NCBI RefSeq assembly: GCF_014207185.1 | Contig: NZ_JACHCP010000008.1 | Location: 1-64,000, forward strand | Length of the DNA: 64,000 nucleotides | Reading direction: 5' to 3' | Source: Rhodanobacter sp. A1T4 | GTDB lineage: Bacteria > Pseudomonadota > Gammaproteobacteria > Xanthomonadales > Rhodanobacteraceae | Shown here: one piece after another, positions 1-64,000 of the stretch | How the letters are laid out: each line of letters begins with the position of its first letter | Numbering within the stretch: position 1 is the stretch's first letter | Position numbers and translations under genes: made by a program | The notes under the pieces: model-generated | What the model saw: only the letters and a program-made list of their open reading frames with translations | Told to the model about the DNA's origin: nothing | Database searches by the model: none

Positions 1-212
1 AGCCCCATCTGCTCCGCCAGCAATTCCAGGCAGATCGCCACTTCGCCCACGCGAATCTCGGGGATCCATTCCTGCGCCACGTCCGCCGTGCGCGGCTGCG
101 CTATATGCGAAAGGAACTCGGCGTACTCGCGCAGTTTCTGCAGCCGGAGCTGGCTGTCCTCCGGCAGAAAATAACCCATCGTGTCCCGATCATCCGCATC
201 GAACGTCGACAT
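1..212 (-). CDS. Small acidic hypothetical protein (XAC0095-like), partial
   Basis: The reading frame starts at ATG 212 on the minus strand and runs off the left edge after 70 codons. A strong AGGAGG ribosome site lies five bases before the ATG, which fixes the start. The visible protein begins MSTFDADDRDTMGYFLPED and continues with a QLRLQKLREYAEFLSHIAQPR segment and an amphipathic EICLELLAEQ-type helix. From memory this resembles the short XAC0095-family proteins of Xanthomonadales, whose function is unknown. No signal peptide or membrane segment is visible. A strongly folded element lies 60 bases upstream and could sit in its 5' leader. The family assignment is tentative; that it is a real gene is more secure. 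Confidence 0.6.
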   Translation of the reverse strand, partial: MSTFDADDRDTMGYFLPEDSQLRLQKLREYAEFLSHIAQPRTADVAQEWIPEIRVGEVAICLELLAEQMG

Positions 213-271
213 GGCCGCCTCCTGATTCCATCGCAGTGTCCGTCCACGGCATGACGCCGGACGGGAAGTCG

Positions 272-437
272 GGAGGTTCGAAACCGCTAACAGACGGCGG
301 GCTTATTTCCCTTGCGGGTGTTGTATTAGCCGCCCTCCCGACGCAGGAATTACGTCGGCTTGCACCTGCAAACAGGTACAAAAAACCCACCAGTTTGTCG
401 GAGGTGGGTACCGCTGTTAGGGGAGTTTCGACGCTCC
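272..437 (-). other. Structured element with closing inverted repeat and inner hairpins
   Basis: A 166-base block is bounded by complementary ends: GGAG..TCGAAAC (272-284) with GTTTCGA..CTCC (425-437), and CTAACAG (287-293) with CTGTTAG (414-420). Inside are four local hairpins: GGCGGGCT with AGCCGCC (296-334), CCGACG with CGTCGG (338-358), ACCTG with CAGGT (364-377) and CCCACC with GGTGGG (386-408). On the minus strand the last hairpin is followed by six Ts. The block lies just upstream of the minus-strand gene starting at 212, so it may be a cis-acting leader RNA, a free small RNA, or a dispersed Xanthomonadales repeat. Short frames on both strands inside it look like by-products of the structure, not genes. 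Confidence 0.6.
380..408 (-). terminator. Rho-independent terminator hairpin (minus strand)
   Basis: Stem CCCACC (386-391) with GGTGGG (403-408) and an 11-base loop. Read on the minus strand it is followed at once by six Ts (385-380). It lies inside the structured element upstream of the gene at 1-212, so it could end a small RNA or act as an attenuator. Confidence 0.6.
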
Positions 438-617
438 TTGAAATCGAGTCTGCTATCGCAGGTCGGTGGTGTCAACCGCCGCGCGCGATCGACGCAACGG
501 GTACTGACCTACTTACTGCTTACAACACCGACGGTACGGTGTCGCAAGTGGCTAGCTATGGACGTCCATCCACCGACTGGCAGCGCGCCGCCATCATGAC
601 GGTCAACTATCAGGACT

Positions 618-662
618 GACCTTATCCCCGTATTTGTAGTGGCCTAAGTTACAGATAAGGTC
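618..662. repeat. 9-bp inverted repeat GACCTTATC / GATAAGGTC
   Basis: GACCTTATC (618-626) is perfectly complementary to GATAAGGTC (654-662) with a 27-base loop, followed by an A5 then T4 run. It lies in the gene-poor stretch 438-784. It may be a weak terminator or a border of the neighbouring element. Nothing else recognisable is in that stretch. Confidence 0.35.
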
Positions 663-784
663 AAAAAGTTTTCTGTCTTGACAGTGTGAAATTAATGGGA
701 TCAGCATTAGGCGCTCCAAGTCGACTGCCTTTGCGGCTCAGATGAGAGATCACCGTTTAGCCCGAGCAATCTGAGGAACGGACC

Positions 785-991
785 GTGCGCCCAAGTAATG
801 ATCGCGATTCTCGATTTCGCACTCTGTCGAAGATCGGCCTGCTTTGCATGGCCCTTGCTCTAGGATGCTGGAGTATGGATATCGACTTTGGGCTCAAGCC
901 CGTACCACTCCACTTTTTGCGCGGCGCACTTCTCGGCTTCGGCTTTGCCGCTCAAATGCCCGTCTTGTGGCGGCTTCGTCAGCGATCGTAA
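785..991 (+). CDS. Small two-helix membrane protein, unknown
   Basis: A 68-residue frame starts with GTG at 785, preceded by GAGGAA at a good distance (about eight bases). The protein has a basic N-terminus (RPSNDRDSRFR), a hydrophobic segment at about residues 15-31 (IGLLCMALALGCW), a short polar stretch, a second apolar segment at about 43-62 (LHFLRGALLGFGFAAQMPVLW) and a basic tail. This is the layout of a small inner-membrane protein with both ends in the cytoplasm. No family is recognised. Its isolation between a structured element and a tRNA gene leaves function open, and expression is not assured. Confidence 0.45.
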   Translation: MRPSNDRDSRFRTLSKIGLLCMALALGCWSMDIDFGLKPVPLHFLRGALLGFGFAAQMPVLWRLRQRS

Positions 992-1302
992 TGCCCATGG
1001 GGGATGGTGTTGTAGGAAAAGTGCTACGGCTCAGAGTCAGCGGAAAACGGGACGGGGTAGTTAAGTTCGGAAAAGGGGAAGGAGATAGTTAATTAGTGGC
1101 GCAGACCGCAACCTCTCAGGTCGCCATCGCCACCGCCCCCAACATTCAGAGCTGCAGGTTCACTTAACGTCCTCCCGCTTTGAGTAGCAGTCTGCTTTAG
1201 AATCCGGCTGTTACTGCCACAAGGTGAATTACGGCCCGTTTCTATAATTGAATTGCGGACCAGTGTTCATGGTGAGAAATACTTGAAAAGCGTGGGTGTT
1301 CA
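992..1302. other. Gene-poor stretch downstream of tRNA-Leu
   Basis: No convincing gene or RNA is seen here. The stretch contains purine-rich patches near 1010-1095 and an AT-rich TTCTATAATTG patch near 1240. The last 40 bases hold the direct repeat listed separately, which overlaps the tRNA 3' end. Confidence 0.4.
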
Positions 1303-1307
1303 TGGTG
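1263..1307. repeat. 12-bp direct repeat overlapping the tRNA-Leu 3' end
   Basis: GTGTTCATGGTG occurs at 1263-1274 and again at 1296-1307, 33 bases apart. The second copy includes the encoded CCA end of the tRNA. It may be the trace of a tRNA-targeted insertion and excision, or of a lost tandem tRNA copy. Confidence 0.5.
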
Positions 1308-1389
1308 CCCAGAGCGGGGATCGAACCCGCAAGACCGTGAGGTCGAGGGATTTTAAGTCCCTTGCGTCTACCAGTTTCGCCATCTGGGC
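1303..1389 (-). tRNA. tRNA-Leu (anticodon UAA)
   Basis: On the minus strand the sequence folds into a complete tRNA: acceptor GCCCAGA (1389-1383) pairs with TCTGGGC near the 3' end, the discriminator is A and the CCA is encoded (1305-1303). The anticodon loop reads CTTAAAA with anticodon TAA, flanked by GGGA/TCCC. A long variable arm (CTCGACCTCACGGTCTTG region) marks it as a class II leucine tRNA, and the T-loop has GGTTCGATCC. It is 87 nt long, as expected. It decodes UUA and UUG. It lies downstream of the TraB-family gene but is probably a separate transcription unit. Confidence 0.97.
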
Positions 1390-1485
1390 GGATGTGTGCG
1401 AGGCGCTGCGCCGGAGGCCGCAGGCGGTGCGAATCGTAACACGCGTGAAGCGATTAGCCGCGCGTTACTCGATCAATACAAACCC

Positions 1486-2733
1486 TCAGAGCAGGCTTTT
1501 GAAGATATGGATGCCGGCGGTGTATTCGCCGATGATGGTGCCGAGGCTGACCAGAAAGAAATTCAGCAGGGTGCGGGCTACACGGTTTTTCCACCAGCCG
1601 CTCCAGTGGCCGATATCGTCGCGCAAGGTGTCGAAGTCGATCACGCGCGGGCGGCGTACCCAGGCCTCGGCCATGGCGCTGATACCGCCGGAAGGGATGC
1701 CGGGCCGAAACGGTTTGATCGGCCCGGCGATGAACGCGGCGAGGATGCTCAGCGGGTGACCACCGGCGATCAAGGCACCGAGCGCGGAGAAACCTGCGGT
1801 GTAGAGCACCCAGTCACGCAGTGCCTGCGCGCCCAGAGCGGTGTTGCGATGGAACGCATAGCCAATCGCGGCGAACACGGCCAACACCAGAATCAAGGCC
1901 ACCCATTTCGGCCAGCGTGCCTTCGGTGGCGTGCTGGCGAGATTGGCGACGATGGTCGCGGGGTCGTCCTGCTGCTCGCGTAGCAATCCGGTCAAACCTT
2001 TGAGATGGCCTGCGCCGATGACGACCAGTACGCGACGTGGTTCTGCGGTGGCCGTGCGCGCAGCTTCTTCGCGCAGTCGTGCAGCCATGAAGGCATCGCG
2101 TTCGCCGATCAGGCTTTGATAAAGCGGCTTGGATTCGCTGGCGAATTCACTGAAGGCACTTTCCAGCAGGTCGCCCTGTTTCAGCTTTTCGATTTCTTCC
2201 TGCTCGATCGCCTCGCGCTCGAACACGCTGGCGAGCAGGCCGCCGAGCAAGCCGAAGCGTTGCCAGAAACCAACGCTGTGCCACGCGCGTTTCAGCGTGG
2301 TGCCGACTTCGCGATCGACCAGCCACAGCGGCAGTGCACGTTTATCGGCGCCGTCCATCGCGGCCTTCATTTCGGCGCCTGGCTGGATGCCGGACTGGTC
2401 GGCCAGACGCTTCTGGAAGGTGGACAGCACCAGGCTGGCGGCGACCATGCCGGCCTTGCCCTGGCGGATCACCTTGAACAGGTCCATCTGCTTGAACGCT
2501 TCCGGATCGCGCATGCTTTGCGCGCGGCTGTCGCATAGTTCGATGGCGACGGCGTCGAAGTGCTCGTTTGCCAGCAGCGCATCGACGGCGTCCACACTGA
2601 CTTTTGATACGTGCGCGGTGCCCAGCACCACGTATTCCACACCGTCGCGCTGCACGCGTTCGATCGGCTGGCCTTGCAGCGCTGGCAATAGAGCGCTGCC
2701 GGTTTCGGGAGAGCTGGTTTCGGGAAAACTCAT
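1486..2733 (-). CDS. TraB/PrgY-family membrane protein
   Basis: The 415-residue protein has the TraB-domain signature GTAHVS at about residues 37-42, an acidic AIELCDSR strand-loop after it, and a second conserved VVIGAGHLKG motif near 238-247. The C-terminal third carries hydrophobic segments (about 273-292, 306-330 and 391-413) that would anchor it in the inner membrane. TraB/PrgY proteins are linked in enterococci to reducing pheromone activity and are thought to be metalloprotease-like, but the role in proteobacteria is not established. ATG at 2733 lacks a clear ribosome site. It is read in the same direction as aguA and aguB, 80 bases after aguB, so it may be co-transcribed. Confidence 0.85.
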   Translation of the reverse strand: MSFPETSSPETGSALLPALQGQPIERVQRDGVEYVVLGTAHVSKVSVDAVDALLANEHFDAVAIELCDSRAQSMRDPEAFKQMDLFKVIRQGKAGMVAASLVLSTFQKRLADQSGIQPGAEMKAAMDGADKRALPLWLVDREVGTTLKRAWHSVGFWQRFGLLGGLLASVFEREAIEQEEIEKLKQGDLLESAFSEFASESKPLYQSLIGERDAFMAARLREEAARTATAEPRRVLVVIGAGHLKGLTGLLREQQDDPATIVANLASTPPKARWPKWVALILVLAVFAAIGYAFHRNTALGAQALRDWVLYTAGFSALGALIAGGHPLSILAAFIAGPIKPFRPGIPSGGISAMAEAWVRRPRVIDFDTLRDDIGHWSGWWKNRVARTLLNFFLVSLGTIIGEYTAGIHIFKSLL

Positions 2734-2813
2734 GCGATCAGCGTGCCAGTCGTGGGATTAGGGCAGTCATGGGGATGACGGCGGCAGGGAACAAGCGACG
2801 CTGGTGCGTCGCT

Positions 2814-3704
2814 TCAGTCACGGAAGCGCTTGAGCAGATCGTCATACGCATCGATACGGCGGTCGCGCAGGAACGGCCAGATGCGCCGCACGTGCTCGCT
2901 GCGGGCCAGGTCGATATCGGCGATCAGCAGCACGCGACCTTCGGTTTCGGCCTGTGCCAGGAACTCGCCCTGCGGGCCGGCGACAAAGCTGCTGCCCCAG
3001 AAGGTGATGCCGGCACCCACGCCCGAGGGGTCGGATTCGTGGCCGGTGCGATTGCACGCCAGCAGCGGCAGGCCATTGGCAACGGCGTGACCACGCTGCA
3101 CGGTGATCCACGCGTCGCGCTGGCGATCCTTTTCGGCTTGGTCATCGTTGGGATCCCAGCCTATTGCCGTGGGATACAGCAGCAGGTCCGCACCGGCCAG
3201 CGCCATCAGGCGCGCGGCTTCGGGATACCACTGATCCCAGCACACCAGCACACCGAGCCGACCGACCGAGGTATTGATCGGCTCGAAGCCGAGATCGCCG
3301 GGCGTGAAATAGAATTTTTCGTAGAAGGCCGGATCGTCCGGAATATGCATCTTGCGGTACTTGCCTGCGATCGCCGCCGAGCGATCGAACACCACGGCCG
3401 TGTTGTGATACAGGCCGGTGGCGCGTCTCTCGAACAGCGAAGCTACGATCACCAGCTTCAGTTCCGCCGCCAGCTGACCGATCCGCTCGGTGCCGGGGCC
3501 GGGAATGCTCTCCGCCTGGTCGAATTCCTCCACCGATTCGCGCTGGCAGAAATACGGCCCGTTGTGCAGCTCCTGCAGCAACACCAGTTCGACGCCTACT
3601 GTCGCCGCCTCGCGCAGACCTGCTTCGATCGCATCGAGATTCGCATCGCGGCTGCCGCGATGGGTTTCCTGCAGCAGGGCGACCTTCAGGGTCTTGCGGG
3701 TCAT
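2814..3704 (-). CDS. aguB: N-carbamoylputrescine amidase
   Basis: A 296-residue nitrilase-superfamily enzyme that hydrolyses N-carbamoylputrescine to putrescine, CO2 and ammonia, the last step of the agmatine route. The Glu-Lys-Cys triad is visible: Glu in LVLLQELHNGPYF (about residue 42), Lys in GKYRKMHIPDD (about 114) and Cys in GVLVCWDQWYPEAARL (about 152). ATG 3704 is chosen because the protein then begins MTRKTLKVALLQE at the first beta-strand of the fold; a frame-open extension upstream adds 27 unlikely residues. Full length for the family. It lies 120 bases downstream of agmatine deiminase on the same strand, which fits the two-step pathway. Confidence 0.95.
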   Translation of the reverse strand: MTRKTLKVALLQETHRGSRDANLDAIEAGLREAATVGVELVLLQELHNGPYFCQRESVEEFDQAESIPGPGTERIGQLAAELKLVIVASLFERRATGLYHNTAVVFDRSAAIAGKYRKMHIPDDPAFYEKFYFTPGDLGFEPINTSVGRLGVLVCWDQWYPEAARLMALAGADLLLYPTAIGWDPNDDQAEKDRQRDAWITVQRGHAVANGLPLLACNRTGHESDPSGVGAGITFWGSSFVAGPQGEFLAQAETEGRVLLIADIDLARSEHVRRIWPFLRDRRIDAYDDLLKRFRD

Positions 3705-3776
3705 GGGCTCAATCCTCGGGCTACAGCTTTTTGAGTGGCTAGCCGTCAAGTTTAGCCGATGCGGAAAATCCCAGGA

Positions 3777-3821
3777 CCTGTTCACATTCTGCCTGCGGAC
3801 TACGTGGAGAGCGTGAACAGG
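3777..3821. repeat. Inverted repeat CCTGTTCAC / GTGAACAGG between aguA and aguB
   Basis: CCTGTTCAC (3777-3785) and GTGAACAGG (3813-3821) are exact complements separated by 27 bases and lie just after the aguA stop. They could form an intercistronic stem-loop or serve as paired protein-binding half-sites. There is no T-run, so it is not a typical terminator. Confidence 0.5.
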
Positions 3822-3824
3822 CTC

Positions 3825-4859
3825 TCAGGCCAAGCCGGAAGGCAACTGCATGGTGATGCAGTGCAGGCTGCCGTTCTGCCAGATCAGCGGGCGGCAGGGC
3901 ACCTGCACGATCTCGCGACCGGGATGGGCTGAGCCGACGATGCGGGCGGCTTCATCATCGGCCGGATCGCCGTAGGCCGGTACCAGCACGGCACCGTTGA
4001 CGATCAGGTAGTTGGCGTACGAGGCAGCGAGCCGGCGGCCTTCATCAAGAATCGGTTGCGCCCACGGCAGCGGATAGAGCTGATACGGACGACCATCGCT
4101 GGTGCGCAAGGCGGCCAGTTCGTCGGCCATGCGTTGAAGTTCGTCGTGATGAGGATCGCTGGCATCGTTGCAGGCCTGGAACACGATGCGCGCGCCTGGC
4201 GCGAAGCGGGCCAAGGTGTCGATGTGCGCGTCGGTGTCATCGCCTTCGAGGTAGCCGTAATCTAGCCATAGCACGCGCTCGGCGTGCAGGCCGTCGCTCA
4301 ATATCGCGCTCATTTCCTCGCGCGACTGCTCGGGGTGGCGCTGCACCAGGCAGCGCCAGGTAGTGAGCACGGTACCTTCGCCATCGCTCTCGATCGCACC
4401 GCCTTCCAGCGCCCAGTCGATACGTCGATGCGTTGCTTTGCCAAACACGCCGGCCTCGACCAGCCCGGCGACGAGGGCGTCGTCCTGCGTCGAACTGAAC
4501 TTGCCACCCCAGCCGGTAAAGCGGAAATCGGTGAGCTGATAGCTGTCGTCGCACGCACTCAGGGTGATCGGGCCGGAATCACGCAGCCAGGTGTCGTCGT
4601 AAGGCAGTTCGACAAAGCGCACAGGCTTCAGGTCAACGCCATGCTCGCGCAGCAGTGTTTCGACATGCGCGTGCAGGTCCGCATCGGGCACCACGATGAT
4701 CAGCGGCTGGAAGCGGGTGACGGCTGCCGCCAGCGCGGTATAGGTCGTTTCAACGCTGTCCAGGCGTTCGGCCCAATCAGTGCCAGCGTGTGGCCAGGCG
4801 ATCAGCACCGCGGACTGCGGCTCCCATTCCGCCGGCAGGCGCAAGGTGTGGTCGGTCAT
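3825..4859 (-). CDS. aguA: Agmatine deiminase
   Basis: A 344-residue guanidine-group hydrolase converting agmatine to N-carbamoylputrescine and ammonia. Typical landmarks are MPAEW-like start (RLPAEWEPQSAVLIAWPH), DDTWLRDSGPI at about 95-105, the substrate-binding LEGGAIESDGEG at about 155-166, a DAHIDTLARF histidine motif and the catalytic Cys near the C-terminus in NGSLHCITMQLP. ATG 4859 is preferred because the protein starts just before the conserved N-terminal motif; upstream in-frame residues look like leader DNA. Together with aguB it gives an agmatine to putrescine route for polyamine synthesis. Length matches the family. Confidence 0.95.
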   Translation of the reverse strand: MTDHTLRLPAEWEPQSAVLIAWPHAGTDWAERLDSVETTYTALAAAVTRFQPLIIVVPDADLHAHVETLLREHGVDLKPVRFVELPYDDTWLRDSGPITLSACDDSYQLTDFRFTGWGGKFSSTQDDALVAGLVEAGVFGKATHRRIDWALEGGAIESDGEGTVLTTWRCLVQRHPEQSREEMSAILSDGLHAERVLWLDYGYLEGDDTDAHIDTLARFAPGARIVFQACNDASDPHHDELQRMADELAALRTSDGRPYQLYPLPWAQPILDEGRRLAASYANYLIVNGAVLVPAYGDPADDEAARIVGSAHPGREIVQVPCRPLIWQNGSLHCITMQLPSGLA

Positions 4860-4990
4860 GCGAAGAGTTCTCAAGCGTAGATGGAGAGCAATAGCTTTCC
4901 ATTGTACGACGGGGGTTTTACAGCCACATACATACGCGGCCTGTGTCGCCACAGGCCGCGTTCCTGGAGGGCCCAATCAATTGACGCTGT

Positions 4991-5359
4991 TCAGTTGACG
5001 GCAGCGGGGTTGGTGTTATTGCCCGCCGGCGTGTTCAGCACCGAGTGGATGACGTGGCTGCGCTCGAAATACACGATGAAGTTGGCGTAGTCCCAACGGT
5101 TGATCACCGGATGCTTGCTGCTATCACCGCCGCGTGGCGACAGCTTGCTCTGCGGCGCGCCGTAGGCCTTTTCAACCTGCGCCATGCTCATGCCGCGGCT
5201 AGGCAGGTTCATGCCGTTTTCCTGCTGCACGCGATGCACCAGCAGGTTGTCGCCGTGCGTCTGCGTCTGTGGAGCAGCGCTGACACCTGACGAGGCAGCG
5301 AAACTGCCGATAGCTGCCAGCACGACGATGACCGGCAAACGGCGGATGAACTTGACCAT
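4991..5359 (-). CDS. Secreted small hypothetical protein
   Basis: A 122-residue protein starting at ATG 5359, behind a strong AGGGGGAG ribosome site. Residues 1-28 form a Sec signal peptide (basic VKFIRR, hydrophobic LPVIVVLAAIGSF, cleavage probably after VSA-A). The mature part contains MSMAQVEKAYGAP, a pattern seen in small BamE/SmpA-like periplasmic domains, then RWDYANFIVYFERSHVIHSVL. From memory, similar short periplasmic proteins are common in Xanthomonadales. Function is unknown. It is probably monocistronic; no terminator is obvious at its end. Confidence 0.7.
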   Translation of the reverse strand: MVKFIRRLPVIVVLAAIGSFAASSGVSAAPQTQTHGDNLLVHRVQQENGMNLPSRGMSMAQVEKAYGAPQSKLSPRGGDSSKHPVINRWDYANFIVYFERSHVIHSVLNTPAGNNTNPAAVN

Positions 5360-5676
5360 GGCTCCCCCTATCCCTAACTAAGGCTGTGTACGCACAAGAT
5401 TTTATGCACGCAAGACTCTATGAAACCAAGACTCTATGAAACATGTTGTAGCAAAACCCGTGATGCCGCGCTACATAGTGGCGAGCACAGTATCGACGAC
5501 GCCACTTGTGGCAAACATATTTGTAAGTTACGCCATGTCGATGTGGTGCGATTGCGACCGGATCGGCATTCCCTCTCACCTCGGCGCAGCACTCCGATTG
5601 GGCGAGAATACCTTGATCCCCGCTATCATGGGCGGCTGCGGGTCACAGCCTGCCCGATTCGGACACCAGCGACACC
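5360..5676. other. Divergent intergenic region with a 16-bp tandem repeat
   Basis: This 317-base gap separates the secreted protein (minus) from the ABC-F gene (plus) and must hold both promoters. It contains an exact tandem repeat of CAAGACTCTATGAAAC (5411-5426 and 5427-5442). The segment just before the ABC-F gene has TTGATC and TATCAT hexamers near 5613-5630, but their spacing is poor, so no promoter is assigned. Confidence 0.5.
5411..5442. repeat. Exact 16-bp tandem repeat
   Basis: Two adjacent copies of CAAGACTCTATGAAAC. The unit is not a multiple of three and lies outside any gene. It may be a replication-slippage product or a pair of protein-binding sites. Confidence 0.7.
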
Positions 5677-7596
5677 ATGATTGCTTTTCGACACTTTGCC
5701 TTGCGCCGCGGCAGCCGTTTGCTGCTTTCCGATATCGATCTGGTGATCCAGACCGGCTGGCGCCTGGGCGTGATCGGCCGCAATGGCTGCGGCAAATCCA
5801 GCCTGTTCGCGGCTTTGCAGGGCAAGCTGGACGGCGATGCCGGCCAGTTGGATATCCCGGCCAAGCTGCGGCTGGCCTCGGTGGCGCAGGAAACCCCGGC
5901 GCTGCCCGACGCCGCCATCGACTATGTATTGGGCGGCGATGAAGAGCTTGCTGCCGTGCTGCAGGAAGAGAGTGACGCCGCCGAAAGCGGCGATACCGAG
6001 GCGATGGCGCGTGCGCATCAGCGTATCGAGGAACTGCATGGTTATGACGGCCGCGCTCGTGCCGGCAAGCTGTTGCACGGCCTGGGCTTTCCGCCGGAAA
6101 CCCATGAGCGCGCGGTGCAGGAGTTCTCGGGTGGCTGGCGCGTGCGGCTCAATCTGGCGCGGGCACTGATGGCGCCGTCGGAGCTGCTGCTGCTCGACGA
6201 GCCCACCAACCATCTCGATCTGGATGCAGTGCTGTGGCTGGAGGAGTGGCTGCGCCGCTATCAGGGTACCTTGCTGATCATTTCGCACGATCGTGAATTT
6301 CTCGATGGCGTGATTACCCACACCATGCATCTGCATGACGGTAAGGCAAAGATGTACACCGGCAACTACAGCGCCTTCGAGCGTCTGCGTGCCGAGCAGT
6401 TGCGCCAGCAGCAGATCACCCACGAGCGCGAGCAGGCCGAGCGCGCGCACCTGCAATCCTTTGTCGATCGCTTCAAGGCCAAGGCCAGCAAGGCCAAGCA
6501 GGCGCAGTCGCGCATGAAACGGTTGGAGAAACTGGCGGGTACCGAGGCAGTACGTGCGGATCGCTCTTTCCATTTTCAGTTCGCCAAACCGGATCGTTTG
6601 CCGGACTCGATGCTGCAACTTGAAGAGATCGTCACCGGTTATGCCGACGAGAAGGGCGGCCCGGACAACATCATCCTGGACAACGTGCGCTTTAGCCTGG
6701 AAGCGGGTGACCGCATCGGTCTGCTCGGTCCGAACGGTGCGGGTAAATCGACCCTGGTGAAGACGTTGGTCGGCGAACTCGATCCGTTCAGCGGCGAGCG
6801 TAAGGCGCACAAGGACCTGAAGATCGGCTACTTCGCCCAGCACACCGTCGAGAGCCTGCGCGAAGGCGCCAGTCCGCTGGAACATCTGATGGACAAGGCG
6901 CCGGGCGTGGCGACCCAGGTGATGCGCGATTTCCTCGGCACCTGGAATTTTGCGGGTGATCGCGCGTTCGAGTCGGTGGACGGTTTCTCCGGTGGCGAGC
7001 GTGCGCGTTTAGCGCTCGCCCTGATCGCGTGGGACAAGCCCAATCTGCTGCTGCTCGACGAACCGACCAACCATCTCGATCTGGACATGCGCGAGGCACT
7101 GGCCGACGCGTTGTCCGACTTCGACGGCGCGCTGGTGCTGGTGTCGCACGATCGCCATTTGCTTGGTCTGGTCTGTGACAGCTTCTGGCGCGTAGCTGAC
7201 GGTGTGGTGGAAGGCTTCGACGGCGACCTGGACGATTATGCGAAGTGGCTGCGCTCGCGCGGCTCAGCCAATAAGAAGGCGGCCAAGGCTGGCGCGGCAG
7301 CCAAGCCGGAAGCGCCGGTGATCAAGATCGAATCGTCGGAAGAGCGTAAGCGCAATCATGCGGCTCAGCGTGAGAACGAAAAAGTTTCGCGGCAGCGTGT
7401 GAAAAAGATCGAATCGCGCACCGCCTCTATCGACGCTGAACTGGCAACGCTGGAAACGACGTTGGCCGATCCGGCCACGTATAACGGCCCGACCGGCGAA
7501 ATGATGCGTCTGGGCCAGCGACAGACCGAATTGCGCAAGGAAAAGGAAGCGCTGGAAACCGAGTGGCTGGAAATCCACGAGCAGTTGGAAGCTTAA
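5677..7596 (+). CDS. yheS: ABC-F ribosome-associated ATPase, YheS type
   Basis: A 639-residue soluble protein with two ABC ATPase domains and no membrane segments. Domain 1 has Walker A GRNGCGKSS (about 35-43), signature FSGGWR (about 149) and Walker B LLLLDEPTNHLDLD. Domain 2 has Walker A GPNGAGKST (about 353), signature FSGGERAR and a second LLLLDEPTNHLDLD. The linker (about 240-290, rich in Lys, Ala and Gln) and a charged coiled C-terminal tail (about 560-639) match E. coli YheS in length and order. ABC-F proteins act on the ribosome during translation. The stop is nine bases from the next start, so it is probably in one operon with rpfE and recJ. Confidence 0.93.
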   Translation: MIAFRHFALRRGSRLLLSDIDLVIQTGWRLGVIGRNGCGKSSLFAALQGKLDGDAGQLDIPAKLRLASVAQETPALPDAAIDYVLGGDEELAAVLQEESDAAESGDTEAMARAHQRIEELHGYDGRARAGKLLHGLGFPPETHERAVQEFSGGWRVRLNLARALMAPSELLLLDEPTNHLDLDAVLWLEEWLRRYQGTLLIISHDREFLDGVITHTMHLHDGKAKMYTGNYSAFERLRAEQLRQQQITHEREQAERAHLQSFVDRFKAKASKAKQAQSRMKRLEKLAGTEAVRADRSFHFQFAKPDRLPDSMLQLEEIVTGYADEKGGPDNIILDNVRFSLEAGDRIGLLGPNGAGKSTLVKTLVGELDPFSGERKAHKDLKIGYFAQHTVESLREGASPLEHLMDKAPGVATQVMRDFLGTWNFAGDRAFESVDGFSGGERARLALALIAWDKPNLLLLDEPTNHLDLDMREALADALSDFDGALVLVSHDRHLLGLVCDSFWRVADGVVEGFDGDLDDYAKWLRSRGSANKKAAKAGAAAKPEAPVIKIESSEERKRNHAAQRENEKVSRQRVKKIESRTASIDAELATLETTLADPATYNGPTGEMMRLGQRQTELRKEKEALETEWLEIHEQLEA

Positions 7597-7605
7597 GGTG
7601 CGGGC

Positions 7606-8538
7606 ATGACAGCGAAGCCGGAGCCAACGGTACATGTGTGGTTACCGGCGCTGCCGCCGGTTAGCTCTGGCGCTGCGCTGCGTGATTTGCGTGATTTGCT
7701 GGTTCGCGCCGATCGACTCACCGATGGACGCGCCGGCTATCTGGCCGGCCTGGGCGATTACTTTGTCGGCGCCGATAGCGCGTTGGCCGCTGCTGCTACA
7801 ACCCGTGATTACATTGCACACGATACTGGTGCATATACTTGGCTGTCCGCCGATCCGGCCTGGGTACAGCCCGAGATGAATGGCGTAAGGCTGCTTGCCT
7901 GTGGGCAGCTACAGCTGACAATGGACGAAGCGCTCGCGTTTGCTGAAGCGCTGCGCCCCGCATTTGATGACGCTGGCATTGAACTGAAAATCACCACGCC
8001 CGATCGCTGGCATGTGCGTCTGCCATCGAACACGCCGCTGCCAGATTTTGCCGCGCCAGAGCAGGCGCTGGGCGAAGATCTTTCGCAGCACTTGCCGCAG
8101 GGTGTTGAGGGTCGCCGCTGGCGCGTGCTGCTCAACGACATCCAGGTGCTGCTGCATCAGCATCCGTTGAACACCGATCGTCGCGCACGTGGGCTCGCAC
8201 CAGTGAACAGCATTTGGCTATGGGGCGGTGGCTCTTTGCCATCGCCGCTGGCTAGCGAGTTGAATGGCGTGATCAGCGACGACTTACTGCTCACCGCACT
8301 GGCGGCACAAGCCGGCATCAAGGTTCTGGCACGAACACCACAAAACGTCGCTGCCGCATCGAATGGATGGCTGATTGATTTACAGGATTTGCCGATCAGA
8401 AAAATCGAGTCGGAGTGGCTGGTTATCCTTCAGCCGCTGCTGCGTCGACAATCGGTGCGATTGCATTTCGCCAGCGCCGAACGTTGGCAGAGCCAGCCAT
8501 GGCATCGCTGGCGCGTGTGGCGGAGGGCAGGGCGTTGA
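7606..8538 (+). CDS. rpfE: RpfE-type protein (phosphoglycerate mutase-like, degenerate)
   Basis: A 310-residue protein recognised by its place directly before recJ and by landmarks of Xanthomonas RpfE (HVWLPALPPV start, WLSADPAWVQPEMNGVRLLA, LNDIQVLLHQHPLN, VNSIWLWGGGSLP). The family is described as related to cofactor-independent phosphoglycerate mutases, but no metal-binding Ser/Asp/His set is obvious, so catalytic activity is doubtful. In Xanthomonas, rpfE lies near the rpf genes for diffusible-signal control; no rpfF, rpfC or rpfG is present in this window. Its coding region overlaps recJ by a few bases, indicating translational coupling. Confidence 0.82.
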   Translation: MTAKPEPTVHVWLPALPPVSSGAALRDLRDLLVRADRLTDGRAGYLAGLGDYFVGADSALAAAATTRDYIAHDTGAYTWLSADPAWVQPEMNGVRLLACGQLQLTMDEALAFAEALRPAFDDAGIELKITTPDRWHVRLPSNTPLPDFAAPEQALGEDLSQHLPQGVEGRRWRVLLNDIQVLLHQHPLNTDRRARGLAPVNSIWLWGGGSLPSPLASELNGVISDDLLLTALAAQAGIKVLARTPQNVAAASNGWLIDLQDLPIRKIESEWLVILQPLLRRQSVRLHFASAERWQSQPWHRWRVWRRAGR

Positions 8539-10319
8539 TCGTGCCGCAGCTGCGCCGTCGCACCGCCTTGGGAAAGCCCAGCGGTTGGCCTGATTCAGTG
8601 CACGCCGTACTGCAACAGGTTTATGCGGCGCGTGGCGTGCTGACACCGGATCAAGTGGAGCATCGACTGGCGCGCATGTTGTCGCCACAAACATTGGGCG
8701 GCATGGCGCAGGCGATCGAGATTCTGCTCGAGGCGATTCGTGACGACTGGACCATCGTGATTGCCGGTGACTACGACTGCGATGGCGCCACTGGTACTGC
8801 CGTTGCCGTGCGTGGGCTGCGGCTGCTGGGTGCGAAGCGGGTGAGTTATGCAGTGCCGCATCGTTTCATCCACGGCTACGGGCTCAGTGCGGCGCTGGTC
8901 GAATCGATGCAGCCGACACCGCAGCTGATCGTCACCGTCGACAACGGCGTGGCCAGCGTGGCTGGCGTGGCGGCGGCCAGAGCGCGCGGTATCAAGGTCA
9001 TCATTACCGATCACCATCTACCGGGCGAACACTTGCCTGCCGCAGATGCGATGGTCAATCCGAATCTGGTTTACCTTGAAAAGTGCGGGCATGGAAGCCC
9101 ACCTTGTGATGTTTGCGCGCACGACGCGTCCTTGAATAAAGCCTTCCCGAGCAAAGCATTGGCTGGCGTGGGTGTGATGTTTTACTTGTTGCTGGCTCTG
9201 CGTGCGCGGATGTATCCCAGCGATGGCGCTGATCACCAAAACGGTCAACGCCCCGATCTTTCGGTGCTGCTTGATCTGGTCGCCCTGGGTACGGTGGCTG
9301 ATCTGGTGCCGCTGGATTTCAACAACCGCGTGCTGATCGAAGCGGGGCTCAAGCGTATTCGCAGCGGTCGTGGCTGTGCCGGCATCATTGCGCTAATCGA
9401 GTCGGGCAAGCGCAGCATCGCCACGCTTTGCGCCAGTGATCTGGGTTATGTCGTTGGCCCGCGCTTGAATGCAGCCGGTCGGCTGGAAGATATGCGCCTC
9501 GGCATCGAGTGCCTGCTTACCGACGATGTAGGGCAGGCGTATCGTTACGCGGAACAGCTGAGCGCGATCAATATGGAGCGCCGTGACCTGCAGGCATCGA
9601 TGGTGGCTGAGGCCGAACTGATGGCGGCTGGCGCTGCACATACCGATGCGATCGGCGTAACGTTGTTCGAACCGTCCTGGCATGCTGGTGTGGTGGGGCT
9701 GGTGGCTTCCAAACTGAAGGATCGATTGCATCGTCCTGTCATCGCTTTTGCGCCTGCCAGCGAAGACAATACCGATGAGTTGCGTGGCTCGGCGCGCTCG
9801 ATTTCCGGTTTTCATATCCGCGATGCGCTGGCCGCCATCGATGCACGTCACCCGGGTTTGATCGAACGCTTCGGTGGCCATGCGATGGCGGCGGGCCTGA
9901 GTCTCAAAACGAGCGACTACCCGCGTTTTGCTGAGGCGTTCGATGCGATTGCGCGCGAACTGATCGATGCCGATCAGCTGCAGGCCGTGCTGCATACCGA
10001 CGGCGAACTGCCAGTTGGTGCGGCATCGCTGAACCTGGCCCGGCAGCTGCGGCAGGCCGGTCCCTGGGGCCAGGCGTTTCCCGAGCCACTGTTCGACAAC
10101 GCCTTCGAATGCCAAAGCTGGAAGCTGATGGGCGAGCGTCATCTGCGCCTGCAGTTGCGCGATCCCCGAGATGGCGCCATGCATGACGCGGTGATGTTCA
10201 ACGCGTATCACGGCACGCCACCGCCGACGCGGTTACGCGCCGTCTACGAACTCACCATCAACGACTGGCAGGGGCGCGAAACGCCGCGGCTGTTGTTGCG
10301 ACATATCGAAGCGATCTGA
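8535..10319 (+). CDS. recJ: Single-stranded-DNA-specific exonuclease RecJ
   Basis: A DHH-family 5'-3' exonuclease acting in recombination and mismatch repair. Motifs visible: VIAGDYDCDGATGTA (motif I), TVDNGVA, IITDHHLPGE (DHH, motif III), GTVADLVPL and the late GGHAMAAGLS DHHA1 motif. About 594 residues, in line with E. coli RecJ (577). I prefer TTG 8535, which overlaps the rpfE stop as TTGA and has GGAGGG seven bases upstream; ATG 8499 is an alternative but lacks a ribosome site and would overlap rpfE by 40 bases. Part of the yheS-rpfE-recJ run. Confidence 0.95.
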   Translation: MIVPQLRRRTALGKPSGWPDSVHAVLQQVYAARGVLTPDQVEHRLARMLSPQTLGGMAQAIEILLEAIRDDWTIVIAGDYDCDGATGTAVAVRGLRLLGAKRVSYAVPHRFIHGYGLSAALVESMQPTPQLIVTVDNGVASVAGVAAARARGIKVIITDHHLPGEHLPAADAMVNPNLVYLEKCGHGSPPCDVCAHDASLNKAFPSKALAGVGVMFYLLLALRARMYPSDGADHQNGQRPDLSVLLDLVALGTVADLVPLDFNNRVLIEAGLKRIRSGRGCAGIIALIESGKRSIATLCASDLGYVVGPRLNAAGRLEDMRLGIECLLTDDVGQAYRYAEQLSAINMERRDLQASMVAEAELMAAGAAHTDAIGVTLFEPSWHAGVVGLVASKLKDRLHRPVIAFAPASEDNTDELRGSARSISGFHIRDALAAIDARHPGLIERFGGHAMAAGLSLKTSDYPRFAEAFDAIARELIDADQLQAVLHTDGELPVGAASLNLARQLRQAGPWGQAFPEPLFDNAFECQSWKLMGERHLRLQLRDPRDGAMHDAVMFNAYHGTPPPTRLRAVYELTINDWQGRETPRLLLRHIEAI

Positions 10320-10409
10320 TCGAAGTGATTGGATCAGGCTGCGCCGTTCACGCCGATTGATCCCGGCTGCTGATAGATTCGTTGCAGGCATTTATACGAG
10401 GAGCACGCG

Positions 10410-10787
10410 ATGATCGAACAAATGCAAGGACTGCCTGCCGGTACGCTGGGCTTTCGCGCCATTGGCCAGGTCACGGCCGCCGACTATGAACGCGTGATTG
10501 TTCCTGATGTCGAGGCGGCGTTCGCGTTGAATCGCAAATTGCGGCTGATTTATCACATTGGCGAGGACTTCACTGGTTTCGATCCCGGCGCCATGTGGGA
10601 CGACGCCAAACTCGGCATGCGTCATCTCAGCGGCTGGGATCGCGTGGCGCTGGTCACTGACGTCCCGTGGTTGCGCATGACGGCGACGGCAATGGGCTTT
10701 GCCGTTCCGGCAGAATTCCGGCTGTTCGGCAATGCTCAACTCGCCGAGGCCAGAAGCTGGATCAGCGAGCTGCCACGGGGTGAGTAA
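10410..10787 (+). CDS. SpoIIAA-like (STAS/SEC14-type) protein
   Basis: A 125-residue cytosolic protein starting at ATG 10410 after GAGGAGCACGCG. The pattern GLPAGTLGFRAIGQVTAADYE, RLIYHIGEDFTGFDPGAMWDD, WDRVALVTDVPWLR and FRLFGNAQLAEARSWI matches the small SpoIIAA-like family (PF11964 type), which adopts a STAS-like fold. The biological role of these stand-alone proteins is not known. It lies 90 bases after recJ and 70 bases before the asparagine leader peptide; it is probably its own unit. Confidence 0.85.
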   Translation: MIEQMQGLPAGTLGFRAIGQVTAADYERVIVPDVEAAFALNRKLRLIYHIGEDFTGFDPGAMWDDAKLGMRHLSGWDRVALVTDVPWLRMTATAMGFAVPAEFRLFGNAQLAEARSWISELPRGE

Positions 10788-10856
10788 GCAGGGCAACAAC
10801 CCAATCAATGCATCGATGGACTTGCGCCGAAGCGCTGTATCTGTTTTAGTCAGGCT

Positions 10857-10979
10857 ATGACTTCAATGACCGCCAGCTTCTTGACCACCGATGTGCTCCC
10901 CGCACAGACGGTTGTGCTTGCGGGCAACAACAATAATCGCGCGAATAATAACGCCAACCGTTGGCGGGCCCTCGCGTAG
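10857..10979 (+). CDS. Asparagine-rich leader peptide of the asnB attenuator
   Basis: A 40-codon frame from ATG 10857 to TAG 10977-10979, not previously flagged as a gene because of its size. Codons 24-34 read N-N-N-N-R-A-N-N-N-A-N, eight Asn codons in eleven, at 10926-10958. It is followed by competing hairpins and then by asparagine synthetase. This is the layout of amino-acid attenuator leader peptides (compare HisL, TrpL, ThrL), here with Asn as the sensed residue. An in-frame ATG at 10866 is an alternative start; the ribosome site (CAGG) is weak for both. The peptide itself probably has no function beyond being translated. Confidence 0.75.
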   Translation: MTSMTASFLTTDVLPAQTVVLAGNNNNRANNNANRWRALA

Positions 10980-11034
10980 TTCGGATTCCACGAAAGACAC
11001 GCGAAGAAGGCCCGCCCAGTGCGGGCCTTCTTCG
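10952..11034 (+). promoter_or_regulatory. Transcription attenuator of asnB (alternative hairpins)
   Basis: Segment 1, CGCCAA (10952-10957, within the last Asn codons), can pair with TTGGCG (10961-10966). Segment 2, GCGGGCC (10964-10970) plus TCGCGT (10972-10977), can pair with segment 3, ACGCGA (10999-11004) plus GGCCCGC (11009-11015). Segment 3 can instead pair with segment 4 (11021-11034) in a 14-bp terminator stem. A ribosome stalled on the Asn codons would mask segment 1, let 2 pair with 3 and prevent termination, raising asnB expression when Asn-tRNA is scarce. Pairing is read from the sequence; the mechanism is inferred by analogy. Confidence 0.72.
11002..11034 (+). terminator. Attenuator terminator hairpin before asnB
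   Basis: Perfect 14-bp stem CGAAGAAGGCCCGC (11002-11015) with GCGGGCCTTCTTCG (11021-11034) and the loop CCAGT. The right arm is U-rich at its end (CCUUCUUCGUUA), but the unpaired U-run is short, so termination may be partial. Confidence 0.7.
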
Positions 11035-11041
11035 TTATGGC

Positions 11042-11124
11042 CATGGATGGCCGGTATGCCGGAAATGCAGGAGCAATTTCCGGCCAGCACATGGATGGCC
11101 TTATGCCGAAACGCAGGAATAAAT
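11042..11124 (+). repeat. Imperfect 35-bp direct repeat in the asnB leader
   Basis: The stretch beginning CATGGATGGCCGGTATGCCG (11042) recurs in diverged form at 11090 as CATGGATGGCCTTATGCCG; both continue through GAAA(T/C)GCAGGA. The first copy is followed by a GCCGGAAAT / ATTTCCGGC hairpin (about 11058-11084). The repeats lie between the attenuator and the asnB ribosome site, and could be a duplication or a second regulatory structure. Confidence 0.5.
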
Positions 11125-11183
11125 CGCCGGGTATCCCGGTTTGTAATTGGAAAGTCTATTCAGACAAACAAAGGGGAAGTGCG

Positions 11184-12866
11184 ATGTGTTCGATTTTTGG
11201 AATGTTTGATCTGCAGCCGGGCGATGATCTGGCACAGTTGCGTCGCCAGGCTTTGGAACTCTCGCAACGGCAGCGCCATCGCGGGCCGGACTGGAGCGGC
11301 GTATTTGTCGACGCTGGCGCGATCCTGGTGCACGAGCGCCTCGCCATCGTTGACCCAGCCAGCGGTGCGCAACCGCTGCGCTCGCGCGACGGCGCGCTGG
11401 CGCTCGCGGTGAACGGCGAGATCTACAACCACCGCGAACTGCGTGCCGGTAGTGATTACGATTTCACCACCGGTTCCGATTGTGAAGTCATCAACGCGAT
11501 GTACCGCGATGGTGACGAGGATTTCATCAACAAGCTCAACGGCATCTTCGCGTTCGCGCTATGGGACGGTGAAGCGCAGCGCTACCTGATTGCCCGCGAC
11601 CCGATCGGTGTGTGCCCGCTGTATTGGGGTCACGATACGCATGGCCGTCTGTGCGTGGCCTCTGAGATGAAATCGCTGGTCGGGCTGTGCGCCGATGTCA
11701 CAGCGTTTCCGCCCGGCCATATCTACGACAGTGTCAGTGGTGAGCTGCGCCAGTACTACGTCAAACCATGGCGCGACTATGCGCATACACAGGGAGAGTC
11801 AGTGGAACCGGCCGATCTGAAGCTCGCTTTTGAGCAGGCTGTACATCGCCAGCTGATGACTGATGTGCCCTATGGCGTGCTGCTATCCGGTGGCCTTGAT
11901 TCGTCACTGGTCGCTGCGTGCGCGGCCCGTTTTGCCCGTGAGCGCATCGAGGACGAGGATCGCAGCGAGGCTTGGTGGCCGCGGCTGCATTCGTTCGCGA
12001 TCGGCCTGGACGGCTCACCCGATCTGGCCGCGGCGCAGATCGCCGCCGATGCGTTGGGCACCGTGCATCACGGTTTCGTCTACACCTTCTGGGAAGGGTT
12101 GGACGCGTTGCCCGAGGTGATTCGTCATATCGAAACGTATGACGTCACTACCATCCGCGCTGCCACACCGATGTATCTGCTGGCGCGTCGCATCAAGGCG
12201 ATGGGCGTGAAGATGGTGCTATCGGGCGAGGGCTCGGACGAGCTGTTCGGCGGTTACCTGTATTTCCATAAGGCACCGTCAGCTGAGGCGTTCCACGAGG
12301 AGACTGTGCGTAAGATCGACGCGCTGCACAGCTACGACTGCCTGCGTGCCAACAAGGCGATGATGGCCTGGGGTGTCGAGGCACGGGTGCCGTTTCTCGA
12401 TCTGGAGTTCATCGATGTGGCGATGGGCATGGACGCGAAACACAAGATGGTCGATAAGACCGGCGACGGCAAACGCAAGATAGAGAAATCAGTGCTGCGC
12501 GAAGCGTTCGAAGGCGCGCTGCCGGAAAAAATTCTTTGGCGCCAGAAAGAGCAGTTCAGCGATGGCGTCGGCTACGGCTGGATCGACGGGCTAAAGGCTC
12601 AGGCCGAGCAGGCCGTCAGTGATCGCGAATTTGCCGCTGCAGCAGCGCGTTATCCATTCAATACGCCAGCGACCAAGGAGGCCTATTACTATCGCCGCAT
12701 CTTCGAGCAGCACTTTCCTGGTGAAGCCTGCGCGGCCACGGTGCCCGGCGGCAAGTCGATCGCCTGTTCGTCACCGGCCGCGCTGGCATGGGACCCTGCC
12801 TTTGCCAATGCCGCCGACCCATCCGGGCGCGCCGTGCGCGGCGTGCACAGCGACGCGCTGGCCTGA
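11184..12866 (+). CDS. asnB: Asparagine synthetase B (glutamine-hydrolysing)
   Basis: A 560-residue enzyme making asparagine from aspartate, glutamine and ATP. ATG 11184, after AAAGGGGAAG, places the catalytic Cys at position 2 (MCSIFGMFDL), as needed for the N-terminal glutaminase; an upstream open frame is leader DNA. The glutaminase domain carries RHRGPDWSG and VNGEIYNHRELR; the synthetase domain has the ATP-pyrophosphatase loop LLSGGLDSSL at about 237-246 and SGEGSDELFGGYLYF further on. Close to E. coli AsnB (554 aa) in length and motifs. An Asn-rich leader peptide and alternative hairpins lie directly upstream, and a strong terminator follows. Confidence 0.96.
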   Translation: MCSIFGMFDLQPGDDLAQLRRQALELSQRQRHRGPDWSGVFVDAGAILVHERLAIVDPASGAQPLRSRDGALALAVNGEIYNHRELRAGSDYDFTTGSDCEVINAMYRDGDEDFINKLNGIFAFALWDGEAQRYLIARDPIGVCPLYWGHDTHGRLCVASEMKSLVGLCADVTAFPPGHIYDSVSGELRQYYVKPWRDYAHTQGESVEPADLKLAFEQAVHRQLMTDVPYGVLLSGGLDSSLVAACAARFARERIEDEDRSEAWWPRLHSFAIGLDGSPDLAAAQIAADALGTVHHGFVYTFWEGLDALPEVIRHIETYDVTTIRAATPMYLLARRIKAMGVKMVLSGEGSDELFGGYLYFHKAPSAEAFHEETVRKIDALHSYDCLRANKAMMAWGVEARVPFLDLEFIDVAMGMDAKHKMVDKTGDGKRKIEKSVLREAFEGALPEKILWRQKEQFSDGVGYGWIDGLKAQAEQAVSDREFAAAAARYPFNTPATKEAYYYRRIFEQHFPGEACAATVPGGKSIACSSPAALAWDPAFANAADPSGRAVRGVHSDALA

Positions 12867-12873
12867 GCGTTCT

Positions 12874-12915
12874 GGAGGAGTGCCGAGGCCTGCCTGAAGG
12901 CCTCGGCACTCCTCC
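12874..12915. terminator. Strong hairpin terminator after asnB
   Basis: An 18-bp perfect stem, GGAGGAGTGCCGAGGCCT (12874-12891) with its complement at 12898-12915 and a six-base loop, followed by GCTTGTTTG. It separates asnB from the convergent dehydratase gene and probably serves asnB, perhaps both. Confidence 0.8.
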
Positions 12916-13011
12916 GCTTGTTTGAGTGTGTCCGATGCGAGCCAACATCAACGGGGTCTGCGGGCTCGCGAACTCATTGGCCATGACTCACGTCAATGCG
13001 CCCGCAATCGT

Positions 13012-14808
13012 CTAATGACTATCCCGCGGCAGTCCCTTCGTCTGCGCGATCTGCTGATAGTTTTCAGCACCTTCGAGAATGGCTCCGGTTTCCATCTGAC
13101 CGACGATCTTGCGCTGGATTTCCTGCCACGGCGTTTGGGAGGCAGGGTAGGGATAGCCGCCCGCTTCGGTCAGTGCGCGCCGCCGCTCGGCCAGCTCCTC
13201 ATCACTGATCAGTACGTTGGCGGTGCCCTTGCCGAGGTCGATGCGGACGCGATCACCGGTGCGGATCAGCGCCAGGCCACCCATCACCGCAGCCTCCGGG
13301 CTTGCGTTGAGAATCGACGGCGATCCTGAAGTGCCTGACTGGCGGCCGTCGCCAATACACGGCAGGGCGTGCACACCTTCACGAATGAGATAGTTGGGCG
13401 GGCGCATGTTCACCACTTCGGCAGAGCCCGGGTATCCGACCGGTCCCGCTCCGCGCATGAAAAGCAGGGTGTCGGTGGTGATTCCAAGCGCGGGGTCGTC
13501 GATGCGGTGGTGGTAATCCTCTGGACCGTCGAATACGACGGCCGGGCCCTCGAAGGCTTCGGGGTCCGCCGGGTTATTGAGATAACGTTCGCGAAATTGC
13601 GGGCTGATGACGCTGGTCTTCATGATCGCGCTGTCAAACAGATTGCCGCGCAAGACGATGAAGCCGGCGTTTTCTTTCAGCGGGTCGGCAAACGGGCGGA
13701 TGACGCGTTCGTCCTCGATCGTCGCGTCGCGGCAATTATCGCCGATCGACTTGCCGTTCGCCGTCATGGCGTCCTCGTGAATCAGACCCTGCTTTAGCAG
13801 CTCCGCCACGACCGCCGGTACGCCGCCGGCACGATAGAAGTCCTCACCAAGGTACTCGCCCGACGGCTGCAGATTGACCATCAGCGGCACCTTGTGGCCA
13901 TACGTCTGCCAGTCGTCGATCGCCAGATCCACGCCGATGTGACGGGCGATTGCCGCCAGATGAATCGGCGCATTGGTCGATCCACCGATAGCGGAATTGA
14001 CCACAATCGCATTCAGGAATGCCTCGCGGGTAAGGATGTCCGAGGGCTTCAAATCCTCGGCGACCATGGCGACGATACGTTTGCCGGTGTAATAGGCGAT
14101 TTCCTGTCGGTCGCGGTACGGTGCCGGGATCGCCGCCGAGCCTGGCAGCTGCATGCCGAGCGCTTCGGCCAGGCTGTTCATTGTCGTTGCCGTGCCCATC
14201 GTGTTGCAGTAGCCGGTCGACGGAGCGGAGGATGCAACCAGTTTGATGAATCCATCCTCATCGATGGCGCCGGTCGCTAACAGCTCGCGTGCTTTCCAGA
14301 CAATGGTGCCTGAGCCTGTGCGTTCGCCTTTGTGCCAGCCATTGAGCATGGGCCCGACCGAAAGAGCGATGGCAGGGATATTCACCGTGGCCGCCGCCAT
14401 GAGGCAGGCTGGCGTGGTCTTGTCGCAGCCGATGGTCAGTACGACGCCATCGATGGGATAGCCGTACAGCACCTCAACCAGGGACAGATAGGCAAGGTTG
14501 CGGTCGAGGCCGGCGGTGGGACGCTTGCCGGTTTCCTGGATCGGGTGCACCGGGAATTCCAGCACAATCCCGCCCGCTTCGCGTATCCCTTCGCGCACGC
14601 GATCGGCAAGCACCAGATGATGGCGATTGCATGGCGAAAGGTCGCTGCCGGTCTGGGCGATGCCGATGATCGGCTTGCCCGAACGCAGTTCTTCCATCGA
14701 CAGACCGAAGTTGAGGTATCGCTCCAGATAGAGCGCAGTCATGTCGATATTGTCGGGGTTGTCGAACCAGGCGCGCGAACGAAGCTTGGGTTGGGCGGTA
14801 TTTGTCAT
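13012..14808 (-). CDS. IlvD/Edd-family pentonate dehydratase (L-arabinonate or D-xylonate)
   Basis: A 598-residue Fe-S dehydratase that removes water from a sugar acid to give a 2-keto-3-deoxy acid. The region [26 protein letters not shown] and the following [21 protein letters not shown] closely match Caulobacter xylonate dehydratase, and the cluster Cys motifs ([25 protein letters not shown]) are intact. ATG 14808 is preferred; GTG 14826, directly after the mutarotase stop, is possible. The neighbouring aldose dehydrogenase is of the L-arabinose/galactose type, so L-arabinonate is the likelier substrate. It is downstream of, and probably co-transcribed with, the periplasmic mutarotase. Confidence 0.88.
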
Positions 14809-14826
14809 GGGCGGGCTGCAGATCAC

Positions 14827-15972
14827 TCAGGGAAGCGTGGAAAGACGGTAAATCATGACGTGCACGTAGGGCTTGCCGGGATCGACGCGTGCCGACACAA
14901 AGCTGGGCTCGTTTGGCGCGTCGGGAAATTTCTGCGGCTCCAGCGCGACGCCGTCACCCATCCGGTAGACATGGCTGTGCTTGCCAATGAACGTGCCGTC
15001 GAGAAAGTTGCCGGTATAAAACTGCACGCCGGGCTCGGTACTCAATACCTCCAATACGCGGCCGGAGGCGGGATCTTCCAGCCGCGCGGACAGCTCAGGC
15101 GTTTTGGTGACGCCCTTGTCAAGCGCAAAATTATGGTCATAGCCGCGACCGAAAATGATTTGTTCATCGCGACCATCGCGAAGGCCTTCAGCGATGACCC
15201 TAGGGGTGCGGAAGTCGAACACCGTACCGGCGACCGGACGCAACTTGCCGGTCGGTATCAGCGTTGTATTGACCGGCGTGATGGCGCTCGCCGGAATGGT
15301 GAGGCGCTGATTCATCGCGCCATCCGGAGAGCCCTCGCCGGCAAGATTGAAGATGCCATGGTTCGTCATGTTGACGATGGTCGGCTTATCCGTTTTCGCC
15401 TCGAATTTGATGCCGAGGTCGCCCTTCTCGTCGAGCGTATAGGTCACGGTGGCATCGAGATTGCCGGGATAGCCCGAATCGCCATCCGCGCTGCGATGCG
15501 CAAGAACGACGCTGGCCACGGGGCCGCTTTTTACCGAAACGATTTTCCATAAGGCTTTATCGAAGCCATTGCCACCGCCGTGCAGGCTGTTGGTCTTGTC
15601 GTTGAGCGGCAGCTGGTAGGTCTTGCCGTCCAGCATGAATCGACCACCGGCTATGCGGTTTGCATAACGCCCGACGGTCACACCAAAGAAATTGGGATGA
15701 TCGACATACGAACTCAGATCGTCGTAGCCGAGGATGACATCGGCTGGCTTGCCATTCCGGTCGGGTGCGACAAGTGACTGCAGGGTGGCGCCGTACGCGA
15801 GAATCCTCGCCTTGATGCCGTGGGAATTACTCAGTGTAATAGCGTCAACGCTGGTGCCGTCCTTCAGCTTGCCTGCTGCAGCGCGACTTGCTTCGGCTGC
15901 TAAAACGTGTTCATTCGACAGAAACAACGCGGCGAAAACGACTAAAGAGGTGATCTTAAGCTGCATGTTCAT
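14827..15972 (-). CDS. Periplasmic aldose 1-epimerase (mutarotase)
   Basis: A 381-residue GalM-family enzyme that interconverts alpha and beta anomers. ATG 15972 follows AGGAG at five bases. The N-terminal 24 or so residues (MNMQLKITSLVVFAALFLS..VLA) form a Sec signal peptide, so it acts in the periplasm. Catalytic landmarks: GRYANRIAGGRF, NSLHGG, NMTNHGIFNLAG (His), GRGYDHNFAL and GVALEPQKFPDAPN (Glu). It heads a minus-strand unit with the pentonate dehydratase and is divergent from the ABC transporter; the shared control region holds the 13-bp motif also found before the dehydrogenase operon. Another, cytosolic, mutarotase lies at 40.5 kb. Confidence 0.93.
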   Translation of the reverse strand: MNMQLKITSLVVFAALFLSNEHVLAAEASRAAAGKLKDGTSVDAITLSNSHGIKARILAYGATLQSLVAPDRNGKPADVILGYDDLSSYVDHPNFFGVTVGRYANRIAGGRFMLDGKTYQLPLNDKTNSLHGGGNGFDKALWKIVSVKSGPVASVVLAHRSADGDSGYPGNLDATVTYTLDEKGDLGIKFEAKTDKPTIVNMTNHGIFNLAGEGSPDGAMNQRLTIPASAITPVNTTLIPTGKLRPVAGTVFDFRTPRVIAEGLRDGRDEQIIFGRGYDHNFALDKGVTKTPELSARLEDPASGRVLEVLSTEPGVQFYTGNFLDGTFIGKHSHVYRMGDGVALEPQKFPDAPNEPSFVSARVDPGKPYVHVMIYRLSTLP

Positions 15973-16351
15973 ATCTACTCCTATCGGTTCGAGAGGCGGC
16001 CGTTGACGCACGTTGGTTGCGTCGATAGTCTATTACTCAGACAAGATAAGCGATGATACGCGCTGCAGTAAAGAATTTTCCCCCGTCACCGACATCCACC
16101 GAGAGGCGATCTCAATCTCCACGTGCAACGCCCCACCACAGTAAGTAAGGTGCGACGTTGAAAAGCTGTAGGACCCGAGTCTGGACGAACGCATCAGCGT
16201 ACTGCCGGCTTGCAGCCCGGATCCTAAGAGTTATCCAAAAACTGGCCGTTTGTGCCCAAGATGGCGGCAGGGAGTCCGTACCCGGACAATGCGGATTCAT
16301 CAACACCACACAGATGAAGATGTCCAGAAATCAACTGAAAGGTAACCTACA
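15973..16351. promoter_or_regulatory. Divergent control region, mutarotase / sugar transporter
   Basis: About 380 bases without a gene between the two divergent units. Near its left end is ATTACTCAGACAA (16032-16044), the exact reverse complement of TTGTCTGAGTAAT found upstream of the semialdehyde dehydrogenase gene. It is probably the site of the GntR-family regulator encoded at 20.3-21.1 kb. The rest, up to the transporter GTG start, shows no other clear motif; AAAGG at about 16339 is the likely ribosome site. Confidence 0.6.
16032..16044 (-). promoter_or_regulatory. Candidate GntR-family operator, copy 1
   Basis: On the minus strand this reads TTGTCTGAGTAAT, identical over 13 bases to the site at 21189-21201. 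It lies about 60 bases upstream of the mutarotase start. The match between the two control regions of one pathway argues for a shared regulator. Confidence 0.55.
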
Positions 16352-17479
16352 GTGAAGGCACGCAAACTACTGATCGGCATCGCAACGATGGGACTCGCGT
16401 TCTCGCTCGCCGCCTGCTCCGGCGGACGTGGGGGCACGGATACAACGGCCGCATCATCCGATAACAAGGGAGCTCTTGTCGGAGTAGCCATGCCGACCAA
16501 GGTTTCCGAGCGTTGGATCAAGGATGGCAACGCCGTCAAGGACGACCTCGAAAAGCTCGGCTACAAGGTCGACCTCGAGTACGCCGACAACAAGATCCCG
16601 CAGCAGGTTCTTCAGGTGAGCAATATGATCACCAAGGGCGCGAAGATCCTGATCGTCGCGTCAATCGATGGTGGTTCGCTCAGCGACCAGCTCGATGCGG
16701 CAGCAAAGGCCGGTATCAAGGTCATCTCCTATGACCGCCTGCTCACCGGAAACAAGAACGTCGACTACTACGTCTCGTTCGACAACTACAAGGTCGGCGT
16801 CGACCAGGCGACCAGCCTGCTTACCGGCCTCGGGCTCGTCGATGCTGACGGAAAGAAGACCGACAAGAAAGGGCCGTTGAATGTCGAGCTCTTCGCCGGC
16901 AGCCCGGATGACAACAACGCAACGTTCTTCTTCAACGGAGCGATGGATACCCTCAAGCCGTACATCGCCGATGGGTCCATTGTCGTCAAGAGTGGCCAGA
17001 CCGGCTTCACCCAGGTCGCCACGCTGCAGTGGGATCCGGCAACCGCCAAGGCTCGCATGCAGAACCTGATCGCGAAGTCCTACTCGGACGGGGCGACCCT
17101 CGACGGCGTTCTCTCGCCGTACGACGGCCTGTCGATCGGTATCATCTCGGCTCTGCAAGGTGCCGGTTACGGAACGTCCGCCAAGCCGCTGCCGGTCATC
17201 ACCGGACAGGATGCCGAGGCTGCAACGGTCAAGTCGATCATCGCCGGCCAGCAGTACTCGACCATTTACAAGGACACGCGCCAACTCGCCGACCAGGCCT
17301 CTGTCATGGCCAACGACATCCTGACCGGCAAAAAGCCGGAAACGAACGACGACAAGACCTATAACAACAAGGTCATCACCGTTCCGACTTACCTGTTCCA
17401 GCCGACCGTGGTCACAAAGGCGAACTACCAGAAAGTACTCGTCGACAGCGGTTACTACACGGCGGCGCAACTCCAGTAG
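16352..17479 (+). CDS. chvE: Multiple-sugar-binding lipoprotein, ChvE type
   Basis: A 375-residue substrate-binding protein of the pentose/hexose ABC family. It starts with GTG 16352. The N-terminus is a lipoprotein signal with lipobox L-A-A-C (residues 19-22), where most Gram-negative ChvE proteins have a cleavable Sec signal. The mature body has [44 protein letters not shown] and a terminal [23 protein letters not shown], as in ChvE. The gene uses CTC heavily for Leu, unlike the CTG-rich flanking genes. With gguA and gguB it forms a complete importer, probably for L-arabinose or galactose, and is likely acquired from an actinobacterium-like source. Confidence 0.9.
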
Positions 17480-17493
17480 TTTCGCTTATCGAC

Positions 17494-17529
17494 CAGCGCT
17501 GGCCGGCGGCTAACCCGCCGCCAGCGCTG
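17494..17529 (+). terminator. Intercistronic hairpin after chvE
   Basis: CAGCGCTGGC and GGCGG (17494-17509) pair with CCGCC and GCCAGCGCTG (17515-17529) around a CTAAC loop, with one bulged C. It is followed by TTTCGTTC. It probably protects the binding-protein mRNA or causes partial termination, so that ChvE is made in excess over the membrane parts. Confidence 0.65.
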
Positions 17530-17573
17530 TTTCGTTCATCCACTCTCTTCTATCTAAGGAAGAAGCAGAAAAC

Positions 17574-19127
17574 GTGACGACCAACATTCTCGAGATGCAG
17601 AGCATCACGAAGACGTTTCCGGGCGTCAAGGCTTTGCAAAACGTCTCGCTCGGTGTCAAACGCGGCCATATTCATGCCATCTGTGGCGAGAATGGCGCAG
17701 GTAAATCAACCCTCATGAAGGTGCTCAGCGGCGTGTATCCCGCGGGCAGCTTCGACGGCCAGATCGTTTTCGAAGACGCGAGGGTCGATTTCAAGAACAT
17801 CAACGATTCCGAGGCCGCTGGCGTCGTTATCATTCACCAGGAACTCGCGCTCAGTCCGTACCTCTCCATTGCTGAGAACATCTTTCTCGGCAATGAGCAA
17901 CAGACGAATGGCTGGATCGACTGGAACAAGACCAACCTGGAGGCATCCAAACTGCTCGCGCGGGTGGGCCTCAAAGACAATCCGATCACCAAGATCACCG
18001 ACATCGGCGTTGGCAAGCAGCAACTTGTCGAGATCGCAAAGGCGCTTTCCAAGCGAGTGAAGCTGCTTATTCTCGATGAGCCGACGGCCGCTCTCAACGA
18101 CGAGGACTCGGCGCATTTGCTCGAGCTGATCAAACAGCTTCAGAGTCAAGGCATTACGTCGATCATCATTAGCCACAAATTGAATGAGATCAAGGCGATC
18201 GCCGACGAGGTGACGATCATCCGGGATGGACGCACGATCGAGACCCTCGACATGCACGCGGACGAAATCACCGAAGAGCGGATCATCAAGGGAATGGTCG
18301 GGCGCGAGCTCGAAAGTCGATACCCGGATCACACTCCGACGATTGGCGAGGAACTGTTGCGCGTCGAACACTGGAACGTGTTCCATCCGATCGATACGTC
18401 CCGCCAGATCGTCAAGGACGCCTCGATCTCCGTCCGTGCCGGCGAAATCGTCGGTATTGCTGGGCTTATGGGGGCAGGGCGCACCGAGCTTGCGATGAGC
18501 CTGTTCGGCAAGAGCTACGGCGTGAAGATCAGCGGAAAGGTCTTCAAGCGTGGCGTCGAAATCGATACGGGCACCGTGTCGAAGGCGATCCAGCATGGCA
18601 TTGCCTATGCGACGGAAGACCGCAAACGCTACGGACTCAACCTCATCGACGACATCACCCGTAACGTGTCGGGATCGGCGCTCGGCAAGCTCGCGGGAAT
18701 GTTTGGTTTCGTCGACGACCACAAGGAAGCAACCGTTGCCGGCAAGTACCTCAAGAGTTTGAACATCAAGGCGCCGAGTGTCGACTCGATCACCGGAAAA
18801 CTGTCGGGTGGAAACCAGCAGAAAGTCGTGCTGTCGAAGTGGATGTACGCTGACCCCGAGGTGCTCATTCTCGATGAGCCGACGCGCGGTATCGACGTCG
18901 GCGCCAAGTACGAGATTTACACCATCATCAATCGGCTCGCCGATGAGGGCAAAGGCGTGATCATGATCTCGTCGGAGCTCCCAGAGCTCCTCGGCGTGTG
19001 CGACCGCATCTACACCCTCGCCGAGGGACGCATCACAGCAGATGTTCCGCGCTCGCAGGCGACCGCCGAATTCCTTATGCAGCACATGACAAGAGAGCGG
19101 GAGAAGTGCACCAGTGACAACGTCTAA
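17574..19127 (+). CDS. gguA: Sugar ABC transporter, double ATPase subunit
   Basis: A 517-residue protein with two ABC domains that powers sugar import. Domain 1: Walker [10 protein letters not shown] (about 40-48), [18 protein letters not shown] Walker B. Domain 2: LMGAGRTEL (degenerate Walker A region), signature LSGGNQQK and [12 protein letters not shown]. Motif spacing is that of GguA/XylG/AraG-type ATPases. It starts with GTG 17574 after AAGGAAGAAG. Phrases such as [26 protein letters not shown].. resemble actinobacterial GguA, from memory. Its 3' end overlaps gguB by 14 bases. Leu codons are mainly CTC. Confidence 0.93.
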
Positions 19128-20319
19128 CGAATTGACGAAACCCGTCAGCGAGGCGAGGAGGGTACTGAACTATCTCACCGGCCAGCTTCGCCAGGTTGGC
19201 CTGTTCACCGCTCTGATCGTGATCGTGCTGTTTTTTCAGATCACGACCCACGGCATCACGCTACGCCCGATCAACGTTTCCAACCTCGTCATCCAGAACA
19301 GTTATATCCTGATCCTTGCGATCGGCATGGTGATGGTGATCATTGCCGGCCACATCGATCTCTCCGTTGGTTCGGTGGTGGCATTCGTCGGCGCCATGGC
19401 CGGGGTGATGATCACCGAGTGGCACATTGCGTGGCCGATCGCGATTGTGCTGTGCCTGATCCTCGGTGCGCTCGTGGGCGCCTGGCAGGGATTCTGGATC
19501 GCGTACTTCCGAATACCGGCCTTCATCGTCACTCTTGCCGGCATGCTGGTGTTTCGCGGGGCAGCGCAGATCGCGTTGCAAAATCAGCAGATATCGCCCT
19601 TCCCGGAGGCTTTTCGTCGGCTGGGATCCGGTTTTCTGCCAAGCTTCGGAACGAGTGGCTACGAGCCGCTTACGCTCGGTCTCGGTGTGCTCGCCTCGAT
19701 CGTGCTGATCTTCGGCTCGCTTCGCCAGCGTTGGGCGCGCCACAAGTACGGGCTGGAGTCCGAGCCGCTCTGGTGGTTCATCCTCAAGCTGGCCTTTGGC
19801 GCATTCCTGATCATCTATATCGCCTTTTTGCTGGCGAGCTACAGCGGAACCCCGATCGTTCTGGTGATACTGGGCTTGCTCATCGTCGTCTATGCGGCGG
19901 TCATGGCGCGCTCCGTCTTCGGTCGTCACGTCTATGCCATCGGTGGAAACCTGCACGCGGCGGCCCTCTCCGGCGTGAAGACCAAGCGGGTCACCTTCCT
20001 GTTGTTCGTGAACATGGGCGTGATCTCGGCTCTCGCCGGGCTTGTCTTCACTGCCCAGCTGAACCTCGCGAGCCCGAGCGCCGGATCTGGTTTCGAGCTC
20101 GACTCGATCGCGGCTGTATTCATCGGAGGCGCCGCTGTCACCGGAGGCATCGGTACCGTCACGGGAGCCATCATCGGTGGACTCATTATCGGACTGCTCA
20201 ACAACGGCATGTCGATTCTCGGCGTCGGCACGGAATACCAGTCCCTGATCAAGGGACTCGTCCTGCTGGCCGCCGTGGCATTCGACGTCTACAACAAGCG
20301 TCGCACCGGTGGTCGCTGA
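19114..20319 (+). CDS. gguB: Sugar ABC transporter permease
   Basis: A 401-residue BPD-transport-2 family permease with about ten hydrophobic helices. Landmarks are [35 protein letters not shown], an inner [27 protein letters not shown] loop and [22 protein letters not shown]. It starts with GTG 19114 inside the end of gguA. A cytoplasmic insert near 200-230 ([15 protein letters not shown]) is typical of the GguB/XylH branch. It completes the ChvE-GguAB importer. The stop is 25 bases from the convergent regulator gene. Base composition and codon choice agree with the other two transporter genes rather than with the flanks. Confidence 0.93.
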
Positions 20320-20343
20320 AAAGTAGGCGTGTAGCGAAGTAGC

Positions 20344-21093
20344 CTACGGCTGCATCGACTGGCGCGTATCTTCCAGCGCCAGTTCCACCAGCACCCGCAT
20401 CGCCTCGCTGGCGGCGGCGGAGTCACTGGCGGCAATCGCATCAAGCACGCGGCGATGGTCAGGGATGGGATTGCGCGGCAGCGCTCGCTGGCGGTGTTTG
20501 AACTGCGTTGTCCAGCTCACTGCAGCGCATACGCTGGCGCTGAGTACGATGAGCGCATCGTTGCCGGTGGCAAGCAGAATGGCGTTATGAAAATCGCGAT
20601 CGGCTAGTCGGCCTGCTTCGCTGGCGAGCGTGTGCCGGGTCATGCCGGCCAGTGCATCACGCATGCTTTTGAGGGCGGCCTTGTCACGTCGCTCCGCAGC
20701 AAGTGCTGCCGCGGCAGGTTCAACGATGGCACGAAGTTCGAACAGGCTGCGGACAAAGGCAATATCAGGTTGCCCCGCAAATGCCCAGCCCAGTACCTCC
20801 GGGTCGAGCAGATTCCAACGGTTTCTCGGTAGAACGCGGGTGCCAGCCTTGGGCCGACTTTCAACCAACCCTTTGGCGGCAAGAACCTGAATCGCCTCGC
20901 GGTACGCGCTTCGCGATACGTCCAGTAATTCGGAAAACACGATTTCTCCGGAGAGCACGTCACCCGGAAGATATTCGCCGGCCAGGATCGCGGCACCCAG
21001 CTTATGCGCAATCGCGCCGTACAGGCGTCGACCCGTCCCACGCGGCTCCCGGACAGGCTTGATGGGTTCTGTTGGCGCGGTCGTTTTGCTCAA
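20344..21093 (-). CDS. GntR-family (FadR subfamily) transcriptional regulator
   Basis: A 249-residue regulator: N-terminal winged helix at about 22-90 (LYGAIAHKLGAAILAGEYLPGDVLSGE, VSRSAYREAIQVLAAKGLVESRPKAGT) and a C-terminal FCD ligand domain (FELRAIVEPAAAALAAERRD, DRDFHNAILLATGN, DHRRVLDAIAASD). It starts with TTG 21093; the ATG just upstream stops after three codons in another frame. It is divergent from the semialdehyde dehydrogenase operon and convergent with gguB. By position it should respond to a pathway intermediate such as L-arabinonate or a keto-deoxy acid and act at the 13-bp motif found in both control regions. Confidence 0.92.
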   Translation of the reverse strand: MSKTTAPTEPIKPVREPRGTGRRLYGAIAHKLGAAILAGEYLPGDVLSGEIVFSELLDVSRSAYREAIQVLAAKGLVESRPKAGTRVLPRNRWNLLDPEVLGWAFAGQPDIAFVRSLFELRAIVEPAAAALAAERRDKAALKSMRDALAGMTRHTLASEAGRLADRDFHNAILLATGNDALIVLSASVCAAVSWTTQFKHRQRALPRNPIPDHRRVLDAIAASDSAAASEAMRVLVELALEDTRQSMQP

Positions 21094-21188
21094 GAGCTCA
21101 TCCCTTCGTAACCATCAATGGCTTGCTTACCCGAGGGTCTCAGGAAAGCCGCCGGCATTGCAAAGCAAGCATACGCGACTTAATCTAT

Positions 21189-21201
21189 TTGTCTGAGTAA
21201 T
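21189..21201 (+). promoter_or_regulatory. Candidate GntR-family operator, copy 2
   Basis: TTGTCTGAGTAAT lies 18 bases before the dehydrogenase start, in the divergent gap with the regulator gene. It matches copy 1 at 16032-16044 exactly over 13 bases. Binding here could repress the operon and the regulator gene itself. Confidence 0.55.
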
Positions 21202-21219
21202 TAATTGTGGTGAAACATA

Positions 21220-22779
21220 ATGTTGAACGATGACAAGACCAAGCTGACCGGAGACACGAAAATTGAGTTTCGCTCGATAGATGCTGTAACCGGTCAGCCC
21301 TTTGGCTCAGTTTTCGAAACGGACGGAATCGCCGAGGTCAAAGCCGCTTGTTTGGCTGCGGAGGCCGCGTTCGACGCATACCGTGCGACTGATGCTGAAG
21401 CCCGGGCCGTTTTTCTCGAACGTATCGGTGCCGAAATTCTAGCATTGGGTGACGATCTGATAGTGACTGCGATACGGGAAAGTGGCCTTACACGTATGCG
21501 TCTTGAAGGAGAGCGCGGCCGCACCGTAGCGCAGCTGAAGCTGTTTGCCGGAGTGCTGAGGCGTGGCGACTGGATGGGTTTGCGCATTGACCCGGTTGCG
21601 AGTGGGCCAACACCCTCGGCACGAACCGATCTGCGGTTGCGGAGGATTCCGCTCGGGCCGGTCGCGGTGTTTGGTGCGTCGAATTTTCCGCTCGCTTTCT
21701 CCACGGCCGGTGGCGACACCGCTTCGGCGCTTGCGGCAGGTTGCACGGTCATCGTCAAGGGCCATCCCGCCCATCCTGCCACCGGCGCGATGGTCGCCGG
21801 TGCCATACATGACGCGGTGAAGGCCTGCGGCCTGCCGTCGGGTGTGTTTTCGCATCTCGTTGGCCCGGGCATCGAACTGGGCGCTGCGCTGGTCAAGGAT
21901 CCCGCCATAGCCGCGGTGGGCTTTACCGGATCGCGTGCCGGTGGGCTGGCGCTGGTCAAACTGGCGCAATTGCGTGATGTCCCCATTCCCGTTTACGCGG
22001 AGATGTCGAGCATCAATCCCGTGCTGCTGTTGCCAAAAGCACTGCGCGCGCGCGGTGCTGAGCTTGGTGCGGCCTTTGTAGGATCGTTGACCATGGGCGC
22101 AGGGCAGTTTTGTACCAATCCAGGCCTGTTGCTGGCGATCGAGGGCGACGGACTTGAGGCTTTCGTATCGGCTGCCACTGAAGCTATTTCCGCAGTTGCT
22201 GCGCAGACGATGTTGACCGGTGCCATTCACTCCGCCTACGAACAATCCATCAATACGCTTCAGCACCATGACAAGGTACGGGCCATAGCCCAGGGACCCG
22301 CCGGGGGGGGCGTCAATGACGGTCGCGCCACGTTCTTTTCGACCAGCGGTCAGTCGTTTTTGTCCGACAAGGCGCTTGGGCAAGAGATATTCGGCGCGTC
22401 TTCATTGCTGGTTTGCTGCGCTGATGAAGCGGAACTGCGGTCGGTATTGGCGGCGGCGGAGGGACAGCTGACAACGACGCTGCAGATGGATGACGGCGAT
22501 ACCGAAATGGCCGCAGCGCTGATTCCGTTGCTGGAGAGAAAAAGCGGACGCATTGTGGTCAACGGCTGGCCAACCGGTGTGGAGGTTACCCATGCGATGG
22601 TGCACGGCGGACCGTATCCGGCGACCTCCGATGGACGTTCCACCTCAGTGGGCAGTCTCGCCATCGACCGCTTTCTGCGGCCGGTTTCCTATCAGAACTT
22701 CTCGCCCCGATTGCTGCCCAGCGTGCTACGCGATGACGCCGGCTCACCGCGACTGCTGGACGGGATCCCGACTCACTAG
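21220..22779 (+). CDS. 2,5-dioxovalerate (2-oxoglutarate semialdehyde) dehydrogenase
   Basis: A 519-residue aldehyde dehydrogenase that oxidises 2-oxoglutarate semialdehyde to 2-oxoglutarate, the last step of the oxidative pentose route. Landmarks: PLGPVAVFGASNFPLAF, VIVKGHPAHPATGAM, AVGFTGSRAGG, the Glu motif YAEMSSINP and the catalytic Cys in MGAGQFCTNPG (about residue 293). These are the family features of the type III enzymes (GASNFP and CTNPG motifs). The long N-terminus before the core starts at ATG 21220. It opens an operon with the AraD1-type dehydratase and the aldose dehydrogenase. Confidence 0.93.
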   Translation: MLNDDKTKLTGDTKIEFRSIDAVTGQPFGSVFETDGIAEVKAACLAAEAAFDAYRATDAEARAVFLERIGAEILALGDDLIVTAIRESGLTRMRLEGERGRTVAQLKLFAGVLRRGDWMGLRIDPVASGPTPSARTDLRLRRIPLGPVAVFGASNFPLAFSTAGGDTASALAAGCTVIVKGHPAHPATGAMVAGAIHDAVKACGLPSGVFSHLVGPGIELGAALVKDPAIAAVGFTGSRAGGLALVKLAQLRDVPIPVYAEMSSINPVLLLPKALRARGAELGAAFVGSLTMGAGQFCTNPGLLLAIEGDGLEAFVSAATEAISAVAAQTMLTGAIHSAYEQSINTLQHHDKVRAIAQGPAGGGVNDGRATFFSTSGQSFLSDKALGQEIFGASSLLVCCADEAELRSVLAAAEGQLTTTLQMDDGDTEMAAALIPLLERKSGRIVVNGWPTGVEVTHAMVHGGPYPATSDGRSTSVGSLAIDRFLRPVSYQNFSPRLLPSVLRDDAGSPRLLDGIPTH

Positions 22780-22857
22780 ATTACCCGCTCCGTATCCCAT
22801 GCCTTACCGCGCTCCGGAAACCTGCGAGTGCCGCAACCCTATGAAGAGAGAAACGAC

Positions 22858-23850
22858 ATGACCTTGCGCCTTTTGCAACATTGTGACGCAGGCGGCAATC
22901 GCTCTGTGATCGCCTCCACCGGCAACGGCGACGCTTTCGTGGTCGGCGTCGATAGCGTGAGATCGCTGGCGAACCTGGCGATCGCCATGGGCACCGATCT
23001 CGCTGGCGCGGTGGCGGATTGCGGTTTCGGGGAAACCGTGCACATCGCCGCCGAACTGGCCGGTGGCCGGCTGCTGGCGCCGATCGATCACCCGGACGCA
23101 GCGCATCTGTTCATGACCGGCACGGGCCTCACCCACCTGGGCTCCGCCGAAGGACGCGACAAGATGCACCGTGAGGCTGCTGCGGCTCAGACGCAAACGG
23201 ATTCGATGCGGATATTTCTCGAAGGTGTCGAGGGCGGCAAGCCTGCTCCCGGCCAGCTCGGGTGCCAGCCGGAATGGTTCTACAAAGGCAACGGAACTGG
23301 CCTCGTCGGCCCGGGCGAGCCACTGACATCACCATCTTTCGCGAAAGATGGTGGTGAAGAGCCTGAATTGGCGGGTATTTACCTGATTGGCGAAGACGGG
23401 ACGCCTTTTCGCCTCGGCGTTTGCCTCGCCAATGAGTTCAGTGATCATGTCACCGAACGCCACAATTACCTCTGGCTAGCGCACTCCAAGCTGAGGCAGG
23501 CGGCACTGGGACCCGAATTGCTTGTCGGTCCGCTGCCGGCGCAGATAAAAGGCACCAGCCGCATCCGTCGTGGCGGCGCGGTTCTTTGGGAAAAGCCGTT
23601 CCTGTCCGGCGAGGAAAACATGTCGCACAGTTTCGCCAACTTGGAGGCGCATCATTTCAAGTACGACGTGTTTAGACAGCCAGGCGATATCCATGTCCAT
23701 TTTTTTGGTACCGCCACACTGTCGTTCTCCGAAGGAATAAAAACGCAAGTGGGCGATCAGTTCGAGATCGAGGCTGCACCTTTCACCCTGCCGCTATGCA
23801 ATAGGCTGGCGCTCGCTTCTGCGCAAACTTTCATCATCAAGGCGCTCTGA
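22858..23850 (+). CDS. gguC: AraD1/GguC-family protein, probable 2-keto-3-deoxypentonate dehydratase
   Basis: A 330-residue fumarylacetoacetate-hydrolase-superfamily protein. ATG 22858 after GAGAGAAACGAC is preferred over an upstream in-frame ATG at 22828. Landmarks are PIDHPDAAHLFMTGTGLTHLGSAEGRD, PEWFYKGNG, the metal-site region GEEPELAGIYLI and LANEFSDHVTERHNYLWLAHSKLR. In cluster context it would turn 2-keto-3-deoxy-L-arabinonate into 2-oxoglutarate semialdehyde, the substrate of the preceding dehydrogenase. GguC is classically encoded beside chvE-gguAB. The activity is inferred; the family is clear. Confidence 0.85.
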   Translation: MTLRLLQHCDAGGNRSVIASTGNGDAFVVGVDSVRSLANLAIAMGTDLAGAVADCGFGETVHIAAELAGGRLLAPIDHPDAAHLFMTGTGLTHLGSAEGRDKMHREAAAAQTQTDSMRIFLEGVEGGKPAPGQLGCQPEWFYKGNGTGLVGPGEPLTSPSFAKDGGEEPELAGIYLIGEDGTPFRLGVCLANEFSDHVTERHNYLWLAHSKLRQAALGPELLVGPLPAQIKGTSRIRRGGAVLWEKPFLSGEENMSHSFANLEAHHFKYDVFRQPGDIHVHFFGTATLSFSEGIKTQVGDQFEIEAAPFTLPLCNRLALASAQTFIIKAL

Positions 23851-23852
23851 GC

Positions 23853-24779
23853 ATGGGCCCGATACGTGTTGCGGTGGTTGGCATGGGCAAGATCGCTTGC
23901 GATCAACACCTTCCTGCCATCGCAGGCAATGCGGCTTTTCGTCTTACGGCAGTGGTTAGCCCTGGCGCTCCGGGCATCGAAGGCGTCGCTTGTTGCGAGA
24001 GCCTTGAAGCATTATTCAGGGACGGCCCAGCGGTCGACGCCGTTGTCATTTGCACCCCGCCGCAAGTTCGTTACGAGCTGGCTCGGGAAGCACTGGTGCA
24101 GGGTGTTCACGTCTTTCTCGAAAAGCCTCCAGGCGCGACACTGGCCGAAGTTGCGGCACTGGAGGAACAGGCAAGCGCAAACGGCTTGACCCTGTTTGCC
24201 GGCTGGCATTCGCGTTATGCCGCCGGGGTGGAGCCGGCGCGTGCGTGGCTCGCCGATCGGCGTATCGACAACGTTTCGATTAGCTGGCGAGAGAACGTTC
24301 GTGTCTGGCATCCGGGACAGGCTTGGATCTGGGAACCGGGTGGTCTGGGAGTGTTCGATCCCGGCATCAATGCGTTGTCGATCGTCACGCGTATCCTGCC
24401 GCGAGCGTTCTTCCTTCGCTCCGCGGTCCTCTCGACGCCGGTCAATCGCGCTGCGCCGATCGCCGCCAAGATGAGGTTCAACGATACCGCCGGTGTCGAG
24501 ATATCGATGGATCTCGACTGGCGTCAGACGGGTCCGCAGAGTTGGGATATCGTGGTCGAGACCGATGCGGGCAGGCTAAAACTCACCAAAGGTGGGGCCG
24601 TTTTGGAGCTGCCCAGTAGCATCGAGCATGGTGAGGATGGTGAATACCCGGGGTTGTATGCGCGCTTTGCGACGCTGATTCACAGCGGTTGCAGCGATGT
24701 TGATACGACTCCGCTGCGCCTGGTCGCCGACGCCTTCCTGCGTGGGCATCGCGAAACCGTCGAGGCGTTCGACGACTGA
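23853..24779 (+). CDS. araA: Gfo/Idh-family L-arabinose (D-galactose) 1-dehydrogenase
   Basis: A 308-residue NAD(P)-dependent oxidoreductase that oxidises the aldose to its lactone, the first cytosolic step. The N-terminal Rossmann motif VVGMGKIACDQHLPAI, EKPPGATLAEV (catalytic Lys), the HPGQAWIWEPGGLGVFDPGINALSIVTRILPR block and the C-terminal RLVADAFLRG closely match Azospirillum L-arabinose 1-dehydrogenase AraA, also 308 residues long. That araA is not the E. coli isomerase of the same name. It starts two bases after the dehydratase stop. No lactonase gene is seen nearby, so lactone opening may be spontaneous or encoded elsewhere. Confidence 0.88.
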   Translation: MGPIRVAVVGMGKIACDQHLPAIAGNAAFRLTAVVSPGAPGIEGVACCESLEALFRDGPAVDAVVICTPPQVRYELAREALVQGVHVFLEKPPGATLAEVAALEEQASANGLTLFAGWHSRYAAGVEPARAWLADRRIDNVSISWRENVRVWHPGQAWIWEPGGLGVFDPGINALSIVTRILPRAFFLRSAVLSTPVNRAAPIAAKMRFNDTAGVEISMDLDWRQTGPQSWDIVVETDAGRLKLTKGGAVLELPSSIEHGEDGEYPGLYARFATLIHSGCSDVDTTPLRLVADAFLRGHRETVEAFDD

Positions 24780-24924
24780 CATTCGGGTCTTGCACATCTG
24801 CTACACGTAACTGGGCAAGCAGTATCCCGAAACACCACGGTAAGCTGTGCGCCAGACCATGGATGCAATTGCCGCGACCGACCGTTGATTTTCCTCTGCT
24901 ATTATTGGCGGTCGTAAACCCGGT

Positions 24925-26062
24925 ATGAGCCAACCCATGATCGAGACCAATCCTATCCTTGCGCAGATTGCGGACCTCAGCGGCCGCGTCGAGTCGCTTC
25001 GGGGGTATCTTTGACTACGCCACCAAGCGTGAGCGTCTCGAAGAAGTAACCCGCGAGCTGGAAAGCCCCACCGTGTGGGACGATCCGGCACGCGCACAGG
25101 AGCTTGGCCGCGAGCGTGCCCGGCTCGATACCATCGTCAGCGGCATCGACACCTTGACGGCCGGCCTCACTGACGGCAACGAACTGCTGCAGATGGCGAT
25201 CGCCGACAACGACGAGGAAACCGCGCAGTCAGTGGTGACCGACGTCGCCAGGCTCGACGGACAGATCAGCAAGCTGGAATTCCAGCGCATGTTCTCCGGC
25301 AAGATGGATGCGACCAATGCATTCGTCGACATCCAGGCCGGTGCCGGCGGCACCGAGGCGCAGGACTGGGCCGAGATGCTGCTGCGCATGTACCTGCGCT
25401 GGTGCGAATCGCGCGGCTGGCAGACCGAATTGATGGAAGTTTCCGGTGGCGACGTCGCCGGCATCAAGTCCGCCACGTTTCGCGTGGAGGGCGATTACGC
25501 CTACGGCTGGCTGAAGACCGAAATCGGTGTCCACCGTCTGGTGCGCAAGTCGCCTTTCGATTCGGACAATCGCCGCCATACCAGTTTCACCTCGGTGTTC
25601 GTGTCGCCCGAAGTCGATGACGACATCGATATCGACATCAACCCAGCCGATCTGCGCACGGACGTTTATCGTTCATCCGGCGCTGGCGGCCAGCACGTCA
25701 ACAAGACGGAGTCGGCCGTGCGTATCACGCATATCCCGACCAATACGGTAGTGGCCTGCCAGACCGGCCGCAGTCAGCACGCTAACCGCGCCACGGCGAT
25801 GAAGATGTTGGCTGCCAAGTTGTACGAACTGGAAGTGCAGAAGCGCAACGTCGAACGCGATGCACTGGAAGCAACCAAGTCCGACATCGGCTGGGGCAGC
25901 CAGATTCGCAACTATGTGCTCGACCAGAGTCGCATCAAGGATCTGCGCACTGGCATCGAACGCACCGATACGCAGAAGGTACTGGACGGCGATCTGGACG
26001 AATTTATCGAGGCCAGCCTGAAATCCGGCCTTGAAGCGGGTTCGAAACGCAGCGATGCGTAA
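24925..26062 (+). CDS. prfB: Peptide chain release factor 2, with programmed +1 frameshift
   Basis: RF2 recognises UGA and UAA stops. The first frame starts at ATG 24925 (or 24937, which gives [11 protein letters not shown]) and meets an in-frame TGA at 25012-25014. A +1 slip at CTT-T joins it to the long frame from GAC 25013, giving about 378 residues. The long frame has the GGQ peptidyl-hydrolase motif ([14 protein letters not shown]) and the SPF stop-codon motif ([15 protein letters not shown]). In Xanthomonas prfB lies next to lysS, as here. Low RF2 promotes the slip, so the protein regulates itself. Confidence 0.97.
25000..25015 (+). promoter_or_regulatory. RF2 programmed +1 frameshift site
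   Basis: The core CGGGGGTATCTTTGAC carries an internal Shine-Dalgarno-like GGGGG, then the slippery CTT codon followed by the in-frame stop TGA and a C. This is the classic RF2 arrangement (compare AGGGGGTATCTTTGAC). Confidence 0.97.
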
Positions 26063-26108
26063 GTACTGACCCGTTGAATCGGCCCGATCACCATCAAGGA
26101 GCCCCAGC

Positions 26109-26402
26109 ATGAACAGCAAGAAGATCTGCGGGATCCTTGTTGCCTGCACGGTGTTTGCGACATTCAGCCATGCGGTAAACGCACAGCAGGGTACCGCCGG
26201 CCAGGATATCAAGCATGATGCGAGGGCTACCGGGAAAGGCATTGGCAATGGCGCTCGTGACATCGGGCACGCGACCAAGCACGTGACCACATCGGTCGGG
26301 CATGGTGCGAAAGAAGCCGGAATCGGTATCGGTCATGGAGCGCGCGACGGCTGGAATGCGACCAGGCATGCGGTCAAGCACGTGTTTCACAAGGGCGATT
26401 GA
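26109..26402 (+). CDS. Secreted Gly/His-rich repeat protein
   Basis: A 97-residue protein from ATG 26109 behind AAGGAG. Residues 1-25 form a signal peptide ending at SHAVNA-Q. The mature part is basic and rich in Gly, His, Ala and Lys, with a loosely repeated unit of the type G-H/N-G-A-(R/K)-(D/E)-(I/A)-G: NGARDIGHATKHV, GHGAKEAGIGI, GHGARDGWNATRH. Such periodic amphipathic repeats suggest helix pairs; histidines could bind metal. No known family is recognised. It lies between prfB and lysS but has its own ribosome site and probably its own promoter. Confidence 0.7.
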   Translation: MNSKKICGILVACTVFATFSHAVNAQQGTAGQDIKHDARATGKGIGNGARDIGHATKHVTTSVGHGAKEAGIGIGHGARDGWNATRHAVKHVFHKGD

Positions 26403-26510
26403 CGGGCGATGTCGTTCTGAAGAAAAAGCTCCCCATTTTTGTTTGCAACCCAACCATAAACAGAGAAATGTCCGCCGCTCGGCGTGCGCGCCGGCAGCAA
26501 GGGAATCCCC

Positions 26511-28028
26511 ATGAGTGAACCGACTGACACCCCACCTATCGATGAAAACAAGCTGATCGCCGAGCGTCGCGAGAAACTGACCGCGCTGCGCGGGCAGGGC
26601 ATCGCGTTTCCGAACGATTTCAAGATCGACAGCTTTACCGGTGACCTGCAGACCGAGTTTGCGGATAAGGACGTCCAGACGGCCGAAGTGATCGAGGCGG
26701 CAGCGCGGCGGGTGAAGGTGGCGGGCCGTATCGTGCTCAAGCGCGTGCAGGGCAAGGTCAGCTTCGTGCAGCTGCAGGATTATACTGGCCGCATCCAGCT
26801 GTTCATCCACCAGGGCACGGTGGGCGAGACTTACGAAGCGTTCAAGGGCTGGGACGTCGGCGACATCATCGGCGCCGAAGGTGTACTGATGCGCACCAAG
26901 ACCGGCGAACTTTCCGTGCGTGCCGACAGCATCCGCCTGCTGACCAAGAGCTTGCGTCCGTTGCCGGACAAGTTTCATGGCCTGGCCGACGTGGAACAGC
27001 GCTATCGCCAGCGTTACGTCGATCTGATCGTCACCGAAGAAGCGCGACGCACCTTCGTGACGCGCTCGAAGATCATCGGTTTCATGCGCCAGTGGCTGGA
27101 GGCCGCGCCGCGTCGCTTCATGGAAGTCGAGACGCCGATGATGCACGTGATTCCCGGCGGCGCCACGGCGAAGCCATTCATCACGCATCACAACGCATTG
27201 GATATGGATCTGTATCTGCGCGTGGCGCCGGAGCTTTACCTGAAGCGGCTGGTGGTCGGTGGATTCGACCGCGTCTACGAGATCAATCGCAATTTCCGCA
27301 ACGAGGGCGTGTCGACCCGGCACAATCCCGAGTTCACCATGCTGGAGCTGTACCAGGCGTACGCCACGTACCACGAGATCATGGATATCACCGAGTCGGT
27401 GATCCGCGATACCGCACGGAGCGTGCTCGGTACCACTCAGCTGACCTGGGATGGCGCCGAGATCGACGTCGGCCCGGCATTCCGCCGTTGGCGCATGGAA
27501 GACGCGGTGCTCGAGCACAACCCCGAGATCAGGCGTGAAGAGCTGCGCGATCGCGAAGCGATGGCAGCGCACGCGAAGCGGCTGCACGTGCAGGTGAAGC
27601 CCGGTTACGGCTGGGGCAAGCTGCTGCTGGAGATTTTCGAGAAGACCGTCGAACACACGCTGATCCAGCCGACCTTCATCACCGATCACCCGGTCGAGGT
27701 GTCGCCGCTGGCGCGCGAGAGCGACACCGACAAGGGCATCACCGACCGCTTCGAGTTGTTCGTCAACGGCAAGGAGCTGGCGAACGGTTTCTCCGAGTTG
27801 AACGATCCGGAAGATCAGGCCGCACGCTTCCAAGCGCAGGTCGACGCCAAGGATTCAGGCGACGATGAAGCCATGCACTTCGACGCCGACTACATTCGCG
27901 CGCTCGAAGTTGGCCTGCCGCCCACCGGCGGCCTGGGCATCGGCATCGACCGATTGGTGATGCTACTGACCGGATCCGCATCCATCCGCGATGTGCTGCT
28001 GTTCCCGTACATGCGCCCGGAGGCCTGA
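26511..28028 (+). CDS. lysS: Lysyl-tRNA synthetase, class II
   Basis: A 505-residue enzyme that charges tRNA-Lys. It has the N-terminal OB-fold ([32 protein letters not shown]), class II motif 1 ([21 protein letters not shown]), motif 2 ([23 protein letters not shown]) and motif 3 ([18 protein letters not shown]). ATG 26511 follows AAGGGAATCCCC and gives the normal short N-terminal extension. In Xanthomonas the gene follows prfB, as here, with one small gene between. Confidence 0.97.
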
Positions 28029-28122
28029 GCGCCATTCCCAGAGCCATCGCCGTGCGTCTCTGCGGGCACCGCGATGTGCGCCGGTTCGGAGATATGCTGC
28101 CGCACGGTGGCCATGCGGTGTG

Positions 28123-29256
28123 TTACATAGCGTCCTCGCGTACCTGGCCAATCCGCAGGAACCTGTTGCGCTTCAGTCGCAGGAACGGCTTCTCGACCAG
28201 TTGATAGGTCGTCGCCGAAACCAGCAACGTGGCGCCTGCCATGTAGATGAACAGCATGAAGTTGGGCAGATACTCAGCCAGCTGTGTATCGGACGGCTGA
28301 ATGTTCAGTCGCAGCACGAGCATAACGATAAACACGGCGTGCCATAGATAGATCGAATACGACCACAGGCCGATCCGATGCAGCAGCGGATTGACTACCA
28401 ACTTGCGGAAAGCCGGTTGCAGGTCGATCACCGCGATCAGGAATACCGCCCATAGGATCGACAGATACAGGTAATGCTTGTACCAGTGCACGAACTGCGA
28501 TACGCCAAATAGGCGCAGGCCGCGAAGCGTGATCGCATCGAGCAGCACCAGTGCGCCAAGCGCAGCGAGCGTGCCCAGCCAGAGGCGCCTTTTCCCATCC
28601 ATGCCGCGCAACGCGGCGCCATGACGGTGGTGCAACCAAGCCGCGGCGATGCCCACGGCAAACTGTGGCCAACGGCCTAGTAGGGAGTTGCGCTGGGCGG
28701 CCCAGAAGCCGGCTGCTGTCGGAGAGGCGATTTTCAGATAGCAGAAGCACAAGCATGCCAGTACGGCTACGATCACCATGCGCCCCCATCGCTGGCGGGC
28801 CAGCCAGACCAGGATTGGCAATGCCAGGTAGAACTGGACTTCGACGACCAGGCTCCACCAGACGATGCCGAACGAGCCCATGGCAGCGAGGCCGATGTTT
28901 TGGAACACGGCTGCATGCAGCGCTGTCTGCCAGCCCCCACCCCAGGCCGCGCCGACCAATACAACGAGGTAGTACATAGGCAGGATGCGCAGCGCGCGAT
29001 TCCCGAAAAACTGCCCGAGCGCAAGCGGGCTTCCGCGAAAAAAAGGCAGCGACAACAGAAAGCCGCTCAGGACGAAAAACAGATCCACGCCGGTGCTGCC
29101 GCCGAACAGCAGGGCCGTGGCGAAATGAGCGTGTGGGTCAGGCGCATAACCGCGCAGTGAGCCGAGGAAGTGGTAGAAGAAAACCAGGGTGATGGCGATG
29201 CCGCGCAGCGATTCGCACTCGCTCAGCCGATCGTGCCGATCATCGGTCATGTTCAA
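28123..29256 (-). CDS. Acyltransferase 3 (OafA/YrhL-like) membrane protein
   Basis: A 377-residue integral membrane O-acyltransferase with about ten hydrophobic helices. Landmarks are [20 protein letters not shown] (catalytic-type His in the first helix), [31 protein letters not shown]-like motif ([15 protein letters not shown]) and the late [17 protein letters not shown]. Members acetylate cell-surface polysaccharides, peptidoglycan or lipids; the target here is unknown. ATG 29256 has a plausible start context. It is divergent from yciI and convergent with lysS, so it stands alone. Confidence 0.93.
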
Positions 29257-29309
29257 GCAATTCCTTCATGCAAGGTCGGGCGATGGGCTTACGCTGGGGC
29301 GATTTCATC

Positions 29310-29327
29310 TAGAATCCGCAGATTCTA
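29310..29327. repeat. 7-bp palindrome between acyltransferase and yciI
   Basis: TAGAATC (29310-29316) and GATTCTA (29321-29327) around CGCA, in the 94-base divergent gap. It may be an operator or a small hairpin in the yciI leader. Confidence 0.4.
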
Positions 29328-29350
29328 CCTGCTACGCGAGTCTGTCCATC

Positions 29351-29650
29351 ATGTGGTACGCGATCATCGCGGAAGATCATTCCGGCTCGCTGGAGCAGCG
29401 CTTGGCCGCACGCCCGGCGCATCTCGACCGCCTCAACGCCCTGCAGGACCAAGGCCGCATGCTGCTGGCAGGCCCGTTTCCGGCGATCGAATCGGAGAAC
29501 CCCGGCCCGGCAGGCTTCACCGGCAGTCTGATCGTCGCCGAGTTCCCATCGCAGGACGAAGCAGAAGCTTGGGCAGGAGCCGATCCCTACGTGGCTGCCG
29601 GCGTCTACGCTCGTGTGACGGTCAAGCCATTCCGCAAGACGCTGCCGTGA
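29351..29650 (+). CDS. yciI: YciI-family protein
   Basis: A 99-residue protein from ATG 29351 ([42 protein letters not shown]). It has the YciI/YCII core with His at the start of the second helix, and an acidic pair in [23 protein letters not shown], plus the C-terminal [11 protein letters not shown] strand. The fold resembles the ferredoxin-like dye-peroxidase type; the function of most members is unknown. Its stop overlaps the GTG of bolA (GTGA), so the two are translationally coupled. Confidence 0.92.
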
Positions 29651-29910
29651 GCGCGGCCGTGGTCGAAGAGATCCGTAGGCGGCTTGCGGAGGCATTGCTT
29701 CCCGTCGTGCTGGAGGTGTTCGACGAAGGCCACAAGCACGCCGGGCATGCGAACGCGGGCAAGGGTCACTACCACGTGCGCATAGTCAGTGCTGCGTTTG
29801 CCGGCATGCTACCGCTCAAGCGCCATCGCACGGTCTATGCAGCGCTCGATGGGTTGATGGACAACGGCATTCACGCGTTGTCGATCGATGCCTTTGCGCC
29901 ATCGGAGTGA
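29647..29910 (+). CDS. bolA: BolA-family protein
   Basis: An 87-residue protein starting with GTG 29647 inside the yciI stop codon. The sequence [80 protein letters not shown] is the complete BolA domain with its GHYHVRIVS strand and the conserved RH(R)xVY motif. BolA proteins pair with monothiol glutaredoxins in Fe-S handling and affect cell shape. The E. coli-type HGGH sequence appears here as HAGHAN, close to the ligand His region. The start is set by the coupling. Confidence 0.92.
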
Positions 29911-29919
29911 GCGCATGTC

Positions 29920-31542
29920 ATGTCGCCCGTAGCTGGTCGCATGCAAGGTGACGGCTATCCAAGTATTGCGCACATGAATCCGCCGGCCGCACTTGCGCCG
30001 GCATGGTGGCAGCCATCCTCCAGGCAGGTTCGCTGGCTCGCGTGGCTGACGACGTGCTGCTTCATCGCTTTCTATGCCCGGTACGTCGTTGCCCACAGCG
30101 ACTTCGACAACGAGGACCTCAACAATTTCCTGCTGATGCGGACGTCGGGTTTCTGGCAGTTCCTGCTGACGTCGACCAATGTGCATTTTGTGCCTGGACA
30201 CCGGCTGCTGACCTGGTTGTCCTATTCGATCGCGCCGATGAACTTCGTGTTCGCCGTCGGCCTGCTGATGCTTTTTCAGCTGGGTTCGGCGACCTACCTG
30301 TACCGCATTCTCGGCTTCATGCGAATCGGCAGCGGCCAACCGTTGTGGCTGGCGATCTACTGCTGCTCCAACTTGGTGGCGTTCGGACTGATCTGGTGGG
30401 CGCATGCGCAGCATCGCGCCCCTTACGTGTTCCTGGATTTATGCGCGATCCATTACTACCTGGTCTGGTTGCGTCAGGGCGGCCGGTGCCAGCTGGTGTG
30501 GCTCGGGCTTGCCTATCTCGGCGCATTGTGTTTTTACGAGAAGGCCGTATTCATCCCACTGCATATGTTGGCTTTCGGCCTGCTGCTGCACGAGGGTGAC
30601 TTCTTCAGGCCACTGTTGCGCAAGGTCTGGCCACCGCTGATTCTGCTGGCGCTGTCTGCCGTTTATGTCGTCGTCTATCTGGCCACTCACCAGCCGCATC
30701 TGCCGGAGGACTCTCGCAAGCTGATTGGGACACTACCCGAAGCCGCTGTGCGCGCACATCTCGCCAGCCTGGCTCCCGCGGGCAATCAGGCCGAACTGGC
30801 GCAGCGGGCCTTCAGCAGCGAATGCGGGTTTCTGAAGATGTTGGCCTCGTCGGTGACCGGGCTCAGCGTTGAAGGCGACTGGGACGTTCCCAGGCACGGC
30901 CTTTCGGTGCGGCTGGTCCTGATCTCCGCACTTTACCTGTCACTGGCCGGCTGGACTGCATGGCGGGTACGTGACGGCTGGAAGCTGATGCTGGGCATGT
31001 TGGTTGTTGCTGGTGCGGATTTCCTGCCGTTGGCGCTGTCCGATCGTGGCACGATCTGGGGCGGCGTGATCCTACATCAGTACCGCTACTACTATGAAGA
31101 GCTGCACCTGCTCGTGATCTTTGGCGGCCTGTGGACGATGCGCGTGCTGGCCAATTGCCCCTTGCCGCAGGAAAAGTCCCGGCTGCGGTTGCTCGCCAGT
31201 CTTGCGCTGCTGTGCTACGCGTCCTTGAATGTGATGAACCTGTGGCACGCGGGGCAGCGCTCGTCCGGTTCGATGCTGTCGTACTACCGGGCGACTCATT
31301 TGTACATGGCGCATTTGCGGCACGACCTGTCGCGCCTCCAAGAACCGGCTCCCGTCTTCGAGAACAGCGCGGTGCCTGGCCACCTGTCGGTGTTCGGCCT
31401 GATCCGCGATACCCGCGTGCTGGTGCCGCTGTTCGTTCCGGGCAGCCGCTTCGACGTGGATGCGCCGGTGCGCTATCGCGTTAGCGGCGACGGCCACGTG
31501 GAACGGCTTGAGCGGAATAAACCGTCACCGGGCAGTGGCTGA
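29920..31542 (+). CDS. Multi-pass membrane protein, glycosyltransferase-like, unknown
   Basis: A 540-residue protein with about ten hydrophobic helices (for example about 38-58, 95-115, 140-165, 180-205, 240-262, 325-345). A D-x-E motif (SDFDNEDLNNFLLMR at about 60-74) follows the first helix on the outer side, as in polyprenyl-phosphate-sugar glycosyltransferases of the GT-C type. No defined family is recognised. The C-terminal 80 or so residues are soluble. ATG 29920 is nine bases after bolA; ATG 29974 is an alternative. It may act on cell-surface glycans, but this is inference from the topology only. Confidence 0.75.
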   Translation: MSPVAGRMQGDGYPSIAHMNPPAALAPAWWQPSSRQVRWLAWLTTCCFIAFYARYVVAHSDFDNEDLNNFLLMRTSGFWQFLLTSTNVHFVPGHRLLTWLSYSIAPMNFVFAVGLLMLFQLGSATYLYRILGFMRIGSGQPLWLAIYCCSNLVAFGLIWWAHAQHRAPYVFLDLCAIHYYLVWLRQGGRCQLVWLGLAYLGALCFYEKAVFIPLHMLAFGLLLHEGDFFRPLLRKVWPPLILLALSAVYVVVYLATHQPHLPEDSRKLIGTLPEAAVRAHLASLAPAGNQAELAQRAFSSECGFLKMLASSVTGLSVEGDWDVPRHGLSVRLVLISALYLSLAGWTAWRVRDGWKLMLGMLVVAGADFLPLALSDRGTIWGGVILHQYRYYYEELHLLVIFGGLWTMRVLANCPLPQEKSRLRLLASLALLCYASLNVMNLWHAGQRSSGSMLSYYRATHLYMAHLRHDLSRLQEPAPVFENSAVPGHLSVFGLIRDTRVLVPLFVPGSRFDVDAPVRYRVSGDGHVERLERNKPSPGSG

Positions 31543-31699
31543 GTCGAGGGTCGCCGGGTTCCGGCAACCTGATCAGGGAGGTTCCCGCCTATCTATAGGC
31601 ATGCCCTGCAAGCGGATGCCGGTCGGATCGTTGGCGGCCCCGAAATGTGGGAAATCCACCGTGCCTTATACTGTCGCAATCTGTTGACCGAAGCCTCGT

Positions 31700-34600
31700 A
31701 TGCGCCTGAGCACCATCAAACTTGCCGGTTTCAAGTCCTTCGTGGACCCGACCACCCTGCACCTGCCGAGCAACATGATCGGTGTGGTTGGTCCGAACGG
31801 CTGCGGCAAATCCAATATCATCGACGCGATCCGCTGGGTGATGGGCGAGAGTGCAGCCAGCCGTCTACGTGGCGATTCGCTGACCGACGTGATCTTCTCC
31901 GGCTCCAACACGCGCAAGCCGGTCGGTCAGGCGACGGTCGAGCTGATCTTCGACAACAGCGATGGCTCGGTCCAGGGCGAGTACGGCCAGTACGCAGAGA
32001 TCTCGGTAAAACGTCAGGTCACCCGCGATGGGCAGTCCGCTTACTACTTGAACGGCACACGCTGCCGCCGCCGCGATATCACGGATCTGTTCCTCGGCAC
32101 GGGCCTCGGTCCGCGCAGCTACTCGATCATCGAGCAGGGCATGATCAGCCAGATCATCGAGGCGCATCCGGAAGAACTGCGTACGCATCTGGAAGAGGCC
32201 GCCGGCATCTCCAAGTACAAGGAGCGCCGGAAGGAAACCGAGAGCCGCATCAAGGCCACCCGCGAAAATCTCGATCGTGTGCGTGATGTGCGCGACGAGG
32301 TGGACAAGCAGCTCGATCACCTCAACCGCCAGGCCCGCGCGGCCGAGCGCTGGAAGGCGCTGAAGGAAGAGCAGACGCGCAAGGAAGCCGAGCTGCGTGC
32401 GCTGGAATACCGTGGCCTGAAAAGTCAGCACGACGGCGAAGGCGCCGACTTGTCGGCCGCCGAAACCGAAATCGAAAAGCAGCTCGCCGGCCAGCGCCAG
32501 ATCGAAGCGCAGTTGGAAACCGTGCGCGAGCGCCACACTGGCGCCAGCGAACATTTGAACAGCGTCCAGGCCGAGGTCTACAAGGTCGGCGCCGAGATCG
32601 CGCGCGTCGAGCAGCAGGTTCGCTACAGTCGTGAAACCGCCGATCGTCTGCAGCGCGCGCATGTCGATGCCGAGCGCGAGCATGACGAGCTGGCCACACA
32701 TATCAGCACCGATCGTGCACAGGTCGAAATCCTGCGCACCGCACTGGCCGAAGGCGAACCGAAACTCGAGGCGCTGCAGCAGCTGCAGGACGATACCGCC
32801 GAAGCCCAGCGTGATACAGAAACCAAGCTGGCCGACTGGCAGCAGCGCTGGGACAGCCACACGCGCCATGCCGGTGAGTCCAGTCGCGCAGCCGAAGTCG
32901 AACGGACCAAGCTCAATTATCTGGACCGGCAGGGGATCGATCTTTCCAAGCGTCGCGAAGCGCTGGAAGCCGAGCAGAAGGCGACCGATGTCGCTGCTCT
33001 CGATGTGGCCGGCGAGCAGTTGCATGCCGATCATGACACCCAGCGCGAACGCGTCGAAACGCTAGGCAGCCTGCTCGATCAGCACAAGCTTAGCCACGAA
33101 AAAGTGCTCGACGAAGAACGCCAGGTGCAGTCGAGCCTCAATGAAGCACGGCAGCAGCTGCAGTCGGCCCGCGGTCGCCACGCCTCGCTCGAAGCGCTAC
33201 AGCATGCGGCGCTGGGGCAGGAAGAAAGTGCCGCCAGTGGATGGCTGGCTCGCTTGGGATTGAACAAGTCGCGTCGATTGGGCGAAGCGCTGCAGGTCGA
33301 TGCGGGTTGGGAGTCCGCCGTCGAAACCGTGCTCGCTGGCTTGCTTGATGGTGTACTGGTCGAAAGCCCGCTCGGTCTGGTCTCGGAATTCGGCAGCCTC
33401 GGTGAGGCCGATATCGCGCTTCTTGCTTCTGCCGATGGCGGGCAGGGCGTAGCCGATACGTTGGCTGCCCGCGTACATGGTCCCGTGGCGGCGCTTCAGC
33501 TGCTTGCCAACGTACAGACAGCTGAAACGCTGGAAGAGGCCAGTCGGCTCGTTGCTACGCTGAGCCCACATCAATCCATCATCACCCGCGACGGCGACTG
33601 GTTGGCGCCGCACTGGGTGCGCGTGCGTCGTGCGCAAGGTAATCAGGTCGGCGTGCTGGCACGCGAGCGCGAATTGCGCCTGCTGACCGAACAGATTGCG
33701 ACACTCGAAGCGCAGCTTGAGGAAGATGGCGAACGGCTGGAAACATTGCGCACCGGCAAATTCGAAGTCGAGCGCGCCCGTGACGATGCCCAGCGTGAGC
33801 TGTACAACGCGCATCGCAAGCAGTCGGAGCTGGCCGGTCAGCTGCAGAGCCATCGCGGCAAGCTGGAAACCGCCCGGGCTCGCGCTGCCAAGGTCAACGA
33901 CGAACTGAACGACTTGGCGAACCAGATCGACGAATTGCAGGACCAGACACGCGAGGCACGCGCACGGCTGGATGAATCCGTCGGCCTGATGGGCGATCTG
34001 GAAGACCAGCGGCGTGAGCTGGAGAACGAGCGTCGCACGCTGCTTGAAGCACGCGAGGAAGCACGAATGAATGCGCGCGAGGCGGCGGACCAGTCGCACG
34101 CGCTTGCCCTGGGGCTGGAATCGCGTCGTTCGGCGCTGGCCTCGCTGGAACAATCGTTGGGCCGCATGGACACGCAGCTGGCACAGATCGCCTCGCGTCG
34201 TGCTGACATCATCGAACAGCTGGCGGCGGGTTCCGACCCGATCGCGGAGCTCGAAGCCGAGCGTCAGACCTACCTCGATCAGCGCCTGCTGGTCGACAAG
34301 CAACTGGTGGAAGCCCGCCGCGCGCTGGAAGATTGCGATAGCGAGTTTCGTCGTCTCGAACAGGAGCGCCAACGCGCCGAGCATGGGCTGAGCGCATTGC
34401 GCGAAGGCCTGTCGCAGAAGCGACTTGCTGCGCAGGCGTTGCAGATGCGCGCCGAGCAACTGGCCGAAGCGATCCGTGAATCCGGCCTTGAACTGGAAAC
34501 GCTGCTGGCCGAACTGGCCGACGACATCGACGCGAATCAGTGGCGCCAGCAGCTCGGCGAACTGAGCCAGAAGATCGTGCGGCTGGAACCGGTCAACCTC

Positions 34601-35200
34601 GCCGCCATCCAGGAACATGCGGAACAGAGCGAGCGCAAGACCTATCTTGATAACCAGCTCGCCGACCTGGTCAGCGCGATGGAAACGCTGGAAGGCGCAA
34701 TCAAGAAGATCGATCGCGAAACCCGCCAGCGCTTCAAGGAAACCTTCGACAAGGTCAATGCCGGCGTGCAAGAGCTGTTCCCGCGGCTGTTCGGCGGCGG
34801 GCACGCCTATCTGGAGCTGACCGGCGACGACCTGCTCAATACTGGCGTGGCGATCATGGCGCGGCCACCGGGCAAGCGCGTCTCCAATATCACCCTGCTG
34901 TCAGGTGGCGAGAAAGCACTGACAGCAGTTGCGCTGGTGTTTGCCATCTTCGGCCTCAACCCGGCACCGTTCTGCCTGCTGGACGAGGTCGACGCGCCGC
35001 TGGACGAAGCCAACGTGGGTCGCTTCTCCAGCCTGGTGCGCGAGATGAGCGAAAAAGTGCAGTTCATCTTCATCAGCCACAACAAGGCCACCATGGAAGC
35101 CGCCACCCAGCTCTGCGGCGTGACTATGCGCGAACCGGGCGTGTCGCGATTGGTGCAGGTGGATCTCGCGGAAGCAGCTAAACTCGCAGGCGCTGCCTGA
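31700..35200 (+). CDS. smc: Chromosome segregation protein SMC
   Basis: A 1166-residue SMC ATPase organising the chromosome. N-terminal Walker A is GPNGCGKSNIID (about 31-42), and the head is completed at the C-terminus by LSGGEKALTAVAL and Walker B CLLDEVDAPLDEANV. Two long coiled-coils (about 165-500 and 660-1000, rich in Glu, Gln, Arg and Ala) flank a globular hinge at about 515-640 (GLLDGVLVESPLGLVSEFG..). It starts at ATG 31700 and is followed after ten bases by zipA, a smc-zipA order common in Xanthomonadales. No scpA or scpB is in this window. Confidence 0.97.
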   Translation: MRLSTIKLAGFKSFVDPTTLHLPSNMIGVVGPNGCGKSNIIDAIRWVMGESAASRLRGDSLTDVIFSGSNTRKPVGQATVELIFDNSDGSVQGEYGQYAEISVKRQVTRDGQSAYYLNGTRCRRRDITDLFLGTGLGPRSYSIIEQGMISQIIEAHPEELRTHLEEAAGISKYKERRKETESRIKATRENLDRVRDVRDEVDKQLDHLNRQARAAERWKALKEEQTRKEAELRALEYRGLKSQHDGEGADLSAAETEIEKQLAGQRQIEAQLETVRERHTGASEHLNSVQAEVYKVGAEIARVEQQVRYSRETADRLQRAHVDAEREHDELATHISTDRAQVEILRTALAEGEPKLEALQQLQDDTAEAQRDTETKLADWQQRWDSHTRHAGESSRAAEVERTKLNYLDRQGIDLSKRREALEAEQKATDVAALDVAGEQLHADHDTQRERVETLGSLLDQHKLSHEKVLDEERQVQSSLNEARQQLQSARGRHASLEALQHAALGQEESAASGWLARLGLNKSRRLGEALQVDAGWESAVETVLAGLLDGVLVESPLGLVSEFGSLGEADIALLASADGGQGVADTLAARVHGPVAALQLLANVQTAETLEEASRLVATLSPHQSIITRDGDWLAPHWVRVRRAQGNQVGVLARERELRLLTEQIATLEAQLEEDGERLETLRTGKFEVERARDDAQRELYNAHRKQSELAGQLQSHRGKLETARARAAKVNDELNDLANQIDELQDQTREARARLDESVGLMGDLEDQRRELENERRTLLEAREEARMNAREAADQSHALALGLESRRSALASLEQSLGRMDTQLAQIASRRADIIEQLAAGSDPIAELEAERQTYLDQRLLVDKQLVEARRALEDCDSEFRRLEQERQRAEHGLSALREGLSQKRLAAQALQMRAEQLAEAIRESGLELETLLAELADDIDANQWRQQLGELSQKIVRLEPVNLAAIQEHAEQSERKTYLDNQLADLVSAMETLEGAIKKIDRETRQRFKETFDKVNAGVQELFPRLFGGGHAYLELTGDDLLNTGVAIMARPPGKRVSNITLLSGGEKALTAVALVFAIFGLNPAPFCLLDEVDAPLDEANVGRFSSLVREMSEKVQFIFISHNKATMEAATQLCGVTMREPGVSRLVQVDLAEAAKLAGAA

Positions 35201-35210
35201 GGACATTCTG

Positions 35211-36197
35211 ATGACCATGCAACCCGTGCTCGCCTTTGCCTGGAACCCCGCTGTCGGCATTCCGCTGCTGATCGTCGGCATCATCGTACTGGTCCTGATC
35301 TGGCTGTTCGGTCAGCCGAAGAAGGAGCAGGGCAAGCGACGTGTGATGCCGACGCCGCACGCCGGAGAACGACGCGAACCCACGCTTGGCGATGACGCCG
35401 ACGGTAACGAGCCCTCGTTCAGTGCGCGCGACTCGTCCTATGACGACGCCTTCAATACCCCGATCAAGCCGAAGCAGGGCGAGCTGGATGTCGGCATGCG
35501 CGAGGAACTGGAGCGTCTGGGCGCTACGTTGTCGGGCGAGCGCCCAAGCGCCAAGTCGGCATCGCGGCTGGTGGGGCACGCGGCCTCGATTGTCGATGCG
35601 CTGCGCGCGCCCAGCACTCCCGATGAAGCGAAGCATGCCGTGACGCAGCCTGAAGCGGCTGCGCCGGAACCGGTATCGGCACCACCCGTAGCAGCACCGA
35701 CGCCGAAAATCCCGCCCCGCTCCGACCTTGGCCGACGTCCGGCGCAGCTGGCGGTCGAACGCATCGTTACCTTGTTCGTGGTGGCACGCGAAGGTGAGCA
35801 TTTCAACGGGCCGAACATGGTTGTTGCTGCTGAAAAGGCCGGCCTCGAGTTCGGTGATATGGGCATCTACCATCGGCTGCTTGATGGCAAGCGTGAGCTT
35901 GGTCCGATCTTCAGCGTGGCCAATATGCTTAAGCCGGGCAATTTTGATCTGGGCCGACTCGATGCACTGCGTACGCCAGGCGTGAGTTTCTTTATGACCT
36001 TGCCGGGCCCGTTGTCCGCGCTGGATGCATGGGATGCGATGTTGCCGACCGCGCAGCGCCTGGCCGAGTTGCTCGATGGCCATGTGCTGGACGAGGAGCG
36101 CAACGCGCTCGGTCGTCAGCGGATAGCGCATATCCGCGATCAACTGCGTGGCTGGGACCGCGATCACGAAGGCAAGGAAATCATCTTCGGTCGCTGA
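35211..36197 (+). CDS. zipA: Cell division protein ZipA
   Basis: A 328-residue division protein that tethers FtsZ to the membrane. One N-terminal transmembrane helix (about 12-36, PAVGIPLLIVGIIVLVLIWLFG), a basic and acidic linker rich in Pro and Ala (about 40-180), and a C-terminal FtsZ-binding domain (about 190-328: RIVTLFVVAREGEHFNGPNMVVAAEKAGLEFGDMGIYHR, FSVANMLKPGNFDL, TPGVSFFMTLPGP). Start ATG 35211; a second ATG two codons on is possible. Co-transcribed with smc. The ligA gene that often follows is not seen here. Confidence 0.95.
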   Translation: MTMQPVLAFAWNPAVGIPLLIVGIIVLVLIWLFGQPKKEQGKRRVMPTPHAGERREPTLGDDADGNEPSFSARDSSYDDAFNTPIKPKQGELDVGMREELERLGATLSGERPSAKSASRLVGHAASIVDALRAPSTPDEAKHAVTQPEAAAPEPVSAPPVAAPTPKIPPRSDLGRRPAQLAVERIVTLFVVAREGEHFNGPNMVVAAEKAGLEFGDMGIYHRLLDGKRELGPIFSVANMLKPGNFDLGRLDALRTPGVSFFMTLPGPLSALDAWDAMLPTAQRLAELLDGHVLDEERNALGRQRIAHIRDQLRGWDRDHEGKEIIFGR

Positions 36198-36232
36198 GTT
36201 TCGCCAGGCACGGTGGGCCGCCAGCGGATCGA

Positions 36233-39200
36233 CTAGCCAGATACTGACAAGGCGTCGATGGCACCAAGCAGCGCATCTGCTCCATAGGGCTTGAGTATGG
36301 ATGCCGTGCGCGAATCTTTCTGGATGTCGCCGATATCCAGGCGTCCCGTAGCGAACAACACAGGCAGGTTGGGCGATAGCGCCCTCAGCCGATGTACCAG
36401 TTCGATACCCGAGGCATCCGGCAAGCCGATATCCGTCAGCAGCAAATCGATGCGCTGCTCGCCATGAATCCGAACAGCCTGGGCGGCATTATCGGCTTCC
36501 AGCACGCTATGGCCGCGGGATTCAAGCATCTCGGCAACGCTCATGCGAATCAATTCGTCATCCTCGCATAGCAGAATCTGTAGCGGCCGGGCGACCTGTG
36601 GCTGCAATCTGCGAGTGGCAGTATTTCCCGGGTGTGGCGAGCCAGGCGCCGCCGCCGCGTTGCGCTTCTGCTGGCTGTCCAGTACCTGGCGAAGCTTTCG
36701 CGCCAAAGCTTCGTGCGTGTAGGGCTTGCTCAGCAGCTCGACGCCCTCGTCCAGGCGGCCACCGTGCACGATGGAATTTTCCGCATAACCCGAGGTGAAA
36801 AGTATCGCCAGATGCGGCAGGCGGTGGCGTATCTGGCGCGCCAGCTCAGGGCTCTTCAGCTCACCCGGCATCACCACGTCGGTAAACAGCAGATCGATGG
36901 TGACGCCGCTATCGATGATGGTAAGCGCGCTTTCGGCATCCTTCGCCTTCAGCACGCGATAGCCAAGCTCATCCAGCAACGCAACCACGGTATTGCGTAC
37001 TGCCTCATCGTCTTCGGCCACCAGAATCGTTTCCCTGCCACCAGTGATCGGGCCGGATTCCTGGTCGATGCCCCGATCCTCCGACTGCGTCGAACGCGGC
37101 AGATACATCTTGATCGTGGTGCCATGATCCGGTTCGCTGTATATCTTGACGTGGCCACCGGACTGCTTCACGAAGCCGTATACCATCGACAGGCCCAGAC
37201 CGGTACCGCGGCCCTCCGGCTTGGTAGTGAAGAAAGGTTCGAAGACTTTTTCGACGATGTCAGATGTCATGCCGCAGCCGGTGTCGCTGACCGCAATCAT
37301 CACGTACTGGCCGGGGCCGGCTTCAGAATGCTGGTACGAGTAGCCTTCATCGAGTGACGCGTTTCCCGCTTCGATAGTCAGACGTCCTTGGCCATCCATC
37401 GCATCGCGCGCGTTGAGTGCGAGATTCAGCAGTGCGTTTTCAACATTGCCCGGATCAATCAGCGTGTTCCAGAGTCCGTCCGCAATCAACGTTTCCAGCT
37501 CGATGCCTTCGCCCAATGATCGCCGTAGCAGATCGTCGAGATCGCGAATAAAGCGGGCGACGTTGACTACCTTCGGCGCCAATGGTTGGCGTCGTCCAAA
37601 CGCCAGCAACTGCGAGGCGAGCTTCGAGCCGCGCGTCACGCCGGCCATCGCATTCTGTACGCAGCGCTCAGCCCGCTCGTTACCGGCTACATCGTTGCCG
37701 AGCAGCTGCAGATTGCCGCTGATGACCTGTAGAAGATTATTGAAGTCGTGCGCAATGCCACCGGTGAGGTTGCCGATCGATTCCATTTTCTGGCTCTGGC
37801 GCAGCGCGTCTTGGGTCTTGATCAATTCGGCCGTACGCTCGATGACGCGCTCTTCCAGCGTGGCGGCAAGATTGCCAAGCGCCGCTTCCGCCACCTTCTG
37901 ATCATCGATGTCGGTGCTGCTGCCAATCCAGCGTTCGATTTCGCCATCGCGATTGGTGATGGGAACGGCGCGCGCGAGGTGCCAGCGATACATCCCATCG
38001 TGGCGACGCAGCCGAAGTTCAGTCTGGTAGTTCTCGCCCGTGGTGCGTGCCTTGAGCATGGCCTGCATCGTCGGATTGACGTCTTCCGGGTGAACGATGC
38101 GGAACCAATCTTCACCCTCCAGTGAACCCCACTCAACCCCTGCGTAGGCATAGACGCGATCGTTGAACCATTCAATCTTGCCATCGTCGGACGTGGTCCA
38201 GACGTGATTGGGCATCGACTGGGCGAGCGTGCGGAAGTGGGTTTCACTTTCACGCATGGCATCTTCGGCGGCTTTACGTTCGGAGATTTCCACAAACAGC
38301 ACGGCGAAGCGCTGATCATCCACCTTGCGCGCACGCGCTTCAAACCAGCGATTTTCCAAAGTGGGTATATGGACTTCCATCTGCGTGGATTCGCCCGACT
38401 CAAGCACCAGCGCGTAGGCGTCGATCACCGATTCGGGAAGGTTGGGAACAAGTGCACGGATGGATTGACCCATGGAAGACCGGATATTCAGCCCGGACTG
38501 TTTTTCGAAGGCGGGGTTGAGTTCGGTGATGAGGAAATCGACCATACGTCCGGCAGCATCGCGCACAGCCTCGCCGACAAAAAAACCCTCCTGCATTTCC
38601 TCGAACAGGTTGCGCCAACGGACTTCGCTCTCGACCACCGCCTCTTCGGCTTTTTTGCGGTCGGTAATATCCATCGCGATACCGATGTAATGCAGTCGAT
38701 CCGAGCCATCCAGCACCAGCGTTTCACCCCGACGCGCAATCCAGCGGATCTCGCCGGTTTTCGGATCGACGCGTCGGAATTCGGAATAGCTGAGTGGGTT
38801 GGGCAAATCCAGGCGGTTTGGGCCTATCGCATGACGGTCATCGGGATGCACCAGGCTGATCAATAACGTATCAGTGACATCTTCGTTCGGACTCAGGCCC
38901 CACACCCGCCGATACTGATCGGAAACCTCCAGACGACCGGCTTCCGGATACCACTCGAACGTACCCACACCGCCGGCTTCCTGCGCAATGCGAAGGCGCT
39001 GTTCAGCCTGAAACTGCTGGGTGGCATCCCTGATCAGCGCCAGCACGCCGGCTGGCACCCCATCGGCGCCGACCACTGGGCTGTAGAGAATGTCTAGCCA
39101 CAGATCCGACGGTTCGTCGGGGTGCATCAGCACCATGTGCTGATTGCGGTAAGTAAGGTTGATGCCGGTCAGCACTTGCTCCATCGCATTCGCGGTGAAG

Positions 39201-39493
39201 TCAGCCACTTCCGGCCAGCCATCCCGCACGGTCTTGCCCAGTAACGCAGGATGCCGGGTGCTGACGATCTTGCTGTAGGCATCGTTGTAGAGCAGGTAAC
39301 CCTGTTTACCCCACATGAGAGTCATCGGTAAATCACAGCGCAGGATCAGCGCCGTCGCCATCTTCAGCGACTCGGGCCAGTGTTCGATTTTGCCCAGCGC
39401 GGTTTTGCTCCAGTCGAACGTGCGAATCAAGCCAGCCGTTTCGGAGCCTTCGCCAAGAAACGGAAAATGATCGATAGCAGTGATATCAGTCAT
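36233..39493 (-). CDS. Hybrid sensor histidine kinase with four PAS-type domains and two receivers
   Basis: A 1086-residue cytosolic signalling protein with no transmembrane segments. Order: an N-terminal PAS-like domain (about 25-165), two or three PAS/PAC modules (about 170-560, with DITDRKKAEEAV and EISERKAAEDAM linkers), HisKA with phospho-acceptor GGIAHDFNNLLQ (about 617), HATPase (about 725-850; DTGCGMTSDIVEKVFEPFFTTK, GTGLGLSMVYG), then two receiver domains with phosphorylatable Asp in DLLFTDVVMPG (about 910) and DLLLTDIGLPD (about 1032). ATG 39493 is preferred over TTG 39502. It has no adjacent response regulator and is convergent with zipA. Confidence 0.93.
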   Translation of the reverse strand: MTDITAIDHFPFLGEGSETAGLIRTFDWSKTALGKIEHWPESLKMATALILRCDLPMTLMWGKQGYLLYNDAYSKIVSTRHPALLGKTVRDGWPEVADFTANAMEQVLTGINLTYRNQHMVLMHPDEPSDLWLDILYSPVVGADGVPAGVLALIRDATQQFQAEQRLRIAQEAGGVGTFEWYPEAGRLEVSDQYRRVWGLSPNEDVTDTLLISLVHPDDRHAIGPNRLDLPNPLSYSEFRRVDPKTGEIRWIARRGETLVLDGSDRLHYIGIAMDITDRKKAEEAVVESEVRWRNLFEEMQEGFFVGEAVRDAAGRMVDFLITELNPAFEKQSGLNIRSSMGQSIRALVPNLPESVIDAYALVLESGESTQMEVHIPTLENRWFEARARKVDDQRFAVLFVEISERKAAEDAMRESETHFRTLAQSMPNHVWTTSDDGKIEWFNDRVYAYAGVEWGSLEGEDWFRIVHPEDVNPTMQAMLKARTTGENYQTELRLRRHDGMYRWHLARAVPITNRDGEIERWIGSSTDIDDQKVAEAALGNLAATLEERVIERTAELIKTQDALRQSQKMESIGNLTGGIAHDFNNLLQVISGNLQLLGNDVAGNERAERCVQNAMAGVTRGSKLASQLLAFGRRQPLAPKVVNVARFIRDLDDLLRRSLGEGIELETLIADGLWNTLIDPGNVENALLNLALNARDAMDGQGRLTIEAGNASLDEGYSYQHSEAGPGQYVMIAVSDTGCGMTSDIVEKVFEPFFTTKPEGRGTGLGLSMVYGFVKQSGGHVKIYSEPDHGTTIKMYLPRSTQSEDRGIDQESGPITGGRETILVAEDDEAVRNTVVALLDELGYRVLKAKDAESALTIIDSGVTIDLLFTDVVMPGELKSPELARQIRHRLPHLAILFTSGYAENSIVHGGRLDEGVELLSKPYTHEALARKLRQVLDSQQKRNAAAAPGSPHPGNTATRRLQPQVARPLQILLCEDDELIRMSVAEMLESRGHSVLEADNAAQAVRIHGEQRIDLLLTDIGLPDASGIELVHRLRALSPNLPVLFATGRLDIGDIQKDSRTASILKPYGADALLGAIDALSVSG

Positions 39494-39759
39494 AAGGGCC
39501 AAATCACAAAATGATGATGCTGAAAGGAAACAAGTGATCGAATTTTAACGGGGTGGTCCGCACTAATGGCGCAATGGGCATTGCTCGCCCCCAAGTATCG
39601 CTTCTCATAGTTGCAGAGAAAGACGCCGCTGTGCCTGCCTTGCATTTGATCATGCGCCAATCCGACGCAAAAAAAGCCTTGGCGTTGAGCGTCACGTATT
39701 TGATGTGTCAGTCTTGTTTCATTAGCTTTTATTTCGCGCCGCATCAGTGAGCCATTACC
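39494..39759. other. Divergent intergenic region before yoaK
   Basis: A 266-base gap between the histidine kinase (minus) and the YoaK-family gene (plus). It should hold both promoters. A poly-A patch (CGCAAAAAAAGCC, about 39667) and AT-rich stretch near 39715-39735 are visible, but no operator or promoter can be assigned with confidence. Confidence 0.35.
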
Positions 39760-40488
39760 GTGAAGACCTCGATCCAGGCACTTGTTCGCAAGCTCAGAGT
39801 CCACCGTGGTGCGGCGGTTTCGAACCCTAGGGAAACCATCGGCGTAGCGATGCTGCTGAGCGGGGCAGGCGGCTTTCTGGATGCATTTACCTGGCTCGGT
39901 CACGGCGGCGTATTCGCTAATGCGCAAAGCGGCAATGTAGTGCTTCTCGGTATTTACGCTGCGTCGGGTCAGTGGGATAAATCGCTGCGTCATGTGCCGC
40001 CGATCGTCGCGTTTTTTGTGGGTGTATTCGTGGCCTTTCGACTGCGCGCGCACGAGTCGCGCAGCGCCCGGCAGCGCTCGGCGCTATTAAGTCTTTCGAT
40101 TGAAATCGTCTTTCTGCTGGTGGTGGCCGCGTTGCCACGCAATTTTCCGGATATTCCCATCGTGCTTGGCGTGGCCTTTGTGGCCGCACTGCAAAGTACC
40201 AGCTTCGCCAAGGTCGAAGGATCGCCATACAGTTCGGTGATGACGACAGGCAACCTGCGCCGAACCGCGGAATTATTGTTTGCCGGAATTTTTCCGCCGC
40301 GCGACGCGGTGGCACTGCATCAGTCGCGCATTTTCATGATGGTCTGCTCGAGCTTTGCCATTGGCGCCTGCGCAGGCGGGTTGGCCACTGCCAAACTCGG
40401 CAACCTTTCGGTATTGCTGCCGGCATTGGCGCTTTTGCTGGCACTTGTTCGCTGTATCGATAAACGTCGCGATGAATCGAGCGGCTGA
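39760..40488 (+). CDS. YoaK/DUF1275-family membrane protein
   Basis: A 242-residue protein with about six hydrophobic helices. The opening VAMLLSGAGGFLDAFTWLGHGGVFANAQSGNVVLLGI is the family hallmark (GFLDAxxxxxxGxFANxQSGN). The middle carries ALQSTSFAKVEGSPYSSVMTTGNLR, a second family motif. DUF1275/YoaK proteins are widespread in bacteria with no settled function. GTG 39760 is the likely start; a later ATG would begin at MLLSG. It stands alone, divergent from the sensor kinase, and convergent with the mutarotase gene. Confidence 0.9.
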   Translation: MKTSIQALVRKLRVHRGAAVSNPRETIGVAMLLSGAGGFLDAFTWLGHGGVFANAQSGNVVLLGIYAASGQWDKSLRHVPPIVAFFVGVFVAFRLRAHESRSARQRSALLSLSIEIVFLLVVAALPRNFPDIPIVLGVAFVAALQSTSFAKVEGSPYSSVMTTGNLRRTAELLFAGIFPPRDAVALHQSRIFMMVCSSFAIGACAGGLATAKLGNLSVLLPALALLLALVRCIDKRRDESSG

Positions 40489-40519
40489 AAGTTCCGATCG
40501 CTGTCGTCACCAGCGGTGG

Positions 40520-41587
40520 TTAAACCGCGTCCAACTGATATGCGGTGTGCTGGCGATACACGGTGCCTGGGCGCAGTACGGCACGTTCGGCAGTGGCGCT
40601 GTTGATCTGGTCGGGAAATGCCTGTGCCTCCAGACATAAACCGTCGAAAGCTTGGTAAAAGCCGCCGCTGCGCTTGGGTGACGCAGCCAGATATTGACCA
40701 GTGTAAAGCTGTAGGCCCGGCTGATCCGTGGTTACCGTAAGTCGGCGACCGCTGGCCGGATCGATTACCTGCGCGACCTTGCGTGGCTGGCCGTGCGATT
40801 CGCCCAAGCAGTAGCAGTGATCGAAACCACCGGCGACGGACAACTGCGGGTGCGGCCAGCTGAGGCGTGAACCCAGTGGCGCGGAATGACGAAAGTCGAA
40901 GGCACTCCCAGCCACGCTTTCCTGGCCTGCAGGAATCAGCCCGGCATCGACGGCCAGAAAATCTTCAGCATCGATCCACAGCAGATGATCGCGAATATTC
41001 CCACGCGCACCACCAAGGTTGAAGTAAGGATGTGCGGTGAGGTTGATCGGTGTGGGCTGATCACTGCGCGCCTGATAGTCGAGATTTAGCGTGCCGTCGT
41101 CGTGTAGTGTGTAACGAACCTGCACATCAAGATTGCCGGGGAAACCGCCTTCGCCATCAGCTGAGTGCAGGGTCAGCAGCAGGCTGTCGCCATCCGTATC
41201 GACTTGCCAGACGGCTTGATGAAACCCTTCGTGGCCACCGTGCAAGTGGTGACCGTTATTATTGCGGTCGAGTCGATACGTGACGCCGTCCAGTTCGAAG
41301 CTGCCGTTGCGGATGCGGTTGGCCCAACGACCGATCAGGGCGCCGAGATACCCAAGCCCTTCCGCGTAAGCGAGCGGATCGGCATGGCCAAGCACCACGC
41401 CTTCAATGCGGCCGTGACGATCCGGCGTGTGCCAGCTCAACAGGCTGCCGCCGAGGTCGCTGATATCGACGCGCATGTCCTGCGCGTTACGCAGCGTCCA
41501 GCGATGCACCTTGCGGCCATCGGCCAGCGTGCCCCAGCGCACGGCATGGGGAACGTGGGCCGCATTTGGATACGTCAGGGAGGTCAT
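40520..41587 (-). CDS. galM: Cytosolic aldose 1-epimerase of the xylose cluster
   Basis: A 355-residue GalM-family mutarotase without a signal peptide. Motifs: GRWANRIRNGSFEL, HHLHGGHEGFH, INLTAHPYFNLGG (catalytic His), GFDHCYCLG and GLCLEAQAFPDQIN (Glu). The ATG at 41587 overlaps the xylR stop (ATGA), so the two are co-translated; the open frame upstream belongs to xylR DNA in another frame. It speeds anomer exchange for isomerase substrates such as alpha-xylose. It differs from the secreted mutarotase near 15 kb in having no leader sequence. Confidence 0.93.
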   Translation of the reverse strand: MTSLTYPNAAHVPHAVRWGTLADGRKVHRWTLRNAQDMRVDISDLGGSLLSWHTPDRHGRIEGVVLGHADPLAYAEGLGYLGALIGRWANRIRNGSFELDGVTYRLDRNNNGHHLHGGHEGFHQAVWQVDTDGDSLLLTLHSADGEGGFPGNLDVQVRYTLHDDGTLNLDYQARSDQPTPINLTAHPYFNLGGARGNIRDHLLWIDAEDFLAVDAGLIPAGQESVAGSAFDFRHSAPLGSRLSWPHPQLSVAGGFDHCYCLGESHGQPRKVAQVIDPASGRRLTVTTDQPGLQLYTGQYLAASPKRSGGFYQAFDGLCLEAQAFPDQINSATAERAVLRPGTVYRQHTAYQLDAV

Positions 41588-42795
41588 GCAGAGCTGCCGG
41601 TGGAGTCGGTGATTTCGGCGCCGCGGTGCTGCGCCTGAAACTGTTTGGGAGTGAGGTTGTATTCGCGGCGGAACACCGCGTACATGTATTGCAGCGAGGT
41701 GAAACCGCAACGCACGGCGATATCGGCCAGCGGCAGCGATGAACTGATCAGCAACTCGCCAGCGTGTTCCAGCTTGTGCTGCAGCAACGCCTGATGCACG
41801 GTCTGTTTCAGCTCGCGGCGAAAGTGTTCTTCGAGTGCGGTGCGCGATACGCCGACATAATCGGCTACCTGTTCGGTCTTGACACCGAGGCAGCCGTACT
41901 GGCGAATGTAGTGGCGAGCGCGCATCACCAGCGGACTGCGCAGTGGCTGATGCCGACTCGACGATTGCACGTTGATACCGACCGGCGGCACGATAATACG
42001 GGTCTGCGAATGGTCGGCGCCACGTAGCATCTGATGCAGCAGATGCGCCGCCGTGCGGCCCATTTCCTCGGTGCCTTGCATCACTGACGTCAGCGGTATG
42101 CGCGTCAGCATTTGGGTCAGCGGATCGTTGTCGATGCCGACGACTGCCACCTGTTCGGGCACGGAAATTTTCGCCAATTGGCAAGCCTGAACCAACTGGC
42201 GTGCGCGCGCATCGGTGACGCAGAGAATGCCGATCGGTTTGGGTAATTCCTGCAGCCATTCGACCAGTTGCTCGGACGCATTGTCCCAGCCACCGGCGCT
42301 GGTCGGTTGGCCGCGAAAAATCGTTATCGGCAGTTCGTCCGTCAGCAGTTGCTGGGCGTAGGCGGCTTCGCGTTCGGCGGCCCATGCATTGCCAGGAGCT
42401 GGTGGCAGGCCGTAGTACGCAAAGCTGGAAAGGCCTTGATCGATCAGATGGCGATAACCCAGCTGCACGAGTTTGGCGTTGTCGGTGGCGATATAGGGAA
42501 TGTGTTCGGGATACCGCGCGGCATTTGCATACGAACCACCGACAGCCACCACGGGCAGAGCAGATTTGCTCAATGCCTCGACCACCTGCGGGTCATCAAA
42601 GTCGGCGATGATGCCGTCACCGTGCCAGCGTTCGATGCCCTGTACGCGGCTGCGGAAATCCTCTTCCAGATAGAGATCCCACTCGACCCGGGTCGAGTTG
42701 AGGTATTGGCCGATGCCCGCGATCACCTCACGGTCATAGCCTTTATTTGCGTTGAACAGCAGCGCGATGCGATGCGGTGGCGGGGAGAGTCCCAT
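41584..42795 (-). CDS. xylR: Xylose operon regulator XylR
   Basis: A 403-residue activator: an N-terminal LacI/periplasmic-binding-like sugar domain (about 8-280, IALLFNANKGYDREVIAGIGQYL, HGDGIIADFDDP, VAVVGIDNDPLTQMLTRIPLTSV) and a C-terminal AraC-type DNA-binding domain (about 300-395; VKTEQVADYVGVSRTALEEHFRREL, LADIAVRCGFTSLQYMYAVFRREYNLTPKQFQ). This is the E. coli XylR architecture. It is divergent from xylABFGH across a 275-base control region and coupled to the mutarotase downstream. ATG 42795 has no clear ribosome site. Confidence 0.95.
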   Translation of the reverse strand: MGLSPPPHRIALLFNANKGYDREVIAGIGQYLNSTRVEWDLYLEEDFRSRVQGIERWHGDGIIADFDDPQVVEALSKSALPVVAVGGSYANAARYPEHIPYIATDNAKLVQLGYRHLIDQGLSSFAYYGLPPAPGNAWAAEREAAYAQQLLTDELPITIFRGQPTSAGGWDNASEQLVEWLQELPKPIGILCVTDARARQLVQACQLAKISVPEQVAVVGIDNDPLTQMLTRIPLTSVMQGTEEMGRTAAHLLHQMLRGADHSQTRIIVPPVGINVQSSSRHQPLRSPLVMRARHYIRQYGCLGVKTEQVADYVGVSRTALEEHFRRELKQTVHQALLQHKLEHAGELLISSSLPLADIAVRCGFTSLQYMYAVFRREYNLTPKQFQAQHRGAEITDSTGSSA

Positions 42796-43070
42796 AGGCG
42801 TTTCGATAGTCCGGTACGGTATGGCGAATGGGTCAGAATTTCGCGCTGCCAGAAGCTCGCCGCGAAGCGTTGATCACTCGGCAAGTGTAGACGCTATCAC
42901 GCGCCAAGCCCGCTAGCATGCCGCATTGCCACAGTGAAAATGATCATCGCCACAACAAATTTCGCAATTGCCTGCAAGGGTAAGGACTGTGCAGCATTCG
43001 AGGATTACTGGGATCTGCTGACTGGATCTCTGTCAACCCGATCTCAATGCAGCATTCAGTGGAGTTTCCC
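42796..43070. promoter_or_regulatory. Divergent xylR / xylA control region
   Basis: A 275-base gap expected to carry the XylR sites. The only AT-rich part is near 42935-42975, with ACAACAAATTTCGCAATTGC, an ATTTCGCAATT stretch reminiscent of XylR sites in enterobacteria. No repeat pair is clean enough to call an operator. GTGGAG lies seven bases before the xylA ATG. Confidence 0.45.
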
Positions 43071-44387
43071 ATGTCTTATTTCGACCCCATTGCACCGATC
43101 AGCTACGAAGGTGCCAATGGTGACAATCCACTGGCCTTTCATCACTACGATGCCAAGCGCCAGATTCTCGGCAAGAGCATGGCCGAGCACCTGCGTCTGG
43201 CCGCTTGCTACTGGCATACCTTTGTTTGGCCGGGCAGTGATGTATTCGGTGCCGGCACGTTTGATCGGCCGTGGCACAAGCCCGGCGATCCGATGCAGCA
43301 GGCAAAAGCGAAGGCTGATGCCGCCTTCGATTTTTTCAGTCGCCTAGGCATTCCGTTCTACACCTTCCACGACACCGACGTGGCGCCGGAAGGCAGCAAC
43401 CTGACCGAGTACGCCAACAACTTTGCCGCGATGGTCGAGGTGCTGGAAGCCAAGCAGGCGCAGACCGGCATGAAGCTGTTGTGGGGCACGGCCAACGTGT
43501 TCAGCCATCCGCGCTATGCCGCGGGCGCGGCCAGTAATCCTCAGCCGGAAGTGTTTGCCTATGCCGCCACGCAGGTGTTCCACGCGATGGGCGCGACCAA
43601 GCGTCTCGGCGGTGCCAACTACGTGCTGTGGGGCGGTCGCGAAGGTTATGACACGCTGCTCAACACCGATCTGAAACGCGAGCGTGCGCAGCTGGGTCGT
43701 TTCTTCCAGATGGTGATCGAGCACAAACACAAGATCGGTTTCAACGGCACCATCCTGATCGAGCCCAAGCCGCAGGAGCCGACCAAGCACCAGTACGACT
43801 ATGACACCGCCACGGTGTATGGCTTCCTCAAGGACTTCGGGTTGGAGCATGAGGTGAAGGTCAACCTCGAGGCCAACCACGCGACGCTGGCCGGCCATTC
43901 GTTCCAGCACGAGGTTGCCACGTCGATCGCATTGGGCGTGTTCGGCAGCATCGACGCCAATCGTGGCGACATGCAGAATGGCTGGGACACCGACCAGTTC
44001 CCCAACAGCGTCGAAGAGATGACCCTGGTGGTTTACGAGATTCTTCGCGCCGGTGGCTTCGTCAACGGTGGCTTCAACTTCGATACCAAGGTGCGCCGCC
44101 AGAGCAGCGATCCGGCCGATCTGTTCCATGGCCATATCGGTGCGATCGACGTACTGGCGCTGGCGCTGGAACGGGCTGCCAAGATGATCGAGCGCGACAC
44201 CTTGGCGACGATGAAGGCTGCACGCTACGCGGGCTGGGATGGCGAGTTCGGTCAACAGGTGCTCACCGGCAACTTCACGCTGGAGGCTTTGGCCGCCGAA
44301 GCGGCCAAACGAAATCTGCAGCCGCAACATGTGTCAGGCCAGCAGGAAGCGCTGGAGAATCTGGTGAATCGCTATGTCTACGGTTGA
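43071..44387 (+). CDS. xylA: Xylose isomerase
   Basis: A 438-residue metal-dependent isomerase converting D-xylose to D-xylulose. Landmarks: [21 protein letters not shown], the catalytic-His motif [13 protein letters not shown], metal ligands in [17 protein letters not shown] and [17 protein letters not shown], and GSIDANRGD. The length is that of the longer (class II) isomerases. ATG 43071 follows GTGGAG. First gene of the xylABFGH operon, divergent from xylR. Confidence 0.97.
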
Positions 44388-44429
44388 TCGTTTGCTGATG
44401 TCGGCAAGGTCGCCGGAGTAACGCGGCCC

Positions 44430-45932
44430 ATGTTCATCGGTATCGATCTGGGCACGTCGTCAGTCAAGGCGGTGCTGCTCGACCGCAAGGGTGAGGTGCG
44501 TGCCAGCGCATCCACCGCGTTGATCTTGTCGCATCCGCAGCCGGGTTGGTCCGAGCAAGATCCCGCGGCATGGTGGCAGGCTACGCTGGCATCGGTGGAT
44601 GCGCTGCTTGCCGATGCGAAAAAGCACGGCATCGCTGCCAATGAGATCGCCGGCATCGGCCTTTCCGGCCAGATGCACGGCGCCACATTGCTTGATGCAA
44701 ACGATGAGGTGCTGCGACCGGCGATCCTGTGGAACGACGGCCGCTGCGATCTCGAATGCACGGAACTGGAGCAGGTACCGAACTTCCGCGCGATCACCGG
44801 CAATCTCGCGATGCCGGGTTTCACCGCGCCGAAATTGCTCTGGATACGCAAGCATGAGCCTCAAATTTTCGAGCGCATCGCCAAGGTGTTGCTGCCGAAG
44901 GATTATCTGCGGCTGAAACTCACCGGCGACTATGCCAGCGATATGTCTGATGCCGCTGGCACGCTGTGGCTCGACGTCGGCAAGCGTGCCTGGGACGATG
45001 AAATGCTGCGCGCTTGCGGGCTTGATCGTTCACAAATGCCATCGCTACATGAAGGGAATCAAGTCACCGGGCAACTTCGTGCGGAATTGGCCGAACGCTG
45101 GGGCGTTCCCCGCGTGCCGGTCGCAGCAGGTGGTGGCGACAACGCCGCCGGTGCGGTCGGCGTAGGTATTGTCAAGCCAGGGCAGGCGATGCTGTCGTTG
45201 GGAACCTCTGGCGTGTTCTTTGCTGTTTCCGATGGTTTTTTGTCGCGGCCCGGACAGGCCGTTCACAGCTTTTGCCACGCTTTACCGAATACATGGCATC
45301 TGATGAGCGTCATGCTCAACGCCGCCAGCTGTCTGGATTTCACCGCACGATTGGTCGCTTACGAGGGTGTACCGGGGTTGCTCGGTGATGCCGAGGCGTC
45401 GAACGGAATCCATGCCAAAAGCCCCTGGTTTCTGCCCTACCTCAGCGGTGAACGCACGCCGTACAATGACAGTCATGCGCGCGGCGCATTCGTGGGTTTG
45501 AGTAGTGATACACAGCGCGCCGATCTGGCTAATGCCACGCTGGAAGGCGTGGGTTTCGGTTTGCTCGATGGTTTGCTTGCCGTGGAGGCCGCCGGACTGA
45601 GATCCGACGACATTACGGTGATCGGCGGCGGTTCGCGCAGTGCCTACTGGATACAGATGCTCGCCGACATTCTCGGCAAGCCGCTGCAACAGCGTGTGGG
45701 CGGTGACGTGGGCCCTGCGCTGGGCGCTGCGCGGCTCGCCCATCTGGCGGCAGAGCAGGGCGCCGTTGTGGCCGACGTTTGCCCGTCACCACCCTTGATT
45801 TCGCGATTCGATCCTGTTGCGTCGCGTCATGCGTTTTATCGCGAACAAAGGTATCCGTTGTTTGGAAAGTTGTATTCGCAGTTGCAGCCACTTTTCACTG
45901 GTGCCGAAGCTGGCGCTGATTCTGTCCACTAA
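44430..45932 (+). CDS. xylB: Xylulokinase
   Basis: A 500-residue FGGY-family kinase that phosphorylates D-xylulose for the pentose phosphate pathway. Landmarks: MFIGIDLGTSSVKAVLLD phosphate-binding strand, SGQMHGATLLD, WNDGRC, the catalytic base region GGGDNAAGAVGVG, and FLPYLSGERTPYNDSHARGAFVGLS, with GGGSRSAYWIQMLADILG near the C-terminus. Starts at ATG 44430, 42 bases after xylA. Standard length. Confidence 0.97.
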   Translation: MFIGIDLGTSSVKAVLLDRKGEVRASASTALILSHPQPGWSEQDPAAWWQATLASVDALLADAKKHGIAANEIAGIGLSGQMHGATLLDANDEVLRPAILWNDGRCDLECTELEQVPNFRAITGNLAMPGFTAPKLLWIRKHEPQIFERIAKVLLPKDYLRLKLTGDYASDMSDAAGTLWLDVGKRAWDDEMLRACGLDRSQMPSLHEGNQVTGQLRAELAERWGVPRVPVAAGGGDNAAGAVGVGIVKPGQAMLSLGTSGVFFAVSDGFLSRPGQAVHSFCHALPNTWHLMSVMLNAASCLDFTARLVAYEGVPGLLGDAEASNGIHAKSPWFLPYLSGERTPYNDSHARGAFVGLSSDTQRADLANATLEGVGFGLLDGLLAVEAAGLRSDDITVIGGGSRSAYWIQMLADILGKPLQQRVGGDVGPALGAARLAHLAAEQGAVVADVCPSPPLISRFDPVASRHAFYREQRYPLFGKLYSQLQPLFTGAEAGADSVH

Positions 45933-45961
45933 AGACGCACGTCACTTGCATGGGGAATTTC

Positions 45962-46981
45962 ATGAAAAATAAAACGCTCCGCACTCTTACACTTTCCGCT
46001 GCCGTTGCTCTGGCCGGTGGCTTCGCGGCCATGCCTGCGCATGCCAGCAAGGAAAAACCGGTTATTGGCTTTTCAATCGATGATTTGCGCGTCGAGCGCT
46101 GGACGCGTGACCGTGACTATTTCACCGCCGCGGCTACCAAGCTGGGGGCGAAGGTCTACGTACAGTCCGCCGATGCCAGTGAAGAGCGCCAGATCGCGCA
46201 GATCGAGAACCTGATCTCGCGCAATGTCGACGTGCTGGTGATCGTGCCGTTCAACGGCAAAGTCCTCGGCAACGTCATTGCCGAAGCCAAGCGCGCTGGT
46301 ATCAAAGTGGTGGCTTATGATCGCCTGATCCTGAATGCCGATGTCGATGCCTATATTTCGTTCGACAACGAGAGGGTGGGTGAGATGCAGGCACAGGCGT
46401 TGGTCAACGCGGTTCCCAAAGGCAATTATTTCCTGCTCGGCGGTTCGGCCACCGACAACAACGCCAAGGTTTTTCGTGATGGCCAGTTGAAGGTGCTGCA
46501 GCCGCTGGTGGCAAAGGGCGATATCAAGATCGTCGGTCAGCAATGGACGCCGGAATGGGATCCGACCAACGCACTGAAAATCACTGAGGATGCGCTGACC
46601 GCCAACCACAACAACATTCAGGCCATCGTGGCTTCCAACGACGGCACGGCCGGTGGTGCGATTCAGGCACTCGCTGCGCAGAAGCTGGCAGGTAAAGTGG
46701 CGGTATCCGGACAGGATGCGGATCTCGCCGGCGTGAAACGCGTTATCTCGGGCACCCAGACCATGACGGTATACAAGCCGCTGAACAACCTCGCCTCGCA
46801 GGCGGCACAGCTGTCAGTCGATCTGGTTCGGGGTGTTGCGCCCAAATTCACCGACAAGATGAATAACGGCACCAAGGACGTCAACACCGAGCTGCTGACG
46901 CCAACCCTGCTGACCAAGCAGAATGTCGACCTGGTGATCAAGGACGGTTTCTACACGCATGCGCAGGTGTACGGTAATTAA
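45962..46981 (+). CDS. xylF: Xylose-binding periplasmic protein
   Basis: A 339-residue binding protein with a cleavable Sec signal (MKNKTLRTLTLSAAVALAGGFAAMPAHA-S). Mature landmarks: PVIGFSIDDLRVERWTRDRDYF, SADASEERQIAQIENLI, AYDRLI, ISFDNERVGEMQAQAL and DAD motif GQDADLAGVKRV. ATG 45962 is preferred over ATG 45950 because GGGGA then sits at the right distance. In contrast to the ChvE-like and RbsB-like proteins nearby it has no lipobox. Confidence 0.96.
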   Translation: MKNKTLRTLTLSAAVALAGGFAAMPAHASKEKPVIGFSIDDLRVERWTRDRDYFTAAATKLGAKVYVQSADASEERQIAQIENLISRNVDVLVIVPFNGKVLGNVIAEAKRAGIKVVAYDRLILNADVDAYISFDNERVGEMQAQALVNAVPKGNYFLLGGSATDNNAKVFRDGQLKVLQPLVAKGDIKIVGQQWTPEWDPTNALKITEDALTANHNNIQAIVASNDGTAGGAIQALAAQKLAGKVAVSGQDADLAGVKRVISGTQTMTVYKPLNNLASQAAQLSVDLVRGVAPKFTDKMNNGTKDVNTELLTPTLLTKQNVDLVIKDGFYTHAQVYGN

Positions 46982-46993
46982 TTGAAGTTCGGG

Positions 46994-47026
46994 CAGGAGG
47001 CGCATCGGTCATCGGTGCGCCTCCTG
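46994..47026 (+). terminator. Intercistronic hairpin after xylF
   Basis: CAGGAGGCGCA (46994-47004) pairs perfectly with TGCGCCTCCTG (47016-47026), 11 bp, 11-base loop, followed by TGTTTCAATG. Probably a partial terminator or mRNA-stabilising stem, raising XylF over XylGH. It matches in place the hairpin after chvE. Confidence 0.65.
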
Positions 47027-47100
47027 TGTTTCAATGCTTGATGTAGTGATCGACGCCGCGACTCTCGCGGCAGTTTGTGTGGAAGCAGTGGAGTGAGCGT

Positions 47101-48636
47101 GTGAGTGAATATCTGTTCGAGATGCGCAATATCGTCAAGGAATTCTCTGGCGTGCGGGCGCTCAACGGCGTGAGTCTGGCGGTGCGACCTGGCGAGTGTG
47201 TCGGCCTGTGTGGCGAGAACGGCGCCGGCAAATCTACCTTGATGAAGGTACTGTCCGGTGTGTATCCCTATGGCAGTTTCGAAGGCGAAATCCTGTGGGA
47301 AGGCCAGCCGCTGAAGGCCTATTCGGTACGCGACAGCGAGAAGGCTGGCATCGTCATCATCCATCAGGAGCTGATGCTGGTGCCGCAGCTGTCGGTTGCC
47401 GAGAATATTTTCCTGGGCAACGAAATCACCAAGCCCGGCGGGCGCATGGATTATGACGCCATGTATCGTCAGGCCGACGCGTTGTTGGCGCGTCTGAAAC
47501 TGAAAGGCGTCAACGTCGCCGCGCCGGTGATGAACTACGGTGGCGGCTATCAGCAATTGTTCGAAATCGCCAAGGCACTGGCCAAGAACGCGCGCCTGCT
47601 GATTCTGGACGAGCCCTCCTCATCACTGACCTCCAGCGAGATCGACGTACTGCTGTCCATTATCGAGGACCTCAAGCGCGAGGGTGTGGCCTGCGTCTAC
47701 ATCTCACACAAGCTGGAAGAGGTCGCCAAGGTATGCGACACCGTCACCGTGATTCGCGACGGCGAGCACGTCGCAACCAAGCCGATGGCCGAACTGAATA
47801 CCGATGGCATCATCGCCATGATGGTCGGTCGCGAGATCAAGAATCTCTATCCGCGCAGCGAACATGCCATCGGTGAAGTGATCTTCGAGGCGCGGCACGT
47901 CACCTGTTGGGATATCACCAATACCAGTCGCAAGCGCGTTGACGATGTGTCGTTCGAATTGCGCAAAGGCGAGATCCTCGGTGTTGCCGGACTGGTCGGC
48001 GCCGGTCGCACCGAGCTAGTGTCAGCGATCTTCGGAGCCTATGCCGGCAAGTCGACTGCCGAGCTCTTCATGGACGGCAAGCCGATCAAGGTGAAGACAC
48101 CCGAGCAGGCGATTCGCGCCGGCCTGTCGCTGGTGCCGGAAGACCGCAAGCGTCAGGGCATCGTGCCGATGCTCGGCGTCGGCGACAACATCACGCTGGC
48201 AACGCTGCAGCATTATTCGCATGGCGGTCATATCGACAAGAATGCCGAGCTGGCCACGGTCGACCGCGAGATCAAGCGCTTGCGCGTAAAGACCGCCAGC
48301 CCCGCGCTGGCAATTGCGGGTCTATCCGGCGGCAACCAGCAGAAAGCGGTGCTGACCAAGATGCTGCTGCCGGCGCCTAAGGTGCTGATTCTCGACGAGC
48401 CCACGCGCGGTGTCGACGTCGGCTCCAAATACGACATCTACCAGCTGATGTTCGAGCTGGCCGCTAAGGGGGTGTCGATCATCATGGTGTCGTCCGAGCT
48501 GAGTGAAGTGTTGGGTGTCAGCGATCGTGTGCTGGTGATCGGCGAGGGTCATTTGCGCGGTGATTTCGTCAACAAGGATCTGACCCAGGAACGTGTGCTG
48601 GCCGCGGCGATCGACGCGAAGCCGCAAGCAGCCTGA
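47101..48636 (+). CDS. xylG: Xylose ABC transporter ATPase
   Basis: A 511-residue double-ABC ATPase. Domain 1: Walker [10 protein letters not shown] (about 41), [15 protein letters not shown] Walker B. Domain 2: [25 protein letters not shown] signature and [19 protein letters not shown] 47101 is preferred, with GGAG eight bases upstream. Downstream of the xylF hairpin, 91 bases before xylH. It powers xylose uptake with XylF and XylH. Confidence 0.96.
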
Positions 48637-48727
48637 TTTACCGGGTTTCAATCTAGACCGGCTTTCGATCAAACTACTCCATCCGATTTTTGCAAGGCAG
48701 ACCTTTCGGCCTCTTTGGGAACCAGAT

Positions 48728-49870
48728 ATGCAAGCTCAGCAAGTGCAGCAGTTTTTCGTACGCTACAAGATCATCGCGCTGCTGCTGGCGGTGGCCGCGA
48801 TCTGGATTTTCTTCCACATCGGCACGGACGGCGACTTCATTACGCCGCGCAATGTCGCGAACCTGCTGCGGCAGATGTCGATCACCGGCATGCTCGCCTG
48901 CGGCATGGTCTTCATCATCATCTCCGGTGAAATCGATCTGTCGGTAGGCTCGCTGTCGGGACTGCTTGGCGGTGTGGTGGCGATACTCACCGTCAACATG
49001 CACTGGGGTACGCCAGCGGCCATCGCCGCCGCGCTGGTCGTGGGCCTTGGCATAGGCCTATTCAACGGTTTCTGGGTCACCAAGCTGCGCGTGCCTTCCT
49101 TCATCGTTGGTCTGGGCGGCATGCTGGCATTTCGCGGCATCCTGCTGGGCATTACCCACAGCGCCACGATTGCGCCGGTGCCGGATGACCTGATCTATCT
49201 GGGACAGGGCCTGGTACCGATTGGCCTGTCGCGCGTGCTGGGTGGCGTGATTTTTCTATTGCTGCTGGCCATCACGGTGATGCGCCGTCGCCGTCGCAAC
49301 AAGCTCGAATTGAAGCAGATGCCGGTGTGGATGGATGTTGTCAAGCTGGTGGTCATCGGTGCGGTGATCATCGGTTCGTTGCGCATGCTCAACGATGCCG
49401 GCGGCGTGCCGGTGCCGGTGATGATCCTGTTGGGGTTGCTTGGCATTTTCTCGTATATCTCGACCCAGACCGTATTCGGCCGACACATCTATGCGGTCGG
49501 CGGCAATATGGAAGCGACGCGCTTGTCAGGCGTCAACGTGGCACGGGTCAAGCTGGCTGTGTTCGCCATGATGGGGGTGATGTGCGCCTTCGCTGGCGTC
49601 ATCAATACCGCGCGCCTCGCCGCGGGCTCACCCTCGGCCGGTACCAGTGGCGAACTCGATGCCATCGCCGCCTGCTTCATCGGTGGTACCTCGATGCGCG
49701 GCGGCTCCGGAACCGTGCACGGCGCGTTGATCGGTGCGCTGGTCATGGCCAGCCTCGACAACGGCATGTCGATGATGGACGTCGACACCTTCTGGCAGAT
49801 GATCGTCAAAGGCAGCATCCTGGTGCTGGCCGTTTGGGTCGACGTGCTGTCGGGCTCCAACCGCGGTTAA
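48728..49870 (+). CDS. xylH: Xylose ABC transporter permease
   Basis: A 380-residue BPD-transport-2 family permease. ATG 48728 begins MQAQQVQQFFVRYKIIALLLAV; the upstream open frame overlaps xylG and is not used. About ten helices; landmarks TGMLACGMVFIIISGEIDLSVGSLSGLLGG, the TQTVFGRHIYAVGGNMEATRLSGVNVARVK loop and IAACFIGGTSMRGGSGTVHGALIGALVMASLDNGMSMM. Last gene of the operon. Confidence 0.95.
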   Translation: MQAQQVQQFFVRYKIIALLLAVAAIWIFFHIGTDGDFITPRNVANLLRQMSITGMLACGMVFIIISGEIDLSVGSLSGLLGGVVAILTVNMHWGTPAAIAAALVVGLGIGLFNGFWVTKLRVPSFIVGLGGMLAFRGILLGITHSATIAPVPDDLIYLGQGLVPIGLSRVLGGVIFLLLLAITVMRRRRRNKLELKQMPVWMDVVKLVVIGAVIIGSLRMLNDAGGVPVPVMILLGLLGIFSYISTQTVFGRHIYAVGGNMEATRLSGVNVARVKLAVFAMMGVMCAFAGVINTARLAAGSPSAGTSGELDAIAACFIGGTSMRGGSGTVHGALIGALVMASLDNGMSMMDVDTFWQMIVKGSILVLAVWVDVLSGSNRG

Positions 49871-50176
49871 TCCAATATCCGAGTGGGCAGGATCGCTGGA
49901 ATCCATCATCGCGAGCTTTGGCCCATCCTTACGTAGACTGCCTTGGCACAGGCTCGCCAGCAGCGAGTTGGGGCGTTGACAGCGTGGCGCTAAGACCGGC
50001 TGGCGCTGGCTTCCGCGCCGGGGCAGTTGGGGTGGAGCGATACGCAGGTGCGCTGAAACGCCTGTGACTATCCAAGTACGCCATGACCGGTACATATCGC
50101 CGTCAAGCGGACGTTTCGGAAAGAAAGGATGCTCATCGAGTTGGATCACCATCGCCCACGGTTACGGAGAACGCGA
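49871..50176. other. Intergenic region after xylH
   Basis: A 306-base gap before the TPR protein. A GCGCTGG-rich segment near 49985-50025 (GGCGCTAAG..GGCTGGCGCTGGC) may fold, but no clear terminator with a T-run is seen. The end of the gap should carry the promoter of the TPR gene; no confident hexamers found. Confidence 0.35.
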
Positions 50177-51238
50177 ATGAAGACATTAGGCTTGGTACTC
50201 GTACTGATGATTCTTTGCATGGGCGCGGCACAGGCTCAGCAAGCGACACCTACGCGTATGGCGTTCGCTCCCGGGGAGCTCAATGCGGTTTCCTTGTATG
50301 GCCGCGCGCAAGCCTTTCATGACATTGTTCAGGTACAGCATTGTGAACAAATCAACGCGCAAGCCGTGACTGCGATCAATCAGCGATTTGAGTACGTGCG
50401 TGCGCAATTGGCGGATCGCTTCGGCGAAAAAGCGGTGCCGGTAGATCACCCGCTGCCACCTCAAATCGCGGGTCAATCCTGCGATTCGTTGACGATCGAT
50501 TCCTACAGCCGTCATGTGAAGGAGCTCGAACAGTATTTATCGAACTTGGGGGCCTCCGGGCAGGCGACACCCAGCACACCTTTGCCCGAAGCCTCGAGCC
50601 GTGCACCGGTCGACGATAGCGCTCTCGACCAGCTTTTGCAGCAGGCTGAGGCCCAAATCAAGGCAGGCAGGAATACAGATGCCATCAATGGTCCGCTGGC
50701 ACAGGTTATTCATGCCTATGAAGCAGCCTATGCGCATAGCCAGAAGCGGCTCTATTGCGCCGAATCCTTGACGGAAAGTCTGCTCTATCTGGCTACTGCT
50801 GCCAACCATCATCAAGAGGCCCAAGTCTTGAGCAAGCCCGCTTGGGCATTGGCCTATTACCTTCGCGGATACGCTTACGGCGCACTCAGCGACACCACAA
50901 ATGCCGAAGCTAGCCTTAAGCAAGCGTTAGAGCTTTCGCCGTCCAATGCACAATTTTTGTCTGAACTTGGGAATGTTTACGAAAATCAGAAGAACTGGTC
51001 GGCTGCGCTGAAAACATTTCAGAGTGCGGACGAAGCGGCCGACGTAGCTCGACCCGAGCAAAAGATTTCTCTCCGCTGTCGTGCCCTGCGTGGTCAAGGC
51101 TATGTGCTGGTGGAGCTTCACCAGCTAGAGGATGCGGCGCAAAAATATCAGAACTGCCTCAACATCCATCCCGGGGATCAGTCGTCCATCAATGAACTGA
51201 ATTACGTCAGGGGACTACAGAGCAAAGCAGCTCAGTGA
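50177..51238 (+). CDS. Secreted TPR-repeat protein
   Basis: A 353-residue protein from ATG 50177; an upstream in-frame ATG at 50129 would hide the signal peptide. Residues 1-20 (MKTLGLVLVLMILCMGAAQA) are a Sec leader. The C-terminal half has TPR-like helix pairs: ALAYYLRGYAYGALSDTTNAEASLKQALELSPSNAQFLSELGNVYENQKNWSAALKTFQSADEA and RALRGQGYVLVELHQLEDAAQKYQNCLNIHPGD, ending with INELNYVRGL. Such proteins serve as periplasmic scaffolds. No partner is evident in its surroundings, which are sugar operons. Confidence 0.8.
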   Translation: MKTLGLVLVLMILCMGAAQAQQATPTRMAFAPGELNAVSLYGRAQAFHDIVQVQHCEQINAQAVTAINQRFEYVRAQLADRFGEKAVPVDHPLPPQIAGQSCDSLTIDSYSRHVKELEQYLSNLGASGQATPSTPLPEASSRAPVDDSALDQLLQQAEAQIKAGRNTDAINGPLAQVIHAYEAAYAHSQKRLYCAESLTESLLYLATAANHHQEAQVLSKPAWALAYYLRGYAYGALSDTTNAEASLKQALELSPSNAQFLSELGNVYENQKNWSAALKTFQSADEAADVARPEQKISLRCRALRGQGYVLVELHQLEDAAQKYQNCLNIHPGDQSSINELNYVRGLQSKAAQ

Positions 51239-51359
51239 TTATTGTTCACGACAAGGGCAGCGCAGCGGAAGCGCCCGCTGCCAAGCTCTAGCAGCAGGTG
51301 AGCAGGATCCAGTGCGAGTCGATGTTGGGTTGGCCTTACCAGAGGCCGTGTCACGCATA

Positions 51360-51393
51360 GGAATACGGCAGGCCGCAAGGCCTGCCGTATTCC
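51360..51393. terminator. Hairpin between TPR gene and rbsB
   Basis: A perfect 15-bp stem GGAATACGGCAGGCC (51360-51374) with its complement (51379-51393) and GCAA loop. It lies 24 bases beyond the rbsB stop on the minus strand and 121 bases after the TPR gene, so it probably ends both convergent units. T-runs are weak. Confidence 0.7.
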
Positions 51394-51416
51394 TGTCGGA
51401 AAGAACGCGTGATGGT

Positions 51417-52367
51417 TTACTGGGCGTTGTCCTTGGTGACCAGCTTCAGTGGTACCGAGATTTTCGCTTCAACTGTCTGACCATCGATCACGCTCTTGGC
51501 GCTCTTGACGCCGAGCTGACCGATCAGCTGCGGCTGTTGCGCGACGATGGCGGCGATCTTGCCGTCCTTGACGGCCTGTATACCGTCAGGTGTGCCGTCG
51601 AAGCCGACAACGAGTACATTGGCGCGCTTGGCACCATCGAGCGCACGCACAGCGCCGAGTGCCATCTCGTCATTCTGCGCAAAGATCGCCTGTACATCGG
51701 GATGACCCTGCAGCAGGTTTTCAGTGACGCTTAGGCCCTGCGCACGATCGAAGTTGGCCGGCTGCTGGGCGATGATCTTCAGACCAGAGCCTTTGATCCC
51801 GTCGTCGAAGCCCTCGCCGCGGTCACGCGCGGCGGAGGTGCCGGGCACGCCTTGCAGTTCGATCACATTGCCCTTGTTGTCGAGTGCCTTGATCAGGAAC
51901 TTGGCCGCATCGTCACCGCCCGCCACGTTGTCCGAGGCAATGTGGGTGACGACCTGGCCGCCGTCGACGGAGCGATCCAGCGTGATCACCGGGATGTGCG
52001 CGTTGTTGGCCTCTTTGACTGCACCGGCAAGGGCAGAGGAGTCGGTTGGGTTAAGCAGGATCACCGATACCTTTTTTTGGATCAGATCCTCGACGCTGGA
52101 GATCTGCTTGGCCGGATCGTCCTGCGCGTCGACGACGGTCAGGGTGTAGCCGTCTACTGCAGCTTCTTTCTGCGCGCCGTCTTTCAGCGCCACGAAGAAC
52201 GGATTGTTCTGGGTCGAGAGGGCGAGGCCGATCGTCTTGCCAGCGGCGGCAGCCGGGGCGCTGCTGGAAGCCGCTGACGGAGCCGAGGAATCCGTCGGAC
52301 CTTGCTGGCTGCAGGCAGCGGCGAGAAGGGTGAGGGCCGAGACAGCGAGTAATTCGAATTTACGCAT
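51417..52367 (-). CDS. rbsB: Ribose-binding protein, lipoprotein form
   Basis: A 316-residue ABC binding protein. It has a lipobox L-A-A-A-C at about 15-19, then a Ser/Ala/Pro-rich linker (about 20-42), then the RbsB fold: TIGLALSTQNNPFFVALKDGAQKEA, VILLNPTDSSALAGAVKEAN, VITLDRSVDGGQV and FAQNDEMALGAVRAL. Most Gram-negative RbsB proteins are soluble and have no lipid anchor. ATG 52367 has CGGAGC upstream. It ends the minus-strand rbsKDACB operon; an 80-base gap separates it from rbsC. Confidence 0.93.
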   Translation of the reverse strand: MRKFELLAVSALTLLAAACSQQGPTDSSAPSAASSSAPAAAAGKTIGLALSTQNNPFFVALKDGAQKEAAVDGYTLTVVDAQDDPAKQISSVEDLIQKKVSVILLNPTDSSALAGAVKEANNAHIPVITLDRSVDGGQVVTHIASDNVAGGDDAAKFLIKALDNKGNVIELQGVPGTSAARDRGEGFDDGIKGSGLKIIAQQPANFDRAQGLSVTENLLQGHPDVQAIFAQNDEMALGAVRALDGAKRANVLVVGFDGTPDGIQAVKDGKIAAIVAQQPQLIGQLGVKSAKSVIDGQTVEAKISVPLKLVTKDNAQ

Positions 52368-52447
52368 GTGATGTGCTCCGATGGATGTTCGAGAAACGAT
52401 CGATGGAAAAGCGGCGGCCGCGGGAAACGCTGGTCGTCATTGAAAAT

Positions 52448-53410
52448 TTACTTGCGACGATCCAGCAATACGGCGATAAGAATCACCGCACCCTTGACCA
52501 CCTGCTGGTAGAAGGACGACACGCCGAGCAGGTTGAGGCCGTTGTTCAAGAAGCCGATCAGCAGTGCGCCGACCAGCGTACCGAACAGCCATCCGCGTCC
52601 ACCGGCCAGGCTTGTGCCGCCAAGCACCACGGCGGCGATTGCATCCAGTTCGTAACCGCTGCCGGCGGTGGCCTGTGCCGAGTAGAGGCGCGAGGTGAGC
52701 ACGATGCCGGCGAATGCGGAAAGCAGGCCCGACAGGCCATACACACCCAGCTTCATCGCGTTGATACGTACGCCAGACAGCCGCGCAGCTTCTTCGTTAC
52801 CGCCCAATGCAAACACGTGGCGGCCGAATACGGTGCCGCGCAGCAGGAACGCGCAGAGCAGAAACACGCCGAACATCCACACTACCGGGTTGGGAATCAG
52901 ATGCGCGATATAGCCATCGCCGAGCAATGCAAAGCTGTTGTTGGACACGCCAATCGGCTGGCCCTGCGTATACGAAAGCGTCAGACCACGCAACAAGGTC
53001 ATCGTGCCCAGCGTGGCGATGAAGGGCGCCACGCGTCCCCAAGAGACCAGCACGCCGTTGATCACGCCCAGCAGCAGACCAAGGCCCAGGCCGGCGCCAA
53101 TAGCCAGTAACATGCCGTGGCCGGACGCCATCACACCGGCGGTGATCGCGCCGGTAAAGGCGAGGATCGCGCCGACCGACAAATCGATGCCGCCGGCCAG
53201 AATCACGAAGGTCATGCCGAAGGCGATCAACGCATTGATCGATACCTGGCGCAGCACGGTGAGCAGATTGCCGGCATTGAGAAAGTCAGGGCTAAGTACG
53301 CTGAGTGCGATCAGCAGCAATAGCAGGCCGATCACCGAACCCAGTCGTTGCAACAGCGCAGCGCCGTTGCCAAAAGAAAATCTGTTGGTCATTACATTCG
53401 TACTCATCAT
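52448..53410 (-). CDS. rbsC: Ribose ABC transporter permease
   Basis: A 320-residue permease with about ten helices. Landmarks: NLLTVLRQVSINALIAFGMTFVILAGGIDLSVGAILAFTGAI, GTVFGRHVFALGGNEEAARLSGVRINAMK and ELDAIAAVVLGGTSLAGGRGWLFGTLVGALLIGFLNNGLNLLGV. Start is uncertain among ATG 53410, ATG 53407 and ATG 53392 (MTNRFSFG); a TTG at 53416 overlaps the rbsA stop. It follows rbsA directly. Confidence 0.95.
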   Translation of the reverse strand: MMSTNVMTNRFSFGNGAALLQRLGSVIGLLLLLIALSVLSPDFLNAGNLLTVLRQVSINALIAFGMTFVILAGGIDLSVGAILAFTGAITAGVMASGHGMLLAIGAGLGLGLLLGVINGVLVSWGRVAPFIATLGTMTLLRGLTLSYTQGQPIGVSNNSFALLGDGYIAHLIPNPVVWMFGVFLLCAFLLRGTVFGRHVFALGGNEEAARLSGVRINAMKLGVYGLSGLLSAFAGIVLTSRLYSAQATAGSGYELDAIAAVVLGGTSLAGGRGWLFGTLVGALLIGFLNNGLNLLGVSSFYQQVVKGAVILIAVLLDRRK

Positions 53411-53412
53411 GT

Positions 53413-54921
53413 TCAATGGCCGCCGGTGGCGGCGAGCATTACGGTTTCCTGGGTGGCCGTGGCGGCATCAAGCAGGGCGGTGGCATGCCCCTCATGCATG
53501 ACCAGGATGCGATCGCTCATCGCCAGTACCTCGGGCAGCTCGGAGGAGATCATCAGGATCGCCACGCCGTTCTTCACCAGCTGATTGATGATCTGGTAAA
53601 TCTCGGCCTTGCCGCCGACATCCACGCCACGGGTCGGCTCGTCGAGAATCAGCACGCGTGGTTTCAGTGCCAGCCATTTGGCCAGCACCACTTTCTGCTG
53701 ATTGCCGCCGGATAGCGCTCGCACCGGCAACTCCATATCGCGGGTGCGGATTTTCAGCTGTTCGATCAGGCCCTGGGTCTGTCGCTTTTCCGTCGCGCGA
53801 TCAATGATGCCGGCACGCGATGGAACGCGCGGCAGGCTGATGTTTTCACGCAAGCTGAGATCCAGCACCAGTCCCTGGGCTTTGCGATCCTCGGTGACAA
53901 AACCGAGGCCGGCGTGAATCGCCTGTACTGGTGTGCGGGTATGAATCGGCTGGCCGTCCAGCAACACGCGGCCATGAGTCGCCTTGTCCAGACCGAACAG
54001 CAACCGGGCCAACTCGGTGCGACCCGCCCCCATCAATCCGGCAACTCCAAGCACCTCGCCGGCGCGCAGATCGAAGCTGATGTCATGCACATGCTTGTCG
54101 CCGAGTTGTTCGACCTTGAGCAGGATCTCGCCAGGCGTGACTTCACGGGTGGGAAATCGTGCCTCGAGGCTGCGGCCGACCATCATCTGCACGACCTCAT
54201 CCAGGCTCAGGCCTGGGATTGGGCGACTGCCGACGAAATGACCATCGCGCAGCACCGAAATGCGATCGCACAGCACGAAGATCTCCTCCATGCGATGCGA
54301 TACATAGACGATGCCGGTGCCCTTGCTGCGCAGCTCGCGGATCAAGGCGAACAGCGTATCGGTTTCGCGTTCGCTAAGCGCAGCGGTCGGCTCGTCCATG
54401 ATCAGTACGCGCGCGTTCTGGCCCAGCGCCTTGGCGATCTCGATCATCTGCTGCTGACCGATCGAGAATCGCGCAACAGGAAGGTCGGGATCGATCGACT
54501 GCATGCCTACGTGAGCCAACCATTCGCGCGCACGCTGGCGCATCGCGCGCCGATGCAGCAAGCCTAGGGTGTTCAGCTCGCGACCCAGAAAAAGATTCTC
54601 GGTCACGCTCAGATGGGGAATCAGGTTGAGTTCCTGATGGATGATCGCGATACCGTGTTTCTCGGCATCCGTGGTCGAACCCATCGATACCGTTTGGCCA
54701 TCTACTTCGATTTCGCCGGCGTCTGCCTTATGTACACCGGTGAGTACTTTCATCAGTGTGGATTTTCCAGCGCCATTCTCGCCCATCAGCGCATGCACTT
54801 CGCCAGGCAGCAGCTCGAAGTCAACGCCTTCCAGCACCTTGACCGGACCGAAGGCTTTGCGGATGCCGCGCATGGTGACGAGAGGCGTACTGATGGCAGT
54901 GCTGGGGACGGGTGAATTCAA
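53413..54921 (-). CDS. rbsA: Ribose ABC transporter ATPase
   Basis: A 502-residue double-ABC ATPase. Domain 1: [17 protein letters not shown] Walker A, QQQMIEIAKALG signature and LIMDEPTAALSERETD. Domain 2: [32 protein letters not shown] and [20 protein letters not shown] 54921 shares its bases with the rbsD stop (TTGA). Standard length and architecture of RbsA. Confidence 0.95.
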   Translation of the reverse strand: MNSPVPSTAISTPLVTMRGIRKAFGPVKVLEGVDFELLPGEVHALMGENGAGKSTLMKVLTGVHKADAGEIEVDGQTVSMGSTTDAEKHGIAIIHQELNLIPHLSVTENLFLGRELNTLGLLHRRAMRQRAREWLAHVGMQSIDPDLPVARFSIGQQQMIEIAKALGQNARVLIMDEPTAALSERETDTLFALIRELRSKGTGIVYVSHRMEEIFVLCDRISVLRDGHFVGSRPIPGLSLDEVVQMMVGRSLEARFPTREVTPGEILLKVEQLGDKHVHDISFDLRAGEVLGVAGLMGAGRTELARLLFGLDKATHGRVLLDGQPIHTRTPVQAIHAGLGFVTEDRKAQGLVLDLSLRENISLPRVPSRAGIIDRATEKRQTQGLIEQLKIRTRDMELPVRALSGGNQQKVVLAKWLALKPRVLILDEPTRGVDVGGKAEIYQIINQLVKNGVAILMISSELPEVLAMSDRILVMHEGHATALLDAATATQETVMLAATGGH

Positions 54922-55316
54922 AACGTGACACCCGCATGCAGGATGACATTGGCATATGGTGCGGTTTCGCCGGTACGCACTACCGCCCGCGCTTGCGCAC
55001 AGCGCTGCTTGAACGATTCGTGGCTGGTTTCCTCCACCGTCGTGCCTTCGCTTTTCAGTTGATCACTCAAGCGCACCAGCGCCGGGTTGTGCTGATGGAT
55101 TTCACTGGCAAACGTCACCGCTTCCACGGCAAGCTCTGCGTGGATGGCGTCGAACACCTGCGCAAAGCTTGGTATGCCCGGTAGCACGGCCAGATCGATG
55201 CAAGTTACGCCCGGTGGAACGGGCAGGCCGACATCGGCAATGACCAGGGTGTCGGTATGGCCCATCGCGGCAATCAGCCGGTTGAGTTCGGCGTGCAGAA
55301 GCCCCGATCGCCTCAT
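54918..55316 (-). CDS. rbsD: D-ribose pyranase
   Basis: A 132-residue sugar anomerase that exchanges beta-pyranose and beta-furanose ribose. Landmarks: MRRSGLLHAELNRLIAAMGHTDTLVIADVGLPVP with the active-site His, then IDLAVLPGIPSF, and C-terminal AVVRTGETAPYANVILHAGVTF with Tyr and Asn. ATG 55316 overlaps the rbsK stop as ATGA, which fixes it over an in-frame upstream extension. Close to E. coli RbsD (139 residues). Confidence 0.95.
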   Translation of the reverse strand: MRRSGLLHAELNRLIAAMGHTDTLVIADVGLPVPPGVTCIDLAVLPGIPSFAQVFDAIHAELAVEAVTFASEIHQHNPALVRLSDQLKSEGTTVEETSHESFKQRCAQARAVVRTGETAPYANVILHAGVTF

Positions 55317-56206
55317 GGCTGCTGTTCCAATAGTGCTTCGACCTCGGACAATCGCGGCATACCGCCTTGTGCACCAAGTCGTGACACGGACAGTGCAGCT
55401 GCGGCGCAAGCTTTTTTCACCGCGATGGCCAGACCTTCGTGCAGAAAAACTGCCAACGCGGCATTGAAGGTGTCGCCAGCGCCCGTGGTATCGACGACAT
55501 CGACATGAAAACCGCGCTGACGCGTCGGTTCTCCGTCTTCGCGGTACCAGGCACCTTCAGCGCCCCGCGTCAGCACGATGGGGCAGGGCACGCGCCGCAT
55601 CAGCGCTCGAAAGTCTTCGTTCGAATCGGCGTCTAACAGCGTCGCCAGCTCATGTTGGTTGGGTGTGACGTAGCGAACGAGCTTCAGCCACTCGGGCGAC
55701 AATGGCTGGGCGGGAGCGGGATTGAGGATCACCGGCACGCCGAGCTGGTGACCGAGTCGTACGGTGGCTTCCACTGTCTCAACGGGAATCTCCATCTGCA
55801 CCAGTACCGCATCAGCGCGTTCGATCAGCGCTTTCGCGCGCTCGACTTGCTCGGGTGTAACTCTGGCATTGGCGGCAGGTACCACGAGGATATGGTTGTC
55901 GCCCTGCGCCACGGTGATGGAGGCGGTACCACTGGCGCAGTTGTCGATCGAACAGACGTGTTCCAGATCGATGCCTTCATCCGTGAGTCCTAGCCGTAGT
56001 TGGCCACCGAACGCATCATCACCGAGTGCCCCGATGAGTGCCACCTGTGCCCCGAGTCGAGCGGCTGCCACGGCCTGATTGGCGCCTTTGCCGCCGTGTA
56101 CGGTGAGAAAGTGATCAGCCGTCAAGGTTTCGCCTGGTGCCGGAAAGCGTGGTGCCAGCGTGACCAAATCCATATTGATGCTACCGACAACGACGATGCG
56201 TGTCAT
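55313..56206 (-). CDS. rbsK: Ribokinase
   Basis: A 297-residue PfkB-family kinase that makes ribose 5-phosphate. Landmarks: VVGSINMDLVTLAPRFPAPGETLTA, HGGKGANQAVAAARLGA, the dimer-lid region and the catalytic DTTGAGDTFNAALAV (Asp base). It is the promoter-proximal gene of rbsKDACB on the minus strand. ATG 56206 lacks a purine-rich site (CGGTTTCTCCTT precedes it), so translation may be weak or use another signal. No RbsR-type regulator is in the window. Confidence 0.96.
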   Translation of the reverse strand: MTRIVVVGSINMDLVTLAPRFPAPGETLTADHFLTVHGGKGANQAVAAARLGAQVALIGALGDDAFGGQLRLGLTDEGIDLEHVCSIDNCASGTASITVAQGDNHILVVPAANARVTPEQVERAKALIERADAVLVQMEIPVETVEATVRLGHQLGVPVILNPAPAQPLSPEWLKLVRYVTPNQHELATLLDADSNEDFRALMRRVPCPIVLTRGAEGAWYREDGEPTRQRGFHVDVVDTTGAGDTFNAALAVFLHEGLAIAVKKACAAAALSVSRLGAQGGMPRLSEVEALLEQQP

Positions 56207-56436
56207 AAGGAGAAACCGTAGCGACGAAACGAAAGGGGAATAAGCATAAACGTAGGCATGTTATGTCGATGGAATCCAAGGCGATCTCTGTAGAGACGAT
56301 ATCAAAGGACGCGTGTGTCTGCCGTCGACAGCGCCGTACGTCAGTTGTGCGATAAATGATTGGCCGTAAAAAAGCATCCCGGCACGGGCCGGGATGCTTT
56401 TTGTCGGCGACACAACGACACCGTCGAACGATGAAC
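56207..56436. promoter_or_regulatory. Promoter region of rbsK, with the oprB terminator
   Basis: A 230-base gap between rbsK and oprB, both minus strand. It should hold the rbs promoter on the rbsK side (56207-56360) and the oprB terminator (56368-56402). GACGAAACGAAAG / CTTATTCCCC sequences near 56222-56245 are AT-rich but no operator can be named. Confidence 0.4.
56368..56402. terminator. Strong bidirectional terminator after oprB
   Basis: GCATCCCGGC (56374-56383) pairs with GCCGGGATGC (56388-56397) around ACGG, with six As on the left and five Ts on the right. On the minus strand it ends the oprB transcript 35 bases after its stop. Confidence 0.9.
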
Positions 56437-57765
56437 TCAGAACGTGAAGCCCATCTTCAGGCCGAGCACGAACGCGTTGCTGTTCTCGCTGGTGCCACCC
56501 GGGTGCAGGATGTATTGCAGGTTGGGGCGCAGGTAGACCGATGGAATCGGCGACCAGCTGTAGAACAACTCGGTGACGTACTCATTGCCGTCGCCGACGA
56601 TGACGTTTTCACCGGTGCGGATGTTGTTCTCCTGGACGTACTCGGCATAACGACTGTTGGCATTCGTGGCGCCCACCGCGAAGCCGATCATGTCATTGGC
56701 ACGTGCAAACGGGCCCTTGTATTCCATGCCCAGCGAAATCTGGCGATCGGTAGCTGCCGTATTGCGATCCGCCTGCGATACGTTGAGGAAGATCGACGTG
56801 CCAGTGCCGCCCGCGTCACCGCTGACCTGCTGGATGAAGTTGATATAGGCGCCGTACTCGCCATCACGTTGCAGCGCCGGCAGGCCGGTTTCGCCAGCCG
56901 GATCGTGATTGATGTCGTAATAGAGGTCCGAGCCCTTCGACGTGTTGTACCAGACACCGAACTTGTAACTGCCCGGCAGGCCGCCGGCCGTCGGTGCCCA
57001 GCCGAATTCCAATGGAATCAGGGCGCCGGTGGTGCCGCCGGGGAAGTCCGGAATCAGGCCCTTGCTCTCGGCGTACTGGTTGTTCACGTAGTTCGGATTG
57101 ACCTGATACGCACCCAACATCACATAGGTTTCTTTGGTGGTATTGAGCTTGATGTTGACGGCCCACTGGCTGGTCGGCCAGTTGACCCAGTAATTACCGA
57201 CAATATTGCCCGGCTGTGCGCCGCAGAAGGTAAGGTTCTGGAAGTCGCAGGAGAAAGCGGCGAAATCTGAGCCGACTGGGAGACGACCGGCCTTCACTAC
57301 CAGCGCGCCGTCGAAGAATTTCTGTTCCAGTGAGAATTCGGTCAGGTGCCAGGTCTGACCGCGACCATAGACTTCCTGGATCAGCTGGTTGTTGCCGATA
57401 TCGGCGTCGGCGCCGAGATTGCGACCGTTACGATCGGTGATCATCATGCGGAAGGTGGCGCCGTGCCAGCCCCACAGCTTGTCCAGATCCAGCGCTACGC
57501 CACCCTTCCACTGGTCCGTGTAACGGGTCAGGTGGGCGTCGCCGCCGGTAAAGTTGTGTGCCGCTTCACCACCGTAGCCGAGATCGAAGGTAATACCTTC
57601 GTCGGCGAGACGAGTTCGCTCGCCATTCCAGTCACCGAAAAGATAAGGGCTGGTGGTGAGATCATCAGCCGCGCGCGCCTGCGGAGCGACGAGACCCATG
57701 GCCAGACCCAGGCCAGCGAATGCTACTGCCCAAGCGAGCGGTTTTTTGCGTAGTGTTGAAGCCAT
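56437..57765 (-). CDS. Carbohydrate-selective porin, OprB family
   Basis: A 442-residue outer-membrane porin. The Sec leader runs to about residue 33 (MASTLRKKPLAWAVAFAGLGLAMGLVAPQARA-A). The mature part starts DDLTTSPYLFGDWNGERTRLADEGITFDLGY, the OprB N-terminal box, and ends on a Phe (MGFTF), as required for barrel assembly. It has alternating strands with many Gly, Asn and Tyr. Two Cys near SCDFQNLTFCGAQ may form a disulfide. ATG 57765 follows GGGAGAGATGG. It lies between the inositol operon and the ribose operon and probably lets sugars cross the outer membrane. Confidence 0.93.
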   Translation of the reverse strand: MASTLRKKPLAWAVAFAGLGLAMGLVAPQARAADDLTTSPYLFGDWNGERTRLADEGITFDLGYGGEAAHNFTGGDAHLTRYTDQWKGGVALDLDKLWGWHGATFRMMITDRNGRNLGADADIGNNQLIQEVYGRGQTWHLTEFSLEQKFFDGALVVKAGRLPVGSDFAAFSCDFQNLTFCGAQPGNIVGNYWVNWPTSQWAVNIKLNTTKETYVMLGAYQVNPNYVNNQYAESKGLIPDFPGGTTGALIPLEFGWAPTAGGLPGSYKFGVWYNTSKGSDLYYDINHDPAGETGLPALQRDGEYGAYINFIQQVSGDAGGTGTSIFLNVSQADRNTAATDRQISLGMEYKGPFARANDMIGFAVGATNANSRYAEYVQENNIRTGENVIVGDGNEYVTELFYSWSPIPSVYLRPNLQYILHPGGTSENSNAFVLGLKMGFTF

Positions 57766-57840
57766 GATGCCATCTCTCCCAATGGTGATGTGCCGAATGG
57801 TGAAGCGATTTGTTGCGTTGTTGCGTTGTGAATTTTTCAA

Positions 57841-57872
57841 CAGACAAAAGTGAAAATTCGTCTGTCACTTTT
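57841..57872. promoter_or_regulatory. Inverted and swapped motif pair upstream of oprB
   Basis: CAGAC-AAAAGTGA (57841-57853) is followed six bases later by GTCTG-TCACTTTT (57860-57872). Both CAGAC/GTCTG and AAAAGTGA/TCACTTTT are inverted repeats, but the modules stand in direct order. It lies about 75 bases before the oprB ATG, so it may be an operator of a sugar-responsive regulator. Confidence 0.5.
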
Positions 57873-58010
57873 AATGTTTATTATTTTTTTGTTACCGGCA
57901 TTTTCGAACGAATAATCACTGCGCTCAATGAGCAAGTACGTGATGCCTATTGTGTTTTTTCATGTTGCGTTGCAGGAAAAATAATCGCCACCATGCGCAG
58001 CAATCACGAC

Positions 58011-59534
58011 TCAATGCGTCGGCATGGCAAATTCGGCGCCAACAATCTCTTTATCTGCCAACCAGCGCTGTGTCACCGCCTTCTGACGCGTGTAGAAGCG
58101 CACTGCCTCGGGGCCATGCGCATGGTGATCGCCCATCAGGCTCTTTTTCCAGCCACCGAAACTGTGAAACGCCATCGGTACAGGAATAGGTACGTTGATG
58201 CCAATCATGCCAACTTGCACTCGATGCGCAAATTCGCGTGCGACGTGGCCATCACGGGTGAAGATCGCTGTGCCGTTGCCGTATTCATGCTGATCAACCA
58301 GCGTCAGTGCGCTGGCGAAATCGGGCACGCGCACCACGCACAGCACGGGACCAAATATCTCTTCCTTGTAAATGCGCATCGATGACGTGACGTGATCGAA
58401 CAGCGTTCCACCTAGAAAGAAACCCTGCTCGCAGCCGGCGACGCGATGGCCGCGACCATCAACCACCAATTCCGCACCAGCCGCTTCACCGTCATCGATA
58501 TAACCGGTGATCTTGTCGCGGTGCTGGCTGGTCACGACGGGCCCCATCTCGATCGTCTCGTCCATGCCGTCGCCGATGCGCAATGCACGAACCTTGGGTG
58601 CCAATTTTTCAACCAGCGTATTGGCAGTCGTTTCACCAACGGCAACAGCCACAGAAATAGCCATGCAGCGTTCGCCGGCGGCGCCATAACCGGCGCCCAT
58701 CAGTGCATCAACGGTTTTATCCATGTCCGCATCGGGCATTACGATCATGTGGTTCTTGGCGCCGCCGAGCGCCTGCACGCGCTTGCCGTTGGAAGTGCCA
58801 CGTGCATAGATGTATTCGGCGATGGGCGTCGAGCCAACGAAACTGATGGCTCGAATATCCTTGTGATCAAGCAGCGCGTCGACGGCGCCCTTGTCACCCT
58901 GCACGACATTGAATACGCCATCGGGCAGACCGGCTTCGGTAAGCAGCGCCGCGAGCAACAGTGCCGTTGAAGGATCGCGCTCGGACGGCTTGAGCACGAA
59001 GGTGTTGCCGCAGGCGATGGCCATCGGGAACATCCACATCGGCACCATGGCAGGGAAGTTGAATGGTGTGATGCCAGCACATACGCCGAGCGCCTGGCGC
59101 ATGGTCCAAGCGTCGATGCCGTTGGCGATCTGCTCGGTGTAGTCGCCCTTGAGCAGTTCGGGAATGCCGCAAGCGTATTCCACCACCTCCAAGCCGCGCA
59201 CCAGCTCACCTTTGGCATCGGACATCACCTTGCCGTGTTCACGGGTGATCGCAGCGGCGAGTTTGTCCATGTCACGCTCGATCAGCTCTTTGAACCGGAA
59301 CATCACGCGTGCGCGCTTCAGCGGCGGTGTTTGTGACCATGCGGGAAAGGCGGTCAGGGCGGATTGCACGGCGACATCCACTTCATGCGCATCGGCCAGC
59401 GCCACAGCACCGATCACTTCACCGCTGGCCGGGTTGTAGCTCGGGACGGTCGAACCTTTGCCGGCCTGATGACGGCCGCTGATGTAGTGGCCGATATGGA
59501 TGGGAGCAGGGGAGGGGGAGAGTTGGGCAGACAT
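58011..59534 (-). CDS. iolA: Methylmalonate-semialdehyde dehydrogenase (acylating), inositol pathway
   Basis: A 507-residue aldehyde dehydrogenase (MmsA type) that turns malonate semialdehyde into acetyl-CoA and CO2. Landmarks: [49 protein letters not shown], the catalytic Cys in [17 protein letters not shown] and [16 protein letters not shown] 59534 is preferred; ATG 59549 lies in frame upstream. It is the last gene of iolCDEBA, 60 bases after iolB, and feeds the end product of inositol breakdown into central metabolism. Confidence 0.95.
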
Positions 59535-59594
59535 AATGGGTGGTTCCATGAAAGGCGTTGTTGGATCAAGACGGTCTGGCTTGTTACAAAACAA

Positions 59595-60392
59595 TCAGCG
59601 CGGCATCAGCCAGTCGTGCGCCGGATCATTCTTGAAATGCCACTCGCGATGCGGGCCAGCCATTACGTTGAGGTAATAGCCGCGGTAACCGTGCGGCATC
59701 ACCACCGGGTGGTAGCCGCGTGGCACCATCACCACGTCGTGATCGCCTACGGCCATCGATTCATCGAGATCGCGTTCATCGGTATAGACGCGCTGAAAGG
59801 CAAAACCTTGCGGCGGATCGATCCGGTGGTAATAGGTTTCCTCCAGCGAGCTTTCCACCGGCAGGTTATCGGTATCGTGCTTGTGCGGTGGATAGCTGGA
59901 TGAGTTGGCGGCCGGAGTGACTACCTCGACCACGAGCAATGATTCGGCTGCTTCGGTTTCGGGCAGCACGTCGCATACGTAACGGGTGTTGCTGCCCTGG
60001 CCGCGCACCATGCGTTTCATGCTTGCCGCAGGGATCAATCGTGCTGGATGTTTTCCCGTTGCCGGTGCGCTCGCAAGGGCAAGCTCGGCCGCGTCGTGCG
60101 CATGAATCACAAACGTCGAACCGGGCGGCGCGTAGACCGCATCGGTCGAGCGATCCTCGAATACGCTGGTGCGGCCGCCCAGATTCGTCCAGTTCTCTTC
60201 ACCTACGGAAACGTCGATGCTGCCAGTAAGCACGACCAGGCAGCCTTCGCGGTCGGATGGCAAATCGAGATTCAGCGATTCGCCTGCAGCGAGTCGGACG
60301 CCTTCGAAGCCGACGTGCTTCCATCCAGCCGATTCCGGTGTGACCTTGACGATAGCGCGACCGTTAGGCGTCGATTTTACCAGCAGGCTCAT
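59595..60392 (-). CDS. iolB: 5-deoxy-glucuronate isomerase
   Basis: A 265-residue cupin-fold isomerase of the inositol pathway, making 2-deoxy-5-keto-D-gluconate. Landmarks: SLLVKSTPNGRAIVKVTPESAGWKHVGFEGVRL start, TPAANSSSYPPHKHDTDNLPVESSLEETYYHRIDPPQGFAFQRVYTD with the metal-binding His and Glu, and VPRGYHPVVMPHGYRGYYLNVMAGP. ATG 60392 overlaps the iolE stop, coupling the two. Confidence 0.95.
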   Translation of the reverse strand: MSLLVKSTPNGRAIVKVTPESAGWKHVGFEGVRLAAGESLNLDLPSDREGCLVVLTGSIDVSVGEENWTNLGGRTSVFEDRSTDAVYAPPGSTFVIHAHDAAELALASAPATGKHPARLIPAASMKRMVRGQGSNTRYVCDVLPETEAAESLLVVEVVTPAANSSSYPPHKHDTDNLPVESSLEETYYHRIDPPQGFAFQRVYTDERDLDESMAVGDHDVVMVPRGYHPVVMPHGYRGYYLNVMAGPHREWHFKNDPAHDWLMPR

Positions 60393-61300
60393 GCGGCCTC
60401 CTTCGTGCGGATGCCGTCAACCAGTCCGCGCAGCGTGCGATAACCCAGACTGGCGTAGGCGTAGCTTGGGGCGACGGCAGGGTCTTGCTCGGCCTCGACG
60501 ATCAGCCAACCCTTGTAATGATTTTTGCGCAGCAGTTCGATGATGCCGGCGAAATCGATGGCGCCATCACCCGGTACGGTGAATACGCCGTTCAACACGG
60601 AGTCCAGAAAGCTCCACTGACGATTGCGCGCATGACGGATGATCGCCGGGCGCACGTCCTTGCAGTGAACGTGGCATACGCGGCCGATGTGCTTGCCCAG
60701 AATGGTCAATGGATCACCACCGCCGAAATACGCATGGCCGGAATCGAACAGCAGGCCAACGTCCTCGCCGGTGTAAGCCATCACACGATCGATATCGTCC
60801 GGTGATTCAACATAGGCGCCCATGTGATGGTGATAGCCCAGTCGTACACCGCGCGTCAGCAAGTGTTTGCCGAACGCGGTGAGTCGCTCGCCGTAGCGCT
60901 TGAACGCGTCATCGTCAAAATGCGGACGCTTGTATAGCGGCACCTTGCGCTCGCCCTGGATCGCGTTGGCGACCTCGCCGTAGACCATCACCTTGCAGCC
61001 ATTCTCAGCGAGCAGGTTGAGATGCGATTCCACGGCTGCGATTTCTTCCTCCACCGATTGCGTGGCCAGACGGCCGGAGTACCAGCCGGAGACCACGTCC
61101 AACTGATAGCCGGCCATCAGCTCGCGCAGCGCAGCGGGGTCCTTGGGAAACTTGTTGCCCAGTTCGAAGCCCTGGTAGCCGATCTCGCGGCCTTCGCTCA
61201 ACGCAGTCGACAAGGGTATTTCACCGCCCAGCGAGGGCAGGTCGTCGTTGCTCCAGCTGATCGGATTGATGCCGATCTTTACTTCCAGAATCTCAGACAT
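60389..61300 (-). CDS. iolE: Inosose dehydratase
   Basis: A 303-residue TIM-barrel enzyme that dehydrates 2-keto-myo-inositol. Landmarks: IGINPISWSNDDLPSLGGEIPL, GFELGNKFPKDPAALRE, YHHHMGAYVESPDDIDR, and the metal-site patterns LLFDSGHAYFGGGD, HVHCKDVR and LIVEAEQDPAVA. Its 5' end overlaps the end of iolD by eight bases and its 3' end the start of iolB. Confidence 0.96.
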   Translation of the reverse strand: MSEILEVKIGINPISWSNDDLPSLGGEIPLSTALSEGREIGYQGFELGNKFPKDPAALRELMAGYQLDVVSGWYSGRLATQSVEEEIAAVESHLNLLAENGCKVMVYGEVANAIQGERKVPLYKRPHFDDDAFKRYGERLTAFGKHLLTRGVRLGYHHHMGAYVESPDDIDRVMAYTGEDVGLLFDSGHAYFGGGDPLTILGKHIGRVCHVHCKDVRPAIIRHARNRQWSFLDSVLNGVFTVPGDGAIDFAGIIELLRKNHYKGWLIVEAEQDPAVAPSYAYASLGYRTLRGLVDGIRTKEAA

Positions 61301-63200
61301 CGGATTTCACCTGCGTTGTTTTTTCTTGCACGGCATGGGGCCGCTGCTGTTGTTTGGCTAGTTCGTAATTGCGGCGCGCGTCAAGCACCACCGTGCGCGT
61401 GGATATTTCAGGTACCGCCACTTCCCACCAAGTGCCACCCTGTTCGGTGGTGCGGCGGTGATCGGTATTGATCGAGATCAGATAAGTCCGCTTGGCCGCA
61501 CGGGCTCGCGTCAATGCCTGCTCAAGTTCGGCGATGCTGCCGACGTGCTCGGCCTCGGCACCCATCGCGCGCGCGTGAGCGGCAAAGTCGATGGCAGGTG
61601 CACCTTCTTCGCCTTGCAGGCAGTCGTCCCACATATTGTTGAACGGTGCTCCGCCACAGGCCTGCTGCAAACGATTGATGCAGCCGTAGCCACGATTGTC
61701 GAGCACCACGACGATCAGCTTCATGCCAAGCATCACCGAGGTGGCGATTTCGGCATTCAGCATCAGGTAGCTGCCATCGCCCAGCATCACGATGACCTCG
61801 TGGTCGGGTTTGGCCATCTTTACGCCCAGACCGCCGGCAATCTCATAGCCCATGCAGGAGTAGCCGTACTCCATGTGATAGCCGCCGGGAGTTGTCGTGC
61901 GCCAGAGTTTTTCAAGCTCCGCGGGCAGCGTGCCCGCCGCGCAGACCACGATGTCGTTCTGCATCGACTGCGGATGTGAGCGCTGCACGGCACCGATGAT
62001 TTCACCGTCGTAGGGGAGAGTGCCATCCGGCAACTCGCGCTGTTCGGTGATGGTGCAGACGATATCGCGCCAGCCGTCGGCTTCATGCTTGGCGTTACCG
62101 TTCCACTGGCTGTCGGTACGCCAGCCGTTCAATGCGCTGGAAAGCGCGTCCAGGCCAAGCCGCGCATCGGCAAGGATTTCCAACCCACCGCCCTTGAGCG
62201 TGTCGTAGCCGTTGACGTTGAGCGTGATGATGTGGGCACCAGCAAACAGCGCGTTGGAGCCGGTAGTGAAATCCTGCAGCCGCGTGCCTACGGCGAGCAC
62301 GACATCGGCATTGGCCAGTAAAGCATTGGCTGCGGTGGAGCCGCATACGCCGGCCGGCCCCAACTGCAGCGGATGATCCCAGGCCAGCGCGCCCTTGCCC
62401 GCCTGCGTCTCGGCGACCGGGACGCCGTGGCTTTCGGCGAAGCTCAGCAATGACGCGCTGGCCTTGCTATAGAGCACACCTCCGCCGGCGATGAGCACGG
62501 GACGCTTGGCTGCACGGAGGGCAGCTGTCGCAGCGGCAATTTCGTCAGGTGTTGCGGGCAACGCGCGGAATGCATGGATGCGCGGTGCGAAAAAACTTTC
62601 CGGCCAGTCGTAGGCTTCGGTCTGCACGTCCTGCGGCAGCGCCAGCGTCACCGGACCGCACAGAGCTGGATCGGTCAGTACGCGCAGGGCACGCGGCAAC
62701 GCGGTGAGCAGTTGCTCGGGCTTCACGATGCGATCGAAATAGCGCGATACCGGACGCAGGCAGTCGTTGACGCTGACCGTGCCATCGGAGAAATCTTCCA
62801 GCTGCTGCAGAACCGGGTCGGGTGCGCGCGACACAAAGATGTCGCCGGGCAGCAATAAAACAGGGAGCCGATTGACGTGAGCCAACGCGGCCGACGTCAC
62901 CAGATTGGTGGCGCCCGGTCCGATCGAGCTGGTGACCGCCATCATGCGGCGGCGCATGTGCGCCTTGGCAAAGGCGATGGCGGCATTGGCCATGCCTTGT
63001 TCGTTGTGCGCGCGATAAGTTGGCAGGACCTCGCGCTGCTGATGGAGTGCCTCGCCAAGCCCAGCGACGTTACCGTGGCCAAAGATCGCGAACACACCGC
63101 CGAACAACGATACGATCTGGCCATCGTCATCGCGTACCTGTTGCGCGGCGAGATAGCGTACGAGCGCCTGCGCCATGGTCAGTCGAACGGTGTCACTCAT
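61293..63200 (-). CDS. iolD: 3D-trihydroxycyclohexane-1,2-dione hydrolase (ThDP enzyme)
   Basis: A 635-residue thiamine-diphosphate enzyme that opens the inosose-derived ring. Landmarks: FGGVFAIFGHGNVAGLGEAL with the catalytic-Glu region, VTSSIGPGATNLVTSAA, and the ThDP-binding motif from about 490 (MLGDGSYLMLNAEIATSVMLGMKLIVVVLDNRGYGCINRLQ). The length suits IolD. The ATG at 63200 overlaps the iolC stop by four bases. Confidence 0.96.
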   Translation of the reverse strand: MSDTVRLTMAQALVRYLAAQQVRDDDGQIVSLFGGVFAIFGHGNVAGLGEALHQQREVLPTYRAHNEQGMANAAIAFAKAHMRRRMMAVTSSIGPGATNLVTSAALAHVNRLPVLLLPGDIFVSRAPDPVLQQLEDFSDGTVSVNDCLRPVSRYFDRIVKPEQLLTALPRALRVLTDPALCGPVTLALPQDVQTEAYDWPESFFAPRIHAFRALPATPDEIAAATAALRAAKRPVLIAGGGVLYSKASASLLSFAESHGVPVAETQAGKGALAWDHPLQLGPAGVCGSTAANALLANADVVLAVGTRLQDFTTGSNALFAGAHIITLNVNGYDTLKGGGLEILADARLGLDALSSALNGWRTDSQWNGNAKHEADGWRDIVCTITEQRELPDGTLPYDGEIIGAVQRSHPQSMQNDIVVCAAGTLPAELEKLWRTTTPGGYHMEYGYSCMGYEIAGGLGVKMAKPDHEVIVMLGDGSYLMLNAEIATSVMLGMKLIVVVLDNRGYGCINRLQQACGGAPFNNMWDDCLQGEEGAPAIDFAAHARAMGAEAEHVGSIAELEQALTRARAAKRTYLISINTDHRRTTEQGGTWWEVAVPEISTRTVVLDARRNYELAKQQQRPHAVQEKTTQVKSDV

Positions 63201-64000
63201 GCGGTGGCCTCCACCCCATGTGCCTTTTCAACCGAAGATGTGGATATCGCACGTTCTCCCCGAGACTGTCGCCACAACGCTGCCAGTTCGGCAAAGTTGT
63301 TGCTTGCCCGTTCGATCAGCGCAGCATCATCAATGTCACCGCGCAGCCAGGCACGTGCCGGCTCCACAAAAATGCTGCGGCCCACAGCAAAGCCACGGCA
63401 ACTGTGGCTGTGTGCGGCGGCGGCAAAGCCGGCGGCAAGTTCGGCAAACGGCGCGTTGAGGCCAAGCAGCAATACGCCGCGGCAGTGTGGATCGCGTTCG
63501 GCGATCAGCGCATCGAGCGCCGCCCAGTCCTGCGCCGGCAGTGGCGCCAGCTTCCACCACTCGGGGCGGATACCAAGGTTGTAGATGCGCTTGAGCGAAC
63601 GCAGCACACGCTCACCCTGGCTCACCTGCACAGCGGGATTGGCTGGCGGAATCACTTCCAGCAGCAGTTCATGGCCGCTGGCGCGGGTGGCCGCATAAAG
63701 CGCGTGCAGCTGGGTTTCCTGCTCCAACCGCTGTTCCGGCGTGCCATCGGGATCGAACGGCACCAGGCACTTGACCACCTGTTCGACCGGCCACTGGATC
63801 AGTTCACTGCCCAGCGCGCGGCCAGCCTCGAATTCAAGCGGCAGCGAACCAGGCAGTTCAACCGGGCGGCCAATCCACCAGCCGCGGCCGGTGGCGTCAT
63901 TGAGTGCATCCTGGCCATAGCGGCCGTCGCACAGCAAACCGATGCGCTGGGTCAGTTCCAGACTTTTCTCGGTGCGCGCCACAGCCTGCACCAACAACTG
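63197..64000 (-). CDS. iolC: IolC fusion protein, C-terminal part (DUF2090 aldolase-like domain), partial
   Basis: The frame continues past the right edge, leaving 267 visible C-terminal codons. They contain the DUF2090 region: ELIQWPVEQVVKCLVPFDPDGTPEQRLEQE, ELLLEVIPP, IYNLGIRPEWWKLAPLPAQDW, GVLLLGLNAPFAELAAGFAAAAHS and GFAVGRSIFVEPARAWLRGDID. In proteobacteria this domain is fused behind the PfkB kinase IolC, giving combined 5-dehydro-2-deoxygluconokinase and 5-dehydro-2-deoxyphosphogluconate aldolase (IolJ-like) activity. The kinase half is outside the window. It overlaps iolD by four bases and opens the visible part of iolCDEBA. Confidence 0.9.
   Translation of the reverse strand, partial: QLLVQAVARTEKSLELTQRIGLLCDGRYGQDALNDATGRGWWIGRPVELPGSLPLEFEAGRALGSELIQWPVEQVVKCLVPFDPDGTPEQRLEQETQLHALYAATRASGHELLLEVIPPANPAVQVSQGERVLRSLKRIYNLGIRPEWWKLAPLPAQDWAALDALIAERDPHCRGVLLLGLNAPFAELAAGFAAAAHSHSCRGFAVGRSIFVEPARAWLRGDIDDAALIERASNNFAELAALWRQSRGERAISTSSVEKAHGVEATA

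Follow-up and report, generated by a model that had tools for sequence, protein, structure and literature searches.

What might tie the expression of asnB to the supply of asparagine in Rhodanobacter, and could a short asparagine-rich reading frame ahead of the gene serve as the sensor? We addressed this question in a window of 64,000 nucleotides from Rhodanobacter sp. A1T4, the whole stretch of DNA that was analysed. In enterobacteria, the trp, his, thr, leu, ilv and phe operons are controlled by ribosome-mediated attenuators, among them the Rfam families His_leader (RF00514) and Thr_leader (RF00506). The asnB leader resembles them in its repeated codons for the amino acid being made, its 1:2, 2:3 and 3:4 stems and its intrinsic terminator before a biosynthetic gene, and it differs from them in counting asparagine, in its probably leaderless frame and in belonging to no Rfam family. 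An earlier note on this DNA had ascribed to the leader the full logic of His-, Trp- or Thr-type control. The analysis supports that proposal, as every feature that we looked for at the level of the sequence was found, and we consider it very probable that the element is a ribosome-mediated transcription attenuator counting charged tRNA-Asn ahead of asnB.

The Rhodanobacter leader and its alternative stems

The leader peptide frame runs on the plus strand from an ATG at 10857 to a TAG at 10977–10979 (10857–10979; 40 codons and a stop), as found by direct reading and rechecked by script. Eight of the eleven codons at 10926–10958 on the same strand (AAC AAC AAT AAT CGC GCG AAT AAT AAC GCC AAC) specify asparagine, so that the frame, if translated as predicted, would confront the ribosome with a cluster of codons for the amino acid that AsnB makes. 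A 40-codon frame with eight Asn codons in eleven was what the earlier note had described, and its coordinates held on rechecking. A genome-wide scan for AAYAAYAAY-N(0-9)-AAYAAYAAY returned a single site in the 5.08-Mb genome, with two overlapping matches; the pattern was absent from the other strand, and the reversed control pattern gave no match in the genome. The leader peptide matched no Pfam or NCBIfam family.

Three plus-strand stems follow from the sequence of the leader. The segment 1:2 anti-antiterminator hairpin (10939–10977) appears in the minimum-energy fold, where 10952–10957 pair with 10961–10966 and an outer stem joins 10939–10944 to 10972–10977. The antiterminator (10964–11015) pairs segment 2 (10964–10977) with segment 3 (10999–11015) and is supported by the partner test and the masked folds described below. 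Between the frame and the gene, a predicted intrinsic terminator (11001–11035), for which covariation provides evidence, pairs segment 3 (11001–11015) with segment 4 (11021–11035) and has a U-rich 3′ arm. Antiterminator and terminator are mutually exclusive because GGCCCGC (11009–11015) is common to both, and the antiterminator would be freed on the predicted stalling of the ribosome. Three stems, the antiterminator and the terminator made exclusive by GGCCCGC, had been claimed from the letters alone, and both direct reading and the fold reproduced them; in the fold, a pair between 11001 and 11035 lengthens the terminator by one beyond 11002–11015 with 11021–11034.

The calculated energies were −28.0 kcal/mol for the antiterminator, over the region that begins 15 nt beyond the first Asn codon and closes with segment 3, and −29.4 kcal/mol for the terminator. 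A 194-nt leader folded at −74 kcal/mol (z = −3.1 against shuffles) and showed the 1:2 hairpin together with the terminator. When the ribosome-free RNA was folded only to the end of segment 3, the antiterminator was already the lowest-energy state, and an untranslated off state therefore needs the 1:2 hairpin to have formed first. The stop codon falls on the 3′ boundary of segment 2, where a ribosome finishing the frame would cover that segment; the placement was similar in those leaders of relatives that were inspected. The U-tract is modest, with 6 U in the 10 nucleotides after the G+C core (mean 7.1 in 68 representative leaders), and the plus-strand U-rich stretch falls inside the 3′ arm of the stem. 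A plain consensus scan listed this terminator on the minus strand and left it unlisted on the plus strand.

The downstream gene asnB (11184–12866, plus strand) encodes a glutamine-hydrolysing asparagine synthase B of 560 amino acids plus stop, with the Pfam domains Asn_synthase and GATase_7, and its product is an equivalog of NCBIfam PRK09431 (850 bits against a cut-off of 499). By direct reading, its Shine-Dalgarno-like sequence AAGGGGA (11171–11177, plus strand) lies outside all the hairpins named above. The genome search found one full-length AsnB of the E. coli type and an asparaginyl-tRNA synthetase (AsnRS; 615 bits, cut-off 342.6), and found neither GatB nor AsnA. With the AsnB equivalog and AsnRS both present, the claim that the downstream gene makes the counted amino acid was borne out, and asnB would supply the very aminoacyl-tRNA that the leader is predicted to sense. 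AsnB is likely to be the main source of asparagine, although there is also a second asparagine-synthase-like protein (638 amino acids, with segments 41% and 35% identical; L002, G000:C1 about 514771–515853). The frame of this second protein adjoins another that we read as glycosyltransferase-like. Between the terminator and asnB, at 11042–11111, there are direct repeats, CATGGATGGCC and TATGCCGRAA each occurring twice, about 48 nt apart.

Conservation and coevolution in related families

We collected asnB upstream regions mainly from Rhodanobacter and Dyella, and also from Frateuria, Fulvimonas, Dokdonella and unclassified metagenome bins, with further regions from genomes of the same family (f1), the same order and the same class. 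The second family, f2, is presumably Xanthomonadaceae, judging by its membership of the order. The 189 regions reduced to 163 distinct ones, each of at least 120 nt. In a direct scan, a leader was defined as an Asn-rich frame with a stop codon followed by a stem 19–34 nt after that stop; a loose test demanded at least three Asn in 12 codons and then a stem of at least seven pairs. The scan found 137 leaders among the 163 regions, distributed as 114/122 in f1, 20/21 in f2 and 3/3 in a third family (f3). The median was seven Asn in 12 codons; 124 of the 137 leaders had five or more, and the other 13 had three or four. Nine f1–f3 regions had no leader: L063 and L111, whose upstream sequence is too short (123 and 250 nt), and seven f1/f2 loci carrying a different AsnB (63–66% identical).

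When no selection for Asn was applied, 119 of 140 regions reached five or more Asn per 12 codons in the 300 nt nearest asnB, against none of 140 control stretches taken 700–1000 nt upstream, whereas threonine (42 against 4) and proline (62 against 23) showed smaller rises in the same comparison (n = 140). The loose test passed two of 133 control stretches located 400–1000 nt upstream in f1–f3, neither with five or more Asn. Leader length ranged from 20 to 80 codons with a median of 40, as counted from the promoter-linked ATG in the 125 leaders that have one; the amino-terminal part and the length vary, and the Asn run and the segment-2 codons persist. Of the 406 Asn codons in representative leaders, 202 are AAT, compared with 40 of 269 in the asnB genes of those representatives whose asnB sequence was in the set (Fisher p = 2e-21). 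Such over-use of AAT in leaders might slow reading or keep the Asn run unstructured.

A covariance model built from 42 f1 leaders was searched against genomes of the family, and its matches up to 600 nt upstream of asnB on the same strand were counted. It found the element in 96/96 f1 genomes with an asnB at least 78% identical, 25–387 nt away and on the same strand; these 96 come from 113 f1 genomes with an AsnB match, after exclusion of 16 with AsnB of 61–66% identity and of G028, with a partial match. Among the best 95 matches, 94 were those upstream of asnB, and the remaining one, in G028, lay at the expected start of a partly matched asnB (residues 202–560). Some match at E ≤ 0.01 was present in 138 of 147 genomes of the family, and matches were compared with asnB positions down to about E = 1e-6. 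Of seven stretches retrieved (L214–L220), the two inspected, L214 and L216, hold matches away from asnB and were rejected as leaders: they are 3′-end terminators of NifU-like-domain genes sharing the GGCCCGC stem. Matches on the stem alone mean little, because the GGCCCGC/GCGGGCC core is reused at ordinary gene ends.

For counts of structure, thinning the 137 leaders at 90% similarity left 68 representatives. Seven terminator pairs showed changes in both partners (87 cells, compared with 14.7 after shuffling); the 100% pairing of the terminator itself arises by construction, because the leaders were selected for having a stem. Segment 2 paired better with its own segment 3 (−23.4 kcal/mol) than with permuted partners (−20.4 kcal/mol), and none of 20,000 permutations was as good. 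The advantage of the own partner also held within f1 and within f2, in permutations that control for relatedness only partly, and was absent in the two f3 representatives. The own partner was seldom the single best, with a median rank of 13 among 68 right arms and 9 among 68 left arms. Against shuffled left arms, the antiterminator was better by more than two standard deviations in 44/68 representatives and no better in 4/68. Two positions before the stop, 27 of 50 f1 representatives have a C-G pair and 17 a U-A pair; in the leaders inspected, this change turns a GCG codon into GTG (Ala to Val) and comes with a matching change past the stop.

The lower antiterminator helix was paired in 91.6% of cells, compared with 89.9% in shuffles and 26–48% when slid. 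It contained seven double-change cells in two pairs, with pair types not above those in shuffles, and sliding it by one to three columns in the 5′ direction gave more double-change cells (8–13) but far fewer paired cells. Taken alone, this helix appears to offer modest support, and partner matching the stronger test. The RNAalifold consensus of the alignment contained the terminator and no antiterminator. Per-sequence duplexes and partner permutation were used because the stems are exclusive and the upper antiterminator helix is displaced by one or two columns in the alignment. Folding with and without a masked Asn run had been suggested as a check, and it agreed with the proposed switch: in simple folds, masking up to the first Asn codons gave the antiterminator in 63/68 leaders (absent in 5/68), and the full leader gave the terminator in 65/68 (absent in 3/68). 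At least three nucleotides of the segment-2 core were paired upstream, as expected of a 1:2 hairpin, in 63/68. The upstream alignment itself had been set beforehand as a test, and homologous leaders were found to keep both the Asn run and covarying stems across the three families.

Proposed mechanism and its alternatives

A promoter is predicted immediately ahead of the leader, with the −35 element TTGCGC at 10822–10827, whose TTGC is conserved in position among leaders, and the −10 element TTTAGT at 10845–10850, located by direct reading 17 nt after it on the plus strand, with similar spacing in relatives. TTTAGT ends 6 nt before the leader ATG. With any in-frame ATG of a leader accepted (about two per leader), TTGC was found 35–37 nt before an in-frame ATG in 125/137 leaders, against 12/945 control ATGs; a −10-like match was present in 77/137 leaders against 24/945 control ATGs, and both elements together in 74 leaders and at no control ATG. 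Shine-Dalgarno-like 4-mers precede 4/128 leader ATGs, against 131/137 asnB starts. A generic consensus scan found no sigma-70 promoter at the leader. A transcription start downstream of 10979 had been named beforehand as an observation that would speak against an attenuator, and the predicted promoter is instead upstream of the frame. A frame for a SpoIIAA-like (PF11964) protein, 10410–10787 on the same strand, adjoins this promoter on its upstream side.

The leader transcript probably starts at the AUG itself and is thus leaderless, because the conserved promoter ends 6 nt before the ATG, spaced for a start there, and no Shine-Dalgarno sequence accompanies it. The same attenuator might alternatively reside on a conventional leadered mRNA that starts further upstream. 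The start site is a predicted one, and the −10-like match stands at the expected place in just 77 of the leaders, which leaves room for a leadered transcript; the near-constant position of TTGC relative to an in-frame ATG and the scarcity of Shine-Dalgarno-like 4-mers, however, argue against it, and we regard it as unlikely, though not negligibly so. An Asn-specific attenuator with its leader peptide on a leaderless RNA, conserved in three or more families of a single gammaproteobacterial order, is a reading that we find reasonably probable.

Under this reading, RNA polymerase would start at 10857 or a few bases from it, and the 5′ end of the RNA would be the leader AUG. With ample Asn-tRNA, the ribosome would pass the eight Asn codons, reach the stop at 10977–10979 and cover segment 2; segment 3 would then pair with segment 4, and transcription would end before asnB. 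With Asn-tRNA in short supply, the ribosome would halt in the Asn run and cover segment 1. Segment 2 could then pair with segment 3 ahead of the synthesis of segment 4, so that the terminator would be blocked and asnB transcribed. In the absence of translation, the 1:2 hairpin and the terminator would be expected to form, the off state. The codons, the exclusive stems, their conservation and coevolution, the placement of stop and promoter and most of the metabolic wiring can be read from the letters and their comparison; the true start site, the stalling and the read-through on asparagine starvation we infer. Since the first ribosome would load on a bare 5′ AUG behind the polymerase, read-through into asnB would report both the charging of Asn-tRNA and the capacity for leaderless (70S) initiation.

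Could the frame instead encode a functional Asn-rich small protein, the hairpin being merely its terminator? In favour of this, an open frame is maintained in 137 leaders. Its amino-terminal part and its length vary, however, while the Asn run and the segment-2 codons persist; moreover, segment 2 fits a segment 3 that is located past the stop, and in at least 14 relatives asnB lies within 28–35 nt of the terminator. We therefore hold the small-protein reading to be highly improbable. The same distances bear on the idea that the terminator ends upstream transcription and that asnB has a promoter of its own between 11036 and 11183. The distance from terminator to asnB is widely variable: the 148 nt present in the window, with their two short direct repeats, could accommodate such a promoter, whereas the gap in relatives is as short as 28 nt and amounts to 60 nt or less in 79/138 leaders (L182, discussed below, included). 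The terminator ending 28–35 nt before asnB in at least 14 relatives leaves little room for a second promoter; in addition, the conserved promoter sits between the upstream gene and the leader, and segments 2 and 3 change together, which makes an independent asnB promoter very unlikely. The least probable of these explanations is that a trans-acting sRNA or a leader-binding protein, and not the position of the ribosome, works the switch. The leader RNA is indeed strongly structured, but the enrichment near asnB is for asparagine, with threonine and proline rising far less, the leaders favour AAT where asnB does not, and no Rfam family reaches its cut-off in the leader.

Distribution and relation to known systems

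Outside f1–f3, we examined 77 asnB upstream regions, comprising 17 plus 19 (f8/f10) of the order and 41 from other gammaproteobacterial families, the latter with AsnB 56–64% identical. None of the 77 combined at least five Asn in 12 codons with a terminator stem, and seven (L182, L247, L252, L254, L260, L265 and L274) passed the loose test, among which only L182 and L265 combined four Asn with a stem rich in G+C (6 G-C pairs). The element thus appears to be restricted for the most part to a few families within a single order. The best candidate outside f1–f3 is L182 (G218, f8), with a frame of 22 codons, four Asn in 12 codons and a terminator located 21 nt downstream of the stop and 27 nt upstream of asnB; it might be either a relic or of independent origin. 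At L265 (G768, f181), a frame about 200 nt upstream of asnB has four Asn in 12 codons and is followed, 22 nt past its stop, by a G+C-rich stem that carries a U tail; this may be where an ordinary gene ends.

Asparagine supply is tied to asparagine genes in other ways by AsnC, the DNA-binding protein of E. coli asnA, and by the Asn T-box leaders of Firmicutes, which bind tRNA directly. The asnB leader shares that connection with both and differs from them in having a leader peptide. Closer in form are two cysteine systems. According to the portion of PMC8632094 consulted, the Cys leader uORFC-8-2 precedes cysS in Rhodobacterales, and stalling there is proposed to permit transcriptional read-through; like the asnB leader, it is a conserved frame ahead of a gene and contains codons for the amino acid at issue, and unlike it, it concerns cysteine, a tRNA synthetase gene and alphaproteobacteria. 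The polycysteine short ORFs that mycobacteria read from leaderless transcripts (Canestrari et al. 2020, as described in PMC9031893; cited in PMC13236596) share with our element, if it is leaderless, a leaderless short frame in which a run of a single codon acts as an amino-acid sensor, whereas they count cysteine, occur in mycobacteria and are described as regulating translation of downstream genes (PMC9031893). Xanthomonas AsnB2 was unchanged among additional genes in qRT-PCR, in a passage of PMC3771888 that makes no remark on a leader.

The earlier note had suggested that an Asn attenuator of this kind may be undescribed. That suggestion stands as far as the literature matches listed are concerned, since none of them, including the parts consulted of PMC2965389, PMC8632094, PMC3771888, PMC9031893 and PMC13236596, reported one; subscription papers lay largely outside the scope of that search, and absence from print is not established by it. 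If the reading is correct, control by leader-peptide attenuators extends to asparagine as well, and if the transcript is leaderless, the leader offers a natural system for the coupling of ribosome and polymerase from a 5′ AUG without a Shine-Dalgarno sequence. The leader may also serve as a marker for the asnB promoter in the order. A well-kept element can evidently still be missing from the Rfam library searched: no family reached its cut-off in the leader, where the best plus-strand match was Thr_leader (RF00506) at 25.5 bits against a cut-off of 55, and His_leader (RF00514) had no match in the genome. Elsewhere in the genome, sub-threshold Thr_leader matches (33 bits) at G000:C4:133241-133329 on the minus strand and G000:C10:209296-209408 on the plus strand may represent other attenuators.
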